Shown piece by piece: positions 1-64,000 of a DNA stretch of 64,000 bases. A model generated the notes under the pieces. The model had not been told where the DNA came from. It made no database searches and was given only the letters and a program-made list of their open reading frames with translations. The translations under genes were made by a program, and so were the position numbers. The stretch covers positions 248,001 through 312,000 of the forward strand of contig JAPWGK010000034.1 in the NCBI GenBank assembly GCA_029641185.1, in the 5' to 3' direction. This DNA is from Pseudofabraea citricarpa. Lineage: Eukaryota; Ascomycota; Leotiomycetes; Helotiales; Dermateaceae. Within the stretch, counting starts at the first letter, position 1, and each line of letters starts with the position of its first letter.

Positions 1-1861
1 ATATATCCTGACGAATACGAGGACCGTAATGACAAGCCGAGCGGCTGAACAACAAGCCGTATTACACTTAGCTTATAAAGAACCCTTTTGACTCCAACCA
101 CTCAAGTCAAATTTCAAGGAATAGAAGTATGGGTCAGACCGATAGAAGAACGGAAAAGTATCTTTTGTATCTGGACCAACCGGAAAATTTAAATTTGCTC
201 CCAGCGATGATATTATTTCGCTTCGAGACCGAATTATGGAACCGACCAAAGCAGAGAGTACAAAAATGTAAGACGGAGACAGGAGGCCGATTTAGTTAAT
301 CTTATCTGGCCCTATTAATATTTCCCGAGTCTGGATCCTTCTCCATCTGATTTTCTTTTCCTTTTCCTTTCCTTTTCTTGCCGTTCTGCTAAAGTTTGAT
401 TCCTCTTGAAAATTTATCCCTGGTGTCCCTCGTTTTGTGTCTTGTACATCTGCATGTCCATTCTATTATCTATCGCCTCACCAGCCTCACGATATCTTTT
501 CGCGAAGTTCATAAAATCAAGTCGGCAAAGAATGGAAATGCAACGTACGGGACTGAAAATCGGCAAAGGGAATACAAAACAAGAACAGGAAACCGGATCT
601 TTTAAATCCTTCCAGCCAATATCGAAACACTTTAGTATTATACCTGGCTTCTTTTAAGCCAATGTAGAGCTAATGGCGCTTTGGCGAGAAAGTTCGTCGT
701 CTTCTCCGAGAAGCGAATAGCATAAGAAACGGCATGCAACTACCAGATGGCTAAGTTCTACGACAATACGATACAACACAACGCGACGGAATAATAATTA
801 GAGAGAGGAAAATTATAAAAGAACGTCTATATTAGGATTCTGAAGAGAGCGCAATGGAGGATTTTAAAAGAGACAGACACAGCATAGGAAAGAGACAGGA
901 AAAGAGATGGCAAAAGAGTTAGCAAAATAAATATGCTGAGGATAACGACCGTTATTGCTCATGTCAACGACAAAAGCCCGAAGACGAAGTGAACTCGAAC
1001 CAGGTAAGAATGGGCTCAGAGGAGGAACAGGAAAGGAAGAACTTTATTACGAAGCTTTAACTAAAGCTATCGTTGTCAACTCAAGAGATGTACGTCCAGA
1101 CCCAGCGCGAGAGAGTCAATACCCTCCAAGATACCTTCCACCTACGCGACCATCTTACCTCCAACATCAATACTCGCTGGGGAAAGAATGCGGACAAAAG
1201 GGGAACCAGGAACACGCGCATACATAGGTACCTATCTCGGCCGCCAAAGAAGCCAGTACTATGACCAATTCTCGAACCCAAATCATAAGCGCAACAGGAA
1301 GCACGCATCGGCGCCATACTTCTCCTACAGGAGATGCGATTTGTAGAAAGGGAACTTCTTTCATCAGACTTTTATCAGAAGAGTACAGACAACTGCCGGT
1401 GACAAACTTTGCAAGAAGCAGGGGCAGCGCGTCTACTTCCTCTTTCGTTTACCATCCAGCTCGAACACTTGTCAGGGCCTTTGAGTAAACAACAAGACAT
1501 GCAGTTCTCACATGAGACAAGTAGGCAAATACAACACGACACAACACGCGTATCATAATATCATACCTCACACTACGAGTCCACGAGTTCACAAATATAT
1601 GAGGATATCAAGATGCGTTTTAGAACCCATCAGGATTATCATCTTCATATTCAATCTTCATCTGTCATTATAAAAAGAGCGTAAGGGTATAGGTATAAGT
1701 ATACATCAAATCATTATCTATCAACCGACCCAGAAGAACAAGCAAAGCGAAAAGAACAAACACGAGATCAAAGAGCCCGAGACAATGTATTTCCTCCAAT
1801 CAATGAGAAGAGATTCAAATCATGTCAGGTCATCAACCAAGAGTTTTCTTCCCGCATTGCT
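1..1861. other. No supported gene; 3' flank of OPT transporter
   Basis: I see only short overlapping reading frames on both strands and no splice-linked coding pattern. A pyrimidine-rich stretch lies near 350-380 and purine-rich DNA near 860-920. The last few hundred bases are probably the 3' UTR of the OPT gene on the minus strand. Confidence 0.5.
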
Positions 1862-4763
1862 CTACTTGAATTCGCCGATGCCAGGTCCGAACCATTCACC
1901 CTCACCAAGAGTGAAGCGCGTGCACGCCGTACCCTCGCAGCCCTTGTAGGGAACGTCGTTGCCCCACCAGGAAACAGATACCTTGCTCCATTGGAGGGCG
2001 AAAAAGATGACGATGGCAGAGATGGCGATGGCGGCAGAGAAAGATGCCGAGAGAACATAATTGTACTAGAAGCGGATTAGCCTTTGGAACGAAAAAGAAA
2101 GTCTATCGCAATAAAGGGAACTTACTTTGGACCAGAAACCAAGATATCTCTTCTTGCACCACACCATGGACAACCATCCGATGGGGACGGCGGGCCAGAC
2201 GTAGCTCAAGTTGTAAGGAGCCCATGAGATTCCTCCGTACATCAAGATAACAGGGTGGACTTGTCGGAGCCATCTTTGCTTGGGGAACTTCTTCTGTGCA
2301 TAGTAGAAGATGAATGGGGCGACGAGACCAATTGGGAATCCAACAAGCATGGCAGTGTATTGACCACCCTTACCGAAAATCTTGTGGGGTCCAAGAGTAC
2401 CCCAGAGGACTGCGGCAGTGAAGAAAGTGTTGATACCAGGGCAGGTGAAACGATCTGGCTGAGTCTTTGTGCATACTCCCTCGATCTGGTTCATCTGGAA
2501 GTTGAGAACGGCGGTGCATACAAAGGTGGAAACGAGGGTTGCGAACATCTGGGCAAAAAATGTGTGCTTCGGTGGGATCTTAACGTAATGAGCGAGCTTC
2601 AAGTCATTGGAGAAGTGGACGGCATGCGCGCATGTCACATATCCGAATGACTTGAAGTAATTCATGGCGAGAGCGTTACCAGCAACCCAAGAACCTCCAA
2701 TGAACTCAGCGAGCACGTTGAGCGTAACCTCGATACCAGTGATGGCAGTAATGATTCCGACGGGAATGACGAAAACAAGGCATAGAGCAATACCATAGAA
2801 AACCACACCGACGGAAGTATATGTGTCCCAGGCAGCAAGACCTGCACAACCACATCCGACAGCAGCCAAAAGACAAATTGTATACCACCACTCAGGAACT
2901 TCGTCATATACAGACATAAGTTTGTTGTGGATATCGGTGTACTCTCCCTTCCTGTTCGGGTCCTTGTTCTTCTTGAAACTGTTGAAGAGATTGCGGAATC
3001 CCATCATGATCTCGTGACGGTGGTAAAGGTACGAGTATGAGATTGTGGCAGAGTAGATGGCAAAAAATGCAAGGTACACAACCAAGTTACCAGCAGAGAG
3101 ATAAGCTGGGGAGTATGCTTCATATTTCTCTGCATCAAACAATCCCTTCTCGTTAATGGCACGAGAAACATTGTACAGTGAACCAAATCGATCGTAGACG
3201 TGGTTGTCGTTGATTGGAATGAAACTGGTGTTGTAGGCGTTGGAGTAATATAAACCAATCACGAGGAACATGAAAGCAAAACAGCCAAGGAATCTGTTGA
3301 GAGTGTTGAAAAATGGTACCATCAAGGGATCTTGCAAATCCCACAGAAGAACATTCCAATCAAACGTTGGCCATGGGTTGAGACCAAGGCCGTTCTGGAA
3401 GCCTGTAATGGTGTTGAGGTTCACATTGTTTGGCGCAATCCACGACATCCAGCTGAAGAAAGTGAGGGCCTCAAAGAGGTAGTTGGGGAACCAGAAGTAC
3501 ACGAACATGGCAGCAAAAGCTACCAAGAAAAACTTTAGGCGAGAGATACTCCAGATTTTTTTGAATGGAGACTCCACTGAAATGTTGGTCTTAGTGTGGA
3601 AAGCAGAGTTCAAGGCGATGGTGACCAAAGATGCTGGCCACACGCAGTATGTTGGGTAAACCAAGAACCTGCGGCACATACCTGCGATACCGTAACCAAT
3701 GAAGTTGGTAGCAAGTGCCACCAAAATCTGGTATGCGAAGTGGCCGGCATATGGCTGGTTGAAGTATTGAGGAAGGTATTGTGACCAAATGATGTTGTCG
3801 GTGTAAGGAGTCGCAGCACCAACGTTTGCCATGATGGTGATCAACATGTGTTCCTTTCGAGAGAATGGTCCAGGGTTCAAACTGTGACGACTGCCAAACA
3901 GCGTGAAACCGACGTCTGGAAGAACTGCAGCTGCAAATCGTCCGATAGGATAACAAAGCAACTGAGCTACGTTGGCAGTAACACTGATACCAGGTTGTCG
4001 GATGGAGAAAAACTGGTTAATAAAGGCCAAGACGCCAACAAAGAAGATACCAATAACCCAGGCTCTAATGGTAGAGGATGGCATCTTGGGGTCATCAGTG
4101 TTATCGACAACGGCTCGCACCTCGGCGTATGGACTGTTGTTTGTAATCAATGCTGCCTCCATTTTCATTTCTTGAATTAGATCAACATGCTTCTCTGGTG
4201 TCTCGAAGACGTTGGCATCACCGAGGAAAATCTTGATCTTCTCGACAATTTGCCATGGGAAGTTCGGGTCGTGTTCATGGATCTGCAGGACCTTGATCAT
4301 GATCTATACAGACAAGTCAGTATTTGGCCCAGTGGCTAGATAATCTCTCAGTAGTCGAGTCGACTCGGTGCACACCAAGACCTTGGTCTAGTGGGGTTAA
4401 GTCTATGATTGACTGGACAATTGACCTACCTCCCTGGTTTCGTCAAGACTGAGCTCCTTCGCAAACTCTTTGGCCTGAATAAGATCTCCTTCTGTGACGT
4501 TCAAGTCGCTAGCCATAGTCAGCTACTCTGTCAAGTTCCTATAATATGAAATACTAACGCAACAACATGGTCCAATTCAACGTCGTCAAGATTATCATAA
4601 GCAGGCTAGTGTCTGATTAGTTCTATACATGAGGCCACATATCTCTTCCGCGATAACTCACCAGAATGATGTCGCTGCCGTTGAGCTTCTCATTGTAGAC
4701 ATTGTGCTTTGGTTGCTCAGCAGTAACCTCAGTTACTACCTGCTTATCCACACTGTCCGACAT
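1862..4763 (-). CDS. OPT-family oligopeptide transporter
   Basis: Predicted polytopic membrane transporter that moves small peptides or peptide-like conjugates into the cell with protons. Five exons join in frame: 4763-4662, 4605-4559, 4508-4430, 4303-2126 and 2065-1862, giving 869 residues, normal for fungal OPT proteins. The family hallmark Asn-Pro-Gly (SLNPGPFSRKEH) follows the first membrane segments, and the conserved SPYAEVR entry motif precedes them. Many hydrophobic segments and a WWGND-type extracytoplasmic tail near the C-terminus also fit. All four introns are GT-AG; the last is 60 nt. The ATG at 4763 is chosen because the product begins with a typical acidic cytosolic tail; an in-frame ATG at 4829 would add 22 residues. 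Family assignment is firm. Substrate (tetra/pentapeptide, glutathione or metal chelate) cannot be read from the sequence. Confidence 0.95.
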
Positions 4764-7700
4764 GTTGGCGAAGGCTAAAGTTGCCGAGTCGCTTCTTGAG
4801 TTGATGAAGATGGGATGGGATACTCCCAAGGGTGTGCGAGGTGGCCCTTATATGAAGCTCCTGAGCAACAGCATCCCTCCTTATCGTTGTACATGCAGTG
4901 GCGATATCCCCCGAGCTACATGGGCAGCTTCATGGTGGCGTGGGCCCCCTACAGTACTGTAAGGGCCATCGATTGGCAGACCAGACATCTTGGCCTGTGT
5001 GATCTGTATGGCGACCTGCCAAAATGTCTGGGAATGCGGATAGACGACCTCGATGGTGCTATGTCGACCTTCCTGAAGCATCCTCGGCCCTGTTAAAATG
5101 ACCTTCCAGAAGTATAATTCCAAGTGTCTGAGTGGTGCATGCAAAGCACAACGGGGGGCCTGTTGGTTGTTTTCTTATCATCTTGGCGACTGATAGGTGC
5201 AGAATTCCCGACGGCAGCGCTCCGGGGCAGCAAGCTACTGTATGAGCCGAGTCCACAGTCCACAGTCCACACGATGCAGTACAGACCACCCTTAGCCGTC
5301 GCCCTCGCCCGATATCACAATGAGCTTGCTGTACTGAGGAGGCGAATTTGAGATTTTGATCTTGCCACTATGCAATGAAGATCCCAACCGAGCATGCTGT
5401 GGCTGCAAAGCCCACGAGGCCAGAATGTCGACTGCAGGGACTTTGAAAGCAGCCCTGTGATTCCCAGGAGAAAGCAACAAACTGAAGATCTGAAATTCTA
5501 GCTCGACATGCAATGCCTATATTGGGACACAGCGCTCGTGAGGGGAGCTTGGGCACATTGGGCCTGGTGCCCGTAGCGTTCAATCTTCATTGTTCCAGTC
5601 CAAGTACCGTCCTGTATTACCCGAGCATACCTCGGCGGCCTTGATGATCTTGTGTGCTATCAGTGGTCAATGGGTGAGCACTCAAATCATACCAACTCAG
5701 AGCAAATGATAGGTTTGGTCCCCTTTGTGCGACACTCCACGGCCTTGTTTCTGTCGTGAGCATTGGATTTATCCTCCTGGGCAGAGTACCCATTCCTTTT
5801 TTCGCCATTAAATTAACACCTGCTGACTGTAGCAGTTGCCCGGCATACCACCCAATGATATATGTCTAGCCATGACACCAGATGTTGTGGGGCCGCCAAC
5901 TAGAAGCAGACGCGGCTTGTGGAGATATTGCGATTGTCTTCCCTCACACTCTAGAACACCACTCACTCAGCCAAAGATGGGGAGGCTGGAGGAATGGTGC
6001 AACAATATTCTCAGCTCCCTGCTCGTCCCTCAACTGGTTCTCCGGGTAATCATATTCCTCACCCCTCCCACAATCCTATTATTTGCCTCGGAGATGGTCG
6101 CATCCCAGGCAATTAATTGAACGATCCGGCTACAATCACGACTTTCATGTCGCAGAAACGCAATTGTTCTTGTCTAAGATTTGATAAATGTCAAATACTC
6201 GTCACCGCTATTTCTCCAGTCGTCGCCAAACTCAGTTGTTCGAAATGATCACGAGCGCCGACAAAGTTCGAGGGCAGGTTCAGAGTTTCCAGCCATCTAG
6301 ATATTATCTCTGTGAAGGGCTGACTCGCCGTAGGCCTATGCTTTTAATTTGATCCAGAAGGCAACTCACGTCGTACTTCGTAAGGAATGGTGATTTTTAA
6401 ACACTCATTTTGAACAGTATGTACTACATATAACCATAATATTTATTAACTTCGTCCTCGGCGTTACCCTTCAGCTTATTTTAACTCCACGAACATTAAT
6501 TTCGGTCGTCGGCTATCCTCCTTCCAGCAACATTGAACCTTCTATGGGATGATAATATGGCCAAATCATGCTTGCGACTTGCAACGAAATAATTGCGCCA
6601 TCACATGATTGGTACAATTGTAGCTTCGATCATGACTTCATGAACTCGAGACTGAGAGCAATTGCTGTACTAGGTTCTGTTGCGAGTCTAACAACACACC
6701 CAAGCCATCCACGCTCGGCGGCATGGTTTTGTACTCACAACATACCCGTTATTGGCCAACCCCGCCCAAGCCCCCTGGTCACAGTGTATGATAAGTATTT
6801 TTCCAACAATGCTTACTGGCAGGTCTTAGGTTGTATTTCATTTAATCGCAACCGGGGTTGGCCGTTGGCATCCAATCGATAACCATCTATCTATGATCTA
6901 TTATCTAAGCCTCCAAGAGTTCGTCGCCGTCTTCTTTCTCGTGAAGGAGAAACAATCGATCGCCTGCCTTTTTTCGTATGCCAATCCCAATAGCCTGAAA
7001 GGCCATAACGCCCTTTGTCCAACTGGGCTAAGCATAGGTGGGGGTGGGGGTCATAGATCATGCACAGACATGGGGAAAGCCCGTTGGCGGATTAGCACAC
7101 CCGAATGCCCCCGGATCTCATTGAAAAAAGAGATTCAGCGGCAAGGTAACGAGTTCAAATTCCAAGAAATCACGACTGCAAGCCCATCCATCCCACTGGT
7201 TCCAAGGCTGAAGCGCCGTTCGAGCTGAGCTTCACTTCATCATAAGCGTTGTCAAGACACAAAATCTGTTGTGGAGAAAGCTTAAAATCTTGCCCCAAGT
7301 GCTTGATCCTGATGGCCGACTAGTTCCGAAAGATGCAAAGAGCAATCCAAGAATTCCAGCGGTAAACTGTTAAAAACGAGCAGCTTGGCACAAGTCCTTT
7401 CAGCGCCACAGCAAACATTCTCACTCCTACAACAACTCTGAACAGCAAGTGCTGTTCCAGTAAGCCCAGGCTCGGCGAAGTACTGGTCGTATTCAGGCAA
7501 GCCGTGCAAAGTATGACAGCACATGGCGCTCCTGAACACCATAACGAATTACCCAGCTTCCGTATAGAGTAAGCTTTTCGGGGCAGTGGCGTTAATTGAA
7601 GAATACAGATAAGAAACCCAACACGGGCAGTGGAGAAATACCTTACTGCGGTGATGGTCGGATCGTAGCTGAAAACGCGACCACCGCTGGACCCGATCGT

Positions 7701-10700
7701 CAAGTTGAAATCTGATTCCGACCCGAGTTAAATGATTCCAAAATACGGGGCAGGCGTTGATAAGAGAATTATGGATCAATGTTATTTTTCGCCTACAAAA
7801 GATCCTAGAGTTCCCTCCTTCTCTCCCAAGTCTAGCTCAGCCCTCTTTATTCTTGGTGGGTCGGTCTCTTGCCTCGCCTATAATCTCTTGCAGGTTTGTG
7901 CTGCGCCAAGCTGCCGTGTTTGGAAGTACAATATTGAAAGTTTCTTGTTGGAGTGAAGGTGCTAATGGAACGCAATTATTGCGATCAATGGAATTCGTTC
8001 GCTTTGTTGGAGCCTGTCTTCTCTGTTTAAGCCGTCGCTAAGCTCGTAAAAATGACCACCGACGATATCCTTGGAGTCTTTCTTACTTCGGCGATCTGAT
8101 TATTGTCTAAGGATTTTGATATTGCCACTTGTTGCACGGATATTATCCCGAAGAACCTTCAGGTCCTTTTCGAGTATATTGCCATGTCCCAGGTATTGCA
8201 GGATACTATTTTTCTCTTGTGATGACTCTTGAGGTAAGAGCCTCTTTGTGGTTGAGTCTGAGGTAAGTGAGGTAATTTGATAATACTAAAAACGCCAAAC
8301 GCTGTGCGACCAGAGTATTTGTATTTTTCTTCTTTTTTTCGTAGGTTCAGAGACCAAAACCAAACCAGTTTATTCATTGCTTGATTTGGTCTCACGGCGT
8401 CGGGTACTTTTAACCACACAGACCAATGGATCAGAAAAGACAATTCATTATTTCCTATCTACTATCAATCGGCCTGCAAGATTGATACTGGCTTGCCCTG
8501 AGGAAATCTGGGCTTCTATCCGTTCCAAATTTGGACAACCATCTCTTCTTTCAACCTACTTGATTAGACTTTCAACGAACAGCATTATTTAGGAACCATC
8601 AAATCATTTGTTATTTATGAGCTCTTTGACGCTCGCAACCAGGATTCGTGGGTCGAATCATCCAAATGCTTTTTTAGCATAGATTGAATCGTCCAAAGAA
8701 CAACGACAGCATAACTTCCACCATCCCCGTCTATGGCAAGCCTTTGTAGCCCACGAAACACGATCCCAAATACGAAATCGAACATGAGAGCACTTGAAAC
8801 TCATCTATCTAGGCTATAAATTGGACGAGCACGAGCAGAGTTTTTGTTTCATATGGTGCCTCAAGATCTGTCCGAGAGAGCTTAAACTTGTCAGGAAATG
8901 CGTGAGAACTCGATAAGTAGATCTCTTGATAATCTGTTTAGAACTTTTGAATAATATGATCAGTAATCCTAATCTGCCACAGTCTATCACTCTAGCTTTT
9001 ATTCGTCGTTTTTTTCTGGGAGTCTAGCATCTCTCACCAACGTCTTCACATACCCAATTTATTCAACGTGGCTGAAATTCTTCTTCCAAGCAATGTATTC
9101 CCCTTTTCAATCGATTCCTCGTTATTCGTTTCCAATATCATTGTACCTCCCGAACTATACATCTCTGCCCGGGGTTCCATAATCAGCAACTACATACTCC
9201 GGAGGATGGTTGGAGTCGCTTCTTCCAAGCAAAACTCAAGTCCACCTCGGTCTTTCTATGAGTGCAATTAAATGCTGGATCAAGTAATCTATCGGGCAAG
9301 TTGTCAAATGGACTTTTCAATGCCGTAATACAATGTCTTCTTCTTGTTGTCATGGCAAGGTGGGTGCTAGACAGGTAAGTACAGCAATATAGAAAACGTA
9401 ACCTCGCGTTCCCAATGGAAAATAAGATCATCACCCTAACTAATCTGCTACCGCCACTTGTATAGAAGATGGCTACTAAATAGGCCTATGGCCATCTAAA
9501 TCAACCGAGTTAATATTGTACCAATTAGGAGTTTAATCTACCCGCGGATCGAAGACAAATCCACAAAAGTGAAAAGGACATTTCTATGAAATACACAGCC
9601 AATATACCAAGTATTGCAGCTGACGAAGATAACTTGTGCTCTTTACAACGCACTCATGGCCAGTTCGATGCCGTCTCATCAAACTTCGGGCAGAACCACG
9701 CGCCATCCTCTTATCCACTCGCACGGCTTTTCAGACAGTCCAGACCATCACACATTCAAGTCCATCCATCTAGCTGGCTGCGTGTTGGAGCGTTGCAACC
9801 GAACTGAATGGCCAATGTCAAATCATTCAAAGTTCCAGATTATTGTCACCTCTACCATCCTGGCTATCACACTGGTGTTGGTAAAGACATTTGAGACTTG
9901 AGGAGCCTCAGATGTCCTACGTGGAGATCAAAAATGTGATGCGGTCTACTGCATTCTATTAAATTGAAATGGTAGAATTTCATACAACTCTATAAAATAT
10001 CGAACAAAATTTTCATCGATGCTGATAGTTCTTCGTGATGTCCAAGACAGTCTTTTTTGCCCAATGAACGTGGTGCTATGCACGACTAAAGAAATGACCT
10101 CCAAGGAGATGAGAATACATAGCTTGCAATCGATGAGTGTGAAAAACAACATGACTTGAACTGCATAAGTGATACTTGGAGACTTGTATTCAATCATTTC
10201 TGACCGCTGTTTCTTTTGGCTTTGGTGATAGTGACAGGAGGCGAGTGAGGCGTTTCTAATTTCCAATTAGTATGGCACTAGTCACTGGAATTGAGACTGA
10301 AGCGAGTATTACGAGAGATTAGCCTCTTGTCTTTCGGGTTCTCAAAAAAACGAGAGAAGACCAGTTATGTGGATTTTAGGAAGACATATATTGTGCATAG
10401 CATTTCGTTAGTCGGTTGCGATTTTGAAGAATTATTCCCACACATATCATCTGATGCTTTGAAGCTGCATCTCAATATTTTCGGCGCGCACATAAGTTTG
10501 AGCACACTGTCAAGTAGCTAGCAACTAGTTGGAACCTTGAAACCGGTAGTTTCATTGTTAAGATGTGGCGTTTTGCTATGAGGCGCTCGGCTTCCTCCAA
10601 ATTTTAGCCGCTTTATACTTACTTCTTATAAGCTTAGACTTGAGGTTTATTTGTACCAAAATCCGTCTGGGTGTCAGGGTGGAAATTGCCATGGCTTTTT

Positions 10701-11014
10701 AGGCGATTTCTACCATGCCTTCGCGCCATCTTCTATGCCAGACTGGTAATATTATGGCTGAATATCGTGACATGGTCGCAGTACATGGTCGCAGTAGACC
10801 TTTAATATAACAATTAGCAATATAAAGAGTGGGTCTTTTAATAGCTTGCGAAAGTTATTTCTAGCGCTGAAAGCACCGTTGAAAAACACATCAAATAGGG
10901 GTTCAGTCAAAGCAGAAATGTATATATACCTAGGCACGTATCAACATTGGTTCTTCAAGCCGGGAATCAAGATCTGAAAACTCACAATCATCGACATCAC
11001 CTCACAGATATACC
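4764..11014. other. 6.2-kb stretch with no supported gene
   Basis: No reading frame here shows a recognised domain or a convincing chain of exons. Bases 7280-7740 on the minus strand contain short frames in more than one register, including a Cys-rich piece and a possible donor, which could be a decayed gene, but I cannot assemble it. No terminal repeats or transposase motifs were seen. Bases 10600-10950 are AT-rich and probably lead into the promoter of the secreted-protein gene. Confidence 0.4.
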
Positions 11015-12133
11015 ATGGCTTCAAAACTCTTCGTCTTCCTCCTTGTTGGTTTCCTTTCATTAAGTAGCTCCAGTGCTACGCCCAGTTCTGCTTGCAATGG
11101 AGGTTCGTGTTATTTCTCGTCCAAGTCTATTTATTACTTACAATCTCAAGATAACTGCTTACGAGCATTGCGTGCGAGCACCCGTGATGTGAAGACTGCA
11201 TCTTCATTCTGCAGCTCATATCTCAGCACACTTCGAGGAACAGTCACAGTCACCACAACAACTACGACGACCACCACTCCAATCCAACAGACGGCAACGA
11301 CAACTGTTGGAACAACGACTTTGACAAGGTGAGCAGCAATTGAAATAAAACCGACGTACTATTCTGACTCGTTTTCAGTAATACTATATGCTACACGACT
11401 GTCAGTGCCACAGCAACAGTATTCGTCAAGCGAGAAGATTCCATATTACCACCAAATAACCCTTTGGGCAAACGAGATAATGCTGTACTTCCACCAAATG
11501 TCCCGCTTGAGAAGCGTGCAGACTCGCCATTCTCACCTTATATCACATCTGCGTGCCCGAAGATTGGAACGACTTCTATACAAGCCCGTATCACAAGTGC
11601 ATGTGCTTGTTTCCTCTCATCTGCAACTACGACCTCGACATTTGTTTCAACGGTGACGGCTAGCAGACCTGTAAGACTTTTTCGAGATTCAGATTCTTCT
11701 TTTCACATTTAGGATCTGATATTAACTCATGGCACTATAGGCTCCAACTACCGTGACAACCTCATTTGCTGCAACGCAAACCACAAATGTATGCACGTCT
11801 ACCTCAACCATCACGGCCACCAGCACGATTTCCACGGCGGGCACCTGCACTAATCTTCCAAACCCTTATACCGCGCCCAACAATGACAGATTCAATCTTC
11901 ACTGCGGAAGCTATTATTTCGCTGATCCAGGAGTGAATCGCCTCCTAGATATTACCGTTGGATCTATCGTACAATGTTATAATCTTTGTGCAACTACACC
12001 TAACTGTGTTGCCGCGGATTATTTTCAGCCAGGCACGTCTACAGATGGAGGATTTAACTGTTATCTTTTGTCGGATACTAGTTTAGGAAGCACGGCCTTT
12101 AGCCAGGCTGATGCTGCAGAGTTAATTCAGTAG
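11015..12133 (+). CDS. Secreted Thr-rich protein with two Kex2-bounded repeats and a PAN/apple-like C-terminus
   Basis: Not recognised as a named protein. Three exons (11015-11328, 11379-11670, 11741-12133) encode 332 residues. Residues 1-22 form a signal peptide (MASKLFVFLLVGFLSLSSSSA). A Cys-containing module with the pattern C-x-G-x2-C ... NCLRALRA ... FCSSYL follows, then a mucin-like Thr run. Next come two imperfect 14-residue repeats, EDSILPPNNPLGKR and DNAVLPPNVPLEKR, each ending in the dibasic KR cut by Kex2-type proteases and preceded by another KR. A second Cys module (SACPK ... SACACFL), another Ser/Thr-rich linker and a C-terminal Cys pattern (LHCG ... CYNLC ... NC ... FNCYLL) resembling PAN/apple domains complete the protein. 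It is probably exported, O-glycosylated and cleaved in the Golgi. The Kex2 processing is inference. Confidence 0.82.
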
Positions 12134-12803
12134 GCCAAGTGAGGAGTCGAATGGTCACATGTAATTTTATATTTTCTATCTTTGCAGCCACAAGTAATTT
12201 TGTTTGACAGATTATGTACTTAGATAGGTCATTTTAATATATGTTTTGTGTTTATTAACTATGTTCTGTACGTTGATTTTATTCAACTATAGCGCTTACT
12301 AGGCGTATAACTTATTCATAACACATGGGATAATAACCTAGTAACAAATAAATAACGTAAGAAGTAGGTAAATATTTAACACTTATAAGATTATAATAGC
12401 ATATATTATCCAAAATACCCTAATCATATGATATTTTCCAGGTAATAAACGTTAGTGAAGCTGGGTTCCCATGTAATAATTTGCCGATATCTATAAATTG
12501 ATCTTTTCTCTTTAATATAAGCGAGGATTTATCACCAGCATTCTAGGCACAAATATAATAAACGCGTTGGAAGTCTCAAGTACTATGCGATTTAATAGAA
12601 TGTTACTACTATAACACGTAAATTGATAGCAGTTAAACAGAATACGAAATGTAAAGTGTAAATGTACAAGGAACTAGTACAAAAGTGAAATGAAGTCAGC
12701 CGCTGTCTACGTCTATCTCTACTAATCGAGTATTAACTTGGAAGAGTCGGTTCTTCCACGCCTGATATGTGCCAGGAATAACTCTTGAGAAAATGATATG
12801 TGC
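12134..12803. other. AT-rich intergenic spacer
   Basis: Very AT-rich DNA between convergent genes, presumably holding both 3' ends. No coding or repeat structure was seen. Confidence 0.5.
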
Positions 12804-13418
12804 TCAGTTCCCGTTTCCTCCTGCAGGGCAACCAGGTATTGTGTGGATTCCAATAATCCACAACAATACATCAACGCTCCACCACGTACAAACAATAATT
12901 TGTAAAAGCACATTGTCCGGTACATGACCGTATGCCCTCACAGAATTTCTAATCGACGGTTCGCGTTCACCGTTTCGTACAGACGGACCCGGGTGTTCAG
13001 TGATTGGTAAAAGCTCCACCGAATTTTCGCCGGCCTCTAGAGGTTCAAATAACAGATCGAAATCCGTTCGCCTATATATTAGGGTCAGTGAGAATGCCAT
13101 TTTGAGAAGACCTCGAAATGGATGATTGGCGTAAAATTGGTCGAGTCCAGCGAATCCTAAGATCACAGATAGGCCAATTGCCGTGAGTTCCTGGCGATAG
13201 CATTTACCTTCCCCGCCCCATCGCTTCGCAATGATCGATTGCGATTCGGCTTCTGTGATATTCAGTCGCTCCAATATTTTACGTGTCAAATGATTGGGGT
13301 TGATAAGCAAACTAGGAATCAGCATACAGACAAGATAGTATAGCAGAGAAGCGAAGACTATCTGACCAGCGAACAGGCAAATGTAATGTCTAACATTTCT
13401 TCTGGTCTGGGGTGCCAT
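12804..13418 (-). CDS. TM2-domain membrane protein
   Basis: Single-exon frame of 204 residues. An N-terminal hydrophobic segment (about residues 13-39) is followed by the TM2 signature: a first helix containing GFAGLDQFYANHPFRG (small residues, FY, then a G near the turn) and, after a hydrophilic loop of about 60 residues, a second helix with WWSVDVLLWIIG. The product ends in the Cys/Gly-rich tail GCPAGGNGN. The long loop between the two TM2 helices is unusual for bacterial-type TM2 domains. The function of fungal TM2 proteins is unknown. The ATG at 13418 lies upstream of the first hydrophobic stretch and suits a short basic N-terminus. Confidence 0.8.
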   Translation of the reverse strand: MAPQTRRNVRHYICLFAGQIVFASLLYYLVCMLIPSLLINPNHLTRKILERLNITEAESQSIIAKRWGGEGKCYRQELTAIGLSVILGFAGLDQFYANHPFRGLLKMAFSLTLIYRRTDFDLLFEPLEAGENSVELLPITEHPGPSVRNGEREPSIRNSVRAYGHVPDNVLLQIIVCTWWSVDVLLWIIGIHTIPGCPAGGNGN

Positions 13419-14962
13419 GTTGAGTGTTTTTGAGTCTTGGAATTGTATGAATTGACTCTGTGTGATGTATGTGATGTGTCAAGCAGTTGTAAGAGAGCTG
13501 GATGGTCTCGGAAGAAGTTCTGAGAGGGTTAGCCAATTTGTATTCAAATTCCCTTCCCACCTTTTTAAAAACGTGGTTGTTTATCGGAGCACATTACAAT
13601 ATCAATTGAAAGATCCCCGCTAAAAAAAGACCATCGACAAGGATGGGTGAGGGAGCACGGAGCGGTACTTCCTTGCCTCTCAGGAGTGATCCGCTGTTTT
13701 AATCCTCTAAAAAGTGGCTCAGCAGTCGAGAAAGCCGAGATCTATATTATCAGGTTCACTTAATGCTCAATTCTTTCTAGTTTATGCTGTTTTGAAGAAT
13801 TCAATCTAGAGCTTGATAATAGACTACCCAAGTAATAGATGCTTTACAGAGGAATCGAAACTGATAGTACAATAGTAAGGGGCCTAGAACGTAGATGGCC
13901 TGATATGGGCGTTGTTGAAAGGAGGAAAGAATGAAAGAATAGAAGCGTGAAGGTAATGGAAATTGGCAAAACATACTTTCCCATTCCTTTGAAACCAGGG
14001 ATTTGCTTCCGAGCTCTCTAATTTCCCCCGCCCTCGCAAAATTTGGACATAGTATCAACCCCATTAGACGTTGTAGACCGTACGAAGCTAGCTTTGGGTG
14101 GCAAATACTTTCTTACCCTTAATGTTATTCTCTTTAAGTTCCACGTCGACTTCTATACATGTAAGTATTCTCTTATTAGGCGAGAATTCAGATTTAAACT
14201 ATTTGTTCCTGATTGATCTCAGCACTTATAAGGCTGTGATCAAGTATAATACCTATATCCTCATGTTTCGAATAGATTCGACTCAATATTATATCCCATT
14301 TCTCTAAACAAATGATATCAGTGAGCTCGATATATAGAGGATCCGGTAATTGGAGTTCGAGGGAGAACTGCTCGCTTCAATGTCCTGGCGTCCCAAAATT
14401 TTGACCACGGGATAGAAACCAATTGAGTTAGTTATACCTCGCTAGCGAAGAGTACAGTGTGGCACAGAAATACTTACTAGCTCGTTCTGATCTTTGTTGC
14501 TGAAGTTCAATGGGGCGAGTCTTAGTCCTACTACACGAAAAACACAGGGATAATCCTGCCACCCAGAAAAATGTACTAACCGATACCGTCAACTAATATA
14601 AAGATGAAAGCATTAGAGTTTTATAACACCTTAATTTGGAGACTTAATATCATGTTGGTTCTTGTATTCCAACATCTTATCTCTATGGATGGAGAATTAT
14701 TGTGAAATATTTGTTACATGCGAGTATCAATCGAGAAGAGAGGAAATGTACTACTTGGCTTTTTTCAACCTTCTCCCCAAGGTTTCATCTACCACCGATC
14801 AATCGCCTGTACTGAGATCCATGTAACGCTTTAAGGCTCTTGCTTCTTGAGAAATGAACACACTATTCCATTCCCTTTCAAAATACCCACCCTCTCTTGA
14901 TGCCGTGACGGTCGTAGTTTTAATATCGCATATCAACAGGCTAAACTATCTAGCTGGCAACC
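13419..14962. other. Intergenic, no supported gene
   Basis: Upstream flank of the TM2 gene plus AT-rich DNA to the 3' end of the AIM9-like gene. Short frames at 13801-14307 have no domain or codon pattern I can support. Confidence 0.45.
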
Positions 14963-16580
14963 TCACATCTCCTCAAACGGCCACAAAGCTCGCGCTTTCT
15001 GTTCATCCAACTCCCCCGAATCGGCAGCAGACTCCATCCACTGTTCAAACGCAGCTTTGTTCGCTTCCCTCGCCGGCCCCCAAGCCTCATTCGGGACCCA
15101 TCCATCAGAATTCGTGTTTATCATTTCCATAAGCCAGACTTTGAGTTTCTGCGCCGTCTCGAAGTCTTCATACTGCTTCTGATGCTCTTCCAACTCACTT
15201 GCACTTGGTTGATAGGGGCATAAGCCTGGCAGACCAAGCTCCTCCCATTGGTTCGAGACTTCAATGAGTTCTTGGCGCACTGCTGCTGCGCTGTCGCGCC
15301 ATGATGTTGCAACAAAGCGGAATGGACGCAGAAGCGTCTCGTCGAGTGCTCGACCTGCTCCCATCTTTTTGGCAAGCCCCTTGAGGATCACCTCGTATGT
15401 TGTGCTACAAATCTGGGCATCTTTCTGATCGCCCTTAGCGTCATTTTTATCGATTGAGAAAGGGTCCTGGGAACCGCATGTTGTGAAGTCGGGAATTTCA
15501 CTAGCGTAGACGAATCCAGGCTCAATGCTTGTTGACTGCCAGTCAATAATTCCGGTGATAACGGTTGGATCATCATCGGATACATAAATGTTTCTTTTAT
15601 GGAGATCGTAGTGGAAGAGAGTTGGCTGGGCTGCTTCTATGATTGGCTTAAAGTTGCTTAATTGGCTGATGATGGCTCGGCCATCGGTTAATAGACGTTT
15701 ATGTTCATCAATGGATCCCTGGTAAGGAACAGAGAGCTTTTCTTCGACTTTAGGCATTCGAAATTGTCCGGCGTTAACTAGTCCATCGCAATACTCAGAG
15801 AGACTCGACCCTTCAATAATCAGCTTATTACATCGGATACAAGGCCCAATAATTCACTTACATGGGCCGACATTGGAGTTTTCCAGGCCATAAAGTTCTA
15901 CTTCTCCAGGAGCAGAGTTCCAATACGTTGGTCCACAGTTTGGCCCAATAGCAAAGCCATCGCCGATGTCGAGGTTAGGATTGTGCGCTATCGGAGGATC
16001 TCTGAAATAGATACTCCCGTAAGCTGGAAATGGAAGATTGGCCATATCCCGTGCCAACATTCCTAGGCCTTTGACACACAGCATGCGCTGATGCGAATTC
16101 ATAGTTTCCCACCGCTCATGCAACTGCACTCCTTGAACATGTTCCATGATGATAAACTCGCAGCCGATTGCGTTTGCGGCGTTGTCTGACCATGTAAGAA
16201 CCTTTGGTATCGGGATCGAAGTTTTCGTCCGCACTAAGTAGACGGTGATTATTAGCATAGCCAACAGTATGGAGCTGGAGGACTTTACAGTATTCCATTG
16301 TCGCAACCTCAGAGCTCGTTGTCAGCCTTGGCGGGCCTGCTATGGAAAATGGTATTCTCGCCACGACTTTATGGCCATTGTCCGTCACCATCAAGAAGAC
16401 ACGGTTGAATCCTCCCTCCTTCTTCTCATATCGCAGAATGCTATGTGCACCTGGACAAACATCTATAACTCGCTTGCAGAGTGCTTTGAAATCAAATTGG
16501 ACCTTTCGGGAGCTTCGTTGGAGCTCATCACGATGCAACCAGCGCCCGCTGGTGTAGGTGTAGGGGTCATCTAGAACCAT
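14963..16580 (-). CDS. AIM9-like aminoglycoside-phosphotransferase-fold protein
   Basis: Kinase-like protein of the APH/choline-kinase fold, close to the fungal 'altered inheritance of mitochondria 9' group. Exons 16580-16289, 16233-15862 and 15810-14963 close in frame to 503 residues; both introns (55 and 51 nt) are GT-AG. The N-terminus has the family pattern YTSGRWLHRDELQR, then a glycine-rich EGGFNRVF nucleotide loop and a VVARIPF strand with the ATP-contacting region. The Brenner motif HYDLHKRNIYV gives the catalytic Asp and Asn, and IIDWQST supplies the metal-binding Asp. The substrate of this group is not established. It is not an antibiotic-resistance gene in any demonstrable sense. 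Fungal relatives often carry a mitochondrial leader; a short upstream exon could exist, but I found none in frame. Confidence 0.88.
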
Positions 16581-16620
16581 ACATAAGCCACAGTTTTAGA
16601 GGAAGTAAGTCATTGACAAA

Positions 16621-16767
16621 CCAGAGATTGTTGAAATTGTACGAGAGCTAGGTGGGAGTGAACGCGGTGTGCTTTGGCTTGCTCCCATCGTGAGGATGGA
16701 AGGTCGAAATGAACGAGAAGTGCCTTGGGTCCAAGCTATGGTCGACGAGGGCCGACAATTTGAATAG
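16621..16767 (+). pseudogene. Possible 3' fragment of a fungal BTB-type hypothetical gene
   Basis: An open frame of 48 codons ending at TAG 16765-16767 reads like a genuine protein C-terminus, with VRMEGR and EVPWV followed by a charged tail, a pattern I associate with tails of fungal BTB-containing hypothetical proteins. There is no start or upstream exon: the preceding bases on this strand are antisense to the AIM9-like gene. It is best viewed as a relic, with low certainty. Confidence 0.22.
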
Positions 16768-17682
16768 CACCTGAACAGACACTCTCTAGGCATGTTGCAT
16801 GAAGAGGTGGCCCTTGTTGGTGTCCAGACATGAGATGAATGGTGTAGAGGATGACGCGAAGTCCGCCGGACGAGCTCACAAACTTTCCCATGCGGCGCGC
16901 CTACAGCTACATTCCTAGTGGCAGCCCTGGCCGCGCGCTACCATAAGTGGGGACAGTGGAGTGGCATGGGTCGCTTAGTTCCGCACAACTACGAAGGAAT
17001 CTCGTTCGCTTGCAAGGAATATTTCCTACATCACGCAGAAGTTAAGCACTCTCCAACCAACAGTGGGCTACTACGGCTGAGTTGTCCCCAACTCTATTTG
17101 AAGAGAATCATTCTTCTCGAGGCGCCTTGGATTCTCAATGCAACGCTGTGAGGTCCGAGGAGACCCTCATCAAAGCCTGCAACCTTGTAGGCATATCCAA
17201 CCCAACTGAACATCTTGGTGTAAGCCATGCAGATTCGAGAATTGCAGGATTGGTTGGTCTCGTCTCGGGCGTGGCCCTGGCTGCCTAAGAAAATCCCCTT
17301 GACAAATATCCATGCACAAAGAGCAGTCTATGTAGCCGTTAGAATTCAGATGGAGTTGGCGGCTACCAAGATGATATCGAGGCTTACCAAAAACAACTTA
17401 CTTGTGTTACGCAGGGAATGGTGGTCTGATTCTGGCGGTTACATTCTGCCTTAGATCTTTTCGGCATTATTATGTTGGATGTCATATGCTATAAGAAGTT
17501 CGAAGTTCTACAGCAATCTTTTCAAAATCAATCATCTCCCACCACTCTTCATCATTCCATGCAAAGATAAAACTGCCAGCCATCCGTTCTCACACCAGAA
17601 AATAGTTTACTGTTGGTAGCCTTGCAAGCTTTAATTTCGTCCATCTGATGAGCTAGGCTGATTTTCTTTTCTAGACAACAGT
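16768..17682 (+). other. Unassigned stretch with fragmentary plus-strand frames
   Basis: Between the relic above and the next gene there are overlapping short plus-strand frames (for example 17082-17288, ending SRIAGLVGLVSGVALAA) in shifting registers. This is compatible with a decayed gene or with chance frames in non-AT-rich DNA. No domain was recognised. Confidence 0.25.
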
Positions 17683-18039
17683 ATGTCCAAGGCCATCAAG
17701 GAATTCTTCACCAAGGCTCGAACAAGCTTCGACCTGAAGGCCAAGTTCAAAGCCGCTTGGACATCGGGAGCTCGTATCCTGCCATCTAGGTCAGCCAAGA
17801 ATGATGCTGCATGGGAGTTGCGCATCGATGCTGGAGAACTAGTGAATAATCGCTTCCGCAACCTGGTGCTCCAAGTCAACACCCAGGCCAAGACTACTGC
17901 CCTGAAGAATTGGGTGAGGAAGAATGGCACACATGCAAAGCTAGCTACGGCGACATATGATACTGCAGCCCCAGACCAGGACAAAGAAGTCCATAGAGTC
18001 ATAGAAGATATGGAAACTCAGGCCAAAAAGAATCTTTAG
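17683..18039 (+). CDS. Small charged protein, unknown function
   Basis: Not recognised. The 118-residue product is Lys/Ala-rich, has no signal peptide or membrane segment, and is predicted to be largely helical (MSKAIKEFFTKARTSF, then Ala/Lys-rich stretches). Nine bases upstream of the ATG lies a pyrimidine-rich TTTTCTAG that would serve as an intron acceptor, so a non-coding or short coding first exon is possible. It is the longest open frame in its neighbourhood. It could be a real small gene or chance. Confidence 0.45.
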   Translation: MSKAIKEFFTKARTSFDLKAKFKAAWTSGARILPSRSAKNDAAWELRIDAGELVNNRFRNLVLQVNTQAKTTALKNWVRKNGTHAKLATATYDTAAPDQDKEVHRVIEDMETQAKKNL

Positions 18040-18793
18040 GTAGTTGCTCAATCCTCCCATGCACTGTTCCTCGCAACTCTACTAACATAACCTAGGGATA
18101 ATCCAGAGTCAAACGGCCATGGGGGTATGCAGAATAAGGAGCTTGATTTCGGGAGGTGGAAATATGGCAGAGGAGGATGAGAAAAGGTCAGGGCAGTTTA
18201 GGAGGGTTGTGTCCAGGATATCGATATGTAAACGGGCTCTGCTGGATTTGATTGTTTCTCCTTCGTTGCAAATCTTCCAATTCTCTGCCTTTGATATTTC
18301 GTTATTTAGTGGTAGGTAATTGAACTTGCCTTCTGCGCGTATTTAGTTATTCCTTGGTTGTGATTGTCAACTTTTTCAATCCTGAGTCCTGATCCTAAGG
18401 CTTTTAACTTTTCAAATGCTATTTTCACGGTTCCTTATTGAAAGTTTTCTACTGTAGCACTTCTCCCCCCCCCTTCCCCCCCAAGTCCCCGAGTTCTTGT
18501 CCTTGCGTTTGGAATTTTGGGTTGGCCTTATATTTCCATCTTTTTGCATTTGGGAATTTAGGGGTCACTCTGCGTATAAAGTAGTAGACTATCCAAACTA
18601 GGTAGAATTCAATCCGTAAGCCAATAGACGCGAAGCAAACATCTGTCAAAATTTAGTAGCTCCTAGTCAAACAAGCATGGCCCTTGGCCATAAGCTACAA
18701 CTTTGTTGATTTACTGCCAAGCGAGGTATACGAGGGTCGTGGAAAGAACACCGGTTTTTTGATGTGGATTATATTGTTCATTCAACGGGCATT
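18040..18793. other. Intergenic, 5' flank of 5S gene
   Basis: No supported gene. A C-run (about 18467-18482) sits in a pyrimidine-rich stretch. Confidence 0.45.
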
Positions 18794-18915
18794 CCATACT
18801 CATGGCTATAGATTGAGGAGAACTGGGCATCCCGTCCGCTCTGTCATACATAAGCCTCAGATCGGTAGATTAGTAGTTGGGTGGGTGACCACCAGCGAAT
18901 ACCTACTGTTGTATG
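18794..18915 (+). rRNA. 5S rRNA gene, divergent copy
   Basis: Dispersed 5S genes are usual in filamentous ascomycetes. The 3' half matches the fungal 5S pattern closely: the loop GATTAGTAGTTGGGTGG is followed by the internal control box GGTGACCACCAGCGAA, then CTACTGTTGTATG, which pairs with CATAC near the 5' end to form helix I. CCCGTCCGCTCT of helix II/III is present. The 5' half is more divergent: the A-box region reads CATAAGCC rather than the usual TTAAGCC, and the helix-I flank differs from typical sequences. This may be a variant 5S type or a decaying copy. Confidence 0.82.
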
Positions 18916-18920
18916 TTTTT
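18916..18920 (+). terminator. RNA polymerase III T-run
   Basis: Five T residues directly after the 3' end of the 5S coding region, as expected for Pol III termination. Confidence 0.7.
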
Positions 18921-19803
18921 GCTGTTGGCAATAACTTTCCCTCTACTTACTTCATTTTGCCTTCTCCTCCTGTTCTCCTTTCTTTTTTTCTTTCTTTCTT
19001 CCAGGAACTCCGAGCCAAACAGCGGAATTAAGTATTTGAATCTGTCGCCAAGTACCACCTGGCACCTCGTGTAAAGCTCGACTCATGTACGAGCTTGTGA
19101 TGGGTCATGATATACACTTTATGCAGCCATGCAGACTCGAAGAAAATGACTGCGACATTGAAGCGCTGGTCTTGACTTTATGGTGCCATGTAGAACTAAG
19201 GCCATTGGTCCGGACCACCAGAAGATCTGCTGAGTTCTGCATGTGAGTCTCTGAGTTTCTGCATGTCCCAAACACGGCTCCTACATCTCGCAGCACTTCA
19301 CTTGCTCCCGAGCGGCGGACCCGAAACAACAACCACGGCAGATGGAGCCGTATGCTCTGCATATCTGCATGTCTGGATACTGTATGTGCATCGAGAAAAG
19401 CTGCATCTGCATCTGGGCTACGCAGGCGGGTGATCGCGGGGGGGTTTTGTAATGTTGGGCGTCGTGACTGGCCAGCCTTTCTTGTGCCACAAATCAGGCC
19501 ACAAATCTGATGTCGCCGTACCAAAGCTTGCTTGTCCTTGTGCTGCGTACTTTTGCCTACCGCACGCGCGCTGCATGTCGCCACCACAGCCTGGCAAGCT
19601 GGCAAGCTGGCAGGTCATAAAATCCAGCTTCTGGCAGCCTGCTCACGTTCGTTATTTGATTTCCATTTTCCCCCTCCTCGACATCAAAGCTGTTTGTTGG
19701 TTTCGCTGCCAGCTCGCTCGCTTGCTTGCCCAGGTCTCTCTCGCTTGGCCTCCCCTCCTCCACTCCCTCCTCCACTCCCTTCGCCACCTCCACCGCCTCC
19801 AGG
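18921..19803. other. Promoter and 5' UTR of the protoglobin gene
   Basis: Contains a C/T-rich tract near 18960-19010 and a strongly pyrimidine-biased region just before the start codon (19730-19800), common in fungal 5' UTRs. Antisense frames across it look accidental. Confidence 0.5.
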
Positions 19804-20731
19804 ATGGCGAGCACTCGTCCCATGAAGCACATTGACCGGAAGGAGCTGTACACGAGTCTAGAAGCCCGCATAGAATATATCCATGATTTTCTCGATTTTG
19901 GCCCGAGTGAGTAAAATATCAGAATTTCCACTTCACAATGACCATCCTCCGGAGCACAAAGGCTGACATGGTTCGATAGAGGACATCGAAGCGCTGGTCA
20001 CCGGTGCCAAATACATAAAGGCACTCGTCCCCGCTGTGGTCAACATTGTATACAAGAAGCTCTTGCAGTACGACATCACAGCTCGGGCATTCCAGACTCG
20101 GAGCACCAGCTTCGAGGGCCCTCTAGATGCGGCGCCCGATGAGAACAGTCCACAGATCCTCCATCGGAAGATGTTCCTGCGCGCTTACTTAGTCAAGCTC
20201 TGCTCGGACCCCAGCAAGATGGAGTTCTGGGAGTACCTGGATAAAGTTGGGTAAATTTTATAAACTCTGATCTCCCGTGCAGGTGCAAAACTAACACATT
20301 CTGGCAGCATGATGCACGTTGGACTTGGACGGAGTCACCCTCTGCACATTGAGTACATCCACCTGGGTATCTGTCTGTCTTTCATCCAAGATATCCTTAC
20401 AGAAGCCATCCTGTCTCATCCGCGGCTCACTCTGCCCCGGAAGATCGCGCTCGTCAAGGCGCTTGGAAAGGTCATCTGGATCCAGAACGACCTGTTTGCG
20501 AAGTGGCATCTCGGCGACGGTGTTGAGTTTGCCGTAGGAGACACGGACGTGACCATCGAGCGAGAAGGCTACCTGCACGGCAAGAAGATCCTGAACGAGA
20601 GCGACGGCGATGATTCCGAGGAACCCACGACGCCGACGGCGACAGCGCCCGGTGTTTGTCCGTTCAGCGGCGTGTCGACGGGAGTCGAGAAGCTCAAGGT
20701 TTCTGACGAGATCCCGCATGAGAATACGTAG
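19804..20731 (+). CDS. Protoglobin-domain protein (globin-sensor fold)
   Basis: Haem-binding single-domain globin of the protoglobin type; fungal members are uncharacterised but are presumed to bind O2, NO or CO. Exons 19804-19906, 19980-20250 and 20308-20731 join in frame to 265 residues. The N-terminal HIDRKELYTSLEARI and the helix FGPKDIEALV match the start of the domain. The last helices carry VGLGRSHPLHIEYIHLG, with several His candidates for the proximal haem ligand. The C-terminal 50 residues are acidic and Thr/Pro-rich (SDGDDSEEPTTPT), probably disordered, and end with a CPFSG motif seen in some haem-regulated proteins; CP here could be a regulatory haem site, but that is inference. 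No transmitter domain is fused. Confidence 0.85.
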
Positions 20732-22723
20732 ATGTCAGACTGCTGTTTTGGACTGCTTTTCCTCGCTTGGGCCGGATCTCTATCCTGTATTTTTAACGTT
20801 CACTACACGGAAATGACTCACTATACACGAACACCTCTATACAAATAAAACACTACTAGCTTAAAACATCTCATTCTAGAGCCCGCACGTGAATTTTCAT
20901 TACAATCACTCAAACAGCTAACCACAGGCATTAACGACACAGCAGTCACGACAATGGATATATCGGGACACACAAGTACAAGACACAAAAGCCACCCCAC
21001 GAAAAAAACAAAAGGGATAACCCCGGATCCACCATCAGCTGGCACCGAAGGAAAGCAAAAGTCAAAAAGTGATGGGGAATCCCCCGTACAGCATCAGTAG
21101 TATCCGCGGGTGATCGCCGCCGCGAATCATCCCTCCATCGATGGTACAGTACGGTGCTAGGAACATTCCGGGTCGCGATTCCGAATCCGGGAATCCAGAT
21201 CGGACTCGGAGTGGAAAGGAGCGGCGGGTAGATAGGCGAGCATCAGGCGATCAGGAGATTTATCTTGCACCGACGGCGGGCGACGATCAGAGATGTCGGA
21301 TCATCAGGGGTGGGTTGTGTGTGGGGAGTGGGAGGTGGGAAGTGGGAAGTGGGAGAGTTAGGCCTGGTGGGCTTTTGTGTCATGGGGCTGGGGAGAGCGG
21401 GAACACGCTAGAAGGCGGTTCGTAGGGTATTCGAGGACACAGGTAGGTAGGTAGGTAGAGTGCTTTGATTGACAAGGATCGACGTCATCAAAGCTATGAA
21501 GGGTAAAATCTTCGCGATTGTAATGGTAATCCAGTCTGGTTATCTGAAGATGGTGTATGTAAAGAAAGATATATATCTAAACGAAGAAGAAGAAGAAGAA
21601 GAAGAAGAAGAAAAGACACTGCATGGAATATCCAAGCTTATTTAAACAATAAGCTATCAGTGCTGACACGGAAATCAGAAAGTGCTATGAGGATTCATGG
21701 ACCGAGAAATTTGAGATGGGCAACTGTAGAGAGTATTCATGTAACCATCTCAAGGGAGAAAGAAAACTTGAATTATTGTCCTCGCATATTGACAGCTGGC
21801 TAGGAGAGCCACAGTACAAAACACACTACCTCTTTCGGGAGAAAACCTTCGGGGGAAAATACAGAGACGCAAAATCAGTTTAGCATCTAAAGAGCATAGA
21901 GGTAACCTCAACAAGAATGCGGAGAGTGGAACAAAATCAGTCTTCCTCGCACAATCTAGTCTCACGGTATTGATATACCTTGAAGTAAATTCACAACTGC
22001 TAAATCACATATAAAAAGTTTTAGAAAATGCAATATCCGTGAAGGTTCCCGAGATTCGAGTGATTCATCTCTTCTACCCGTACGCTTGGTCAAGCAAAGT
22101 ACACATCTCCACTCACTCCCCAAAAAACACAAAATAAAATCGTCTATCTTCAGATTCATTATAGGATTGTACCACATTTTTCCTGTTCAAATACCCATCT
22201 AAATTACATGCTCGCTTACCCAAATTAAGCGACGTCTCGCCATCCACTACCCTCCTTTTTCTCTGCAGCAGATTGAAAAATGAAAAGAGCAGGTTCTTAC
22301 ATATATCTTCTTGAACTTATATGTCCAGCAAATCCCAAAGACCCCTACCATTATTACGCCATTTGCGTTGACTTGCCGGAAAATTCCTGTTTCCGGATAT
22401 TCTCCGACTACAGCAAACAGTGGCCCTGTGCGCAGCCAACAAAATCAGCTGTTTTCCACTGACGGCTTTTCCGAATCTTCTTTTCTTAAACAGCTTTGCG
22501 CTCTGCTTACAAAGCGAGCAGTGGCCTTCGGTTCTAGGAACTTTACTTTCTGTCAGTAGTAGATATACCTTGCAAGCTGCGTACGACATATTCACACGAG
22601 GCACTAACGAAGAGTCTTATTTATCTAGGAAGAATAGACTAGGCAGAATCGATAGCTCGGTTTGATATTGGAACATATGTAGTCCTTTCCCAACGTCTGT
22701 AACATTCTTTGATCCCGCAAGTC
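20732..22723. other. 2-kb intergenic stretch, no supported gene
   Basis: Holds a GGGA/TGGGA-rich purine tract (21310-21350), a short TAGG repeat near 21440-21455 and the GAA microsatellite listed separately. Reading frames are short and without domains. Confidence 0.5.
21583..21612. repeat. (GAA)10 microsatellite
   Basis: Ten uninterrupted GAA units in non-coding DNA. Confidence 0.95.
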
Positions 22724-23320
22724 TTATAGCTTTTGCAAAGCTTCAATCACTTCTGCCGTCGACGCCGTGCCGCCGAACATTCGTAGGGCGTGTAGAGCGG
22801 CTAAATGGTCTGGCTTATTACATGTCCCAGTCGCATCACTGACAGTAGTAACGGCGAAGTCCATCTGATAGGCATCTCTTGCCGTCGACTCGACACACAC
22901 ATCCGTCCCCACTCCTGTCAAGATCAAATGGTTGACTCCGCGCTCCTTGAGGGTATTTTCCAGCGTCGTCCGAAAGAAACCAGAATTTCTCGTTTTGTCG
23001 ACGACGTTTTCGTCGGGCTCGGGCTTGAGCTCGTCGAGGATATCGGCATCCCAAGACCCTCGTATCAGACCTTGCAGTTGTTCAACACTATCCCCTCTGT
23101 CGCGGCCGCGTCTGTCAGAGTAGTCGGCGTTATATCCTGTCCGTAGGAAGAAGACCGGGAGATTGGCGGCGCGGAACGCGGAGCGTAGCTCGGTGATGTG
23201 CGGAACAATCGCTGTTGGTTCACTTTGCATGCCCATCTTTGCGAAGCTACCTTGTTTGTGGCAGAAGCCGTTTTGCATATCGACTACCAGAAGCGCTGGA
23301 GCGGAATCGAGTTGGACCAT
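22724..23320 (-). CDS. Isochorismatase-fold cysteine hydrolase
   Basis: Single-exon, 198-residue member of the isochorismatase/nicotinamidase superfamily. The catalytic triad is complete: Asp14 in LVVDMQNGFC, Lys109 in VVDKTRNSGFF and Cys142 in GVGTDVCVESTARDAY, with the Gly preceding the cis-peptide region. The length is typical. Such enzymes hydrolyse vinyl ethers (isochorismate) or amides (ureidoacrylate, nicotinamide). The Arg-rich loop after residue 66 (SDRRGRDRG) does not settle the substrate. No neighbouring pathway genes help. Confidence 0.92.
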   Translation of the reverse strand: MVQLDSAPALLVVDMQNGFCHKQGSFAKMGMQSEPTAIVPHITELRSAFRAANLPVFFLRTGYNADYSDRRGRDRGDSVEQLQGLIRGSWDADILDELKPEPDENVVDKTRNSGFFRTTLENTLKERGVNHLILTGVGTDVCVESTARDAYQMDFAVTTVSDATGTCNKPDHLAALHALRMFGGTASTAEVIEALQKL

Positions 23321-24248
23321 CCTAGTAAACGGCTGCTTTATGTCTATTGTAATTTTCGGTGTTGAAGACTCTTACGAGAGGAAGTTGAGACTCAGGGTTA
23401 AACTTGATATGGAGAACACGAGAAGAGTTGAATATAACCACTGCACATTCTTCTTGTTTCGACCTGGGCATTGTTGCCTAGATTACCTGATTAGGCTAGC
23501 TTAGTTGGCCGTGACGAGCGGGGTATACGTTGTATTGTATAAGCCAACCTTTGAACCTAGTTAGCTACACAACTAACTCGATACAAATACAATACGACTA
23601 GTTCCTCCCTATTCTAATAGGCGTTCCTATAATACCAACACTTCTCCTTACTGTCGTCGAACAGCGGAAGCTCACTAAGCCTGGTCTTACGCTATACACG
23701 TGATCGGAGCGGAATGTGGCTAATAAAATATAGTGAGCCTGGGTGTGAAGATAGTATACTCAATTGCACTCTTTCTTTGTTACAAAGTGGTCTCCTTCAG
23801 GACAAAGAGTTAAAGGAAAGAGTTAAAGAAAGGAGATATGAACAACAACTTTGTAGACTTGCTAAGAAAACAATTCTGATTCCAAAACTATAGATCCGTC
23901 TCGTTACAGGGGGCGGCTCGGTACGCGGGGAGAGACGTTAAATCGTTTGATCAGAAATCAAGAACAAGAACCTCATAAGTCTGTGTAAATGTAGCAAGAA
24001 GTTGCATTCTCCCTTCATCTGGATAGAATACTCAGGCAACTAATACTAAAATAGCCCGTTCACTAACGGAACTCTATTGCCAGGCTACCACGAGCAGCAG
24101 CATAAGCACGACAACAAAATCCCTCCGTGCGATCCGCCTCCGCCTCCGCCTCCACCTCCACCAACATCAATTCTTAACACTGATCCAGAGACAACTTCTC
24201 AACCCCCCAAATCCAAAATTCAAGAAACACCCAAAAGATTAGGGAAAG
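23321..24248. other. Intergenic, no supported gene
   Basis: AT-rich with a few short repeats of the word CTAGTTAG around 23550-23600. A short proline-coding CCGCCT tract sits near its right end. Confidence 0.45.
24134..24162. repeat. CCGCCT-type hexanucleotide repeat
   Basis: Near-perfect CCGCCT/CCACCT units that would code for polyproline in the plus frame starting at 24077. That frame has no other support. Confidence 0.7.
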
Positions 24249-24530
24249 ATGCCACCGAGGCCGTTTAACCTGCGGTTCGTAGCACGGGTCTTCCACCGCA
24301 TCACGCTCACCACGCTCCCACAAACAGAAGCACATCACCCCTTTCCGTCAACGCATCTTCATCATCAGAGATACGCGTCTCTCTTGTCATCGCGGAGATG
24401 GAGAGTCCAGGATTTAAAGCTGGAATTTATTGCTGAGGTGCCCGTGCCGAGCGAGAAGGAGGAAGTCAAAGAGCTGGTGAGGTTGCCGAATCATAGGCTT
24501 ATGGCAAAGGCGTTTCGGAGGAAGAGTTGA
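24249..24530 (+). CDS. Possible small basic protein, unknown
   Basis: Not recognised. The open frame encodes 93 residues with an Arg/Phe-rich, acid-poor first 30 residues (MPPRPFNLRFVARVF) that could be a mitochondrial presequence, followed by a charged helix and a basic end (KAFRRKS). It may be a small mitochondrial gene or a chance frame. Confidence 0.35.
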   Translation: MPPRPFNLRFVARVFHRITLTTLPQTEAHHPFPSTHLHHQRYASLLSSRRWRVQDLKLEFIAEVPVPSEKEEVKELVRLPNHRLMAKAFRRKS

Positions 24531-24903
24531 ACGGGAGGGGAGAGTTTATGGGCGTATGAGAGGTTTGGCGTTGGAATGATTGGATTGATTGGGTTATTGG
24601 AGACTTGTGTTTTTTGAGATGGGGTTTCTAATTAGGATACTGGTTTGGCGCTGGGAGCGGAAGGAAACTAGTAGAGCTGTATGGAGTTCTTCAGCTTGGG
24701 AGGCCTTTTTGTGGCGTTCGGAGACGTGTGTGCTAGCATGATATAAGCATGGCTTCTGGTGGTTCGAAAGAGCCAAAAAATGAAAAGTCTTACCCGATCA
24801 AATACATCTTATAGATGCATGCGTTCAAGACGCACGTAATCTTGAATCCGGCTAAACTTCCCTCGCAGCATTTTTCCTGATGGTTTGGCTATCTCTTGAA
24901 ATT
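24531..24903. other. Short intergenic gap
   Basis: Nothing recognised. Likely the 3' UTR of the copper-fist gene. Confidence 0.4.
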
Positions 24904-25867
24904 TCATTGCCACTGCGTAGCGTTCCATGGCCGTATCTGTGACCCGGTAATATACTGCGAGCGTACTTGTGTATGTGGCCCACCGTGCGGATCCATTGAA
25001 ACATCTTCGATCCTACTTGAAGGCAAAATCATCTCAGTGGCAGGTCGTTGAGCGAATGGCGGCGATGGTGTATAGTGATACGAGGGGTTGCTTTGCTCTG
25101 CATCATAGGTATACCGGATTGGAGGCAGATCGTTGGAAAACGGTTCTTCATTCAAGAGATCGGAAATCGAGGGGGCGGATCCTGGCGGAGATGTGCTGTA
25201 TCTCTGTTGGGATTCTGCACTGTAAGGCGAGCTGCAACCGCAGCTTTTGGACTGTATGTTTATACTGGGAAGCAGTATCGGTGGCGGCGGAAGCTCTAAC
25301 TGCAATACTTCATTCTGAGTTCCAGATCCGATACTTCCGTCTGGGGATTGATTTTGCATCCTGGCCTTCTTGCTTTGCCGCGAATGACTCCGTGATCGAG
25401 AAGTAGGCTTGGCTCTCACAACTGAAGAAGCTCTCGCAGTTACTGTGACCATCTCTTCTCTTTCTAGACTTCTCATGACTTTCTTGAGTAAGATTGGTGG
25501 AAGTGCATAACGGGAGAGATAGGAGGTACCATTGCTCATGGATAATGATTCTGCCACCCTGCCGCAAGAGCACGAGGCAAGTTTATGCCCGCAAGTCTGA
25601 AGAGGTCGTCCGGGCTTGCGTACTTCGACTAGCACACGGTCTGTATGCAGGCATGAAGTTGCACGATGGCCTGCAGGATTTCTTTTAGTTTTGCTGTTCG
25701 CCCATTTCCATGGCGAGTGACCAACCTCTAACGCATGGCTCACTATTTACAGGTTAGTCATGCCTATAACCAGCAACTGCTCTCGCGCATGAATAGATAC
25801 AACAGCTTGAAGGACAAGGGAAAAAATGTCTTTACCATGAATATTTACGACCGTTAATGAGAGGCAT
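24904..25867 (-). CDS. Copper-fist transcription factor
   Basis: DNA-binding regulator of copper homeostasis (Ace1/Mac1/Cuf1 class). The gene is split by two introns that isolate a 17-nt micro-exon: exons 25867-25836, 25742-25726 and 25670-24904, giving 271 residues in frame. Only this splicing restores the fist: residues 1-10 MPLINGRKYS, then C11-x2-C14 and C23-x-H25, the four zinc ligands of copper fists at their canonical positions, then the minor-groove KPGRP hook (35-39) and TCGHKLASCSCG. The middle is basic and Ser-rich. Residues about 147-185 hold a short Cys-x-Cys cluster (KSCGCS) that may sense Cu(I), weaker than the multi-Cys arrays of Ace1. The C-terminal third is Pro/Ser-rich, possibly activating. 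It is divergently placed to a Ctr copper transporter 1.2 kb away, its likely target. Confidence 0.9.
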
Positions 25868-27074
25868 TTTGAACAATTTCCGGACAGTGCGACAAGAAGT
25901 GACTTTAATAGCGGAGATGGAAATTTCAGTGTTGTCCCTCGGGTCCCGAATAGCCCGGATAGATGGATAGTTCCTCGTGTTGGCTGAAGTTTCAAGTGAA
26001 AGAGTCAAAAGGCGAGAACATCAAAGAAAGTGGCTTGAAATGCTTAAGCGACGAGAGCTGGAATATAAAAGAGATGCCAAGACCAGGCCTTCGCAAAAGC
26101 AAAGCTACCAGAATGGCCCAACAAGACATGTCATGATACCGAATGCAGTATAAACATTCTCGCATCTGACTAATCCTTCTCGTTCTCGATGACTGGTGAT
26201 GCACATGCGGGAGCGTCGGTGCAGGTGGAGAACTGCGCAAGTTTATTCAGCCACACGGGGTTTGAGCAAGTTTTCCTGTGCCTGCCCTTTGTTCAACGGC
26301 CCTCCACACTGTCGACAGCAAACTACCTCACTCCGAACTTGTGGTCGGGAGCACGCCGGATATTGCCAACAAAGCTTGGTGCGCCATGACCAGGTGCGAT
26401 CGTATGCAGCATCGGAAGCTTTTGGCATTCAGATGCACTGATGATCGACGAGCTTTGCAGGATATGAATATATCACCAATACGAGTCCTTGGAGTACGTC
26501 TGGTCTCCAGAAATCGATTCTGGTGCAAGAAGCTATGGTCTCTAATGGAACGTCATATTATGGGCCCGCAAGATCATGAGGAAGGTCGCCTATGGTATAA
26601 AGCATGCGTAAGAGTGGACATGAGGAATTGAGCTGGATTATGAAGCGACTCCTCCACAAAGCATCCCTGGAGAATGTTTGAGTCAGTTCGAGTAAGAATC
26701 CCTGAATGTGAGATCCAAGCCTTTCTCGTGATCTGAAGTCAAAATGAACGACACACCTTGTGCACTACCATGCAAGTAAGATGATCTGCTTCCTTACACG
26801 GCGAGAAGATATTCCAAATGGGCGAGGAACAGATGAATACTGCTCAAGGAGTCATCTCATCTCCGCAATATGCATTGATGAAGCCAAATTCTTGGCTCAT
26901 TGCGTATTTTGAGCATGTTTATGTGGTGAGACGTCGAACCGTCTGGTAGTAACCTCACTCTGGAAATATACGTGGTAATGCATACATCTGGAGAGTTCAT
27001 CAGATAACTATCTGATCTCGCTGTCGTTTGAGAAGTTGCCACGTTGATATTCTGCATCTCGACAGTGGATTAAG
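25868..27074. other. Shared divergent promoter of the copper pair
   Basis: No gene supported. It separates the start of the copper-fist gene from that of the Ctr gene. GCTCA/TGAGC words, the core of yeast Mac1 copper-response elements, occur at 26263-26267 and in a cluster listed separately. Confidence 0.5.
26842..26914 (+). promoter_or_regulatory. Candidate copper-response element cluster
   Basis: Three GCTCA cores lie within 73 bp: GCTCA at 26842-26846 and 26895-26899, and TGAGC (reverse) at 26910-26914 in ATTTTGAGCATG. They sit 160-235 bp upstream of the Ctr start. The yeast Mac1 site is TTTGC(T/G)CA. The match is to the core only, and a few such words are expected by chance, so this is a hypothesis supported mainly by position. 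Confidence 0.3.
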
Positions 27075-27834
27075 ATGGATATGCCCATGTCCGTAACGAC
27101 GACGTCGGCTTCTGTATCTACTGCAACTGCCAGCATGCCAATGAGCACTAGCAGCGCGACAATGGCCATGTCGATGGGAGATTCAGGGACCTGCAAGTTA
27201 TCAGTGAGTGCCTTAGCAGCAGAGAGCAGGATGCCTACAGCTAATCTTATTAGATGCTTTTGAATTGGAACACTATAGACGCATGTTTCTTGTGGCCAAG
27301 CTTCCACATTCACTCCGCCTTCACGTTCTTTCTCACTTGCCTTGGATCTGCATTACTTGTCATCTTGCTGGAATTTTCGCGGAGGATCCAACGACAGTAT
27401 GACAGGTATCTCCGTCGAAAACATGCACTAGATCAAGCAAATGAACTTCTTGCTGAGGGGCCAGAGGAAAAGCTGCTGCAAAAAAGCCCCTTTGCCCCTC
27501 CTAAACGAGATCGCCTTGTGGTAGCGTTGGAACAGTGTGTTAGGGGACTGATTCATACCTTCCAATTTTCAATAAGCTACTGCATAATGCTCCTGTTCAT
27601 GTATAGCAATGGTCCGTACATAAAATCTGGATTGCGCTATAAATCCCCCACTGAGTTTCCAAATAGGATATGTCATAATCTCTATTATCATCGGTGCTAC
27701 TATTGGCTATGCTCTCTTCACCAGAGATACACTGTACCTGGAAGCAAGGTGAGCAACATGGTATTCTCAACCTCTGGCTTTACTAATTGAGGAACAACAG
27801 CGACGTCAATCAAGGAGAAAAGGAATGCTGCTAG
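27075..27834 (+). CDS. Ctr-family copper transporter
   Basis: High-affinity Cu(I) uptake channel subunit. Exons 27075-27203, 27254-27611, 27667-27748 and 27801-27834 join in frame to 200 residues. The N-terminal ectodomain is Met-rich (MDMPM, MPMS, MAMSM), a copper-capture feature. TM1 follows MLLNWNTIDACF. A cytosolic loop of about 65 residues carries basic and acidic stretches. TM2 contains CIMLLFMYSNG and TM3 contains GATIGYALF with the G-x3-G packing motif of Ctr trimers. The protein ends in ECC, a Cys-Cys tail typical of Ctr proteins that hands copper to chaperones. The 34-nt last exon is needed to add this tail. The intron-2 donor, GTCCGT, is weak. Confidence 0.92.
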
Positions 27835-28274
27835 CTTTTTATGGGCGGATATGCAGCACACGTATACTGTGTTGCTTCTGATGTTTCACAATTCAATCTC
27901 GGGCCCAGATTCCCGCCTACTATAGGCGTACTCATTAGATGTAATTGAGGTTTGGCGGAAGACTGCCATACCTGGGTTCAATCTCCACATTACTTCTCAG
28001 AAGAAACTTCCAGTCTTAGAGCAAAATGGGATAACATATCGGGAAGAAGCCAAAATCCCAAACATCTAAGGACCTGGAGATTTGAAAGATTTCCACAGAG
28101 GACCAAACGAGCACATGTAAACAATCCATTTATTCGTGAACCATGAACAGAATCAGGCAAGCACACTTCGTCCCATCCAGGCGCACTGCCGTAATGTGGA
28201 CCTCCCCCAGATGTCGCTAAGTGCAGAGTAAGTTACAAAGATATGAAGTTGAACGCATTTGCTCGAAAAAGAAT
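27835..28274. other. Spacer between convergent genes
   Basis: Holds the 3' ends of the Ctr and TMA46 genes. Nothing else was recognised. Confidence 0.45.
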
Positions 28275-29428
28275 TTATGATGGCCCGGCCTCGTCTTCGT
28301 CCTGTGCGCCATTCGTATCTGGCTCGACCTCATTGACACCGCTGTCGATTACCACAGGTACTCCCCCATTTTGTTTCGCAATTCGCTCGGCCTCTTTCCT
28401 TTCGCGTATAGCCTCGGTTTCTTTTCGTAACTTTTCCATGTTCCAAGCATCATCTTCTTCGTCACCACTATCCTCATCTTCATCCCCGCTAGCATTCCAG
28501 TCTCCCTTCTCGAACATTGCACGACCTGTTGCTTCCTTTGCAAGACGAGCTTGGTCTTCAGCTTGCTTCTTGTCCATGCGTTCTGCCTTCCATTTCGCAA
28601 AAGTCTCAGGTGTAACAGGAGTGAGTGTGCCCGTAAGTTTATGTCGCTCGGATTCCAAGAAATCCTCAAGTGTGAGCGTTTTGAGGGGAGATTTGTCCAT
28701 GAGGGCCTTCTCTGCTGCACGTTGCTCTTTGGTCTTGAGGACGAATCTGGCAGAAAATTAGAAGGAAATGCGATCGAGAAGTCATTCGATACGTACCCAG
28801 GTGGTAACTTGTGCTGATACATGCACTTATCGCCTCCATTTGGGCATGTCCAAAACCAACCGTACTTACCCTCCTCCACTGCTTCAATAAAAAACTTGCA
28901 GACTTTGTCGGTTGTACTCTTCTGGTTACCTTTCTTGGATAAAACTACGGCCTTCAGTTTTTCTTCGTCCCAGTCTTCGGACGTCTCCGCCCGCTTCTTT
29001 TCTTCCTCTTCTTCTCTCGTATCTTGATAGAGATCTTTCTTTTGCGACTTTCTCTCCACATCTAAGTCGTGGGAGAACTTGCACTTTCTTCCCTTTTCGC
29101 AGTGACCTTTCTTATAGAACTGACAGAGTACGGTTTTCGGATCAACACCAAAAGGAACTTTCTGGACTTGGAGAGGCTTGAAAAGCTCGGCGGATTCCTT
29201 CTTGGCCGCCTCTGCTGCAGCCTTGTCCCTTTCCTTCTGTGCTTTCTCTGCCTCTCGTCTCTTTTCGTCTGGTGTGCCACCGGCCTTTGCGGAGACGGTC
29301 ATCTGGGCAATTTGCTTCTGCTTCTGGGCACCTTTCTTGTTTTTCATTCCAAAGGTTCTGTCCTCAACCAACTTGGACGCCGAGGGCTTCTTGCCCCCGC
29401 CCTGCTTCTCGACCTTCTTAGGAGGCAT
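28275..29428 (-). CDS. TMA46: Tma46/DFRP1-type CCCH zinc-finger protein
   Basis: Ribosome-associated partner of the DRG-family GTPase (Rbg1 in yeast; ZC3H15/DFRP1 in animals). Exons 29428-28797 and 28746-28275 (intron 50 nt) give 367 residues. The N-terminus has the conserved start MPPKKVEKQGGGKK and DRTFGMKNKKG. The first CCCH finger is around residue 100 (LCQFYKKGHCEKGRKCKFSH) and the second around residue 180 (CKFF, then CPNGGDKCMYQH). The DFRP region follows (LTLEDFLESERHKL, then TFAKWK), and an acidic tail (EDEDSGDEEDDAW) ends the protein. Length and order match the family. Confidence 0.95.
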
Positions 29429-29925
29429 CCTGGCGGTGGTTGTGAAAAGAATGCAGCGCAGCTAGTTATTGGTCGTGTGGCAGATCACCAGGGCAAGTGC
29501 GTCGTGCTGTAGAGACTGTGGGGTACTATATGAAGGTATTGTGGCACTTTTGAGGCTGTCTGGAATTCCTGCGGTGAAATCATCAAAAGACGATGATTCT
29601 ATTTTGGTGGGGAAGCCCACATGAGATTGGCCGGATTAACGAGGCCCCCAGATCGCGCTAGTGGTAGGTACGGACGTACGAAGTGAAGCTCCAAGCTGGC
29701 CTCATCAGCTGCTTGCGACAGGAAAGCAACGAGTTGCCAGACTTTGCCCACCAACTTCAACTTCTCAGGTGAGCAAGCCAGCACTCCAATTGGGTTGTGT
29801 TCTGTTGTTCTAACAATCTACTGCTACAGTCCTTCCAAGTCTCTTCTCCAAGCACCACACGTCACTCCGGGTCTTTTTAGGTACCTTGCTTGTCTTGAAT
29901 TCAAGCCCAAATACCGACCGCAAGC
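29429..29925. other. Divergent promoter between TMA46 and OST4
   Basis: About 500 bp between two head-to-head housekeeping genes, probably a shared promoter. No other gene seen. Confidence 0.5.
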
Positions 29926-30093
29926 ATGATCTCAGACGATGGACTCTACCGCCTGGCTATATTCCTCGGGTCAGCCGCTGTTATTATGATTGTTCTGTAT
30001 CACTTTCTCGAAGTCAACGCTATCAAGGATGACGAAGAAGAGACCAAGAGACCAACCAAGGGCGACACCAAGGCTGCCTCCCTCACAAGATGA
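29926..30093 (+). CDS. OST4: Ost4, oligosaccharyltransferase mini-subunit
   Basis: A 55-residue protein, easily missed because of its size. It starts MISDDGLYRLAI and continues into a single hydrophobic helix (about residues 9-28, LAIFLGSAAVIMIVLYHF), matching yeast Ost4 (start MISDEQL, then one TM helix ending IVIYH). Ost4 stabilises the Stt3-Ost3/6 subcomplex in the ER membrane for N-glycosylation. The cytosolic tail here is longer than in yeast and charged (DDEEETKRPTKGD). Single exon with the ATG in good context (caagcATGA). Confidence 0.9.
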   Translation: MISDDGLYRLAIFLGSAAVIMIVLYHFLEVNAIKDDEEETKRPTKGDTKAASLTR

Positions 30094-31021
30094 TTGGACT
30101 CCGCGATGGGGAGGGAGGAATTGGTGCAACATGGTGTGCAATGAACGAGTGCAGGGTGTAAACAGGACCAAAGGAATGGTCAAGGCTCTCAAAGGCTGGT
30201 CAAAGAACCCGACGAGCTGCTTGCGCTCAATAGTTGATGGCGTTATGGGAGGGATATCTGGCTCTGTATCAACACCGCAAACAAAAGATTGCGATTGAAG
30301 GATCCCTGCGGTAAGGGAGGTCGATGGTAGATTGTGCCGTAGTCTTTGATGTATGATATGGTAGCTGAGCATAAACCATGCTGGCATTTGAGACACGGCT
30401 TAGGCAATGGCTGCTACATATTTGCGTAGACGTGAAAGCAGCACCAGGTTGCTCAGAGTCGTCTCCGTCCGTCTCCCTCTGCAGCCGCTGTCAATTATTG
30501 TTGTGTCACTCTGGTTGGTTTGGCACGTGACTTGGTGCGGTGCGGTTGTGACTCAAGCTGCGCTAAGGAGCGCGCGCCAACCCATTCAGCCATCTTCAGC
30601 GCCCAGGCGTCTTGCCCCTTCTTTTCACTCCTCCTCTTCCATCTCACATCTTCAACTGCCCAAGTTCGAACATCTGAACCAACATCACCACAACTTCTCT
30701 TCTTGTCCAACATTCCCCCTACATACTTTTCTTCACTCGCATCCATCTTCGCCACCTGCCGAAGCACCTCTTTGACACCCATCCAACTTCGGTCGTCGAT
30801 TCAACTGCCACTTCTTTGTCGCGTCGCATTCGACAGCCACATTCCGCACAACGCATTACCATCAAGCATAAAGAGTCAGCCAGCCTTCCCATCCCGAATC
30901 TACGCTCCTCTATCCAAAGAACGTTGATCCGCACCCTCCTGATCGCGTCCTGCCGTGTCTACTGATCCTAACGAACCGAACCATTCTCAGCTCTTCCGTC
31001 TTTCCCCACACCTACATCAAC
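30094..31021. other. Promoter and long 5' leader of YRA1
   Basis: GC-rich first half, then a C/T-rich tract (30600-31020) typical of highly expressed fungal genes. Frames here are low-complexity Ser/His/Pro and not convincing. Confidence 0.5.
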
Positions 31022-32772
31022 ATGTCTGGAAAGCTCGATCAGTCTCTCGATGAGATCCTCAAGACTCAGCGCCCTGCCGGACGTGGTGGCAAGGCTCGCG
31101 TTCGTGGTGGCCGCCGTGCACCAGCTGCTGGCCGCACCGCAGGCCCATCCGCTCCCGTTGGAGGCATCAAAAAGAATTTGAAGCAAGCCAAAGGTTCTAT
31201 TAAGACTGTCCCAACTGGGCCAGCAGGAGGAGCTATCGACAGCAAGATTCAAGTTAGCAACTTGGTAAGCCACACCACTTCAACTCGGCCTTTTTGTTTG
31301 GTACTAACTTGTCCTAGCCTAAGGATGTGAACGAACCCCAGATCAAGGTATGTTACCGATGAGGTTATTCAACCTTTGTGGACTCTTATCGAACCTCATA
31401 AGGCGGCCGTGGTTGAAGGCGTCTTCTTGATTTCGCATCTTTTTTGCGATATCTATTCTGCATACATTTCAGGGGACTTCATCAATACAACTCCTTCCTT
31501 TAACTTCTGCTCGCATCAGTGGCTTGTAGCAAAGAAGAAGGAAGTCGAGGACTGTCTTGCACAAAGACCATGATTCTTCGGGTAGCCTGGCAAGCACCTG
31601 TAATTGAACTTGGCGCAGACAGGTGATGGCAGCGTTTTACACGCGGCAGCTTATATGCTTTCGTCCAAGCATTTCTATATGGCCTGAGAGATGTGCCATA
31701 GGAAATTACCTAAGTTACAGCGAGCGCAGCAGCGAAGCAGACAGCACAAGATTGCAGAATCTTTCTACGATCTCTCGAAGTAGCGATATGGATGAGATCG
31801 TCCAACGCTCGAGAAGTCAATATCGTACAGTTCTGAATGATTGGCTTCTACTGTAACGAAAGGTTTCAAGCGGAAGATTCGAGGCAGAGTATAGAGTTGT
31901 GACGTACCTGAGGTTGGACTTGAGGGGACTAAGTCTGGAGGCAATGGATGGCAGTTGGACGAGGTCTTGTTATTCGATCAACGGGCACCAAATCATTCTT
32001 GGACTATCTCCTGGGGTTTACTAACGCTCTCTGCTCGCTCGCTGTTGCTTTATTCTTCATCTTGATCTGGAGCCTGTGGAACTTTGAGTGCTTTTCCTTC
32101 TGTACGGACCTCGGATTTCGAGCTGCGCGATTATCATTTACATTCGGGTTTCAAGTAACTAACGAGAATCGACAAATAGGAATACTTCCTCAAATCCGTT
32201 GGACCCATCAAGAGAGTTGAAATTTCTTATGGACCCGGTGGTGTCAGTCGTGGAATCGCTACAATCTGGTTCTCGCGTCCCGACGGTGCTAGCAAAGCTG
32301 TCAGTGCTTTGAACGGTCTACTGGTCGATGGAAGACCAATGAAGGTACGCTCGTCTAAGTTTACCCTTTTTGGCAATTGCTAACCTGAATTCAGATCGAG
32401 GTTATCCTTGACGCTCGCCGAGCTGCCACAATTCCTCCTCCCAAGGGACTAAGTGAGCGTATCGCGTCAGTATTACCCCCCAGTGGTCATGAATCATACT
32501 AACATTCCAACAGTGCCCCAAAGTCTCAACCCAAGTCAGCCGCAGTTAGTAAGACATCCGACGCTGCTGGATTGAGCGCACGTGGCAAGGGTCGCTCTCG
32601 TGGAACCCGAGGTCGCAACCCTCGCCCCGCCAAGAAGACTGCTGAGGAACTTGATTCTGAGATGGTAGATTACTTCGACAATGGCGCTGCGGCTGGCACA
32701 GAGCCCGCTGCGACAAATGGTGCGGCCCAACCCGCTGCCAATGGGGATGCCATGGATGAAGAGATCTTGTAA
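31022..32772 (+). CDS. YRA1: Yra1/ALY-REF mRNA export adaptor
   Basis: RNA-binding adaptor that couples transcription and splicing to mRNA export through Mex67. Exons 31022-31264, 31318-31347, 32180-32344, 32395-32465 and 32514-32772 give 255 residues. The N-terminus is MSGKLDQSLDEIL (the N-box recognised by Sub2/UAP56), then an Arg/Gly-rich basic arm. The RRM starts at KIQVSNLPKDV with RNP2, and RNP1 is the degenerate GGVSRGIATIWF typical of REF proteins. A second RGG-type arm and an acidic C-terminal box (EELDSEMVDYF ... DAMDEEIL) close it, as in REFs. Exon 2 is only 30 nt. Intron 2, inside the RRM, is 832 nt, far longer than its neighbours. Confidence 0.93.
31348..32179 (+). promoter_or_regulatory. 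Unusually long intron 2 of YRA1 (candidate autoregulatory intron)
   Basis: GTATGTT donor after a 30-nt exon; acceptor CGACAAATAG. It is 832 nt in a window where nearly all other introns are 48-190 nt. In budding yeast the YRA1 gene has a long, poorly spliced intron through which the protein limits its own expression. A parallel role here is inference from gene identity and intron size. Confidence 0.5.
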
Positions 32773-33390
32773 TGAGTGAAGGTTGAGATTGGGATATTTG
32801 GAAGGGAACGGGTCATCGGAGTTGATGCGATTTTCTTTTGCCAGCAACTTTCTGGCACTGTATTCAAGGTTTTGCTTCAGTCTCGACGAAGACACGCGAA
32901 TTTTCATCGATAGCAGCGAGGACGAGGGGTCAAGTCCGATTTAATCCTTTCACAGCCAGCAATTTGTGACAAAGCTGGTTTTTCTTTCAATCTGTATTCA
33001 CACGAGCACTTATGCATCTCCTCGCTCATCAATCGAAGAAGCAATCAACCATGAGCCTTTTTGTGACGACCACATGTGACAATCCCTGCGTTGATGTTCG
33101 ATGGCACAACTTCATTCTTCAATAAGAATACTCACATTATTCGAGGACGTCTTTGAGGCACTGAATCAAGTGCATTCCATTCCGTGGGCATATTCAGTGC
33201 CCAACTCCGCTGCATGCACTAGCACCACCATCCCTTTACTCCACCTTTCGAGAAATTATTGCAGCCTTCGTGACTCGACGCCAACACAAAAGCGATTCGT
33301 AGCACATTATTATCAATCCTGCCCTTAGAACACATCGAATCGCTGGCTGTGGTCATAAGCCATCCAGTCAGCATTCCAAATCAATCAAGA
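32773..33390. other. Spacer between convergent genes
   Basis: Contains the 3' UTRs of YRA1 (+) and the modular zinc gene (-). Nothing recognised. Confidence 0.45.
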
Positions 33391-35198
33391 TCATTTGTTT
33401 CGTTTTGCCAAAGCCAAAATGGTCTGGCGATCGAATTCATCGATCTGCTTAAGTGATGTCTTAACATCGGCGAAGGAGGTTTGCTGAGACTTTTGCAGCG
33501 TCTCAAGGAGTTTTCTCAGATCATCCATGGTGGTTGAAGTTGATGTGCCGCTGCCGATCGTTGGGGTATCCTTCTTCGACTGGGCATCTTTGGCCGCTTG
33601 TAGTTTCGCTTTCTCTGCCTTTGCCTTCTCCTCCTCCTTGGCTTTTTCATCTGCCTTCGCTTTCTCTTCTGCCTTTACCTTCTCTGCAGCTTTGGCTTTC
33701 TCCTCTGCCTTTGCCTTCTCTTCGGCGTTGGCTTTCTCTTGAGCTTTGGCTTTCTCCTCGGCTTTGGCCATTTCCTTGGCTTTTGCCTTTGCTTCAGCCT
33801 CCGCCTTTTCATCTGCTTTTGCTTGCTCCTCTGCTCTGGCCTTATCGTCTGCTTTCGCCTTCTCGTCCGCTCTCGCCTTTTCTTCTGCCTTCAATTTCTC
33901 GTCATGATCTACCTTTGTTAGTCTAATGGTCATCTAAATTTGGGAATACATGACGGGGAGAGGCTACGTTGTAGACACAGGTGTTCGGCAGCAGCACTAA
34001 GATCAAGATGATCACATCGGTATCGAACACATCCGTCTTGGACGCAGCAATCTGCAGATAAGTTAGCGTATGCTCCTTCAAGTCAAGTAGTTTCCTTACG
34101 AGATTGGCAGTATCCTTTTTTTTCTGTCTTGTTAACTTCTGAACAATTTGGAAATTGGCAGGTATCTTCTGAAGTCAGCTAGGGAACCGCACGCTCTGGA
34201 CACAAATCTTACGGATAAAACACGTCTTTCGAAAGACTCCAGCTTCGGTCACCATAGGAGCTTGAAGGCAAGTTTCGGCACTACATTTATCTGCACAGAT
34301 AATGAGCGACTTGAACACTTTCATCACCGCACCTATCGAGAAACTTCAGTTGGATCGTGTAGGCTTACGGTCATTACAGTATGCGCCCTTTTTGATGGGC
34401 TTATTACAACCTCTTCTCCAACAAGTGTCTGTCGTCGCGTAAGCAAAAGCATACGGGTGTTGTAGCTACTCACGAGTGTTGCAACACAAGGATTGCGCCA
34501 TCCTGGCGTTTGCACAGTTCTTGCATTTTATATCTGCTCTTTCATCAGATTTATCGGGCAATGTCAAATGATCTCGAGCACTCACGGCTATTACAATAGG
34601 GCTGTCGCTCCGTTCCCTTCTTGGTTGCTAAAAGATTACAGCCCTCTTCTGAGCATTCGAGTGAAATGTCTATCATGATTAGATGCATGGTGACTGACGA
34701 ACGAAGGGGATACCTACGCTGTAAACATAGTAAACGATCTCGGTCGAGGATGACATTCTGGCACTTGAGAATCTGACACGTGTCTAGGTACTCACAAGTT
34801 ACATTTGGTCTTCTGGATAGGGTGCAGACGGCTGGCAATTCTTACGATCAGTTTGTCCGGTGCAGCCATCAAACCCGGGGGCTCTCCTGGAGCTACAGTC
34901 TGCAAACGAACATTTATCTGTGGGCATGAGCGAGTGGCTACACGTATGTGGGTATTCAAATCCACACGAGCAACTCACGTGAGGGGCAGAAGTCGTATCG
35001 TGATTTCTTATCCTCGGTCAGAGCTACCGTCGCCGTGCAGCTCTCCTCGTCACATTTGTCTTTCGGCGTATTAGAATAAGCACTTTCCTGTCCGAGTGGG
35101 GACCGCGAAGATGACTTACGCTCTCGACAGCACGGTAGGTTCTTCGCTGCCGCGGAACTGCAGCCTTTCACTTCGCACTGCTGTCTATTCGACGACAT
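33391..35198 (-). CDS. Ten-module C-x4-C-xn-C-x2-H protein with a Lys/Ala/Glu helix, one module per exon
   Basis: No named family recognised. Eleven exons join in frame to 416 residues: 35198-35120, 35059-34979, 34917-34846, 34783-34718, 34669-34586, 34533-34474, 34428-34369, 34290-34213, 34168-34100, 34051-33968, 33908-33391. All introns are phase 1 and split a C|AY codon, normally His. Each of exons 1-10 encodes one module C-x4-C-x(9-17)-C-x2-H; module 3 has C-x5-H, module 6 has C-x2-C, and module 8 has Gln194 for His. The ligands suggest ten small zinc-binding units. Exon 11 switches to a long AEEKAKA-type repeat (residues about 249-355), predicted to be a stable single alpha helix, then a Ser/Thr linker and a short helical end (DDLRKLLETLQKS). 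No signal peptide or membrane segment. Cytosolic or nuclear scaffold or binding protein is a guess. Confidence 0.85.
33560..33900 (-). repeat. Coding repeat of about 18 nt (AEEKAK-type)
   Basis: Inside exon 11 of the modular gene. Imperfect six-codon units rich in GCC-AAG-GCA-GAG-GAG-AAA words code for Lys/Ala/Glu blocks. The two antisense frames look long only because of this composition. Confidence 0.8.
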
Positions 35199-35915
35199 GG
35201 CGAATCACACGGCTTAGCCAGCGTAGGCGAGACGGGCGATTCGGACGTGGGCGTGCAGAAGCAGGAGCAGGAGCAGAAGCACGAACGTGTGATGTTGCTA
35301 GTCGCTGGATTGGATTAGATTTGTGAGTAAGAGGATGGATGGATGGATGGATGAGTGGTGGTGGTGGAGGTGCTCGTCCTCGTGAGTCGTGCTTTGTTCG
35401 TCGGCCTCCCTCTTCCTGAGTTTATCCACGATTGCGGAGTGCAGTGGTAGGTAAGGTGGTGTTGCGATAGATACCATTGATTAGTTGGCCTGCCTTTCTT
35501 GATCACATGCCCTCCTCCCCTCGCTGATCTGCTGCTTGCGTGTGGCAGCTGGCTATAGGTTCGCCAAGCTTGTTGGGCGATGCATGATTAAGCGACCGGC
35601 CAGAAGAAGATGGTTGTGCCTATGCACGCAACAGGGGAGCTTGGTTGGTGGTTGACCTCTGAGCCTCAGCCTTGCTTATATCGATACCTATTTATCTAGT
35701 CTCTAGTATGCCGCATAGCTTTGTTGGTTCTATTAATCATCTGGTCTGCTTAAACGAGTATTAAATGTTATTTCTATACATGAGAAATACTTTCCCTTGT
35801 ACTTCATATCAGTGTCAAAGTTTTCATCTTCGATTTCAGTTACAGAAAGATTCTACATGTAAAGCCTAAGAACAAAAGATAAATAACTGAAATCTCCTCA
35901 TCCCGTCAACTAGGA
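35199..35915. other. Promoter of the modular gene and spacer
   Basis: Carries a GCAGGAGCAGGAGCAG-like stretch near 35260 and an ATGG microsatellite. No gene seen. Confidence 0.45.
35333..35352. repeat. (GGAT)n microsatellite
   Basis: About five GGAT units followed by a short GGT run, non-coding. Confidence 0.85.
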
Positions 35916-36317
35916 TTAGTGCAAATCCCTTCGATATTTCAGCTTCACCTCTTCGGTGGTTTTAGGTGCTCGTCTTTCCCCCCTTGCCCAAGTTTTTATA
36001 TAATGGTCATACACTTCGAATGTTGCGTACTTATGCCCTCGATTGAAATCCCCCTCAAAGTCAAGACACTCCCTAACACATATATCCAGAAATATTTCAT
36101 GTCTACTCTGGGCATCTTTTGCTCGAAGAATCTCCCAGACGTAATTATCGATCCAATACATTGTTATAGCCCGGCCTGAGAGACACACGATTATTATAAA
36201 CAAGCATACTAGAAAGACTCCCAGTAAAAAGTGCATCATTTGTCTATCGCTTTCAATAATTTCTTCGTAGTATTTGACCTTCGACTGTAGATCTGGTATT
36301 ACTCTTACAGGAGCCAT
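35916..36317 (-). CDS. Small single-TM protein of the local LD-x-C-x3-C family (copy A)
   Basis: Not a recognised family. 133 residues, single exon. A short polar N-terminus with a helical stretch is followed by one strong membrane segment (about residues 28-51, MMHFLLGVFLVCLFIIIVCL), a heptad-like stretch, then LDICVREC (LD-x-C-x3-C), an acidic/aromatic segment, HYIKTWARG, and a basic tail. Copies B (49411-49794) and C (50854-51252) share the same order and motif on the same strand. The paired Cys could form an intramolecular disulfide or bind metal. Topology is not determined; there is no signal peptide. Confidence 0.7.
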   Translation of the reverse strand: MAPVRVIPDLQSKVKYYEEIIESDRQMMHFLLGVFLVCLFIIIVCLSGRAITMYWIDNYVWEILRAKDAQSRHEIFLDICVRECLDFEGDFNRGHKYATFEVYDHYIKTWARGERRAPKTTEEVKLKYRRDLH

Positions 36318-37144
36318 TTTTAGGCAGTCTAATGAGATACGAAGGTTAGCAGTTAGTTCTTGTCGTTGTATCTTAGTTTATAATCCGGATGTGTTCTTAC
36401 ATAAGTGATTAATATTAAGATGAGAAGCAGATACGAAAAATGTTTAGAGATTGCCGCTGAAACCGCGAAGATTCCTTACTTTATACTCAGCAACTAAGCT
36501 AGATTGAAGCTAAAAATTAGTCTTCTTAAAATATAAAGCTACTTGCGAACCTTACTCCTAGTCTCATTTAGTAACATTTTCTAAAAGATAGCGTTAAGCT
36601 TTCAAGGTTTACGATAATGCTTATTGAATTTTGAAAGCTACTTAAAACCGGTATCCACTTCTTCGATACGTGATAACTCAACAGCTGACCTTGAAGGGGT
36701 TTTCTGCTTCCGATAGACTAGTTCGCAACAGCAACAAATTCATTTAAAGAAATGTATGAAATAAGTGGAAATTCTTGATATTTGTGAGTAAAAAGTTTTA
36801 TTCTAATATATCGCTCAATCCATAAAGTGTTCTGTGCGGAAGTATGAAAATACGGAGGGTCTTTTGATAAAAATGATATTTATGAAGACAGAGGATGATG
36901 AGTTTAGTCACACGTTCATTGGTTGGGATATAGATCTAGACTTTTAACGATTTATCCGGATGCCAATCAAAAGCTACGCCCTCTTTTCAACTACGTCGTC
37001 AGCCGTTCCCCGCTCGGTTAACAGGCTGCATATATTCTGCCAGGCTCCCAAGCTGTTGGATAGATGCCATTTCTCAGGATCCATTCTTGGCTCAATCTAT
37101 TTCCATCTTGTGTTCGTAAATCAAAAAGTCTCCTTCCGGACAAA
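36318..37144. other. AT-rich intergenic DNA
   Basis: Promoters of the small TM gene (-) and of the PhyH gene (+). Nothing else. Confidence 0.45.
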
Positions 37145-38159
37145 ATGCCAACCTCAACAGATTATTCCCTCACTGAAGCCCAGAAAGCTCAGTTTCTCAA
37201 CCATGGATATGTCAAGATCCCAGGCTGCTTCAGCCGTGCAGACGCCGCGTTTCTGACTTCCCAGATGTGGGTTCGTCTTGGCATGTCACCGAATGACAAG
37301 AGCACTTGGACGACCGAGCGGACCAACATGCCCTGGCACAAACTGACGCGGGTATCGGAATTTGCACCGAAAGCCTGGGCGGCGATGTGTGAGCTGCTGG
37401 GCGGAGAAGACCGAATTTCCGAGGATATGCGGTCTTGGAGCGATGGGTTCATTGTGAATCTGGGCAAGGAAGAGTATGCAGAAGATGACGAGCTGCGATT
37501 TCGAGACTTGGATGGCTGGCACAACGATGGTGATTTCTTTGTGCATTTTCTCGATAGCCCTGAGCAGGCGTTGTTGGTGATCCCACTGTTTAGTGATATT
37601 GAACCCCGTGGGGGAGGGACTGTTATTAATGGTGATGGGATCCGAGCTATTGCTAAACATCTGGTATGTAATTTATACAACGAGAGACACAATAGCTAAT
37701 AGGTAGCAGTACGATCACCCTGAAGGTGTGACGCCTTGGATGCGATCAGTCAACAGCTCAAACGCACTTACTGAGGACGGAGACTTCTGGCGCAATCTTG
37801 CTCAAGATCCCCTCGAGACACGAGAGGAGAATTTTGTTGAGGCTACTGGCGAAGTTGGGGACGTGTATCTTTTGCATCCTTTCATGCTACATACGGCTTC
37901 AAAGAATTTCCTTCGCAAACCACGCATCATCACCAACCCACCTGTCTCGCTTAAAGAGCCGTTCCAATATGACAGGGAGGATAAGAGTCAGTATAGCTTA
38001 GTGGAGTTGAAGACTTTGAAGGACCTGGGAATGCCGGATGGGTTGAAAAACTGGAAGATTGAGGGACAAAGAATGGGTTGGGTTCCTGCGAGGATTAAAA
38101 GAATGGATGAAATGAAGAGACAGGAGCTTGAGAGATTGCAAAATAAAAGTATTTCTTAA
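37145..38159 (+). CDS. Phytanoyl-CoA dioxygenase (PhyH) family protein
   Basis: Fe(II)/2-oxoglutarate-dependent oxygenase of the PhyH superfamily. Exons 37145-37663 and 37710-38159 (intron 46 nt) give 322 residues; an alternative acceptor 3 nt upstream would insert one Gln. The iron facial triad is visible as the His and Asp of GWHNDGDFF and the distal His of LLHPFMLHTAS, with the 2-oxoglutarate Arg in RKPRIITNPP. The N-terminal FLNHGYVKIPG is typical of the fold. Fungal members act in secondary metabolism or lipid hydroxylation. No biosynthetic cluster surrounds it, so the substrate is open. Confidence 0.9.
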
Positions 38160-39078
38160 CTACTGAAAGAAATGAATATTGTTTTGATAGTGTACTAAAT
38201 TGATCATTCTGGTCCGATGAAAAATTCCTAAAACTCTGACATCGATTATTCATGACTTCTCCAAAATAAAAAGTAAAGACAACTAATGTTGTTATTGGTG
38301 ACGGCACCAAAATTACCTGAAGCATATATTGCTTTCAGGTTCTTTGAATATTGAATAAGTAAACGTAGCACGCCGCAAACTTGCAAATAGCTACGATTAC
38401 AGGAATCGAAGGTCGTGTTAACTATCTTTTGTGCAATTTGCTACTTACAAAGAATATCCGTATGCAAAACTTAACTAGATAAATGAGTTCTATAGAGATG
38501 GATACCGCCACATATGATACTGTAGCCTTACTTTTGTGATAGCTCTAGATGCCACTTGATCATTCAAAGTAAAGCTACCAAGCTGACTTTTACTCAATTA
38601 ACAATACCACTCGAGACTACGTTCAAGGTTTTTTGACTCTATGAAAATGAATATTAAACCTGATACTTCTTATTCGATCAGAAACTCGACAATTCTTGGT
38701 GCTTTGATCACTTGACTAGTACTACATTTGCCCAGGCCGCACCCTGGCACCTAGCTATGTCACCTGAGATCGTCAACGTTGAACGAGGAACTCGAAATTG
38801 CCTCCACAACCAAGGATTCTATACTTGCCTTACACTTCTTGGTCTTTATTAGAAGATCGATAATTATCTCCATGATTAATAACTCATCGTTAATTCGCCA
38901 AGTACTATCACCTGACCTCCAATTCAACTTCGAGACATCCCGCGTCGTTTAAGCTTCGAGAATCACACCATAACACAACGGTAAAGAAAAGTTGCCAGCT
39001 CTCAAATCAACCGCCTTGCACGACCAAAATTCTGCCGAATACCAGGAAAGTAGTTTGTGTTTTATTTGGAATACCACG
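38160..39078. other. AT-rich intergenic DNA
   Basis: No supported gene. The right end is the LDH promoter and leader. An in-frame ATG at 38992 would extend LDH by 29 poorly conserved-looking residues and is not preferred. Confidence 0.45.
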
Positions 39079-40131
39079 ATGTCTGCTTCCAGCGGTTCAA
39101 TCGCGATCATAGGCGCGGGTTCTGTTGGCTCAGCCGTGGCATACTCCCTCCTCCTCCGACAAGTTGTGGCCGATCTTATCATGGTGGACATAGACAACGA
39201 CCTGTGCCAGGCTCAAGTGCAAGATCTGTCCGATGCAACTTTTCTCTCCAATGTCAAGATCCGCCAAGGAAGCCCCGCGGATGCCCGGAAAGCTGACATT
39301 ATCATCATTACTGCTGGAGCAAAGCAGAAGCCTGGTGATACACGACTTGATCTGATTGATCGAAACCTCAAGGTCCTGAAGTCAATCTTGCAGTCCCTCC
39401 ACCCGATCCGGAACGATGCTATCCTCCTCGTTGCTAATCCTGTCGACATTCTCACCTTGTTCGCCCAGAGGCTCTCAGGCTTGCCGAAGGGCCAGGTGCT
39501 TGGATCTGGTACTTTGCTGGACTCTATTAGGCTTACTCGAATCCTTGCTAGCAAGCTGAAAGTGAGTTTGGCTTTTATTCTATCACGAGTTATCTACAGG
39601 TGGGTTAGTAAACTAATGTTTATTTAGGTCTCTGACAATTCTATTCACGCGTTCGTAATTGGCGAGCATGGAGATTCTCAGTGTGTAGGTTTGAGTGCAG
39701 TATCTCATATCCGTTAAAACGTGCTAATAATAAATTTCCTTCGCCAACAGATCGCTTGGTCCAATGCAACCGTATACGGAACACCACTTTTGCAGACACT
39801 TCCGCTATCAAAAGCTGAGCAGGATGAGATTGCATTGACGACCCGAAAGAAGGCAGAAACTATCATCAAGGTGAAAGGATTTACTTCGTATGGTGTTGCT
39901 GCTGTGACAGCAAGGATATGTGAAAGCATCATCTTTGATCATCGGCAAGTTTTGCCTCTCAGCCACTGGCAAGAGGAGTGGGATTGTTGCCTGAGCCTTC
40001 CTGCTGTTTTGGGTAGAGAGGGTATCATATCCTCTTTCCCTCTCCGCTTAGATGAGAACGAGCAGACGTTTCTGTCCAACTCGGCGAAGGGATTAGTCAA
40101 GATCATAGGAGAGTATTCAGAGGAACTGTGA
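39079..40131 (+). CDS. L-lactate dehydrogenase (NAD-dependent)
   Basis: Exons 39079-39561, 39628-39684 and 39751-40131 give 306 residues, the usual LDH length. The nucleotide loop GAGSVGSA is followed by an Asp at the end of strand 2 (MVDID), which selects NAD. The substrate loop carries GAKQKPGDTR: the Gln at the specificity position points to lactate rather than malate (Arg in malate dehydrogenases), and the Arg follows in DTR. LLDSIRL supplies the Asp and Arg of the active site, and GEHGDSQ the catalytic His175. The 57-nt middle exon holds the catalytic His alone. LDH would interconvert pyruvate and L-lactate, either fermentatively or for growth on lactate. The C-terminal region is less conserved but complete. 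Confidence 0.9.
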
Positions 40132-40380
40132 TGATTTCTCTTTGGTACTGAATATCTGGTTCTATTCATACCGTGCTACGAGGCCACGTAGCTACCGAAT
40201 GTTCTTATTAAAATAGATAAGACTTTTGCTCTTATTAAGGCTAGGCTACAAAGAAGACCCCAAGCTCTTTCCGATCAATCACTATCATGTGTAGGAAGTA
40301 ACCCAATTCTAAGGTACTTGTGATTTATTTGTACGCCTTCTGTTTTCAGTAAAATAACATACAGTATCAACAATTATGCC

Positions 40381-40941
40381 TCACGCGTGGCATAAGATCA
40401 AACGCAAGAGCTCGAGGCAGCTGTTCTTATCACAGAGACTCTCCTCGATGGCGTCTGCGAGAAAGCCATAGAACGAATTACAAAAGACCGAAGCAAGCTC
40501 GAGGAAGAGTTTCAGCTCGACAAGGACAAGCAGCGAATAAAAGTCAAGCAGCGGCCATGCCAAAAGGCTGCCAATAAAGCAGCACAGGTCGCGGATTTCC
40601 GGATGGCCATAATCAAGCCTGTCGAGGCCGCTTAGGCGGGAGAGCTTGTCCCTGAGCCGGATCAGGTGCGGTGTGATGGCTTGGCTGTGCATATCGCGTA
40701 AGATAACGAGGAGCTCATTCGCGAAAAATATGAGCATGAATGCATAGGGATGCCCCAGTTGCTCGGCCAAGAGGAAGCATGGTTCCAAGGTTAAGATGCA
40801 CTCTTCTACCTCTAAGTCGTCTATCCCCATCATTGGGAAGAGCAGTGGTGCGAGGTAGATAATCCAACGTGCCATTTGCAGTGCGGTGATCTTAGATCCG
40901 AAGTCTCTTGAGATCTTGACTTTTTGCCACATATGAGGCAT
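40381..40941 (-). CDS. Hypothetical hydrophobic protein
   Basis: Not recognised. 186 residues, single exon, with Leu-rich hydrophobic stretches around residues 24-40, 66-82 and 120-160 and several Cys (LCCFIG, LCDKNSCLELL, LILCHA). It could be a helical globular or membrane-associated protein. It is the only long frame between LDH and the HeLo gene and has an ATG in reasonable context. It may be a lineage-specific gene. Confidence 0.45.
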   Translation of the reverse strand: MPHMWQKVKISRDFGSKITALQMARWIIYLAPLLFPMMGIDDLEVEECILTLEPCFLLAEQLGHPYAFMLIFFANELLVILRDMHSQAITPHLIRLRDKLSRLSGLDRLDYGHPEIRDLCCFIGSLLAWPLLDFYSLLVLVELKLFLELASVFCNSFYGFLADAIEESLCDKNSCLELLRLILCHA

Positions 40942-41571
40942 CGTGTAGTATAGAAAGATGTATAAGAATGGAATACGTAATTGAAATATCGGTATAGGTA
41001 ACCTGTGGATAGCTTCGTTTGTTCTTATACCTCGTGCAAGATGTGTTTGTTCGTTGGAGGTAGACGAAACTTAAAGAGGAAGTGTGTAAAAGTTTGTCTT
41101 ATTTAGAAAGTATTTTTAGTAAATTGTGTCTAAATATCTAGATCAGTCCAGTTCATAAGGCCCGATTATACTTAGTTTGGATCTAAAGGAACACCGCCGC
41201 AGGATTAAGCGAGGACATGCCAGATTAGCGACAAGGCTTTTTACTAAACACCCAAGCTACGATAACCACCTTGATTTAGTTAGGATTCTGATTATACTCA
41301 TCCTGGCTACTTAAAAGCAGATAACAAAAAGCATTTGTTAACTGGTCATTGTTCAGCAATCAATATTGTCCAGTTCTTTCAGGTACTAAAACGCCTTGAA
41401 ACGAATACCTAGGTAGTCAAGCAAAAGAATGAGCAAAAACTTAAAAATCATCCCTCTAATCTACCATGGAAGACGAGAAAACCTAGTCACATAACCGGAG
41501 TATGATGCGATCACATAACTACCAAGGAACACTTCAAATCGAATGACCATTCGAAACAGTCGCAATCATAA
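40942..41571. other. AT-rich intergenic DNA
   Basis: No supported gene. Confidence 0.45.
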
Positions 41572-43387
41572 TCATATATTAGCAGCAGAGCGTTCTAACA
41601 CATCCACTATCTGACTACGGAAAGCCTGCTGCAACTTCAAATCTTCCTTGGTATCATCTGCAACCCCGAATTCTCCCGTCAGACACTTGACAACGACATT
41701 TTTGTATCGCTCGCCCATCCTCGCACCTAGTCGTCGAGATGCATGTTTCAGCAACTGTGACTGGATCGCGTGCGGATCTCGAGCATGCTGAAATCGGTTC
41801 TTTTCTAATGTGATGGCTTGCTCCCATAGTCCCAATTCAAGAAGCACAACGCCTACTGGAGTTAGATAGATGCCAGTTGTAGGTTTTCGACGCGGTAGCT
41901 TACCAAGCGCATATATATCATGGATCTTGTTGAACATCATCCCCGGTTGCCCTTGTCGCAGAGGATGTCGATAGATATCACGCTCGATGCAGATATCCGT
42001 AATCCCCAGTGAGAAATCCGCCTCTGGCCTACTGTATTCAAATCCCAATACCCATGGTTCACTATAATCAATCTCGGGCGCAGAGCTGGCTCCAGATTTC
42101 GAGCAGCTGCTTATAGGTTCATCACCCAAAGGAAAGAAAAGTATGTTCTCACTGCGAAAGCTCTCGTGTACCTGCAAATAAATTAACCAATATTACTGGG
42201 GATCGAGTAGGTTCGTTACTCACCCACTTGACCATCTGAAGTTGAGCCATACAATTGGCTAGCTTGAATGCTAACTGGAATTTGTCTCCCAAGCTTGGCT
42301 TCACATTGGGCATAGAGAGTAGCCGGTGTAGACTTAAAGGATCCGATTTGACATCGTGTGGAATTTCGAAAGCAAACGCAATACGGGCTTGATCTGGCAG
42401 AAACTTCCAGCCCATACACCTGGGAATACAGAACACTTGCTCCTTCGGCTGCTGGAGCAGTTTGGCCAAGCCATCGACTCGGTCCCTAGTCCTAGTATCA
42501 ATCTGAATCTCTTTGGAACGATGGCGATTTTCATCGTAGGATCGGTTTTCCTGGAGTAAACGGCCTTCCTTAGTCGTCAACAACGCAAACCTTTCTTCGA
42601 CTGTTTTGGAATGCTTTAGCATGTCAATCCATCTGTCTCCTTGTAATTCTAAAGTGCCTGTCACTGCTCGAGCATCTCCTGCCGCCAGCTGTAAAGAGGC
42701 ATCGAGGTTAAACCCCAAAGAAATTGACGCTTGGTCGTTGCGCAGGCGCTGGAGATGTTGCATATCAACACCGATCGAGCTTGCGAGACTCCACAACTTA
42801 ATATTCTCGTGTATCCGACTATTCAGATCTGAAAAGTTTGCGAGAACCTCTTCCGTCCTCTTTTTATCGCGCAGGGACCATCGAAGAACCATCATGGACG
42901 ATTTGGGAAATGCTCTGAGCAGGTCGAGGGTGCTAGATGACTTTTGCGAATGGAGAGAGAGACTCTTGATCGATCCTTGGGGAGAAGGGCTTCGGACGAT
43001 GGTCCCGTTCGTTCCATATCGCCGTTGTAATAGTTCATGACCTTCGTGAAGGGTACTGACCAGCCGACCCAAGAAAATCTTTATCTGATCCTGCACATCC
43101 TCGTCGAACTTTTCGAACAGAGCCAGCCCGCCGTATATTGGTGAAGCTTCAAACAAGAGGTGTCGGAGTTGCGCCGTTCGATTGTTCTCGTCTTTGAGCT
43201 TGTCATAGAGTTCGTCGGTATCCTATTTGCGGCTGTTAGAAAATGCGACACAGATCTCGCACTGTCTACAACATACATTGTCGAATCCTCTAGCATCTGC
43301 GATCAACTGCGCCGTCCTCTCTCCCAACTTCAGAAGCTGGTCGAAGATGGCGATGGTCAAGCCTGCGATGCTCGTTGGGTCGATCAT
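41572..43387 (-). CDS. HeLo-domain protein with a C-terminal pseudokinase-like domain
   Basis: Fungal HET-S-like architecture. Exons 43387-43277, 43222-42224, 42171-41904 and 41855-41572 join in frame to 553 residues; the 48-nt last intron is a multiple of 3 and easily overlooked. The N-terminal 200 residues start MIDPTSIAGLTIAIFDQLL and contain FEASPIYGG, matching HeLo (prion-inhibition and propagation) domains, which in HET-S insert into membranes to cause incompatibility death. The C-terminal half has kinase-fold elements common in this fungal family: HESFRSENILFF where active kinases have HxDLxxxN (catalytic Asp replaced), LGFEYSRP in the DFG region without DFG, DIYRHP, and HDIYALVGVVLLELGLW equivalent to subdomain IX. 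It therefore looks catalytically dead. Head-to-head with a large kinase-ankyrin gene. Confidence 0.85.
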
Positions 43388-43917
43388 GTTGAGAAGATCC
43401 TCATCGCTGCCGGCTTGCTTGACGATGGCGACAGAACCACCAGCCGGGTTAATAATGTCTCCTGCACACTGCACCTACACCTGTAGCCTCGTGAGGGCGA
43501 GTGAGGGGCATGCTGCGGCTGAATGGCCCCCAACATCGAGATGGTGGATCCATGCTGTAATCAGTTAGTGCCGCAGCCTTCTCAAGCTCCATCCACCTCT
43601 GCAATTTCAGTCCACACTGATGCTCTGATGCCCCCCAAGAAGCATCGTAGCGACGACAGGAGACTCGTGCCCCGTGCCCTCATGCCTTTGTTGCGCCGGT
43701 GGGAATGGCATCTTTGGAGGGAGTGTCGTTAGAGGTACGGGAAAATGTCGCCATCGCATTGAGCTGGTGGTGGAGCTGGGGGGAGTTGGCGAACTGGAGG
43801 TCTATGCCCAGGAGACGGGACCACCCGTTCTGATCCAGATCAACAACCCAGATCCGTCGCTCCCCACATACCAGTCAATGCGACTATTCCATGAAGAATC
43901 GAGGCTAACTGAGACAG
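43388..43917. other. Divergent promoter region plus unresolved 5' coding of the kinase-ankyrin gene
   Basis: Plus-strand frames here read like coding: MPPKKHRSDDRR from 43631, and a frame from about 43733 through 43961 containing VYAQETGPPVLIQ. Neither connects to the kinase frame by a confident phase-0 donor. The strong branch point and acceptor GCTAACTGAGACAG end at 43917. Confidence 0.5.
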
Positions 43918-46900
43918 TTTACCACGACGCGGAAAGCTGTTTCGCGGACACTACTCTCTAGTGTTGGTGGATTCTCTCAGCCAAACCGTCGCCAGATTCG
44001 ATCCCTCCAGCAGCTTCTGGGCACTATTCGAACTCTGGGTCTACACTTCACGCCCGGACACACACTGCACGAAGAGGGTTTTTGTGGTGAGGGCGTGTCG
44101 TACCGCGTTTTAAGATGTCGACAGGCACCCGGAGCTCAGGTTGTTGCCGTAAAACAGATCAAGCTCCCGAATTTCGCGAGCCCCGAGGCGTTCGAGCGCC
44201 AAGTAGCATGTGTTCTACGTGATATCGAGGTAAATATGTGTCCTGGGATTGATATGGTGAAGTAACAGCTGGCTAAATCGATGCAAGGTCATGTCCCATG
44301 GCCCTCTGGCGAGCCACCCGAATGTCTTGGACATTATTGGTTATGGCTGGGACATCAAGGGAAATGGGAGTATTCCATATCTGGTAACCGAGTATGCGAC
44401 TGAGGGTACAATGAGGGACTATCTGCGAAGACGTAAACTTCCCAGCAGGGACAAGTTGGTGCTGTGTCAAAATGTGGCCAAAGGCCTGCACGAATTGCAT
44501 CTTTGTGGGATGGCTCATGGCGATCTAAAGCTGGACAACGTGCTCATCACTCCCGACCTGACACCAAAAACGTTTTCACATGGCGTGGTGGCTAAGATTT
44601 CGGATTTTGGACACTCCCTTATGCTGTACGAAGAGGGCGATGCACGAGAAGACCAACGATATGGTGGGACCTTGGCATATAATGCACCTGAAATTCTCAA
44701 AGACCGAGGAGCGAATTGGACCTCCGTAAATCTGCGAAAATGCGATATTTGGGCATTGGGATTGTTGTGCTGGGAAGCTCTGGACAATGGCTTGGCATTT
44801 TACAAAACTCCTCGAATTCTGGACTTAATCGCTTTTGTTAAAACCGACTCAAATTCCTCTTCCTTCAATAGTGCCAGCGGAGGAAATGACACAAACAATA
44901 CAAGTAAAGCATCCTCGGACAGTCTATTGGATGGCTTAGCTCTGGTGGCTGATCGCCTGCAAGATGCGGCATTGCAATTTCTGGAATCTGATACCGTGAA
45001 GGATTTGCATGGTTTTGAAAGCTTCAAGTTGAAAGATCTCTTCAAGGCTACTTTGGCGATTGATCCAGATAAAAGAGTCGCCGACATTCCACAGCTGCCA
45101 ATATTGTCGAAGAGCAAAGCTTCCGAGAATCGCATGAGGCTGGGTCAGCAAAACAACAAACCAGAGTGGTCATTCGACATGTTTCGTCCGGCTCAAATGT
45201 CCCAGATACCATACTCAGTAAAAGTACAAATTTTCAACGATTGTAATCGAATAGGATCTGAGGCCGGCCGCTCAACTACTTCGGCACAAGCTGCGTTCCA
45301 CGTCGGCATAGCCTATCTCGCAGGATTTGGAACGTCAGTTGATCTTGAAAAGGCCATGGATTGGATATCAAAGAGTTTCTCGAAAGGCCTTCCTGTTAGC
45401 AATCTCTTCGGCAACATTTTCAAAGCAGCTTTTCTCGATGACGATACTGAATCTCTTGAAAGCAGTAAAGTCCGATACACAAATGCTGTTCGCTTTGGCT
45501 TTCAAAACATCGATATTCCATACCTCGAGAACTCACAGTTCAAGTCAAAGCTTACATACCAACAGTTAAAAGTAGTCGCTGCTGATTATGAACGCGAGAG
45601 CCGAGAAAGCAGCACTTTTAGCGAGGAGACACTGCCTTTTCTAGTGGCACACTATGCAGTTGTGCACGGATTGACGGGATTTATTCAAGATGATGATTAC
45701 ATTAATCTGCAAGAACCGACAACTGGGGAAACACCCCTTTTCCTAGCCTGCCGACTGGGAGACATGGATGCTGTAAAACACTTAATGGCACGCGGAGCAG
45801 ACCCTCTTCTTCCAGCTATTGATGGATGCTTGCCTATTCACTGGCTGTGGATGTTTCCGCCAGAATCCCAAAGGTTTGTAGCTGAAGTTTTGTTTCTTCC
45901 TTTTGGTTCACTCTGGTCAGAGATGGCCATCCAACAAGAGCAAGGCGGCGCTGTTTGGGACCAACCAATGCTAGAATTAGTCAAGAGAACTGTCAACACA
46001 ACGACTTCGAGCATTCGTTCCCTAGACCAGCAACTTCCGCTTCAGTTGCTAGGAACACCATTGTCTTTTGCGGTTGCAGTCGCTTCAAAACCGACCGTTG
46101 ACTTGTTACTCGAGCTTGGAGCAGATTCAGATGTTGGTCCCGACCCTCCACCAGAAGATGTTCGCAACCGAAACCCTATTTGTCTAGCTATGAGCCTACA
46201 CCTCAGGGATATCCTGGATGGCTTCTTGCCTAGTGCTGGGGTTTATCTTGATCTAGACCCAGATGCAAAATTTTATTATGTTAAGGACGAGAGTGAAGCT
46301 TGGAGAGGGCTTGTGGACACATCACCAATTGAACGTACTCTTATACATGGAGTTCGTGCCCGTGAGGCCGCTCAGCAAATATTCGAGTTTGTTCATGGCC
46401 ATGTGACATATCATGGCGAAGTTACGCGGCCCAAGCTAGCTGCTTCTGCTATTGAGGTATCAGATGTTACTATGGCAAGTATTGCATTGCCTATGGAACT
46501 TTGTACTGAGGAAGGAGGGTTGGTTTTGACACCATATGAGAAAGACTCTTTACTTCTTTCTTGCACCCGAGCCGCATGCGCCGGAGGTCTGGAACCAGAA
46601 AGATGTATAGAGGTATTGGAATTTGCTATGTCTCGAGGATCTGCGATCAACTGTGATCTTGATTCTCACGACAAATCAAGAGCTATAAATATCGCCATCG
46701 AATACAAGCACGAAGAGGTTCTGGGCTGGTTTCTGCGCAATGATGTCGACCTGAATCTTCCAGACACGGATGGATCCTACGCGCTTCATCTTATGATCAG
46801 CAATGGCTTTTCTGACACCTGTTCTATCACGCGACTGCTTGAAGCATCTGCTGACCCAAATGTAATTGATGAAGAAACGGGAGATTCACCACTACATTTT

Positions 46901-48895
46901 GCAGTAGAAAGCCAGAGGCTGAAGGACGTTGCAATCTTGCTAGATTATGGAGCAGATCCTTCTATACAAAGTCGTGCAGTACAACAAACTAAAGGAACTC
47001 CGCTCCATTATGCCATCCAAACCAAGAAGCCAGAATTGGTCGAGCTTTTACTCAAACATATAATGAAATCTGAACAATCCCCACCAGCTGTGCTAGAGTC
47101 GAGAGACAATACATTCCAAACGCCTTTACTCTTAGCGGCATTCCAGGGAGAGACTCAAGTACTTAAGCTTCTGGTAGAAGCTGGCTCGAATTTATATGCA
47201 CAAAACAGCGAGGGCTTTAATTGCCTTCATGTGGCCGCACGCCAGAGGCATTTCGACATTCTGAACTACCTTATAAACAAAATGGGTGTTTATTCCGTAA
47301 CAAGTATAGAAGGACACACAGCACTCCATCTTGTCATGGCATTGCTAGGGGATGAGCAATCTACAGCATGTGGCGTTTCATTACTGCAAGCCGGCGCCGA
47401 TCCTCTAGCTCCGAATTTTCGCGGTGTAACACCATTGTCCTTATTCGCCTTGCAAATAGAAGATGGGCGTGGCCATGAACTCAGACAACCACTACTCGAG
47501 AAACTCGTTGAACGACAGGTCGATCTCGATAGTCATGGTCCCGACAAACCACCCGTTCTTCATGTGGCCATACGTAATCAAGACTATGACCTTGTGAAGG
47601 ATTTCCTAGATGCTGGTGCATCAATTTCGAACATCTATGCAGGAGCAATGCCTCTACACACATGCGCATCTGTGGGATTAACTTGGTCCCCAAATTACAA
47701 TACTCTTCATGCACTATTACAGAATAGTTGCAGGATAGCTGAGCTCCTAATAGAGAGGGGTGCAGATTTTCGGAAGGAGGATGAGAACGCCAACACTCCC
47801 TTAATGCTTGCCGTTGATGCTGGAAATACGCCCATCATTCAACTTCTGTTGTCCTGTTATCTAAAAACGGCAGCATTGTTTGATATAAATGAAGATGTTA
47901 CGACGCATACTACAACGGTCTCCAGTCATCAATGGTTAGGATCTCCTCGTCGTTGGCTGAAAAAGATGGGTGGATCGATAGACAGATTATCTGAGGATGG
48001 AAGGTGCCAGGAACGGCTACGAGCTCTCTCCCCCGACGACCAGAAAGACGTTATCTCTGCTTGGAATAATGCAATAGTATCATCGAGATGGGCTAGCGTT
48101 TGTGCAATCATGGAAGCGAATCTCCATGGCAACACCAAAGCTTTCTGGTTGAACTTTGAAAGTGGTTGCGACCTTCTCCGCTATGCCCTAAAGAACGATA
48201 TAGGACATGTGCTCAAAAAGTTTATGGGTTGCGCTGGATCTGAGTCTGCCTCGAAGACTGTCAAGGATAAGAATCTAGTGTTTGTATGGAAAGAGCTATT
48301 CTCCGAGAAGTCCTCTACACTTCAGAATTCCAAGAGCAAGACTCAAGGATCCGTACAGGCACCACCATACTCTGATAAGTCCGCAAAGAAGTCGAGCAAG
48401 CCTATCCGTGTAGAAGGAGATATATCATACGTCGAGACCACTCAGGACAGCAGTGGGAACATCGAGGTGTTCGCATTAGAACCTCGGATTTCGAGTGACT
48501 ATGTATCATTTCCGGTTCAAGGCGTGCCCTCTAGCTTCCGGACGCTGATGTGGGCTAGTCGCGGAGAAGACATGCACAGCACAACGCTGTTGCGGATTGC
48601 CCAATTCGTCAGGTGTAAAGGCTACGATCCCAGCCTCGATCTAGCATCTATCCGCGCTGCTGGCTTTATCGAGGCCCAGCTAGAATACACCAAGGAGGCG
48701 GTAAAACTACCAGGCATCAATGAGGAAGAGCGCGTCTTTGAGTCCATCTTTTTTGAAGACGAGGATGACGACGGTGATCTGTTTGCTCTGTTTGGTGCCG
48801 AGATCGAGCATCAGCTTCAATCTCTACTGCCTGCCATGGCGACTAAGGTTCCGAGGGATCCATCGTGGGGCTTTTCTGGGTCGGTGTATAATTAA
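43918..48895 (+). CDS. Large protein kinase / Sel1 / ankyrin-repeat protein (5' end unresolved)
   Basis: From 43918 (first base after the likely acceptor) the kinase frame runs 43918-44229 and 44288-48895 (intron 58 nt), over 1630 residues; one or more 5' exons are missing. An active kinase domain comes first: P-loop GEGVSYRV, VVAVKQI with the ATP Lys, catalytic MAHGDLKLDNVLI, DFG as ISDFGHS, and APE as YNAPEIL. A Sel1-like segment follows (FHVGIAYLAGFGTSVDLEKAM), then about ten degenerate ankyrin repeats (GETPLFLACRLGDMDAV; GDSPLHFAVESQRL; GTPLHYAIQTKKPEL; FNCLHVAARQRHFDI; NTPLMLAVDAGNTPI). The C-terminus has a Ser/Lys-rich linker and an acidic patch (FFEDEDDDGD). No NACHT or NB-ARC domain is present. 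Predicted cytosolic receptor-like kinase. Start and upstream frame need checking. Confidence 0.85.
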
Positions 48896-49410
48896 GATGA
48901 GAGCATCCGGGATGGATGTGCTATACTTGTAATGTATTTCTGATGATGGTTCATGATTTATAATACCCAATTCTGCATAACCTTTAGCTAAGATCTATTA
49001 TCTTGATGAAAATACAGTGAAGTAAATTCCGTCTGTGTAGTGAGTGACGTGATCGAAACCTCGTGTTAGCTGTCTCGCGTATCTGCTGCAAGAAGCATTG
49101 TTGGTATGATGGATTTTTACGAAATTTTTACATATTATGGCGATATACAGAGACACGAAGAATTGGCCGCTTCAGATTAATCCCGTCTCGCCTTTTCTTC
49201 ATAGAAAGAGATGTCTTTCAAGTGAAGTTACTCAACATGTATATATTTATCATCACTGACACGATGATCAGAAACCCCGCCATTGTTGAGAAGCATACAT
49301 CAACCGAAGCGCAGCAAAGTATCAAAATCATCGTCACGCACCCAGGAACGCTCCATAGCGAAAGGGGCACCAGCTATATCTACGCAAAACCGCGCCAGCC
49401 CTGGTATCGT
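48896..49410. other. Spacer
   Basis: 3' UTR of the kinase-ankyrin gene and of small TM copy B. Nothing else. Confidence 0.45.
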
Positions 49411-49794
49411 TCAATGCACAACCCCCTGCGAGCGCTCTTCATCCCGCGGGGTCTTCCTCCTCGTCTGGAACTTCTCCGGGTCCCTGTAATACCAATCCTT
49501 GACCTCATCGGTAGCGAAAACGCTCTTCTCGTTAAACTCCTTCATGAAGACGCATTTCTTCGTGCAGGCATCGAGGAGCGCATCGTGACGTTTGCTGGGC
49601 TCCGCGTTCAGGATATCCAGGAGATCCTTGTTGATCTTCTTCCTGTCGCTCGAGAGCATGTACATCCTGTAGCAGTTCACCATGATCATCAGCCCGAAGA
49701 GGACTTGCACCGCGATGGAGATGGCGTGGGATCGGTGGTAGTAGTCGACGAATCTTTGGATCTCGTCTGGTGTCAGTTCTGAAACGGGTTTCAT
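49411..49794 (-). CDS. Small single-TM protein of the local LD-x-C-x3-C family (copy B)
   Basis: 127 residues. One membrane segment (about residues 24-46, AISIAVQVLFGLMIMVNCY), then a charged stretch and LDACTKKC (LD-x-C-x3-C). WYYRDPEKFQTRRK follows, like WLKNPERFDT in copy C. The antisense strand is also open over 239 codons but has no domain; the family motif decides for the minus strand. Function unknown. Confidence 0.7.
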   Translation of the reverse strand: MKPVSELTPDEIQRFVDYYHRSHAISIAVQVLFGLMIMVNCYRMYMLSSDRKKINKDLLDILNAEPSKRHDALLDACTKKCVFMKEFNEKSVFATDEVKDWYYRDPEKFQTRRKTPRDEERSQGVVH

Positions 49795-50853
49795 GGTGGG
49801 TGAATGAATGAGGAGTTTCTTCGCTAGGAAAGGAGTGAGTGAGTCTTGTTGTGAGAGTGGCTGCTGTAAGAGTGACGACTGCCTCTAAAAAACAGAGATG
49901 ATTGATAAGTTGATCGATAGGAAACCGCACGGAGGGTCATAGCAACCTCCTATATATCCGGCCACGGTTGAACTTGCTTTATTCTACACTAATAAGAGTT
50001 CGTGCTTACGTTCGAGCTTAGATAGAAGTGTGATGGCTAAGTCTTAAACCAGCTTGTCGCTTAAGTTAGTTACGCGACCGATGGCGAGTCAAGCGGCATT
50101 TACATCAGAAAACTCAATTGCAAATCACGACATAAATGGCCTCAAAATAGTTGTGGTGTCAAGGGACAAAGAACAGCAGGACCATCTAAGAATAATCCCT
50201 CAAGTTCCAAAAGATATGCCAAAAAGGCCAGGGGAAACAGACTAGGATTTCGCAACCACTCAACGACATTGTATCCTTATTGGCGGGGTAGTGTTGAGCA
50301 CCAAGGTGAAATGGATTTAGATACTCGTAGCGTAAAGTAAGATGGTAGTCTTTCAATGAACAACTTAACCCGGCCATCTTCTCCGAGATCCGATTCATGG
50401 CCTTACACCGACCGAAACGAGTGACCAATCTGGCCCGAGAGAATTCCACTTAGATCACCTAGCAGCACTCAAGCTTAATCGATTTGAGTGAGGTTGAGCC
50501 TTTTTCGTTCTAGAGAAAGCATACATCACTGCCAATCTCGGAATGACATAGCATAGACGCCAGCCGGGTTTGACTTTTACCCTATTCTTAGCCTACCAGA
50601 TTTTTAGAAAATTAGTTGTAGCGGTATGTTTATACTAGTAGGGTAGATAGCTGTCAATATTTGTAAATTCTCTGTGTGTCGTCTGTAAGAGATGAAAGGC
50701 AGACATAAAAACATGATCTGGAAGCGTTAAATATGTCTTACATGCAATTTCAAGCATCAGTCTAAAATTCATCTCCTCGCTACTTGGCCCCTCACTATTT
50801 TCTTTAAACACCGCACTACCTCTATAAATCGCAGCCTGAATCGCGAATCTACA
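49795..50853. other. Intergenic DNA between TM copies B and C
   Basis: No supported gene. It includes the promoter of copy B. Confidence 0.45.
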
Positions 50854-51252
50854 TTATTTCCTCGGACCATGAATATCCAGGTGAAGATCCCCCCAAAGCT
50901 GCCTCTTCAAGCTGGGAGTGTCAAACCTCTCGGGATTCTTGAGCCAATGAAGAAAGACGACATTATATTTTCCCAGGATGGCAACCGGACAAAACTCGCC
51001 TTCTCCGATGCACTTTTCGACGCACAGGTCAAGGAAGGCCTGTTCGACACAATCCGATTCGAGGACCTTGCCCATTCTACGGAGCTCCTCGGATTGTTTG
51101 TCGTGCTCTGCCACGTCCGCACAAAAGCGCCAGAACATCATGGCGACCACTCCGATGCTCAGCCCCGCTAACATAATGTAACAGAGTATGAGGTCGGAGC
51201 GGCAACGTTGAAGCTCATATGAGAGGGTCTTGTAGGCCTCGTTTTCGCTCAT
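50854..51252 (-). CDS. Small single-TM protein of the local LD-x-C-x3-C family (copy C)
   Basis: 132 residues. Polar N-terminus, membrane segment at about residues 20-42 (ILCYIMLAGLSIGVVAMMFW), a charged helical stretch, then LDLCVEKC (LD-x-C-x3-C), WLKNPERFDT and a basic end. The closest relative in the window is copy B, 1.1 kb downstream on the same strand, suggesting tandem duplication. Confidence 0.7.
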   Translation of the reverse strand: MSENEAYKTLSYELQRCRSDLILCYIMLAGLSIGVVAMMFWRFCADVAEHDKQSEELRRMGKVLESDCVEQAFLDLCVEKCIGEGEFCPVAILGKYNVVFLHWLKNPERFDTPSLKRQLWGDLHLDIHGPRK

Positions 51253-52039
51253 GATGACATCTTACGGCAGGTTAGTTAAAAACTCAAGATCTTTCCGCAG
51301 AGAGATTATAGGCGTTCTTACTTGGCTTAGGGGAATACTTGAAGATTTCTTCTTGACAATTTGATTGGAGAGGTGATGCGGGATGTGAAATTGTTTATGA
51401 TCCATTGTCAGATGATGCAAATGGCAACCGATTTAACTTTAGGTCTAGCTCCCGTTGAACTGATTATACACAATAAATTGTTGTGCCTTATCATAACTCC
51501 ATGGCCAGGATTTAGATTCAAACACTAAGATTATCGCAGCTACTTAGCCTGCTTCGGCTGAAGACCAAACGCCGGCCAAGCTTCTTAGCATATTCTTATT
51601 TGACGATAGAAAATCACGATAGCTTACAGTAGACTTCAGGACAAGTTTAGAACGTTCCACTCTAAGATCAATTTTGCATTATTGATCTGTCTTGAGGGGT
51701 AGTTAAACCCCCGGACATCAAGGTACATGGCACGATAGAGGTAGACAGGAACCTTTTGAATTTGGAGTTTTGATCAGAGACCCTAGCAGTTTTTCACAAG
51801 GAATAGGATCGAATACTTTCGTATGCGAATCCACGTTAGATAGATGTAAAGGCAGCATGAAAACTTTGGTCAAGCCAAGCGTAATTGATAATGGCGCATG
51901 GTGTGCTGATAAAGAAACGTCATATATGAAAGCATTTAAAGCACCCTCTGAGATCTAGGTGCAAGGAAATTTTGTCCCAAGACAGCACCAATTGATGTTC
52001 ATAATTACTTCATACACGCAACAATGAACAGAATGAAAT
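51253..52039. other. Intergenic DNA
   Basis: Promoter of copy C and 3' flank of the RanBP2-finger gene. Nothing else. Confidence 0.45.
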
Positions 52040-53559
52040 TCAATCAATCTCCATTCTATCTTCGTACGTTTCTTGTAGGGGCTCAATGATTTCTTGCAGC
52101 GATTCTGAGTTGGGCGACCAATCCATATCATCCATTGGCCTTTCGCTGATTTCTTGCAATGCCTGTTGAAGCCTGTTTCTCGCAGCATATTCCTCAATTC
52201 TACTACTGGTCTCCCATTCTTTAAGTTCCGCCCAAAGGCGGTCGAGTTTCCCTTCGCGACTGCTATCTGCGAACATCGTCATCAGGTCTCGTGCTTGTAT
52301 TGCCATGCGTCGTAATTCGTTGTTGCTCTGGAGATGACGGTGAGTAGCCGCATTCCTTATCTGAACAGCATCCCTTAAGGCAGACCGAAGTGAATTGCCT
52401 CCGGCGGGTGTGATGGCACGCTGTGGTGTCTCATCCGGCAAAATCTGCCTCCACGTTGCAAGCTCAACTGCTTCCGAGCAAGTCCAATTTTTTGTCTGTA
52501 GAGTATTAGGCATCCAACGCGCCGCGAAATCATAACAACCTTCTTCAAGGATCCGTTGGATTATTGTGAGTATGCAATGCTGTACTTCGTAGGGTAGGCC
52601 AAGGTCTGACGTGTCGGATAGCGGGGGAGACTGATAAGAATTACTCGTATCATTAATAGAAATAGTCTGCACATCGTTCAATGTTAGCCAATGGACGCAA
52701 TGTAACTTTGGGCAGCAAACATGCCTTTATCCAGACTTCCTTGGGATTTATCTGCCTCTGCCTGCCCGCATGATTTCGAGGGGCCCATCTGCTTGTAAAT
52801 ATCCCACCGTCATTTCGAGGCTTAAAAGTTGTGCCATTGCTGTACTCAGAAAGAATTGGCTGGGAGACCTCTTGTGCGACGGTTTCGGGCTTTAGGGAGA
52901 TGTTGTGAATGAGCTTTTTATGCTGGTCAAAGTCGTACCGCCTGGAAAATGTGGTATTGCAGGGTAAATGCGTGCTAGGGTTGATCGTGTCGCATTTCTG
53001 GGGTCCTTCCATATTCCCAGCACTTCTACCTGGGTTTTCCGACGGCGTGAGACATTGATTGCAATTCTTTCGTGAGGCGAAATTCATGTAGTTGCATTTC
53101 GGACACGTCCAATCTCCTGGGAGATAGCGAGGAGTGTTGCTTCGTGCGGGAGAAAAGGACTTGGTTGCTTGCTGCCCAGCCCAGCGGCTAGCTAGCAGAC
53201 CACCAGAATTGGTGCGAACATTCTCCTTCCTGAGATCTGGCAGCTGTGAGGATCATGGCATGTAACAGGCGTATCCAACTGAACTATCGACGTACCCATA
53301 ATGAGCCGTGCTGAGTGATTTCCTTGTTGGAAGTGGGACAAGGCTCTGTATTAACCTCAGCGCTTCCAATGTTTCTGTACCCCCTTCGATGTATGTGAAG
53401 GCAGTGTACGGCTGGATAAGAAACGGCTATAACCGGATCGATAAAGAAATCAAATCTGGGTATAAAATAAGGGTATAGATGGTTCTTAACAGGCGTATTT
53501 ATTGTTTGAAGTTGTTGTTGATTGGAGTCGAAGGGGAAGGTTGCTGATCCTAAAAACAT
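52040..53559 (-). CDS. RanBP2-type zinc-finger protein with an additional C2H2-like finger
   Basis: Hypothetical protein. The likely exons are 53559-53296, 53243-52737 and 52666-52040, 465 residues; the second donor (52736) is weak, and a phase-0 donor 32 nt downstream is an alternative. Near residue 125 is a textbook RanBP2 finger: GDWTCPKCNYMN followed by C-x2-C (W-x-C-x2-C-x3-N-x6-C-x2-C), a fold that binds RNA or ubiquitin. About 35 residues on is an atypical finger with LPCNTTFSRRYDFDQHKKLIH. The C-terminal half is helical and acidic (DDMDWSPN), starting from a conserved-looking LGLPYEVQHCILTIIQR. The first exon may be longer or start elsewhere, since its only ATG is at 53559. Confidence 0.7.
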
Positions 53560-54342
53560 ACTAGCGCAGCCTTTTCATGTTGGTCCCATAACAGCCTCGC
53601 TTAGTCATGCAAGGCAGTTTCCGCTGATCTAAGTTGCTAGATAATCCAGAGTTTTACAAATCTTGTAACACAGTTGCGAAAGTGAAAATCCATCATTCCC
53701 TCCAGTTGAAAAAAAATACAGTGATAAATAGTCCATTGAAGGCCGCAGTGTTACTGGTTTACTGGTGTGAAAATGAATTTACGAGCGATGGTACGAGAAA
53801 GTCCGATCATGACGTGAATAATAAGAAAGGAGACTTTTAACTCCAAGTTGGCTACCTAGGAGTAAACTTCCAGGAGATTGTGGTTACTATGGCAGATATT
53901 TGGTCAGAATAACCGCTTTTTGCTGTACATTACGGAGCGTACATACGCAACAGGGTGCTGCCGATGTCAAATGACCCCAAAGAACACTGTCCTCCCAATA
54001 CCACCCATTCATCTAATATTCCATAATGCTTTGTCATTGCTTAGAGAACCAAACCTACGGCTGTCGATCACCGCAGAAGTAGCGGTGGAAAATTAAGCGA
54101 GGAAGTTTCGAGGCCCGCGAGGCTGTAAACATGTTGATCATTAAAGCATGCCAGATTGACCAGTTCCTGTTCCTAGTCAAAGATTGACCAACCTACAGTC
54201 TCTTTGTCTTCATCGAGAGCAAAGATTAGACCTAGGAATCCAAAGTCTTACCTATCAGCAAGAGAAGAAGAAATGAAGAGATGCAAAACTCAAACTGCTC
54301 GCGTCAAACTCACCGAATACAAACAACAAACCCAAAATCCCA
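53560..54342. other. Intergenic DNA
   Basis: No supported gene. Confidence 0.4.
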
Positions 54343-55238
54343 CGACATGCAACAAAACCACAACTTGTCCCTCATCTACGACAAGCACGGTAAGAAAATA
54401 TGCATATCAATTAAACACCAAACCTTAAACTGAGATCATGGTGAAGAAAAAAAGAAAAAAGAAATGTAGCCTTCGGCTAAGCCAAAAGAGACTTCCGAAA
54501 GCGAAGATGAGCTAGCGGAAGAGCGTAAAGACAAAAGGAAGCAGGAGGAGTAAAAAAATCTAACTATAACTATAAAGCGCAACTCAAAAGTTGCAGACGT
54601 GCAACAAAGAATCCTTTCCAGCTTAGGCACGCCAAAGGTAAGTCCGGCCAGGAATTACTAGATGTTTATCTTTTCTGAGACGGGAGGGAAGGGGGCTTGC
54701 AGCGAGTCGGGTCGTCGGTTTCTTTGCTCGGTTGAATTATTTTTTGTGGTTTGGGACAGGTGATCAGACAGATTCCGGCCATGCAGCTCATGATTCGTGA
54801 TTGAGAAGGAATGAGGAAGTTAATTATATCTTGTCATTTTTCTTGGGACGTAGTACTCGCTATTCGGTGTGGGGCCTTATAGCGAGTCAAATCGTTTATG
54901 ACAGTATCACCCGGGTTTTTGTTTTCGTGGTGTACTGTTATGATAGATTCAAGCCACTTACAAGTTTTCCTTATGAAGTTCAGCATCTTGATCAGCAGCT
55001 GCTCACGTATATCTGCGAGGAGCTAGCCCTTTCTTGGCTCCATAGAATAACAGGATAATCATTCTTTGTCGCCCGTGAGAGAATCTTGGACCACGTCAGT
55101 GACAAGTGACAATCGAGTCATTCATAAGTGAAAGAAATAAGCTTTCCGGAGCCTTGATACCAAACATGGAAGATTTCGGGAACGGGACAGGAAAACAAGC
55201 GACGGGACATTGTTGTTCAGGTCATGCGAGCGAACAAG

Positions 55239-55256
55239 CGTGCGTGCGTGCGTGCA
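55239..55256. repeat. (GCGT)n microsatellite
   Basis: About four GCGT units followed by alternating purine-pyrimidine ATATGCAC, inside the array region. Confidence 0.8.
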
Positions 55257-56454
55257 TATATGCACCTCATGCATGGATGCCGAACCGCCGCCACGGGATG
55301 GATGGACTGCCCAGGTGAACATTGCCAGCACGGCAGAACAGAAAAGCTAAAAATCAGCGACGTGCAACAGAGCAGTTGTTCGTGAAAGCAAGAAATAAGA
55401 GCTTAGTTGTCTCGTCGAGGATACAGTGCGTGACCGGAAGGCCAAGCCCTGGTACGCGTAACCTGTCTTACGGAAATTTCCCCATCTTGCTTCTGTTATA
55501 GTAGACTCCACATCTCACCCACGTGCATGCATGCGCAAGAACAAAGTACAGCGGTCAACGACTATACTTGTACTGCAAACAAAGCCATTGTGTTTTGCTC
55601 TCAGGGTGGAGAAATCGTGGGGTCATGAATATAAATTCTGGGAATTTAACGACCTCGGAGCTTTATCAGTCCAAGAAACGACAACACCAGTGTTTTGTTG
55701 CATCAAGAAACTTTCAGGATACAACCAGTATATTCTAAAGTAGTCCAGGTACAGAGGAATCCAGATAAATGCTACCTGAGAAGAGAGCGCAATGCCTTTC
55801 TCAGTTGCACTAGTGTATGACGTATATTGAGGAAGGCGGTTCACGTAAGAAACGGAAGAAGACCGGCGGAAAGATGGACAAACTTCAGAACGGAAGCCTG
55901 GCGTCTTTGTGCCTTACTGGTCGGTGTAAGAATCCGAACTTAAAAGAGCGACATGCAACAAAATGTGCAAAGCTGACCAAAGTCAAGAGACAACAAGAGC
56001 TAAAGAGGAACTTGGTCAGATATGGAGAGGGAGAACAAGTACTCGATGCAACCACGGGACGGGCCATAGTCACTTCTTCAGCTCCGAGCTCGAAGCTAGA
56101 ACGAATAGCCAAGCCTCGAAGCATCTAGAACTTTATTGAGCGACGTGCAACAGTACAATACCGGAACCTTTTCCAGGATCTCGTCCGAGGAAGGAGGAAA
56201 AAGAAAGTAAAAGAAGCCTCGGAAGACGGGAAAGAGGTGGGATGAAAGTGATAGTCGGGAATTCTAACCGACCTTCGTGGGAAAAACCAATCTTCAACAG
56301 CGATGGAGAAAGTCTAATAACGCGACTTGCAACAAGATGGAGGCTTTCTTCATCTTGGATAAAGTAGTAGTGTGCCAATCGGCGTTACCGACAACGGCCC
56401 AGGAAACAACCACCAGTGATGGTGAGTCAGTCGTTTTGTTCCATCGTCATATCT

Positions 56455-56473
56455 GACATGACATGACATGACA
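56455..56473. repeat. (GACAT)n pentanucleotide repeat
   Basis: Nearly four GACAT units, inside the array region. Confidence 0.8.
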
Positions 56474-56923
56474 GCGGCACGGAACGTCGCCACTAAAATC
56501 CCATGCATTATGCACACAGAAACTTGGTAGGCAAGCACTTCCAAAGTTTAAAGTGCTACGACTTGCAACAAAGCCTCCCAGCCACTATCACAAAGTCTAA
56601 TAGAACCATTAAAACTATCCTGATTTTGCTGCTTATGAAGCGGTCATAGACTGCTGTGCCGCTTACATGGATTCTGATTGGCCGGGAGATACAGCCGAAT
56701 AGGAAAGCTAGCGGTAAATCTGAGATGTGATTCCTCCGGATCGTGAGACCGAACGATTTGCTTCACCCGCCTGGAAAAGACGGCACGGTGAGATCTTTAT
56801 AGACAGGCCATGCATACCCAATAAGAAGACAGAGCAAAAAAAGTCAAAAAGAAACGACATGCAACAGAACTTTGGAGAGCAGGAACATCATCAAATGGGG
56901 CAGGTGCAGGAACATGGTCGTAT

Positions 56924-59900
56924 TTAATCTACAGTGGGCGGCACCTCCATAACACCACGCCCAAAAAATTCACTGATGGTGCCCAGCTTATCGCTACTCT
57001 TCGCCAGTTCCTCGGTGAACATGTCGTGTCGATCAGCAATTTCATCCTGAGTTCTTCTCATCGCCCGGATGAAGTCGTTTCCTTGTCGACAAACAGGACA
57101 ATCGCCCTCGATATTCCCTTCATCGTCAACTTGAACATTCAGACAACGTTGGTGGAAAGAATGCTTGCATAGAAAATGAACGACGGGTAAATCGAGTGGT
57201 GATTGTCCACAAGAAGAGCATCGTGTAGCATTAAAGGTTTGAGGTTTGGAAGAGAGGTCGGAGATTTCTTGTCGTTTGGTGAGTGTTTCTGTGCGATAAG
57301 AATCAATGAGGCGGCGATTCGATGAGATTTCTTTTCGTTCTCTTTCAATTGTTTGTTGAAGGTAAGTTTTGACCATACCCATGGTTGCGACAGCATTAGT
57401 GCTCAAGGTTTGAATTACTTGAAGCGGTGCCATGAGTCCATCTTCGTCAATTTTCTTGAGGACCGCATCCAGCTCATCCCCCGCTTCATCCAAGACACGA
57501 GGGTCTGAAGTGAAGTAGGCTAGGGCGGCTGGGTAAAGTTGTGGCTCTTCTGGCCCATATTTCCTCAATGCCTTAATCGCGCCACGTGTATCTTTGGCAG
57601 ATGTGTAAGAACGGAAAATGTCAAACCGTAATCCAGCTTGTTCTCGTACTAGAGTCGTGCCATCACGGAAGTTGGATAAATGGGATAACAACAGAACATT
57701 AGAAGTGTCAATGGGAATGTCTTTGCCCTCGATCAATTTCTTCGCCTTGGCTTCCCATTCTTCCCGATCGACGCCTCTTTTCTCATTCGATTTGTGAAGA
57801 TACATCTCGAACAAGGTCGTATAAAGATCTATTTTATCCCGTTCTTTCAGGTCTTTCTTTTCCAAGCACGCCTCTAAGAATACGATGAATTCATCCGGGT
57901 GGTCAACGAAGGAAGAGAAAGCGGATCTTGGCTGAGGTGGTGTGTATTGTGGGATTGCCAGTTTTTCAAAATCCTCTGTTACTTGCGCATCACTCACAGT
58001 GGCCTTGATGTTTCCCTGAGTCGGAGGCGACGCGATAGAAGATGTGTTCATATATGGGAGAGGCAGAAGATCCCTCAGATTCTGAACGGCTCCAGCAGCA
58101 TACCCGGCTTGGGGGATGACAGGAACTTCCTCAATGACCGTGTCAACTTTTGGTTGGTAATTGCCATTGTAGTAGTCGATGAAAACCTGAGTCATTTCTT
58201 TAGGGCAGTGCTCTAAAAGGACTCTTGCATACTTCATTATGTTTGGATATGCCTGGGCACAGAGTTAGTTGATTTTTCAGCTATGAGAAAATATTAATAC
58301 TAACAGCATCAGGATCCAATCGGCAAATGTACTGAAGCGCGGCATCGTATTTCTTTGAATCCTCAATCAGGATATCAACTACTAGCTCATGCTCACCATG
58401 CTTTGTAGCAAGGTAGGCAGCTTGCTCATAATATCCGCCTTGCCGACACATCGATATTGCAGTGTCAAGATCAAACTTGAGATCACCAGGTGACTTGATG
58501 AACTTCTCAAGTTTATCAATGTCTTTGAGCTTAGCATAGCAGTTGAGTAATAGCGTGGTGTGGTCCGCTGTTGCTTTATGATGCTCATGCAATTCTTCAA
58601 GATATTCAATTAGGTTGTGTATCCGTTGCGTGTCCAAGAACTAGTTCAATTAGCATATCACAATGCGCTTGATTGTTTCTATTCACCTTTCGAATCACCT
58701 GGGATGGCTCGGTACTGTCGATTGCTTTCAAGTACTGTTGCATAGCACCATCGTAATCGCCCTTCTGATACAAGTGGTCCCCATATTTCCGGAAGATGAC
58801 TGTTTTTTGAAGAGCATCCATACCAGACTTTTGGGCTAGGTTGATAGCGTGAACAAACAAATTCCTTTGGTATAAAATTTCAAGTCTTTGTTGCAGCGAC
58901 TTTTCGTGGTATCTGTATATCTGTAATCTCAAATAAGCATGGATCAAACCCCAGAGCACAAGTACTAACCTTGCCATCCTGTGTTAATGTGAACAAATCG
59001 CCCCATACCATGAAGATGGAGTTGATTTTGGAAACTAGTGATTCAGAATGTGCAACAAACATGAGGTTTGTTTCGAGCAGAGTGAAAGTTGAAGTGTTGA
59101 AAAGATCTTCTGCTTCGGCACCAAAGCGGCGAATGGGACTTGTTTTCGTCGACGCTGCGGTACTCGCTGGAGGACAAACAAGTGCAACATAGTCCTTGTA
59201 TATTCGAACCAAGCTTTTTGGGCCTTCACAGGCAAAGCATGGACCCCGCCCGTCCACAAAATAATAATATATCGCATCTTCCCGTACAACGACGATGTCA
59301 CCATTCTTTCTGTCCACTGTCATGCACCCAACAGCACATCCCGAGTCTTCTAAATTTCGCGCTGGTTGACCTTGTCCACGTCCCAGAATGACCAACTTCA
59401 AGATTCGCGAAACCGTGGCAATATAAAGCGTAGTGATAGTGGCTTCAGTCCTAAACTCTAAGCCAGTAATAGGCTCTTCGGATTCGTGCACAGTTCGTTG
59501 TTTCGCACCTCTATCGTGTATAAGATCGCCTCGGATGACAGTGACGGATCCATTGCCAAACCCAATTGCCAATTGCGACAAATCATCTAGTGCTGCGAAG
59601 GCAATAATCTGCAAGACTCAGTGGTCAGCGGGTATACCAAAATTAGCTTCTGAGTAAAATAAATGCTTACAGGGAATGGTTTGCGCCCATTGTGAATACT
59701 CAATTCCGACTGGCAAGTTGGGATTCCAGTCTTCTTCACAGGTTTGTCCAGAGCCCAAACTTTTAACACAGGTTCGCTCGATAAGTCTTCCTATATCGCA
59801 TCAGCCTTATAGCACCATTGAGCCAGTGAAGATACGCACAGCTATGGTGACCAGTAAAGACGTCCCCTCAACCTGTTTCATGTGTGTAATTGATCCAACA

Positions 59901-60158
59901 TCATGCGCCTGGAAGGTTCGAAGGATCTTGAAGGTCGGGGAGAGAATGCGCACATAGCCATCATGGCTTCCCAGGAACAGACTGTCGGACCCTGAGCATA
60001 CGCAGCTGATTTCGTTGCTTTCGAAGAAGGACCGGCTCTCGTCATCGGGCGGTCTGACCTGGCTGACCTCGAAGAAGTCAAATGTTTTCCACTGGTGCGG
60101 GTTAGAAAAAGCATATCATTTGGAGGAAGCATCTGGCACCGACCGAAGTTAAAGCCAT
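56924..60158 (-). CDS. VPS11: Vps11/Pep5, CORVET and HOPS core subunit
   Basis: Tethering-complex subunit for endosome and vacuole fusion. Seven exons join in frame to 974 residues: 60158-60144, 60091-59840, 59790-59671, 59608-58970, 58920-58687, 58640-58305, 58252-56924. The first exon is only 15 nt (MALTS) and runs into WKTFDFFEV, the conserved Pep5 start. The N-terminal half forms the beta-propeller (FLGSHDGYVRIL; IGFGNGSVTVIRGD). It then changes at YHEKSLQQRLEILYQRNLF to the alpha-solenoid, with KYGDHLYQKGDYDGAMQQY and ALQYICRLDPDAAYPNIM. The C-terminus holds a coiled coil and a C3H2C3 RING-H2 finger (CSSCG, then FLCKHSFHQRC, then CPVC). All domains are intact. Head-to-head with the BTB-like gene. 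Confidence 0.97.
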
Positions 60159-60569
60159 GTCAACGAGCTGTCATCGTCACCATTATCTGGTGTGGTGTTG
60201 ACGATAAGCAGCTACCTGGAAGCGTGCCTGGAATCTGGAGCTCTTCAAATCGGGTTAGTTCTAGTGCTTGGTGCTTACATAATGCATGCTGCAGTTACAA
60301 CACGAGTTCGCGTTCGCGTTTGTTGATATTCTTATTCTGCGTCTCTGTTTGCAATATCTTCTCAATTTTTGGCCCGCCACCATTGATGACATGACATTAC
60401 ATTTGTTGATGGATATGTATAAGTGCATTTCTTGGTGATAACTTGACCTATCAACGTCTTCGATTTCGTACCTACTAGCTAGGTAGTTTCATCGTTTTAC
60501 CATCATCTTTGCTTCTAGTCGTTGTCTCGCAACTCTTGTACTCTAGATTGGATAAAAATCCATCTATCT
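60159..60569. other. Divergent promoter of VPS11 and the BTB-like gene
   Basis: 411 bp, pyrimidine-rich near the plus start. No gene. Confidence 0.5.
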
Positions 60570-61511
60570 ATGCCCGACATGGAGAGAGGGCATGGCTCTC
60601 AAAAACGGCGGCGTATCTCAGATGGCCAGGGCATGGTTCTTGGGCATGGAAGCGAGGTTCGCAAACCAGTCACTGATCACGCTGCACTGGCTGCAATGTA
60701 AGTATATTATGCTCTCAATATCCTGGAAAGGAAAACCTAATGACCTTCCAGGGTATCAATGCTGTGCAATCAGACAGTGACCATTCTTGTGGATGGAGTC
60801 GCGAACGTCGAGGTGTTTACCATACAGAGAGATCTTCTAGCTCTTTTATCTCCTGCTTTTACCAAAACTCTGAATGAATCCAAAGGAGATGAATCAAAAA
60901 CCACCATCAAGACGGAGCCAAAAATCTTCGTTGATTTTGCCATGTGGCTGAACACTGGTAGATGTATTAACACAGGGTCGACTAGCACGAAAACCGGTAT
61001 ACTATGCCGATGGCTTATTGGAGAAAGCCTCAGCACTCCAGCTTTTCAAAATATTTGGATGCGTGCTTATATGGAGCGGTGTAAACTCGAAAGAGATACA
61101 TGGCCTAGTCCTGATGGTATCGATTTTATATACTCGAAGACAAAGACAAACCCTGACTGCATGCTTCGGAAATATGCTGCTGCTTCTATGGCCTGCAAGA
61201 ACCCAGCCAACCTTCAACCAGGCAATGTTGAATTCAAGCAATGGCAAGCCGTATTTGCAAGACATGATAGACTGGCAGTTGATATAATGGTAGAGCGACA
61301 AGCAAACTGGGATAGAACTTACCCATGGGACGAGCAGCATCGGGGGAAATATATGGTGGCGGAACCAGACCTCGATGATTTGTGGGAAAAACAAATTCTG
61401 GCACGTAGGTCGCGGGATCAGATCAAGGAGGATGCTGCCAAAGGTGACTTTCGCAGTCAGGTGGAATTAAGACACCTACGACGAGTAACGCCATTTGGGA
61501 CAAGTGAGTAA
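60570..61511 (+). CDS. BTB/POZ-like domain protein
   Basis: Exons 60570-60697 and 60752-61511 join in frame to 295 residues. The N-terminus is basic (RGHGSQKRRRISDG). After the junction a BTB-type beginning appears: VTILVDGVANVEVFTIQRDLLALLSPAFTKTLNES, the usual beta-strand and helix of fungal BTB proteins, where the first Leu-rich helix follows the exposed loop. The middle and C-terminal part (WMRAYMERCK; MLRKYAAASMACK) match the helical back half of this fungal group. The stop codon overlaps a GTGAGT donor (61505-61510), so an extra 3' exon is possible. Adaptor for Cul3 ligases is the family role; no partner is known here. Confidence 0.75.
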
Positions 61512-62724
61512 TTCAGTGCATATGCCCACACTACTTCTCAATCTAAATAATGCGAACACTCCAACCTCGGAGCCACTGAACTTGAAATGTTTCTGCTTTA
61601 TATCGAGTTAACAGTGCCTCAAATGCCAAGCAAGTTCTAATACGTACGATTGGATCTTGTATGACGGGGGATTAAGTACTTGAAAAGTTGAGCCAGCCGT
61701 GTTGATCTTGTTCGTGTATTTGTATTTAGAATTTGTAAAGTTGCCCTGGGTTTGTGAGTACTCCAGCGAAGTAGATTCAGTCAACCGGGCTCTTGTACTG
61801 GCTCTATGTGTGGATGTAAAATTATGTGTATATAATATGCTGTGTACGTGAATGTACAATCAAGCTACATCATAGATTTTGTTTGTGTTCGTGGTAATAT
61901 CCTTGGCACAACTGGAACTTGAAGTTTAAACTCTGGATCACTACGAGGACTGAGCATCAGTGTTTCCTAACTCTACATGGAGATCAATTACGTTACTAGT
62001 TACTTAAGTATTCATCAGTACAAATAGATATTATTTCGGTTCCTTGAGGCTATATCTCTTACTGGAAACGAGTCCCTCTTTTGCAACAATGAAAGCATGA
62101 ATGGCTTCAGTGTTGGAAGGGTCTTTGAAGTAAGATCATAGCCCATATGCTAGGAATGGGCTATGGAAGTGTAATTCCAAGGAGTATATATCACTCGCTA
62201 AATCCCCGTTACAGCCCCTCAACAGATGCAAAGTTACTGCACTTTCACAAGGACAACTGACGCTACCCCTCATCCCAAAAGCCCCGCTAAGCCAGATAGG
62301 CAGGTGAACCGAATCCAACGTCATCCGATCTTTATCGCAACACCATCACCCATTCAAACCAATCGATAGCCCACTTGTACGAAATACGGTGCTACAATAT
62401 ATCCAATTAGACAATTGAACTTCTAATTATCCTACTTACCGGCAGTTGTTTATATGCCGGTTCAACAGATGATCAACTCATTGGTGCCTGTCCTAAGCGG
62501 GATCTGGCAAGATTTGAGATGCTGCATCGTTGATCTAGCTCTACTACCAATCAAGGATTTTCTCTTATTATTTCTGCATGCTCTATACTTCTGGGATACA
62601 TCAAGCTACCACGACAGTGTTTATGGAAAGCCAACAAAAGGTGCGTGGACTCCTCTTTGGAAAGCACATTTTGAGGCCACATGAATGTGTTTCAAGTTCG
62701 GCTTCCATTATTTGAACCAGAGAA
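61512..62724. other. Intergenic DNA
   Basis: AT-rich. A 76-codon plus frame at 62454-62684 has a hydrophobic middle but no domain; it is probably leader or spacer of the next gene. Confidence 0.4.
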
Positions 62725-64000
62725 ATGCTGATCCCTTATGTGCTCGTTATAGTTGGAGGATTCTTCTCTCAAACCACTGCTCAGTCATGTTGGCGCGAAA
62801 CAGTCTGCAATGGACCATCTCAACCACTCTTTCCGGGAACATGGGATAAATATAATTATTCCCCCGACACCCGCACGGTGTCTCCCAAACAAATCCTAGA
62901 TCGAAACAATACCTACATATCCAAGTTTCCCGGCCAGGCTAAACTTCAAGGCAATGGCTCGTTGCTGGTCTTCGACTTTCAACAAGAGGTTGGTGGTCAT
63001 GTGACCCTGACTTACAGTGCCAAGGGCATAGGGAAAATAGGGTTGGCGTTCTCAGAATCGAGCAACTGGACAGGCGAAGATTCTGATGGCTCAAACGGAT
63101 CATTTGGGCCAGATGGAGCACTGTATGCCAATGTCACCACCACTTCAGAAGCGAGTTATACCATGCCGGATGAGAAACTTCGAGGTGGATTCCGGTACTT
63201 AAGTCTCTTCGTCGTGGCAGACAACGACATCGAGGTAGATTTACTCGATATCAAGCTGGAGATTTCTTTTCAGCCCACTTGGTCCAACTTGAGAGCATAT
63301 GCAGGATATTTCAATTCCAACGATGAGTTACTCAACCGGATCTGGTATGCAGGCGCATACACACTTCAAACAAATGCTATTTCTCCAACAACTGGCCGCG
63401 TGTATCCTCTTCTGCCTGAAGGTTGGTTGAATGATGCATACATTGGTTCTGATGGTGGCAGCGTTTATGTGGATGGGGCTAAGAGAGACCGTACAATATG
63501 GACTGGTGATCTCTGTGTGGCCATTCCAAGCATTCTTGTTAGCCTCGGTGATCCGGTTGGTGTCAGAGATACATTACAGGTGCAGATTGATTACCAGGTA
63601 AATAAGTAGTTCCATCAACTAAACATGGCTAATTAGTGGCAGCAATCTAGTGGTGAAATTCCTATGGCAGGTCCACCGCTTAACTTCTATGGTTCAGATC
63701 CTTATCACCTATCTACCATGATCGCGTACTATGAATATGTTCTTTATAGCAACGACATTGAATTCTTGACGAAAACATGGGAAAATTACAAGAAAGCCAT
63801 GACATTCGTCGTTCAGAAAATCGACGACACCGGGTTGTTCTATTGCACAGGAGTCAACGATTGGGGTCGTTATGCTCAAGGCGGGCATAATACTGAGGCG
63901 AATATGCTCATGTATTACAGTCTCACTACTGGAACTACTCTTGCCACTTGGGCAAACGAACCCGATCTCGCTACTAAATGGGCAGACATAGCAGAAGTAT
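62725..64000 (+). CDS. GH78-like alpha-L-rhamnosidase family protein, 5' part
   Basis: Secreted glycosidase of the six-hairpin class, truncated by the window end. Exons 62725-63597 and 63637-64000 (intron 39 nt) are in frame. Residues 1-19 form a signal peptide ending at TTAQ. The N-terminal beta-rich half contains a jelly-roll-like region. The (alpha/alpha)6 barrel begins around NDELLNRIWYAGAYTLQTNA, which precedes DRTIWTGDLCVA, the acidic catalytic region typical of GH78. VNDWGRYAQGGHNTEANMLMYY in the second exon is the next barrel helix pair with a candidate general acid. Asn-linked sites (NNT, NGS, NWT) fit secretion. The family call is by motif; activity against rhamnosides is likely but not certain, and further exons lie beyond 64000. 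Confidence 0.85.

Follow-up and report, generated by a model that had tools for sequence, protein, structure and literature searches.

What kind of gene places one predicted zinc-binding unit on each of ten consecutive exons, with the intron falling inside the codon of the last metal ligand, and is such an array still being rearranged? The gene in question lies on the minus strand (35198–33391) of a 64,000-nucleotide stretch of Pseudofabraea citricarpa DNA (contig JAPWGK010000034.1, positions 248,001 to 312,000), referred to here as the window. Genes with one exon per module are a textbook feature of animals; to our knowledge, reports of them from ascomycetes, where genes are usually intron-poor, are rare. 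A first-pass annotation of the sequence read the locus as an exon-shuffling engine for a variable zinc-binding array, fused to a rigid spacer.

Gene structure and exon organization

The gene has 11 exons and 10 introns, with one zinc-type unit of the C-x4-C-xn-C-x2-H kind on each of exons 1–10 (Table 1). Exon borders were placed by the open frames, by splice consensus and by comparison with one relative, itself a predicted protein, and the spliced reading frame is open over 416 aa (415 aa with the downstream of two possible acceptors at exon 9). All ten introns are GT-AG, in phase 1 and 44–78 nt long, intron 8 being 44 nt with the upstream acceptor and 47 nt with the downstream one. The module exons are 79, 81, 72, 66, 84, 60, 60, 78, 69 and 84 nt long and the last exon is 518 nt, which bears out the first-pass description of ten consecutive phase-1 module exons of 60–84 nt, those from exon 2 to exon 10 all being multiples of three. 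One module per symmetric exon holds in 10 of 10 cases, exon 1 being the first exon of the gene. The gene is real.

Table 1. Features of the window gene (positions are those of the 64-kb window).
Feature	Position	Strand	Remarks
Exon 1, start codon and module 1 (C-x4-C-x10-C-x2-H)	35120..35198	-	
Exon 2, module 2 (C-x4-C-x16-C-x2-H)	34979..35059	-	Also in grammar scan
Exon 3, module 3 (variant, ends C-x5-H)	34846..34917	-	Final His also in Coleophoma
Exon 4, module 4	34718..34783	-	Also in grammar scan
Exon 5, module 5	34586..34669	-	
Exon 6, module 6 (C-x2-C variant)	34474..34533	-	Same variant in Coleophoma
Exon 7, module 7	34369..34428	-	Also in grammar scan
Exon 8, module 8	34213..34290	-	Also in grammar scan
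CAGAAG tandem acceptor before exon 9	34166..34171	-	Upstream AG gives Gln-Asp; downstream AG gives module 8 ligand His
Exon 9, module 9	34100..34168 (34165-34100 with downstream acceptor)	-	Also in grammar scan
Exon 10, module 10	33968..34051	-	Also in grammar scan; whole module missing from Coleophoma protein
Exon 11 (last), charged helix (predicted), linker, conserved tail, stop	33391..33908	-	
AEEKAK-type charged stretch	33580..33906	-	109 aa: 35 A, 30 K, 25 E
Conserved C-terminal tail and stop	33391..33534	-	40/47 residues identical to Coleophoma

The strict form C-x4-C-x(9-17)-C-x2-H is found in eight of the ten modules, with middle spacers of 10, 16, 11, 14, 9, 15, 11 and 17 residues, and the exceptions are modules 3 and 6. 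Both had been recognized as variants in the first-pass annotation; module 8 was listed with them, and its departure is probably a matter of splice-site choice (see below). The 244-residue array contains 34 Cys and 12 His, with 30 Cys and 10 His as predicted ligands. Between the last His of one module and the first Cys of the next there are 1–4 residues, and the mean identity of the modules to one another is 32%.

We also scanned both strands of the window with the exon pattern AG/AY...C-x4-C...C-x-x-C/GT (slashes mark splice junctions). There are seven matches in the 64 kb, every one inside the gene, and these correspond to six of the ten module exons (one matched twice; exons 1, 3, 5 and 6 were missed). 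The same scan of 20 first-order Markov windows of 64 kb gave no match. The exon grammar of the gene is beyond chance.

Elsewhere in the window there are open frames with CCCH zinc-finger spacing (28275–29428, minus strand), which we take to resemble a conserved eukaryotic CCCH protein; presumed lactate/malate dehydrogenase-like frames (38992–40131, plus strand) that adjoin a presumably dioxygenase-like gene (37064–38159); and a 1534-aa open frame (44291–48895, plus strand) that we assume to encode a protein kinase-like region followed by ankyrin repeats.

A relative in Coleophoma cylindrospora

A large protein database was queried with the first 245 residues, and among 405 candidates the sole protein at E ≤ 0.001 was BP6252_09694 of Coleophoma cylindrospora (E 3.7e-100), which is uncharacterised. 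Its nine modules follow the order of the window gene and are succeeded by a charged stretch and the tail; it differs from the window protein in lacking exactly module 10 and in having a shorter charged stretch. The best local alignment has 167 of 268 positions identical; identity is 153 of 215 aligned residues over the array and 53 of 96 over the charged stretch. Each of the nine modules matches its own position best (58–88% identity). All 36 predicted ligands over the nine modules (27 Cys and 9 His) are kept. In this count the His of module 8 is the one given by the downstream acceptor, and that of module 9 is read across an alignment gap: it borders the gap opposite module 10, where each protein has a His. 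At non-ligand positions, three His (His/Thr, His/Asn and His/Gln) and one Cys are not kept.

Module 10 appears in the alignment as a clean insertion between module 9 and the sequence HDEK. The pattern is exactly the one expected had exon 10 been gained, lost or skipped; an annotation choice in Coleophoma would look identical.

Two further arrays in the same genome

Searching the P. citricarpa genome with the array revealed module exons on another contig (C23), and a 9.9 kb segment read there (L010) contains two tandem genes, A and B. The gene B model has 15 module positions on 13 exons followed by a short tail exon, with a frame open over 399 aa to the stop codon; one of the positions is degenerate, with two Cys. 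The gene A model has 12 modules on 11 exons and then a tail exon, and is open over 333 aa, with its stop codon just past the end that we had set and other spacing in two of its modules. The first candidate module of gene A (L010 8090-8020, minus strand of C23) contains an internal stop and the later exons are open; the gene may be decaying, or may start elsewhere.

Modules A7–A13 (7 of 7) best match B9–B15 in order, one two-module exon included, and the remaining five of the 12 gene A modules (A2–A6) have no in-order match to B. There are three two-module exons in genes A and B, in each of which the His codon is whole. Some of the junctions between modules are longer than in the window gene, reaching 14 residues. 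Of 34 modules examined, 24 have F or Y just before the third Cys, and the exon architecture is common to three loci of one genome. The two genes end in differing short tails (L010 6494-6392 and 3456-3359) that have no charged stretch; one type of array is thus found with three different last exons.

No further array locus was found in own-genome searches with A, B, BP6252_09694 and an invented array; these searches are insensitive, the A, B and invented-array queries having missed the window gene, and diverged arrays could escape them. With BP6252_09694 as query, three weak matches to its charged stretch appeared in addition. The 40 kb flanking the A/B pair contain no module exons that fit the grammar, and one scan each of a prokaryote genome collection and a viral contig collection, with two short peptide patterns, returned no relatives.

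The split ligand codon and a tandem acceptor

In the window gene and our models of genes A and B, 34 of 34 introns lie at C/AY, a count that is partly by construction, the same rule having guided the choice of splice sites in A and B; the open frames do not share this circularity. The first-pass claim that introns always interrupt the codon of the final ligand stands to that extent, and the exception that it made, a Gln in place of His in module 8, probably does not. Intron 8 has CAGAAG at its 3' end, ahead of exon 9, where the first AG gives Gln-Asp-Thr and the second, 3 nt further on, gives His-Thr and an exon of 66 nt instead of 69. Because the Coleophoma protein reads CFIHTC at the end of module 8, and because AAG also terminates five of the 33 other introns in the models (once as CAGAAG), module 8 probably ends in His by way of the second AG. 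Given the tandem acceptor and the Coleophoma sequence, a Gln ligand is unlikely. The CAGAAG acceptor in gene B (L010 4147-4142) likewise toggles a ligand His against Gln-Asp in the model.

Age and origin of the array

Module number varies between relatives: there is a whole-exon difference of 10 modules against 9 in Coleophoma (which could be annotation), and the models of A and B have 13 and 15 positions respectively, counting the A position with the stop and the degenerate one in B. Recent copies or signs of ongoing rearrangement were not found. There are no direct DNA repeats of at least 16 bp in the module region, and the 34 introns have a mean local similarity of 6.4, against 6.1 in one set of shuffles, with a maximum of 13 in both. 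Active shuffling by recent duplication was rejected on the absence of such repeats together with the low similarity between modules, and introner-like elements are unsupported, the introns being no more alike than in the one shuffle set. Since nine of nine modules keep their positions relative to Coleophoma, no such repeats are present and the introns are not alike, we read the array as old and order-stable, a modular architecture and not the present-day shuffling engine that had been suggested.

Ancient exon duplication with half-introns, followed in places by precise intron loss, is, we infer, the best account of the shared boundary. The family would have grown by duplicating an exon together with its flanking half-introns, a step that should be safe because the module exons have phase-1 boundaries at both ends and, whichever of them are joined, the half-codons C and AY restore the final ligand. 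Such growth would have been old and slow, and only whole-module differences are seen. More broadly, we tentatively suggest that these genes belong to an undescribed fungal family of zinc modules, kin to the EsV-1-7/WRKY19-type fingers, that grew by exon duplication with the junction inside a ligand codon. Each exon would carry a half-ligand that the next exon completes, such that duplication, loss and skipping all leave intact fingers, and at the mRNA level ligands and the number of modules may then be adjusted through tandem acceptors and skipped exons.

The alternative that the His codons were split by insertion of introns at repeated sites, either as introner-like elements or at a preferred site, is unlikely. 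The three two-module exons with an intact His codon in genes A and B could represent the state before insertion, although precise intron loss accounts for them equally well, and the presence of a two-module exon at matching positions in A and B makes it seem older than the split between the two genes. Moreover, the 34 introns are not alike beyond chance, and C/A differs from the usual insertion site, MAG/R.

We regard as somewhat less likely again that the array is primarily one of regulated splicing, in which exon skipping makes isoforms with differing numbers of modules. Exons 2–10 could all be skipped in frame, and an mRNA without exon 10 would have precisely the junction of the Coleophoma protein; the donor that follows this exon (GTAGCC) looks weak, and the CAGAAG acceptor could switch the module 8 His to Gln-Asp. 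However, the module missing from Coleophoma may reflect a genuine difference between the genes or the way in which the Coleophoma gene was annotated.

The charged stretch and tail

The first-pass annotation has the gene ending in an AEEKAK helix on a single exon; the last exon carries 109 residues dominated by Ala, Lys and Glu, followed by a linker and the tail. Ala residues recur at a spacing of six, with few at seven, a pattern more consistent with one stiff helix than with a coiled coil, and the stretch is probably one long helix. In an AlphaFold2 model of BP6252_09694 computed from the single sequence, a helix is predicted at residues 203–307 (block pLDDT 48–89, and 63–89 over residues 211–300), which is in keeping with the proposed rigid spacer; the structure prediction was of no help for the zinc part, where block pLDDT is 24–40 and too low for use. 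The DNA encoding the AEEKAK stretch is an 18-bp minisatellite (window 33623–33888; 14.8 copies, 71% matches), and the length of this stretch differs from that in Coleophoma. NCBIfam matches to TolA and similar proteins fall on the charged stretch of BP6252_09694 and were set aside. The conserved tail has one match within the P. citricarpa genome, and four PDB matches to it are at chance level; a PDB search with the array gave no match.

Possible function

We propose, with moderate confidence, that the window protein is a non-secreted multi-zinc-finger adaptor, its zinc binding and function being predicted from sequence. Each unit would bind one zinc as a small independent finger, and the array would offer a multivalent surface for nucleic acid or protein, with a role linked to transcription or RNA being the most likely. 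The stiff helix would hold the array away from the tail, and the tail may bind a partner or oligomerise. A signal peptide on the window protein is unlikely because only seven residues precede the first ligand; the window protein, BP6252_09694 and the gene B product all start nearly at a module, leaving little room for one. The absence of the charged stretch and tail from A and B counts against the adaptor reading. That the protein is instead a metal buffer, a cysteine-rich zinc or copper store like metallothionein with no nucleic-acid role, is suggested by its content of Cys and His but is improbable, as the ligands fall into separate sets of four with a preferred neighbouring residue (F/Y), and storage alone would not call for the observed conservation of unit order and of the C-terminal tail.

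Comparison with known zinc-finger families

The first-pass annotation did not recognize the module as a named domain, and we agree: no Pfam family was reached at its curated cut-off by the whole window and Coleophoma proteins, and the literature that we searched contains, at the level of titles and abstracts, no description that we recognized as this family. Scanning of single modules (33 of 35, two of fewer than 20 residues being left out) gave 11 sub-threshold matches to nine families. Five of these are zinc-finger families that end in C-x2-H or close to it, namely Zf_WRKY19 (two modules, best E 0.0024), zf-C3Hc3H (two) and zf-TRM13_CCCH, EsV_1_7_cys and WRC (one each); the others are zf-B_box_Trim66, CCHC_ZFPM2, DUF5972 and Perm-CXXC (one module each). 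The placeable matches to the five come from gene B and BP6252_09694. None of the window's own ten modules matched these five families, and their three weak matches are all among the latter four. When 30 modules were shuffled once with the ligands fixed, a single match remained, to another family, and all five zinc-finger families were lost. The resemblance therefore involves more than ligand spacing. The modules belong to none of the matched families at cut-off but look like a known style of zinc finger.

The best match among the modules is the WRKY19 zinc finger (PF24906), which has C-x4-C-xn-C-x2-H in register with them and is matched by 2 of 33, reaching at best 17.8 bits among the matches listed, against a cut-off of 27; there is also a weak match in module 7 of BP6252_09694 (residues 149–167, E 0.046). 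WRKY19 fingers carry a Gly-rich HGGG after the last ligand, whereas in the window modules the residue next to the last His is K, T, I, C or H, without HGGG. In the P. citricarpa genome, Zf_WRKY19 has five weak matches away from the array loci, one of which (on contig C5) reads like a C2H2 finger and was discounted. Searches of that genome with Zf_WRKY19 and EsV-1-7 gave no match at the three array loci, and a six-frame search with the EsV-1-7 family gave none in the genome. Formal membership in either family was rejected, the cut-offs being missed. Sub-threshold matches to zf-C3Hc3H (PF13891) and WRC (PF08879) are on gene B modules (E 0.014–0.025; cut-offs of 27 and 28.6 bits missed); both families end in C-x2-H and are larger domains with other spacing.

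The EsV-1-7 motif (PF19114) occurs in brown algae and giant viruses and in the Ectocarpus IMM protein. EsV-1-7 proteins are expanded in brown algae and occur in viral genomes, with a patchy distribution (PMC7457493, PMC12993054); they are also hypothesised to be zinc-finger transcription factors (PMC12629598) and described as a possible uncharacterised zinc-finger class (PMC12477816).

For the P. citricarpa loci, the finding of three arrays with one exon per module in one genome, and with the junction inside a predicted metal ligand, makes the family a clean test case for symmetric exons as a driver of repeat expansion in non-animal lineages. The family may also hint at an unnamed class of C-x4-C-xn-C-x2-H fingers with a skeleton common to fungi, plants, brown algae and giant viruses. 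The EsV-1-7 repeat has the formula C-x4-C-x16-C-x2-H, in agreement with the 26-position span of the profile, and about 12 residues between units, unlike the 1–4 in the window gene. PF19114 is matched by 1 of 33 modules and by none of the ten in the window; the match is module B6, aligned to profile positions 1–26 all the way from its first Cys to its last His (E 0.022; 15.0 bits, cut-off 25). The likeness is nevertheless in register: EsV-1-7 proteins and the arrays described here both consist of short repeated C-x4-C-xn-C-x2-H units, the EsV-1-7 ligand spacing is met exactly by module 2, and the same skeleton with a middle spacer of 9–17 residues is found in eight of the ten window modules.
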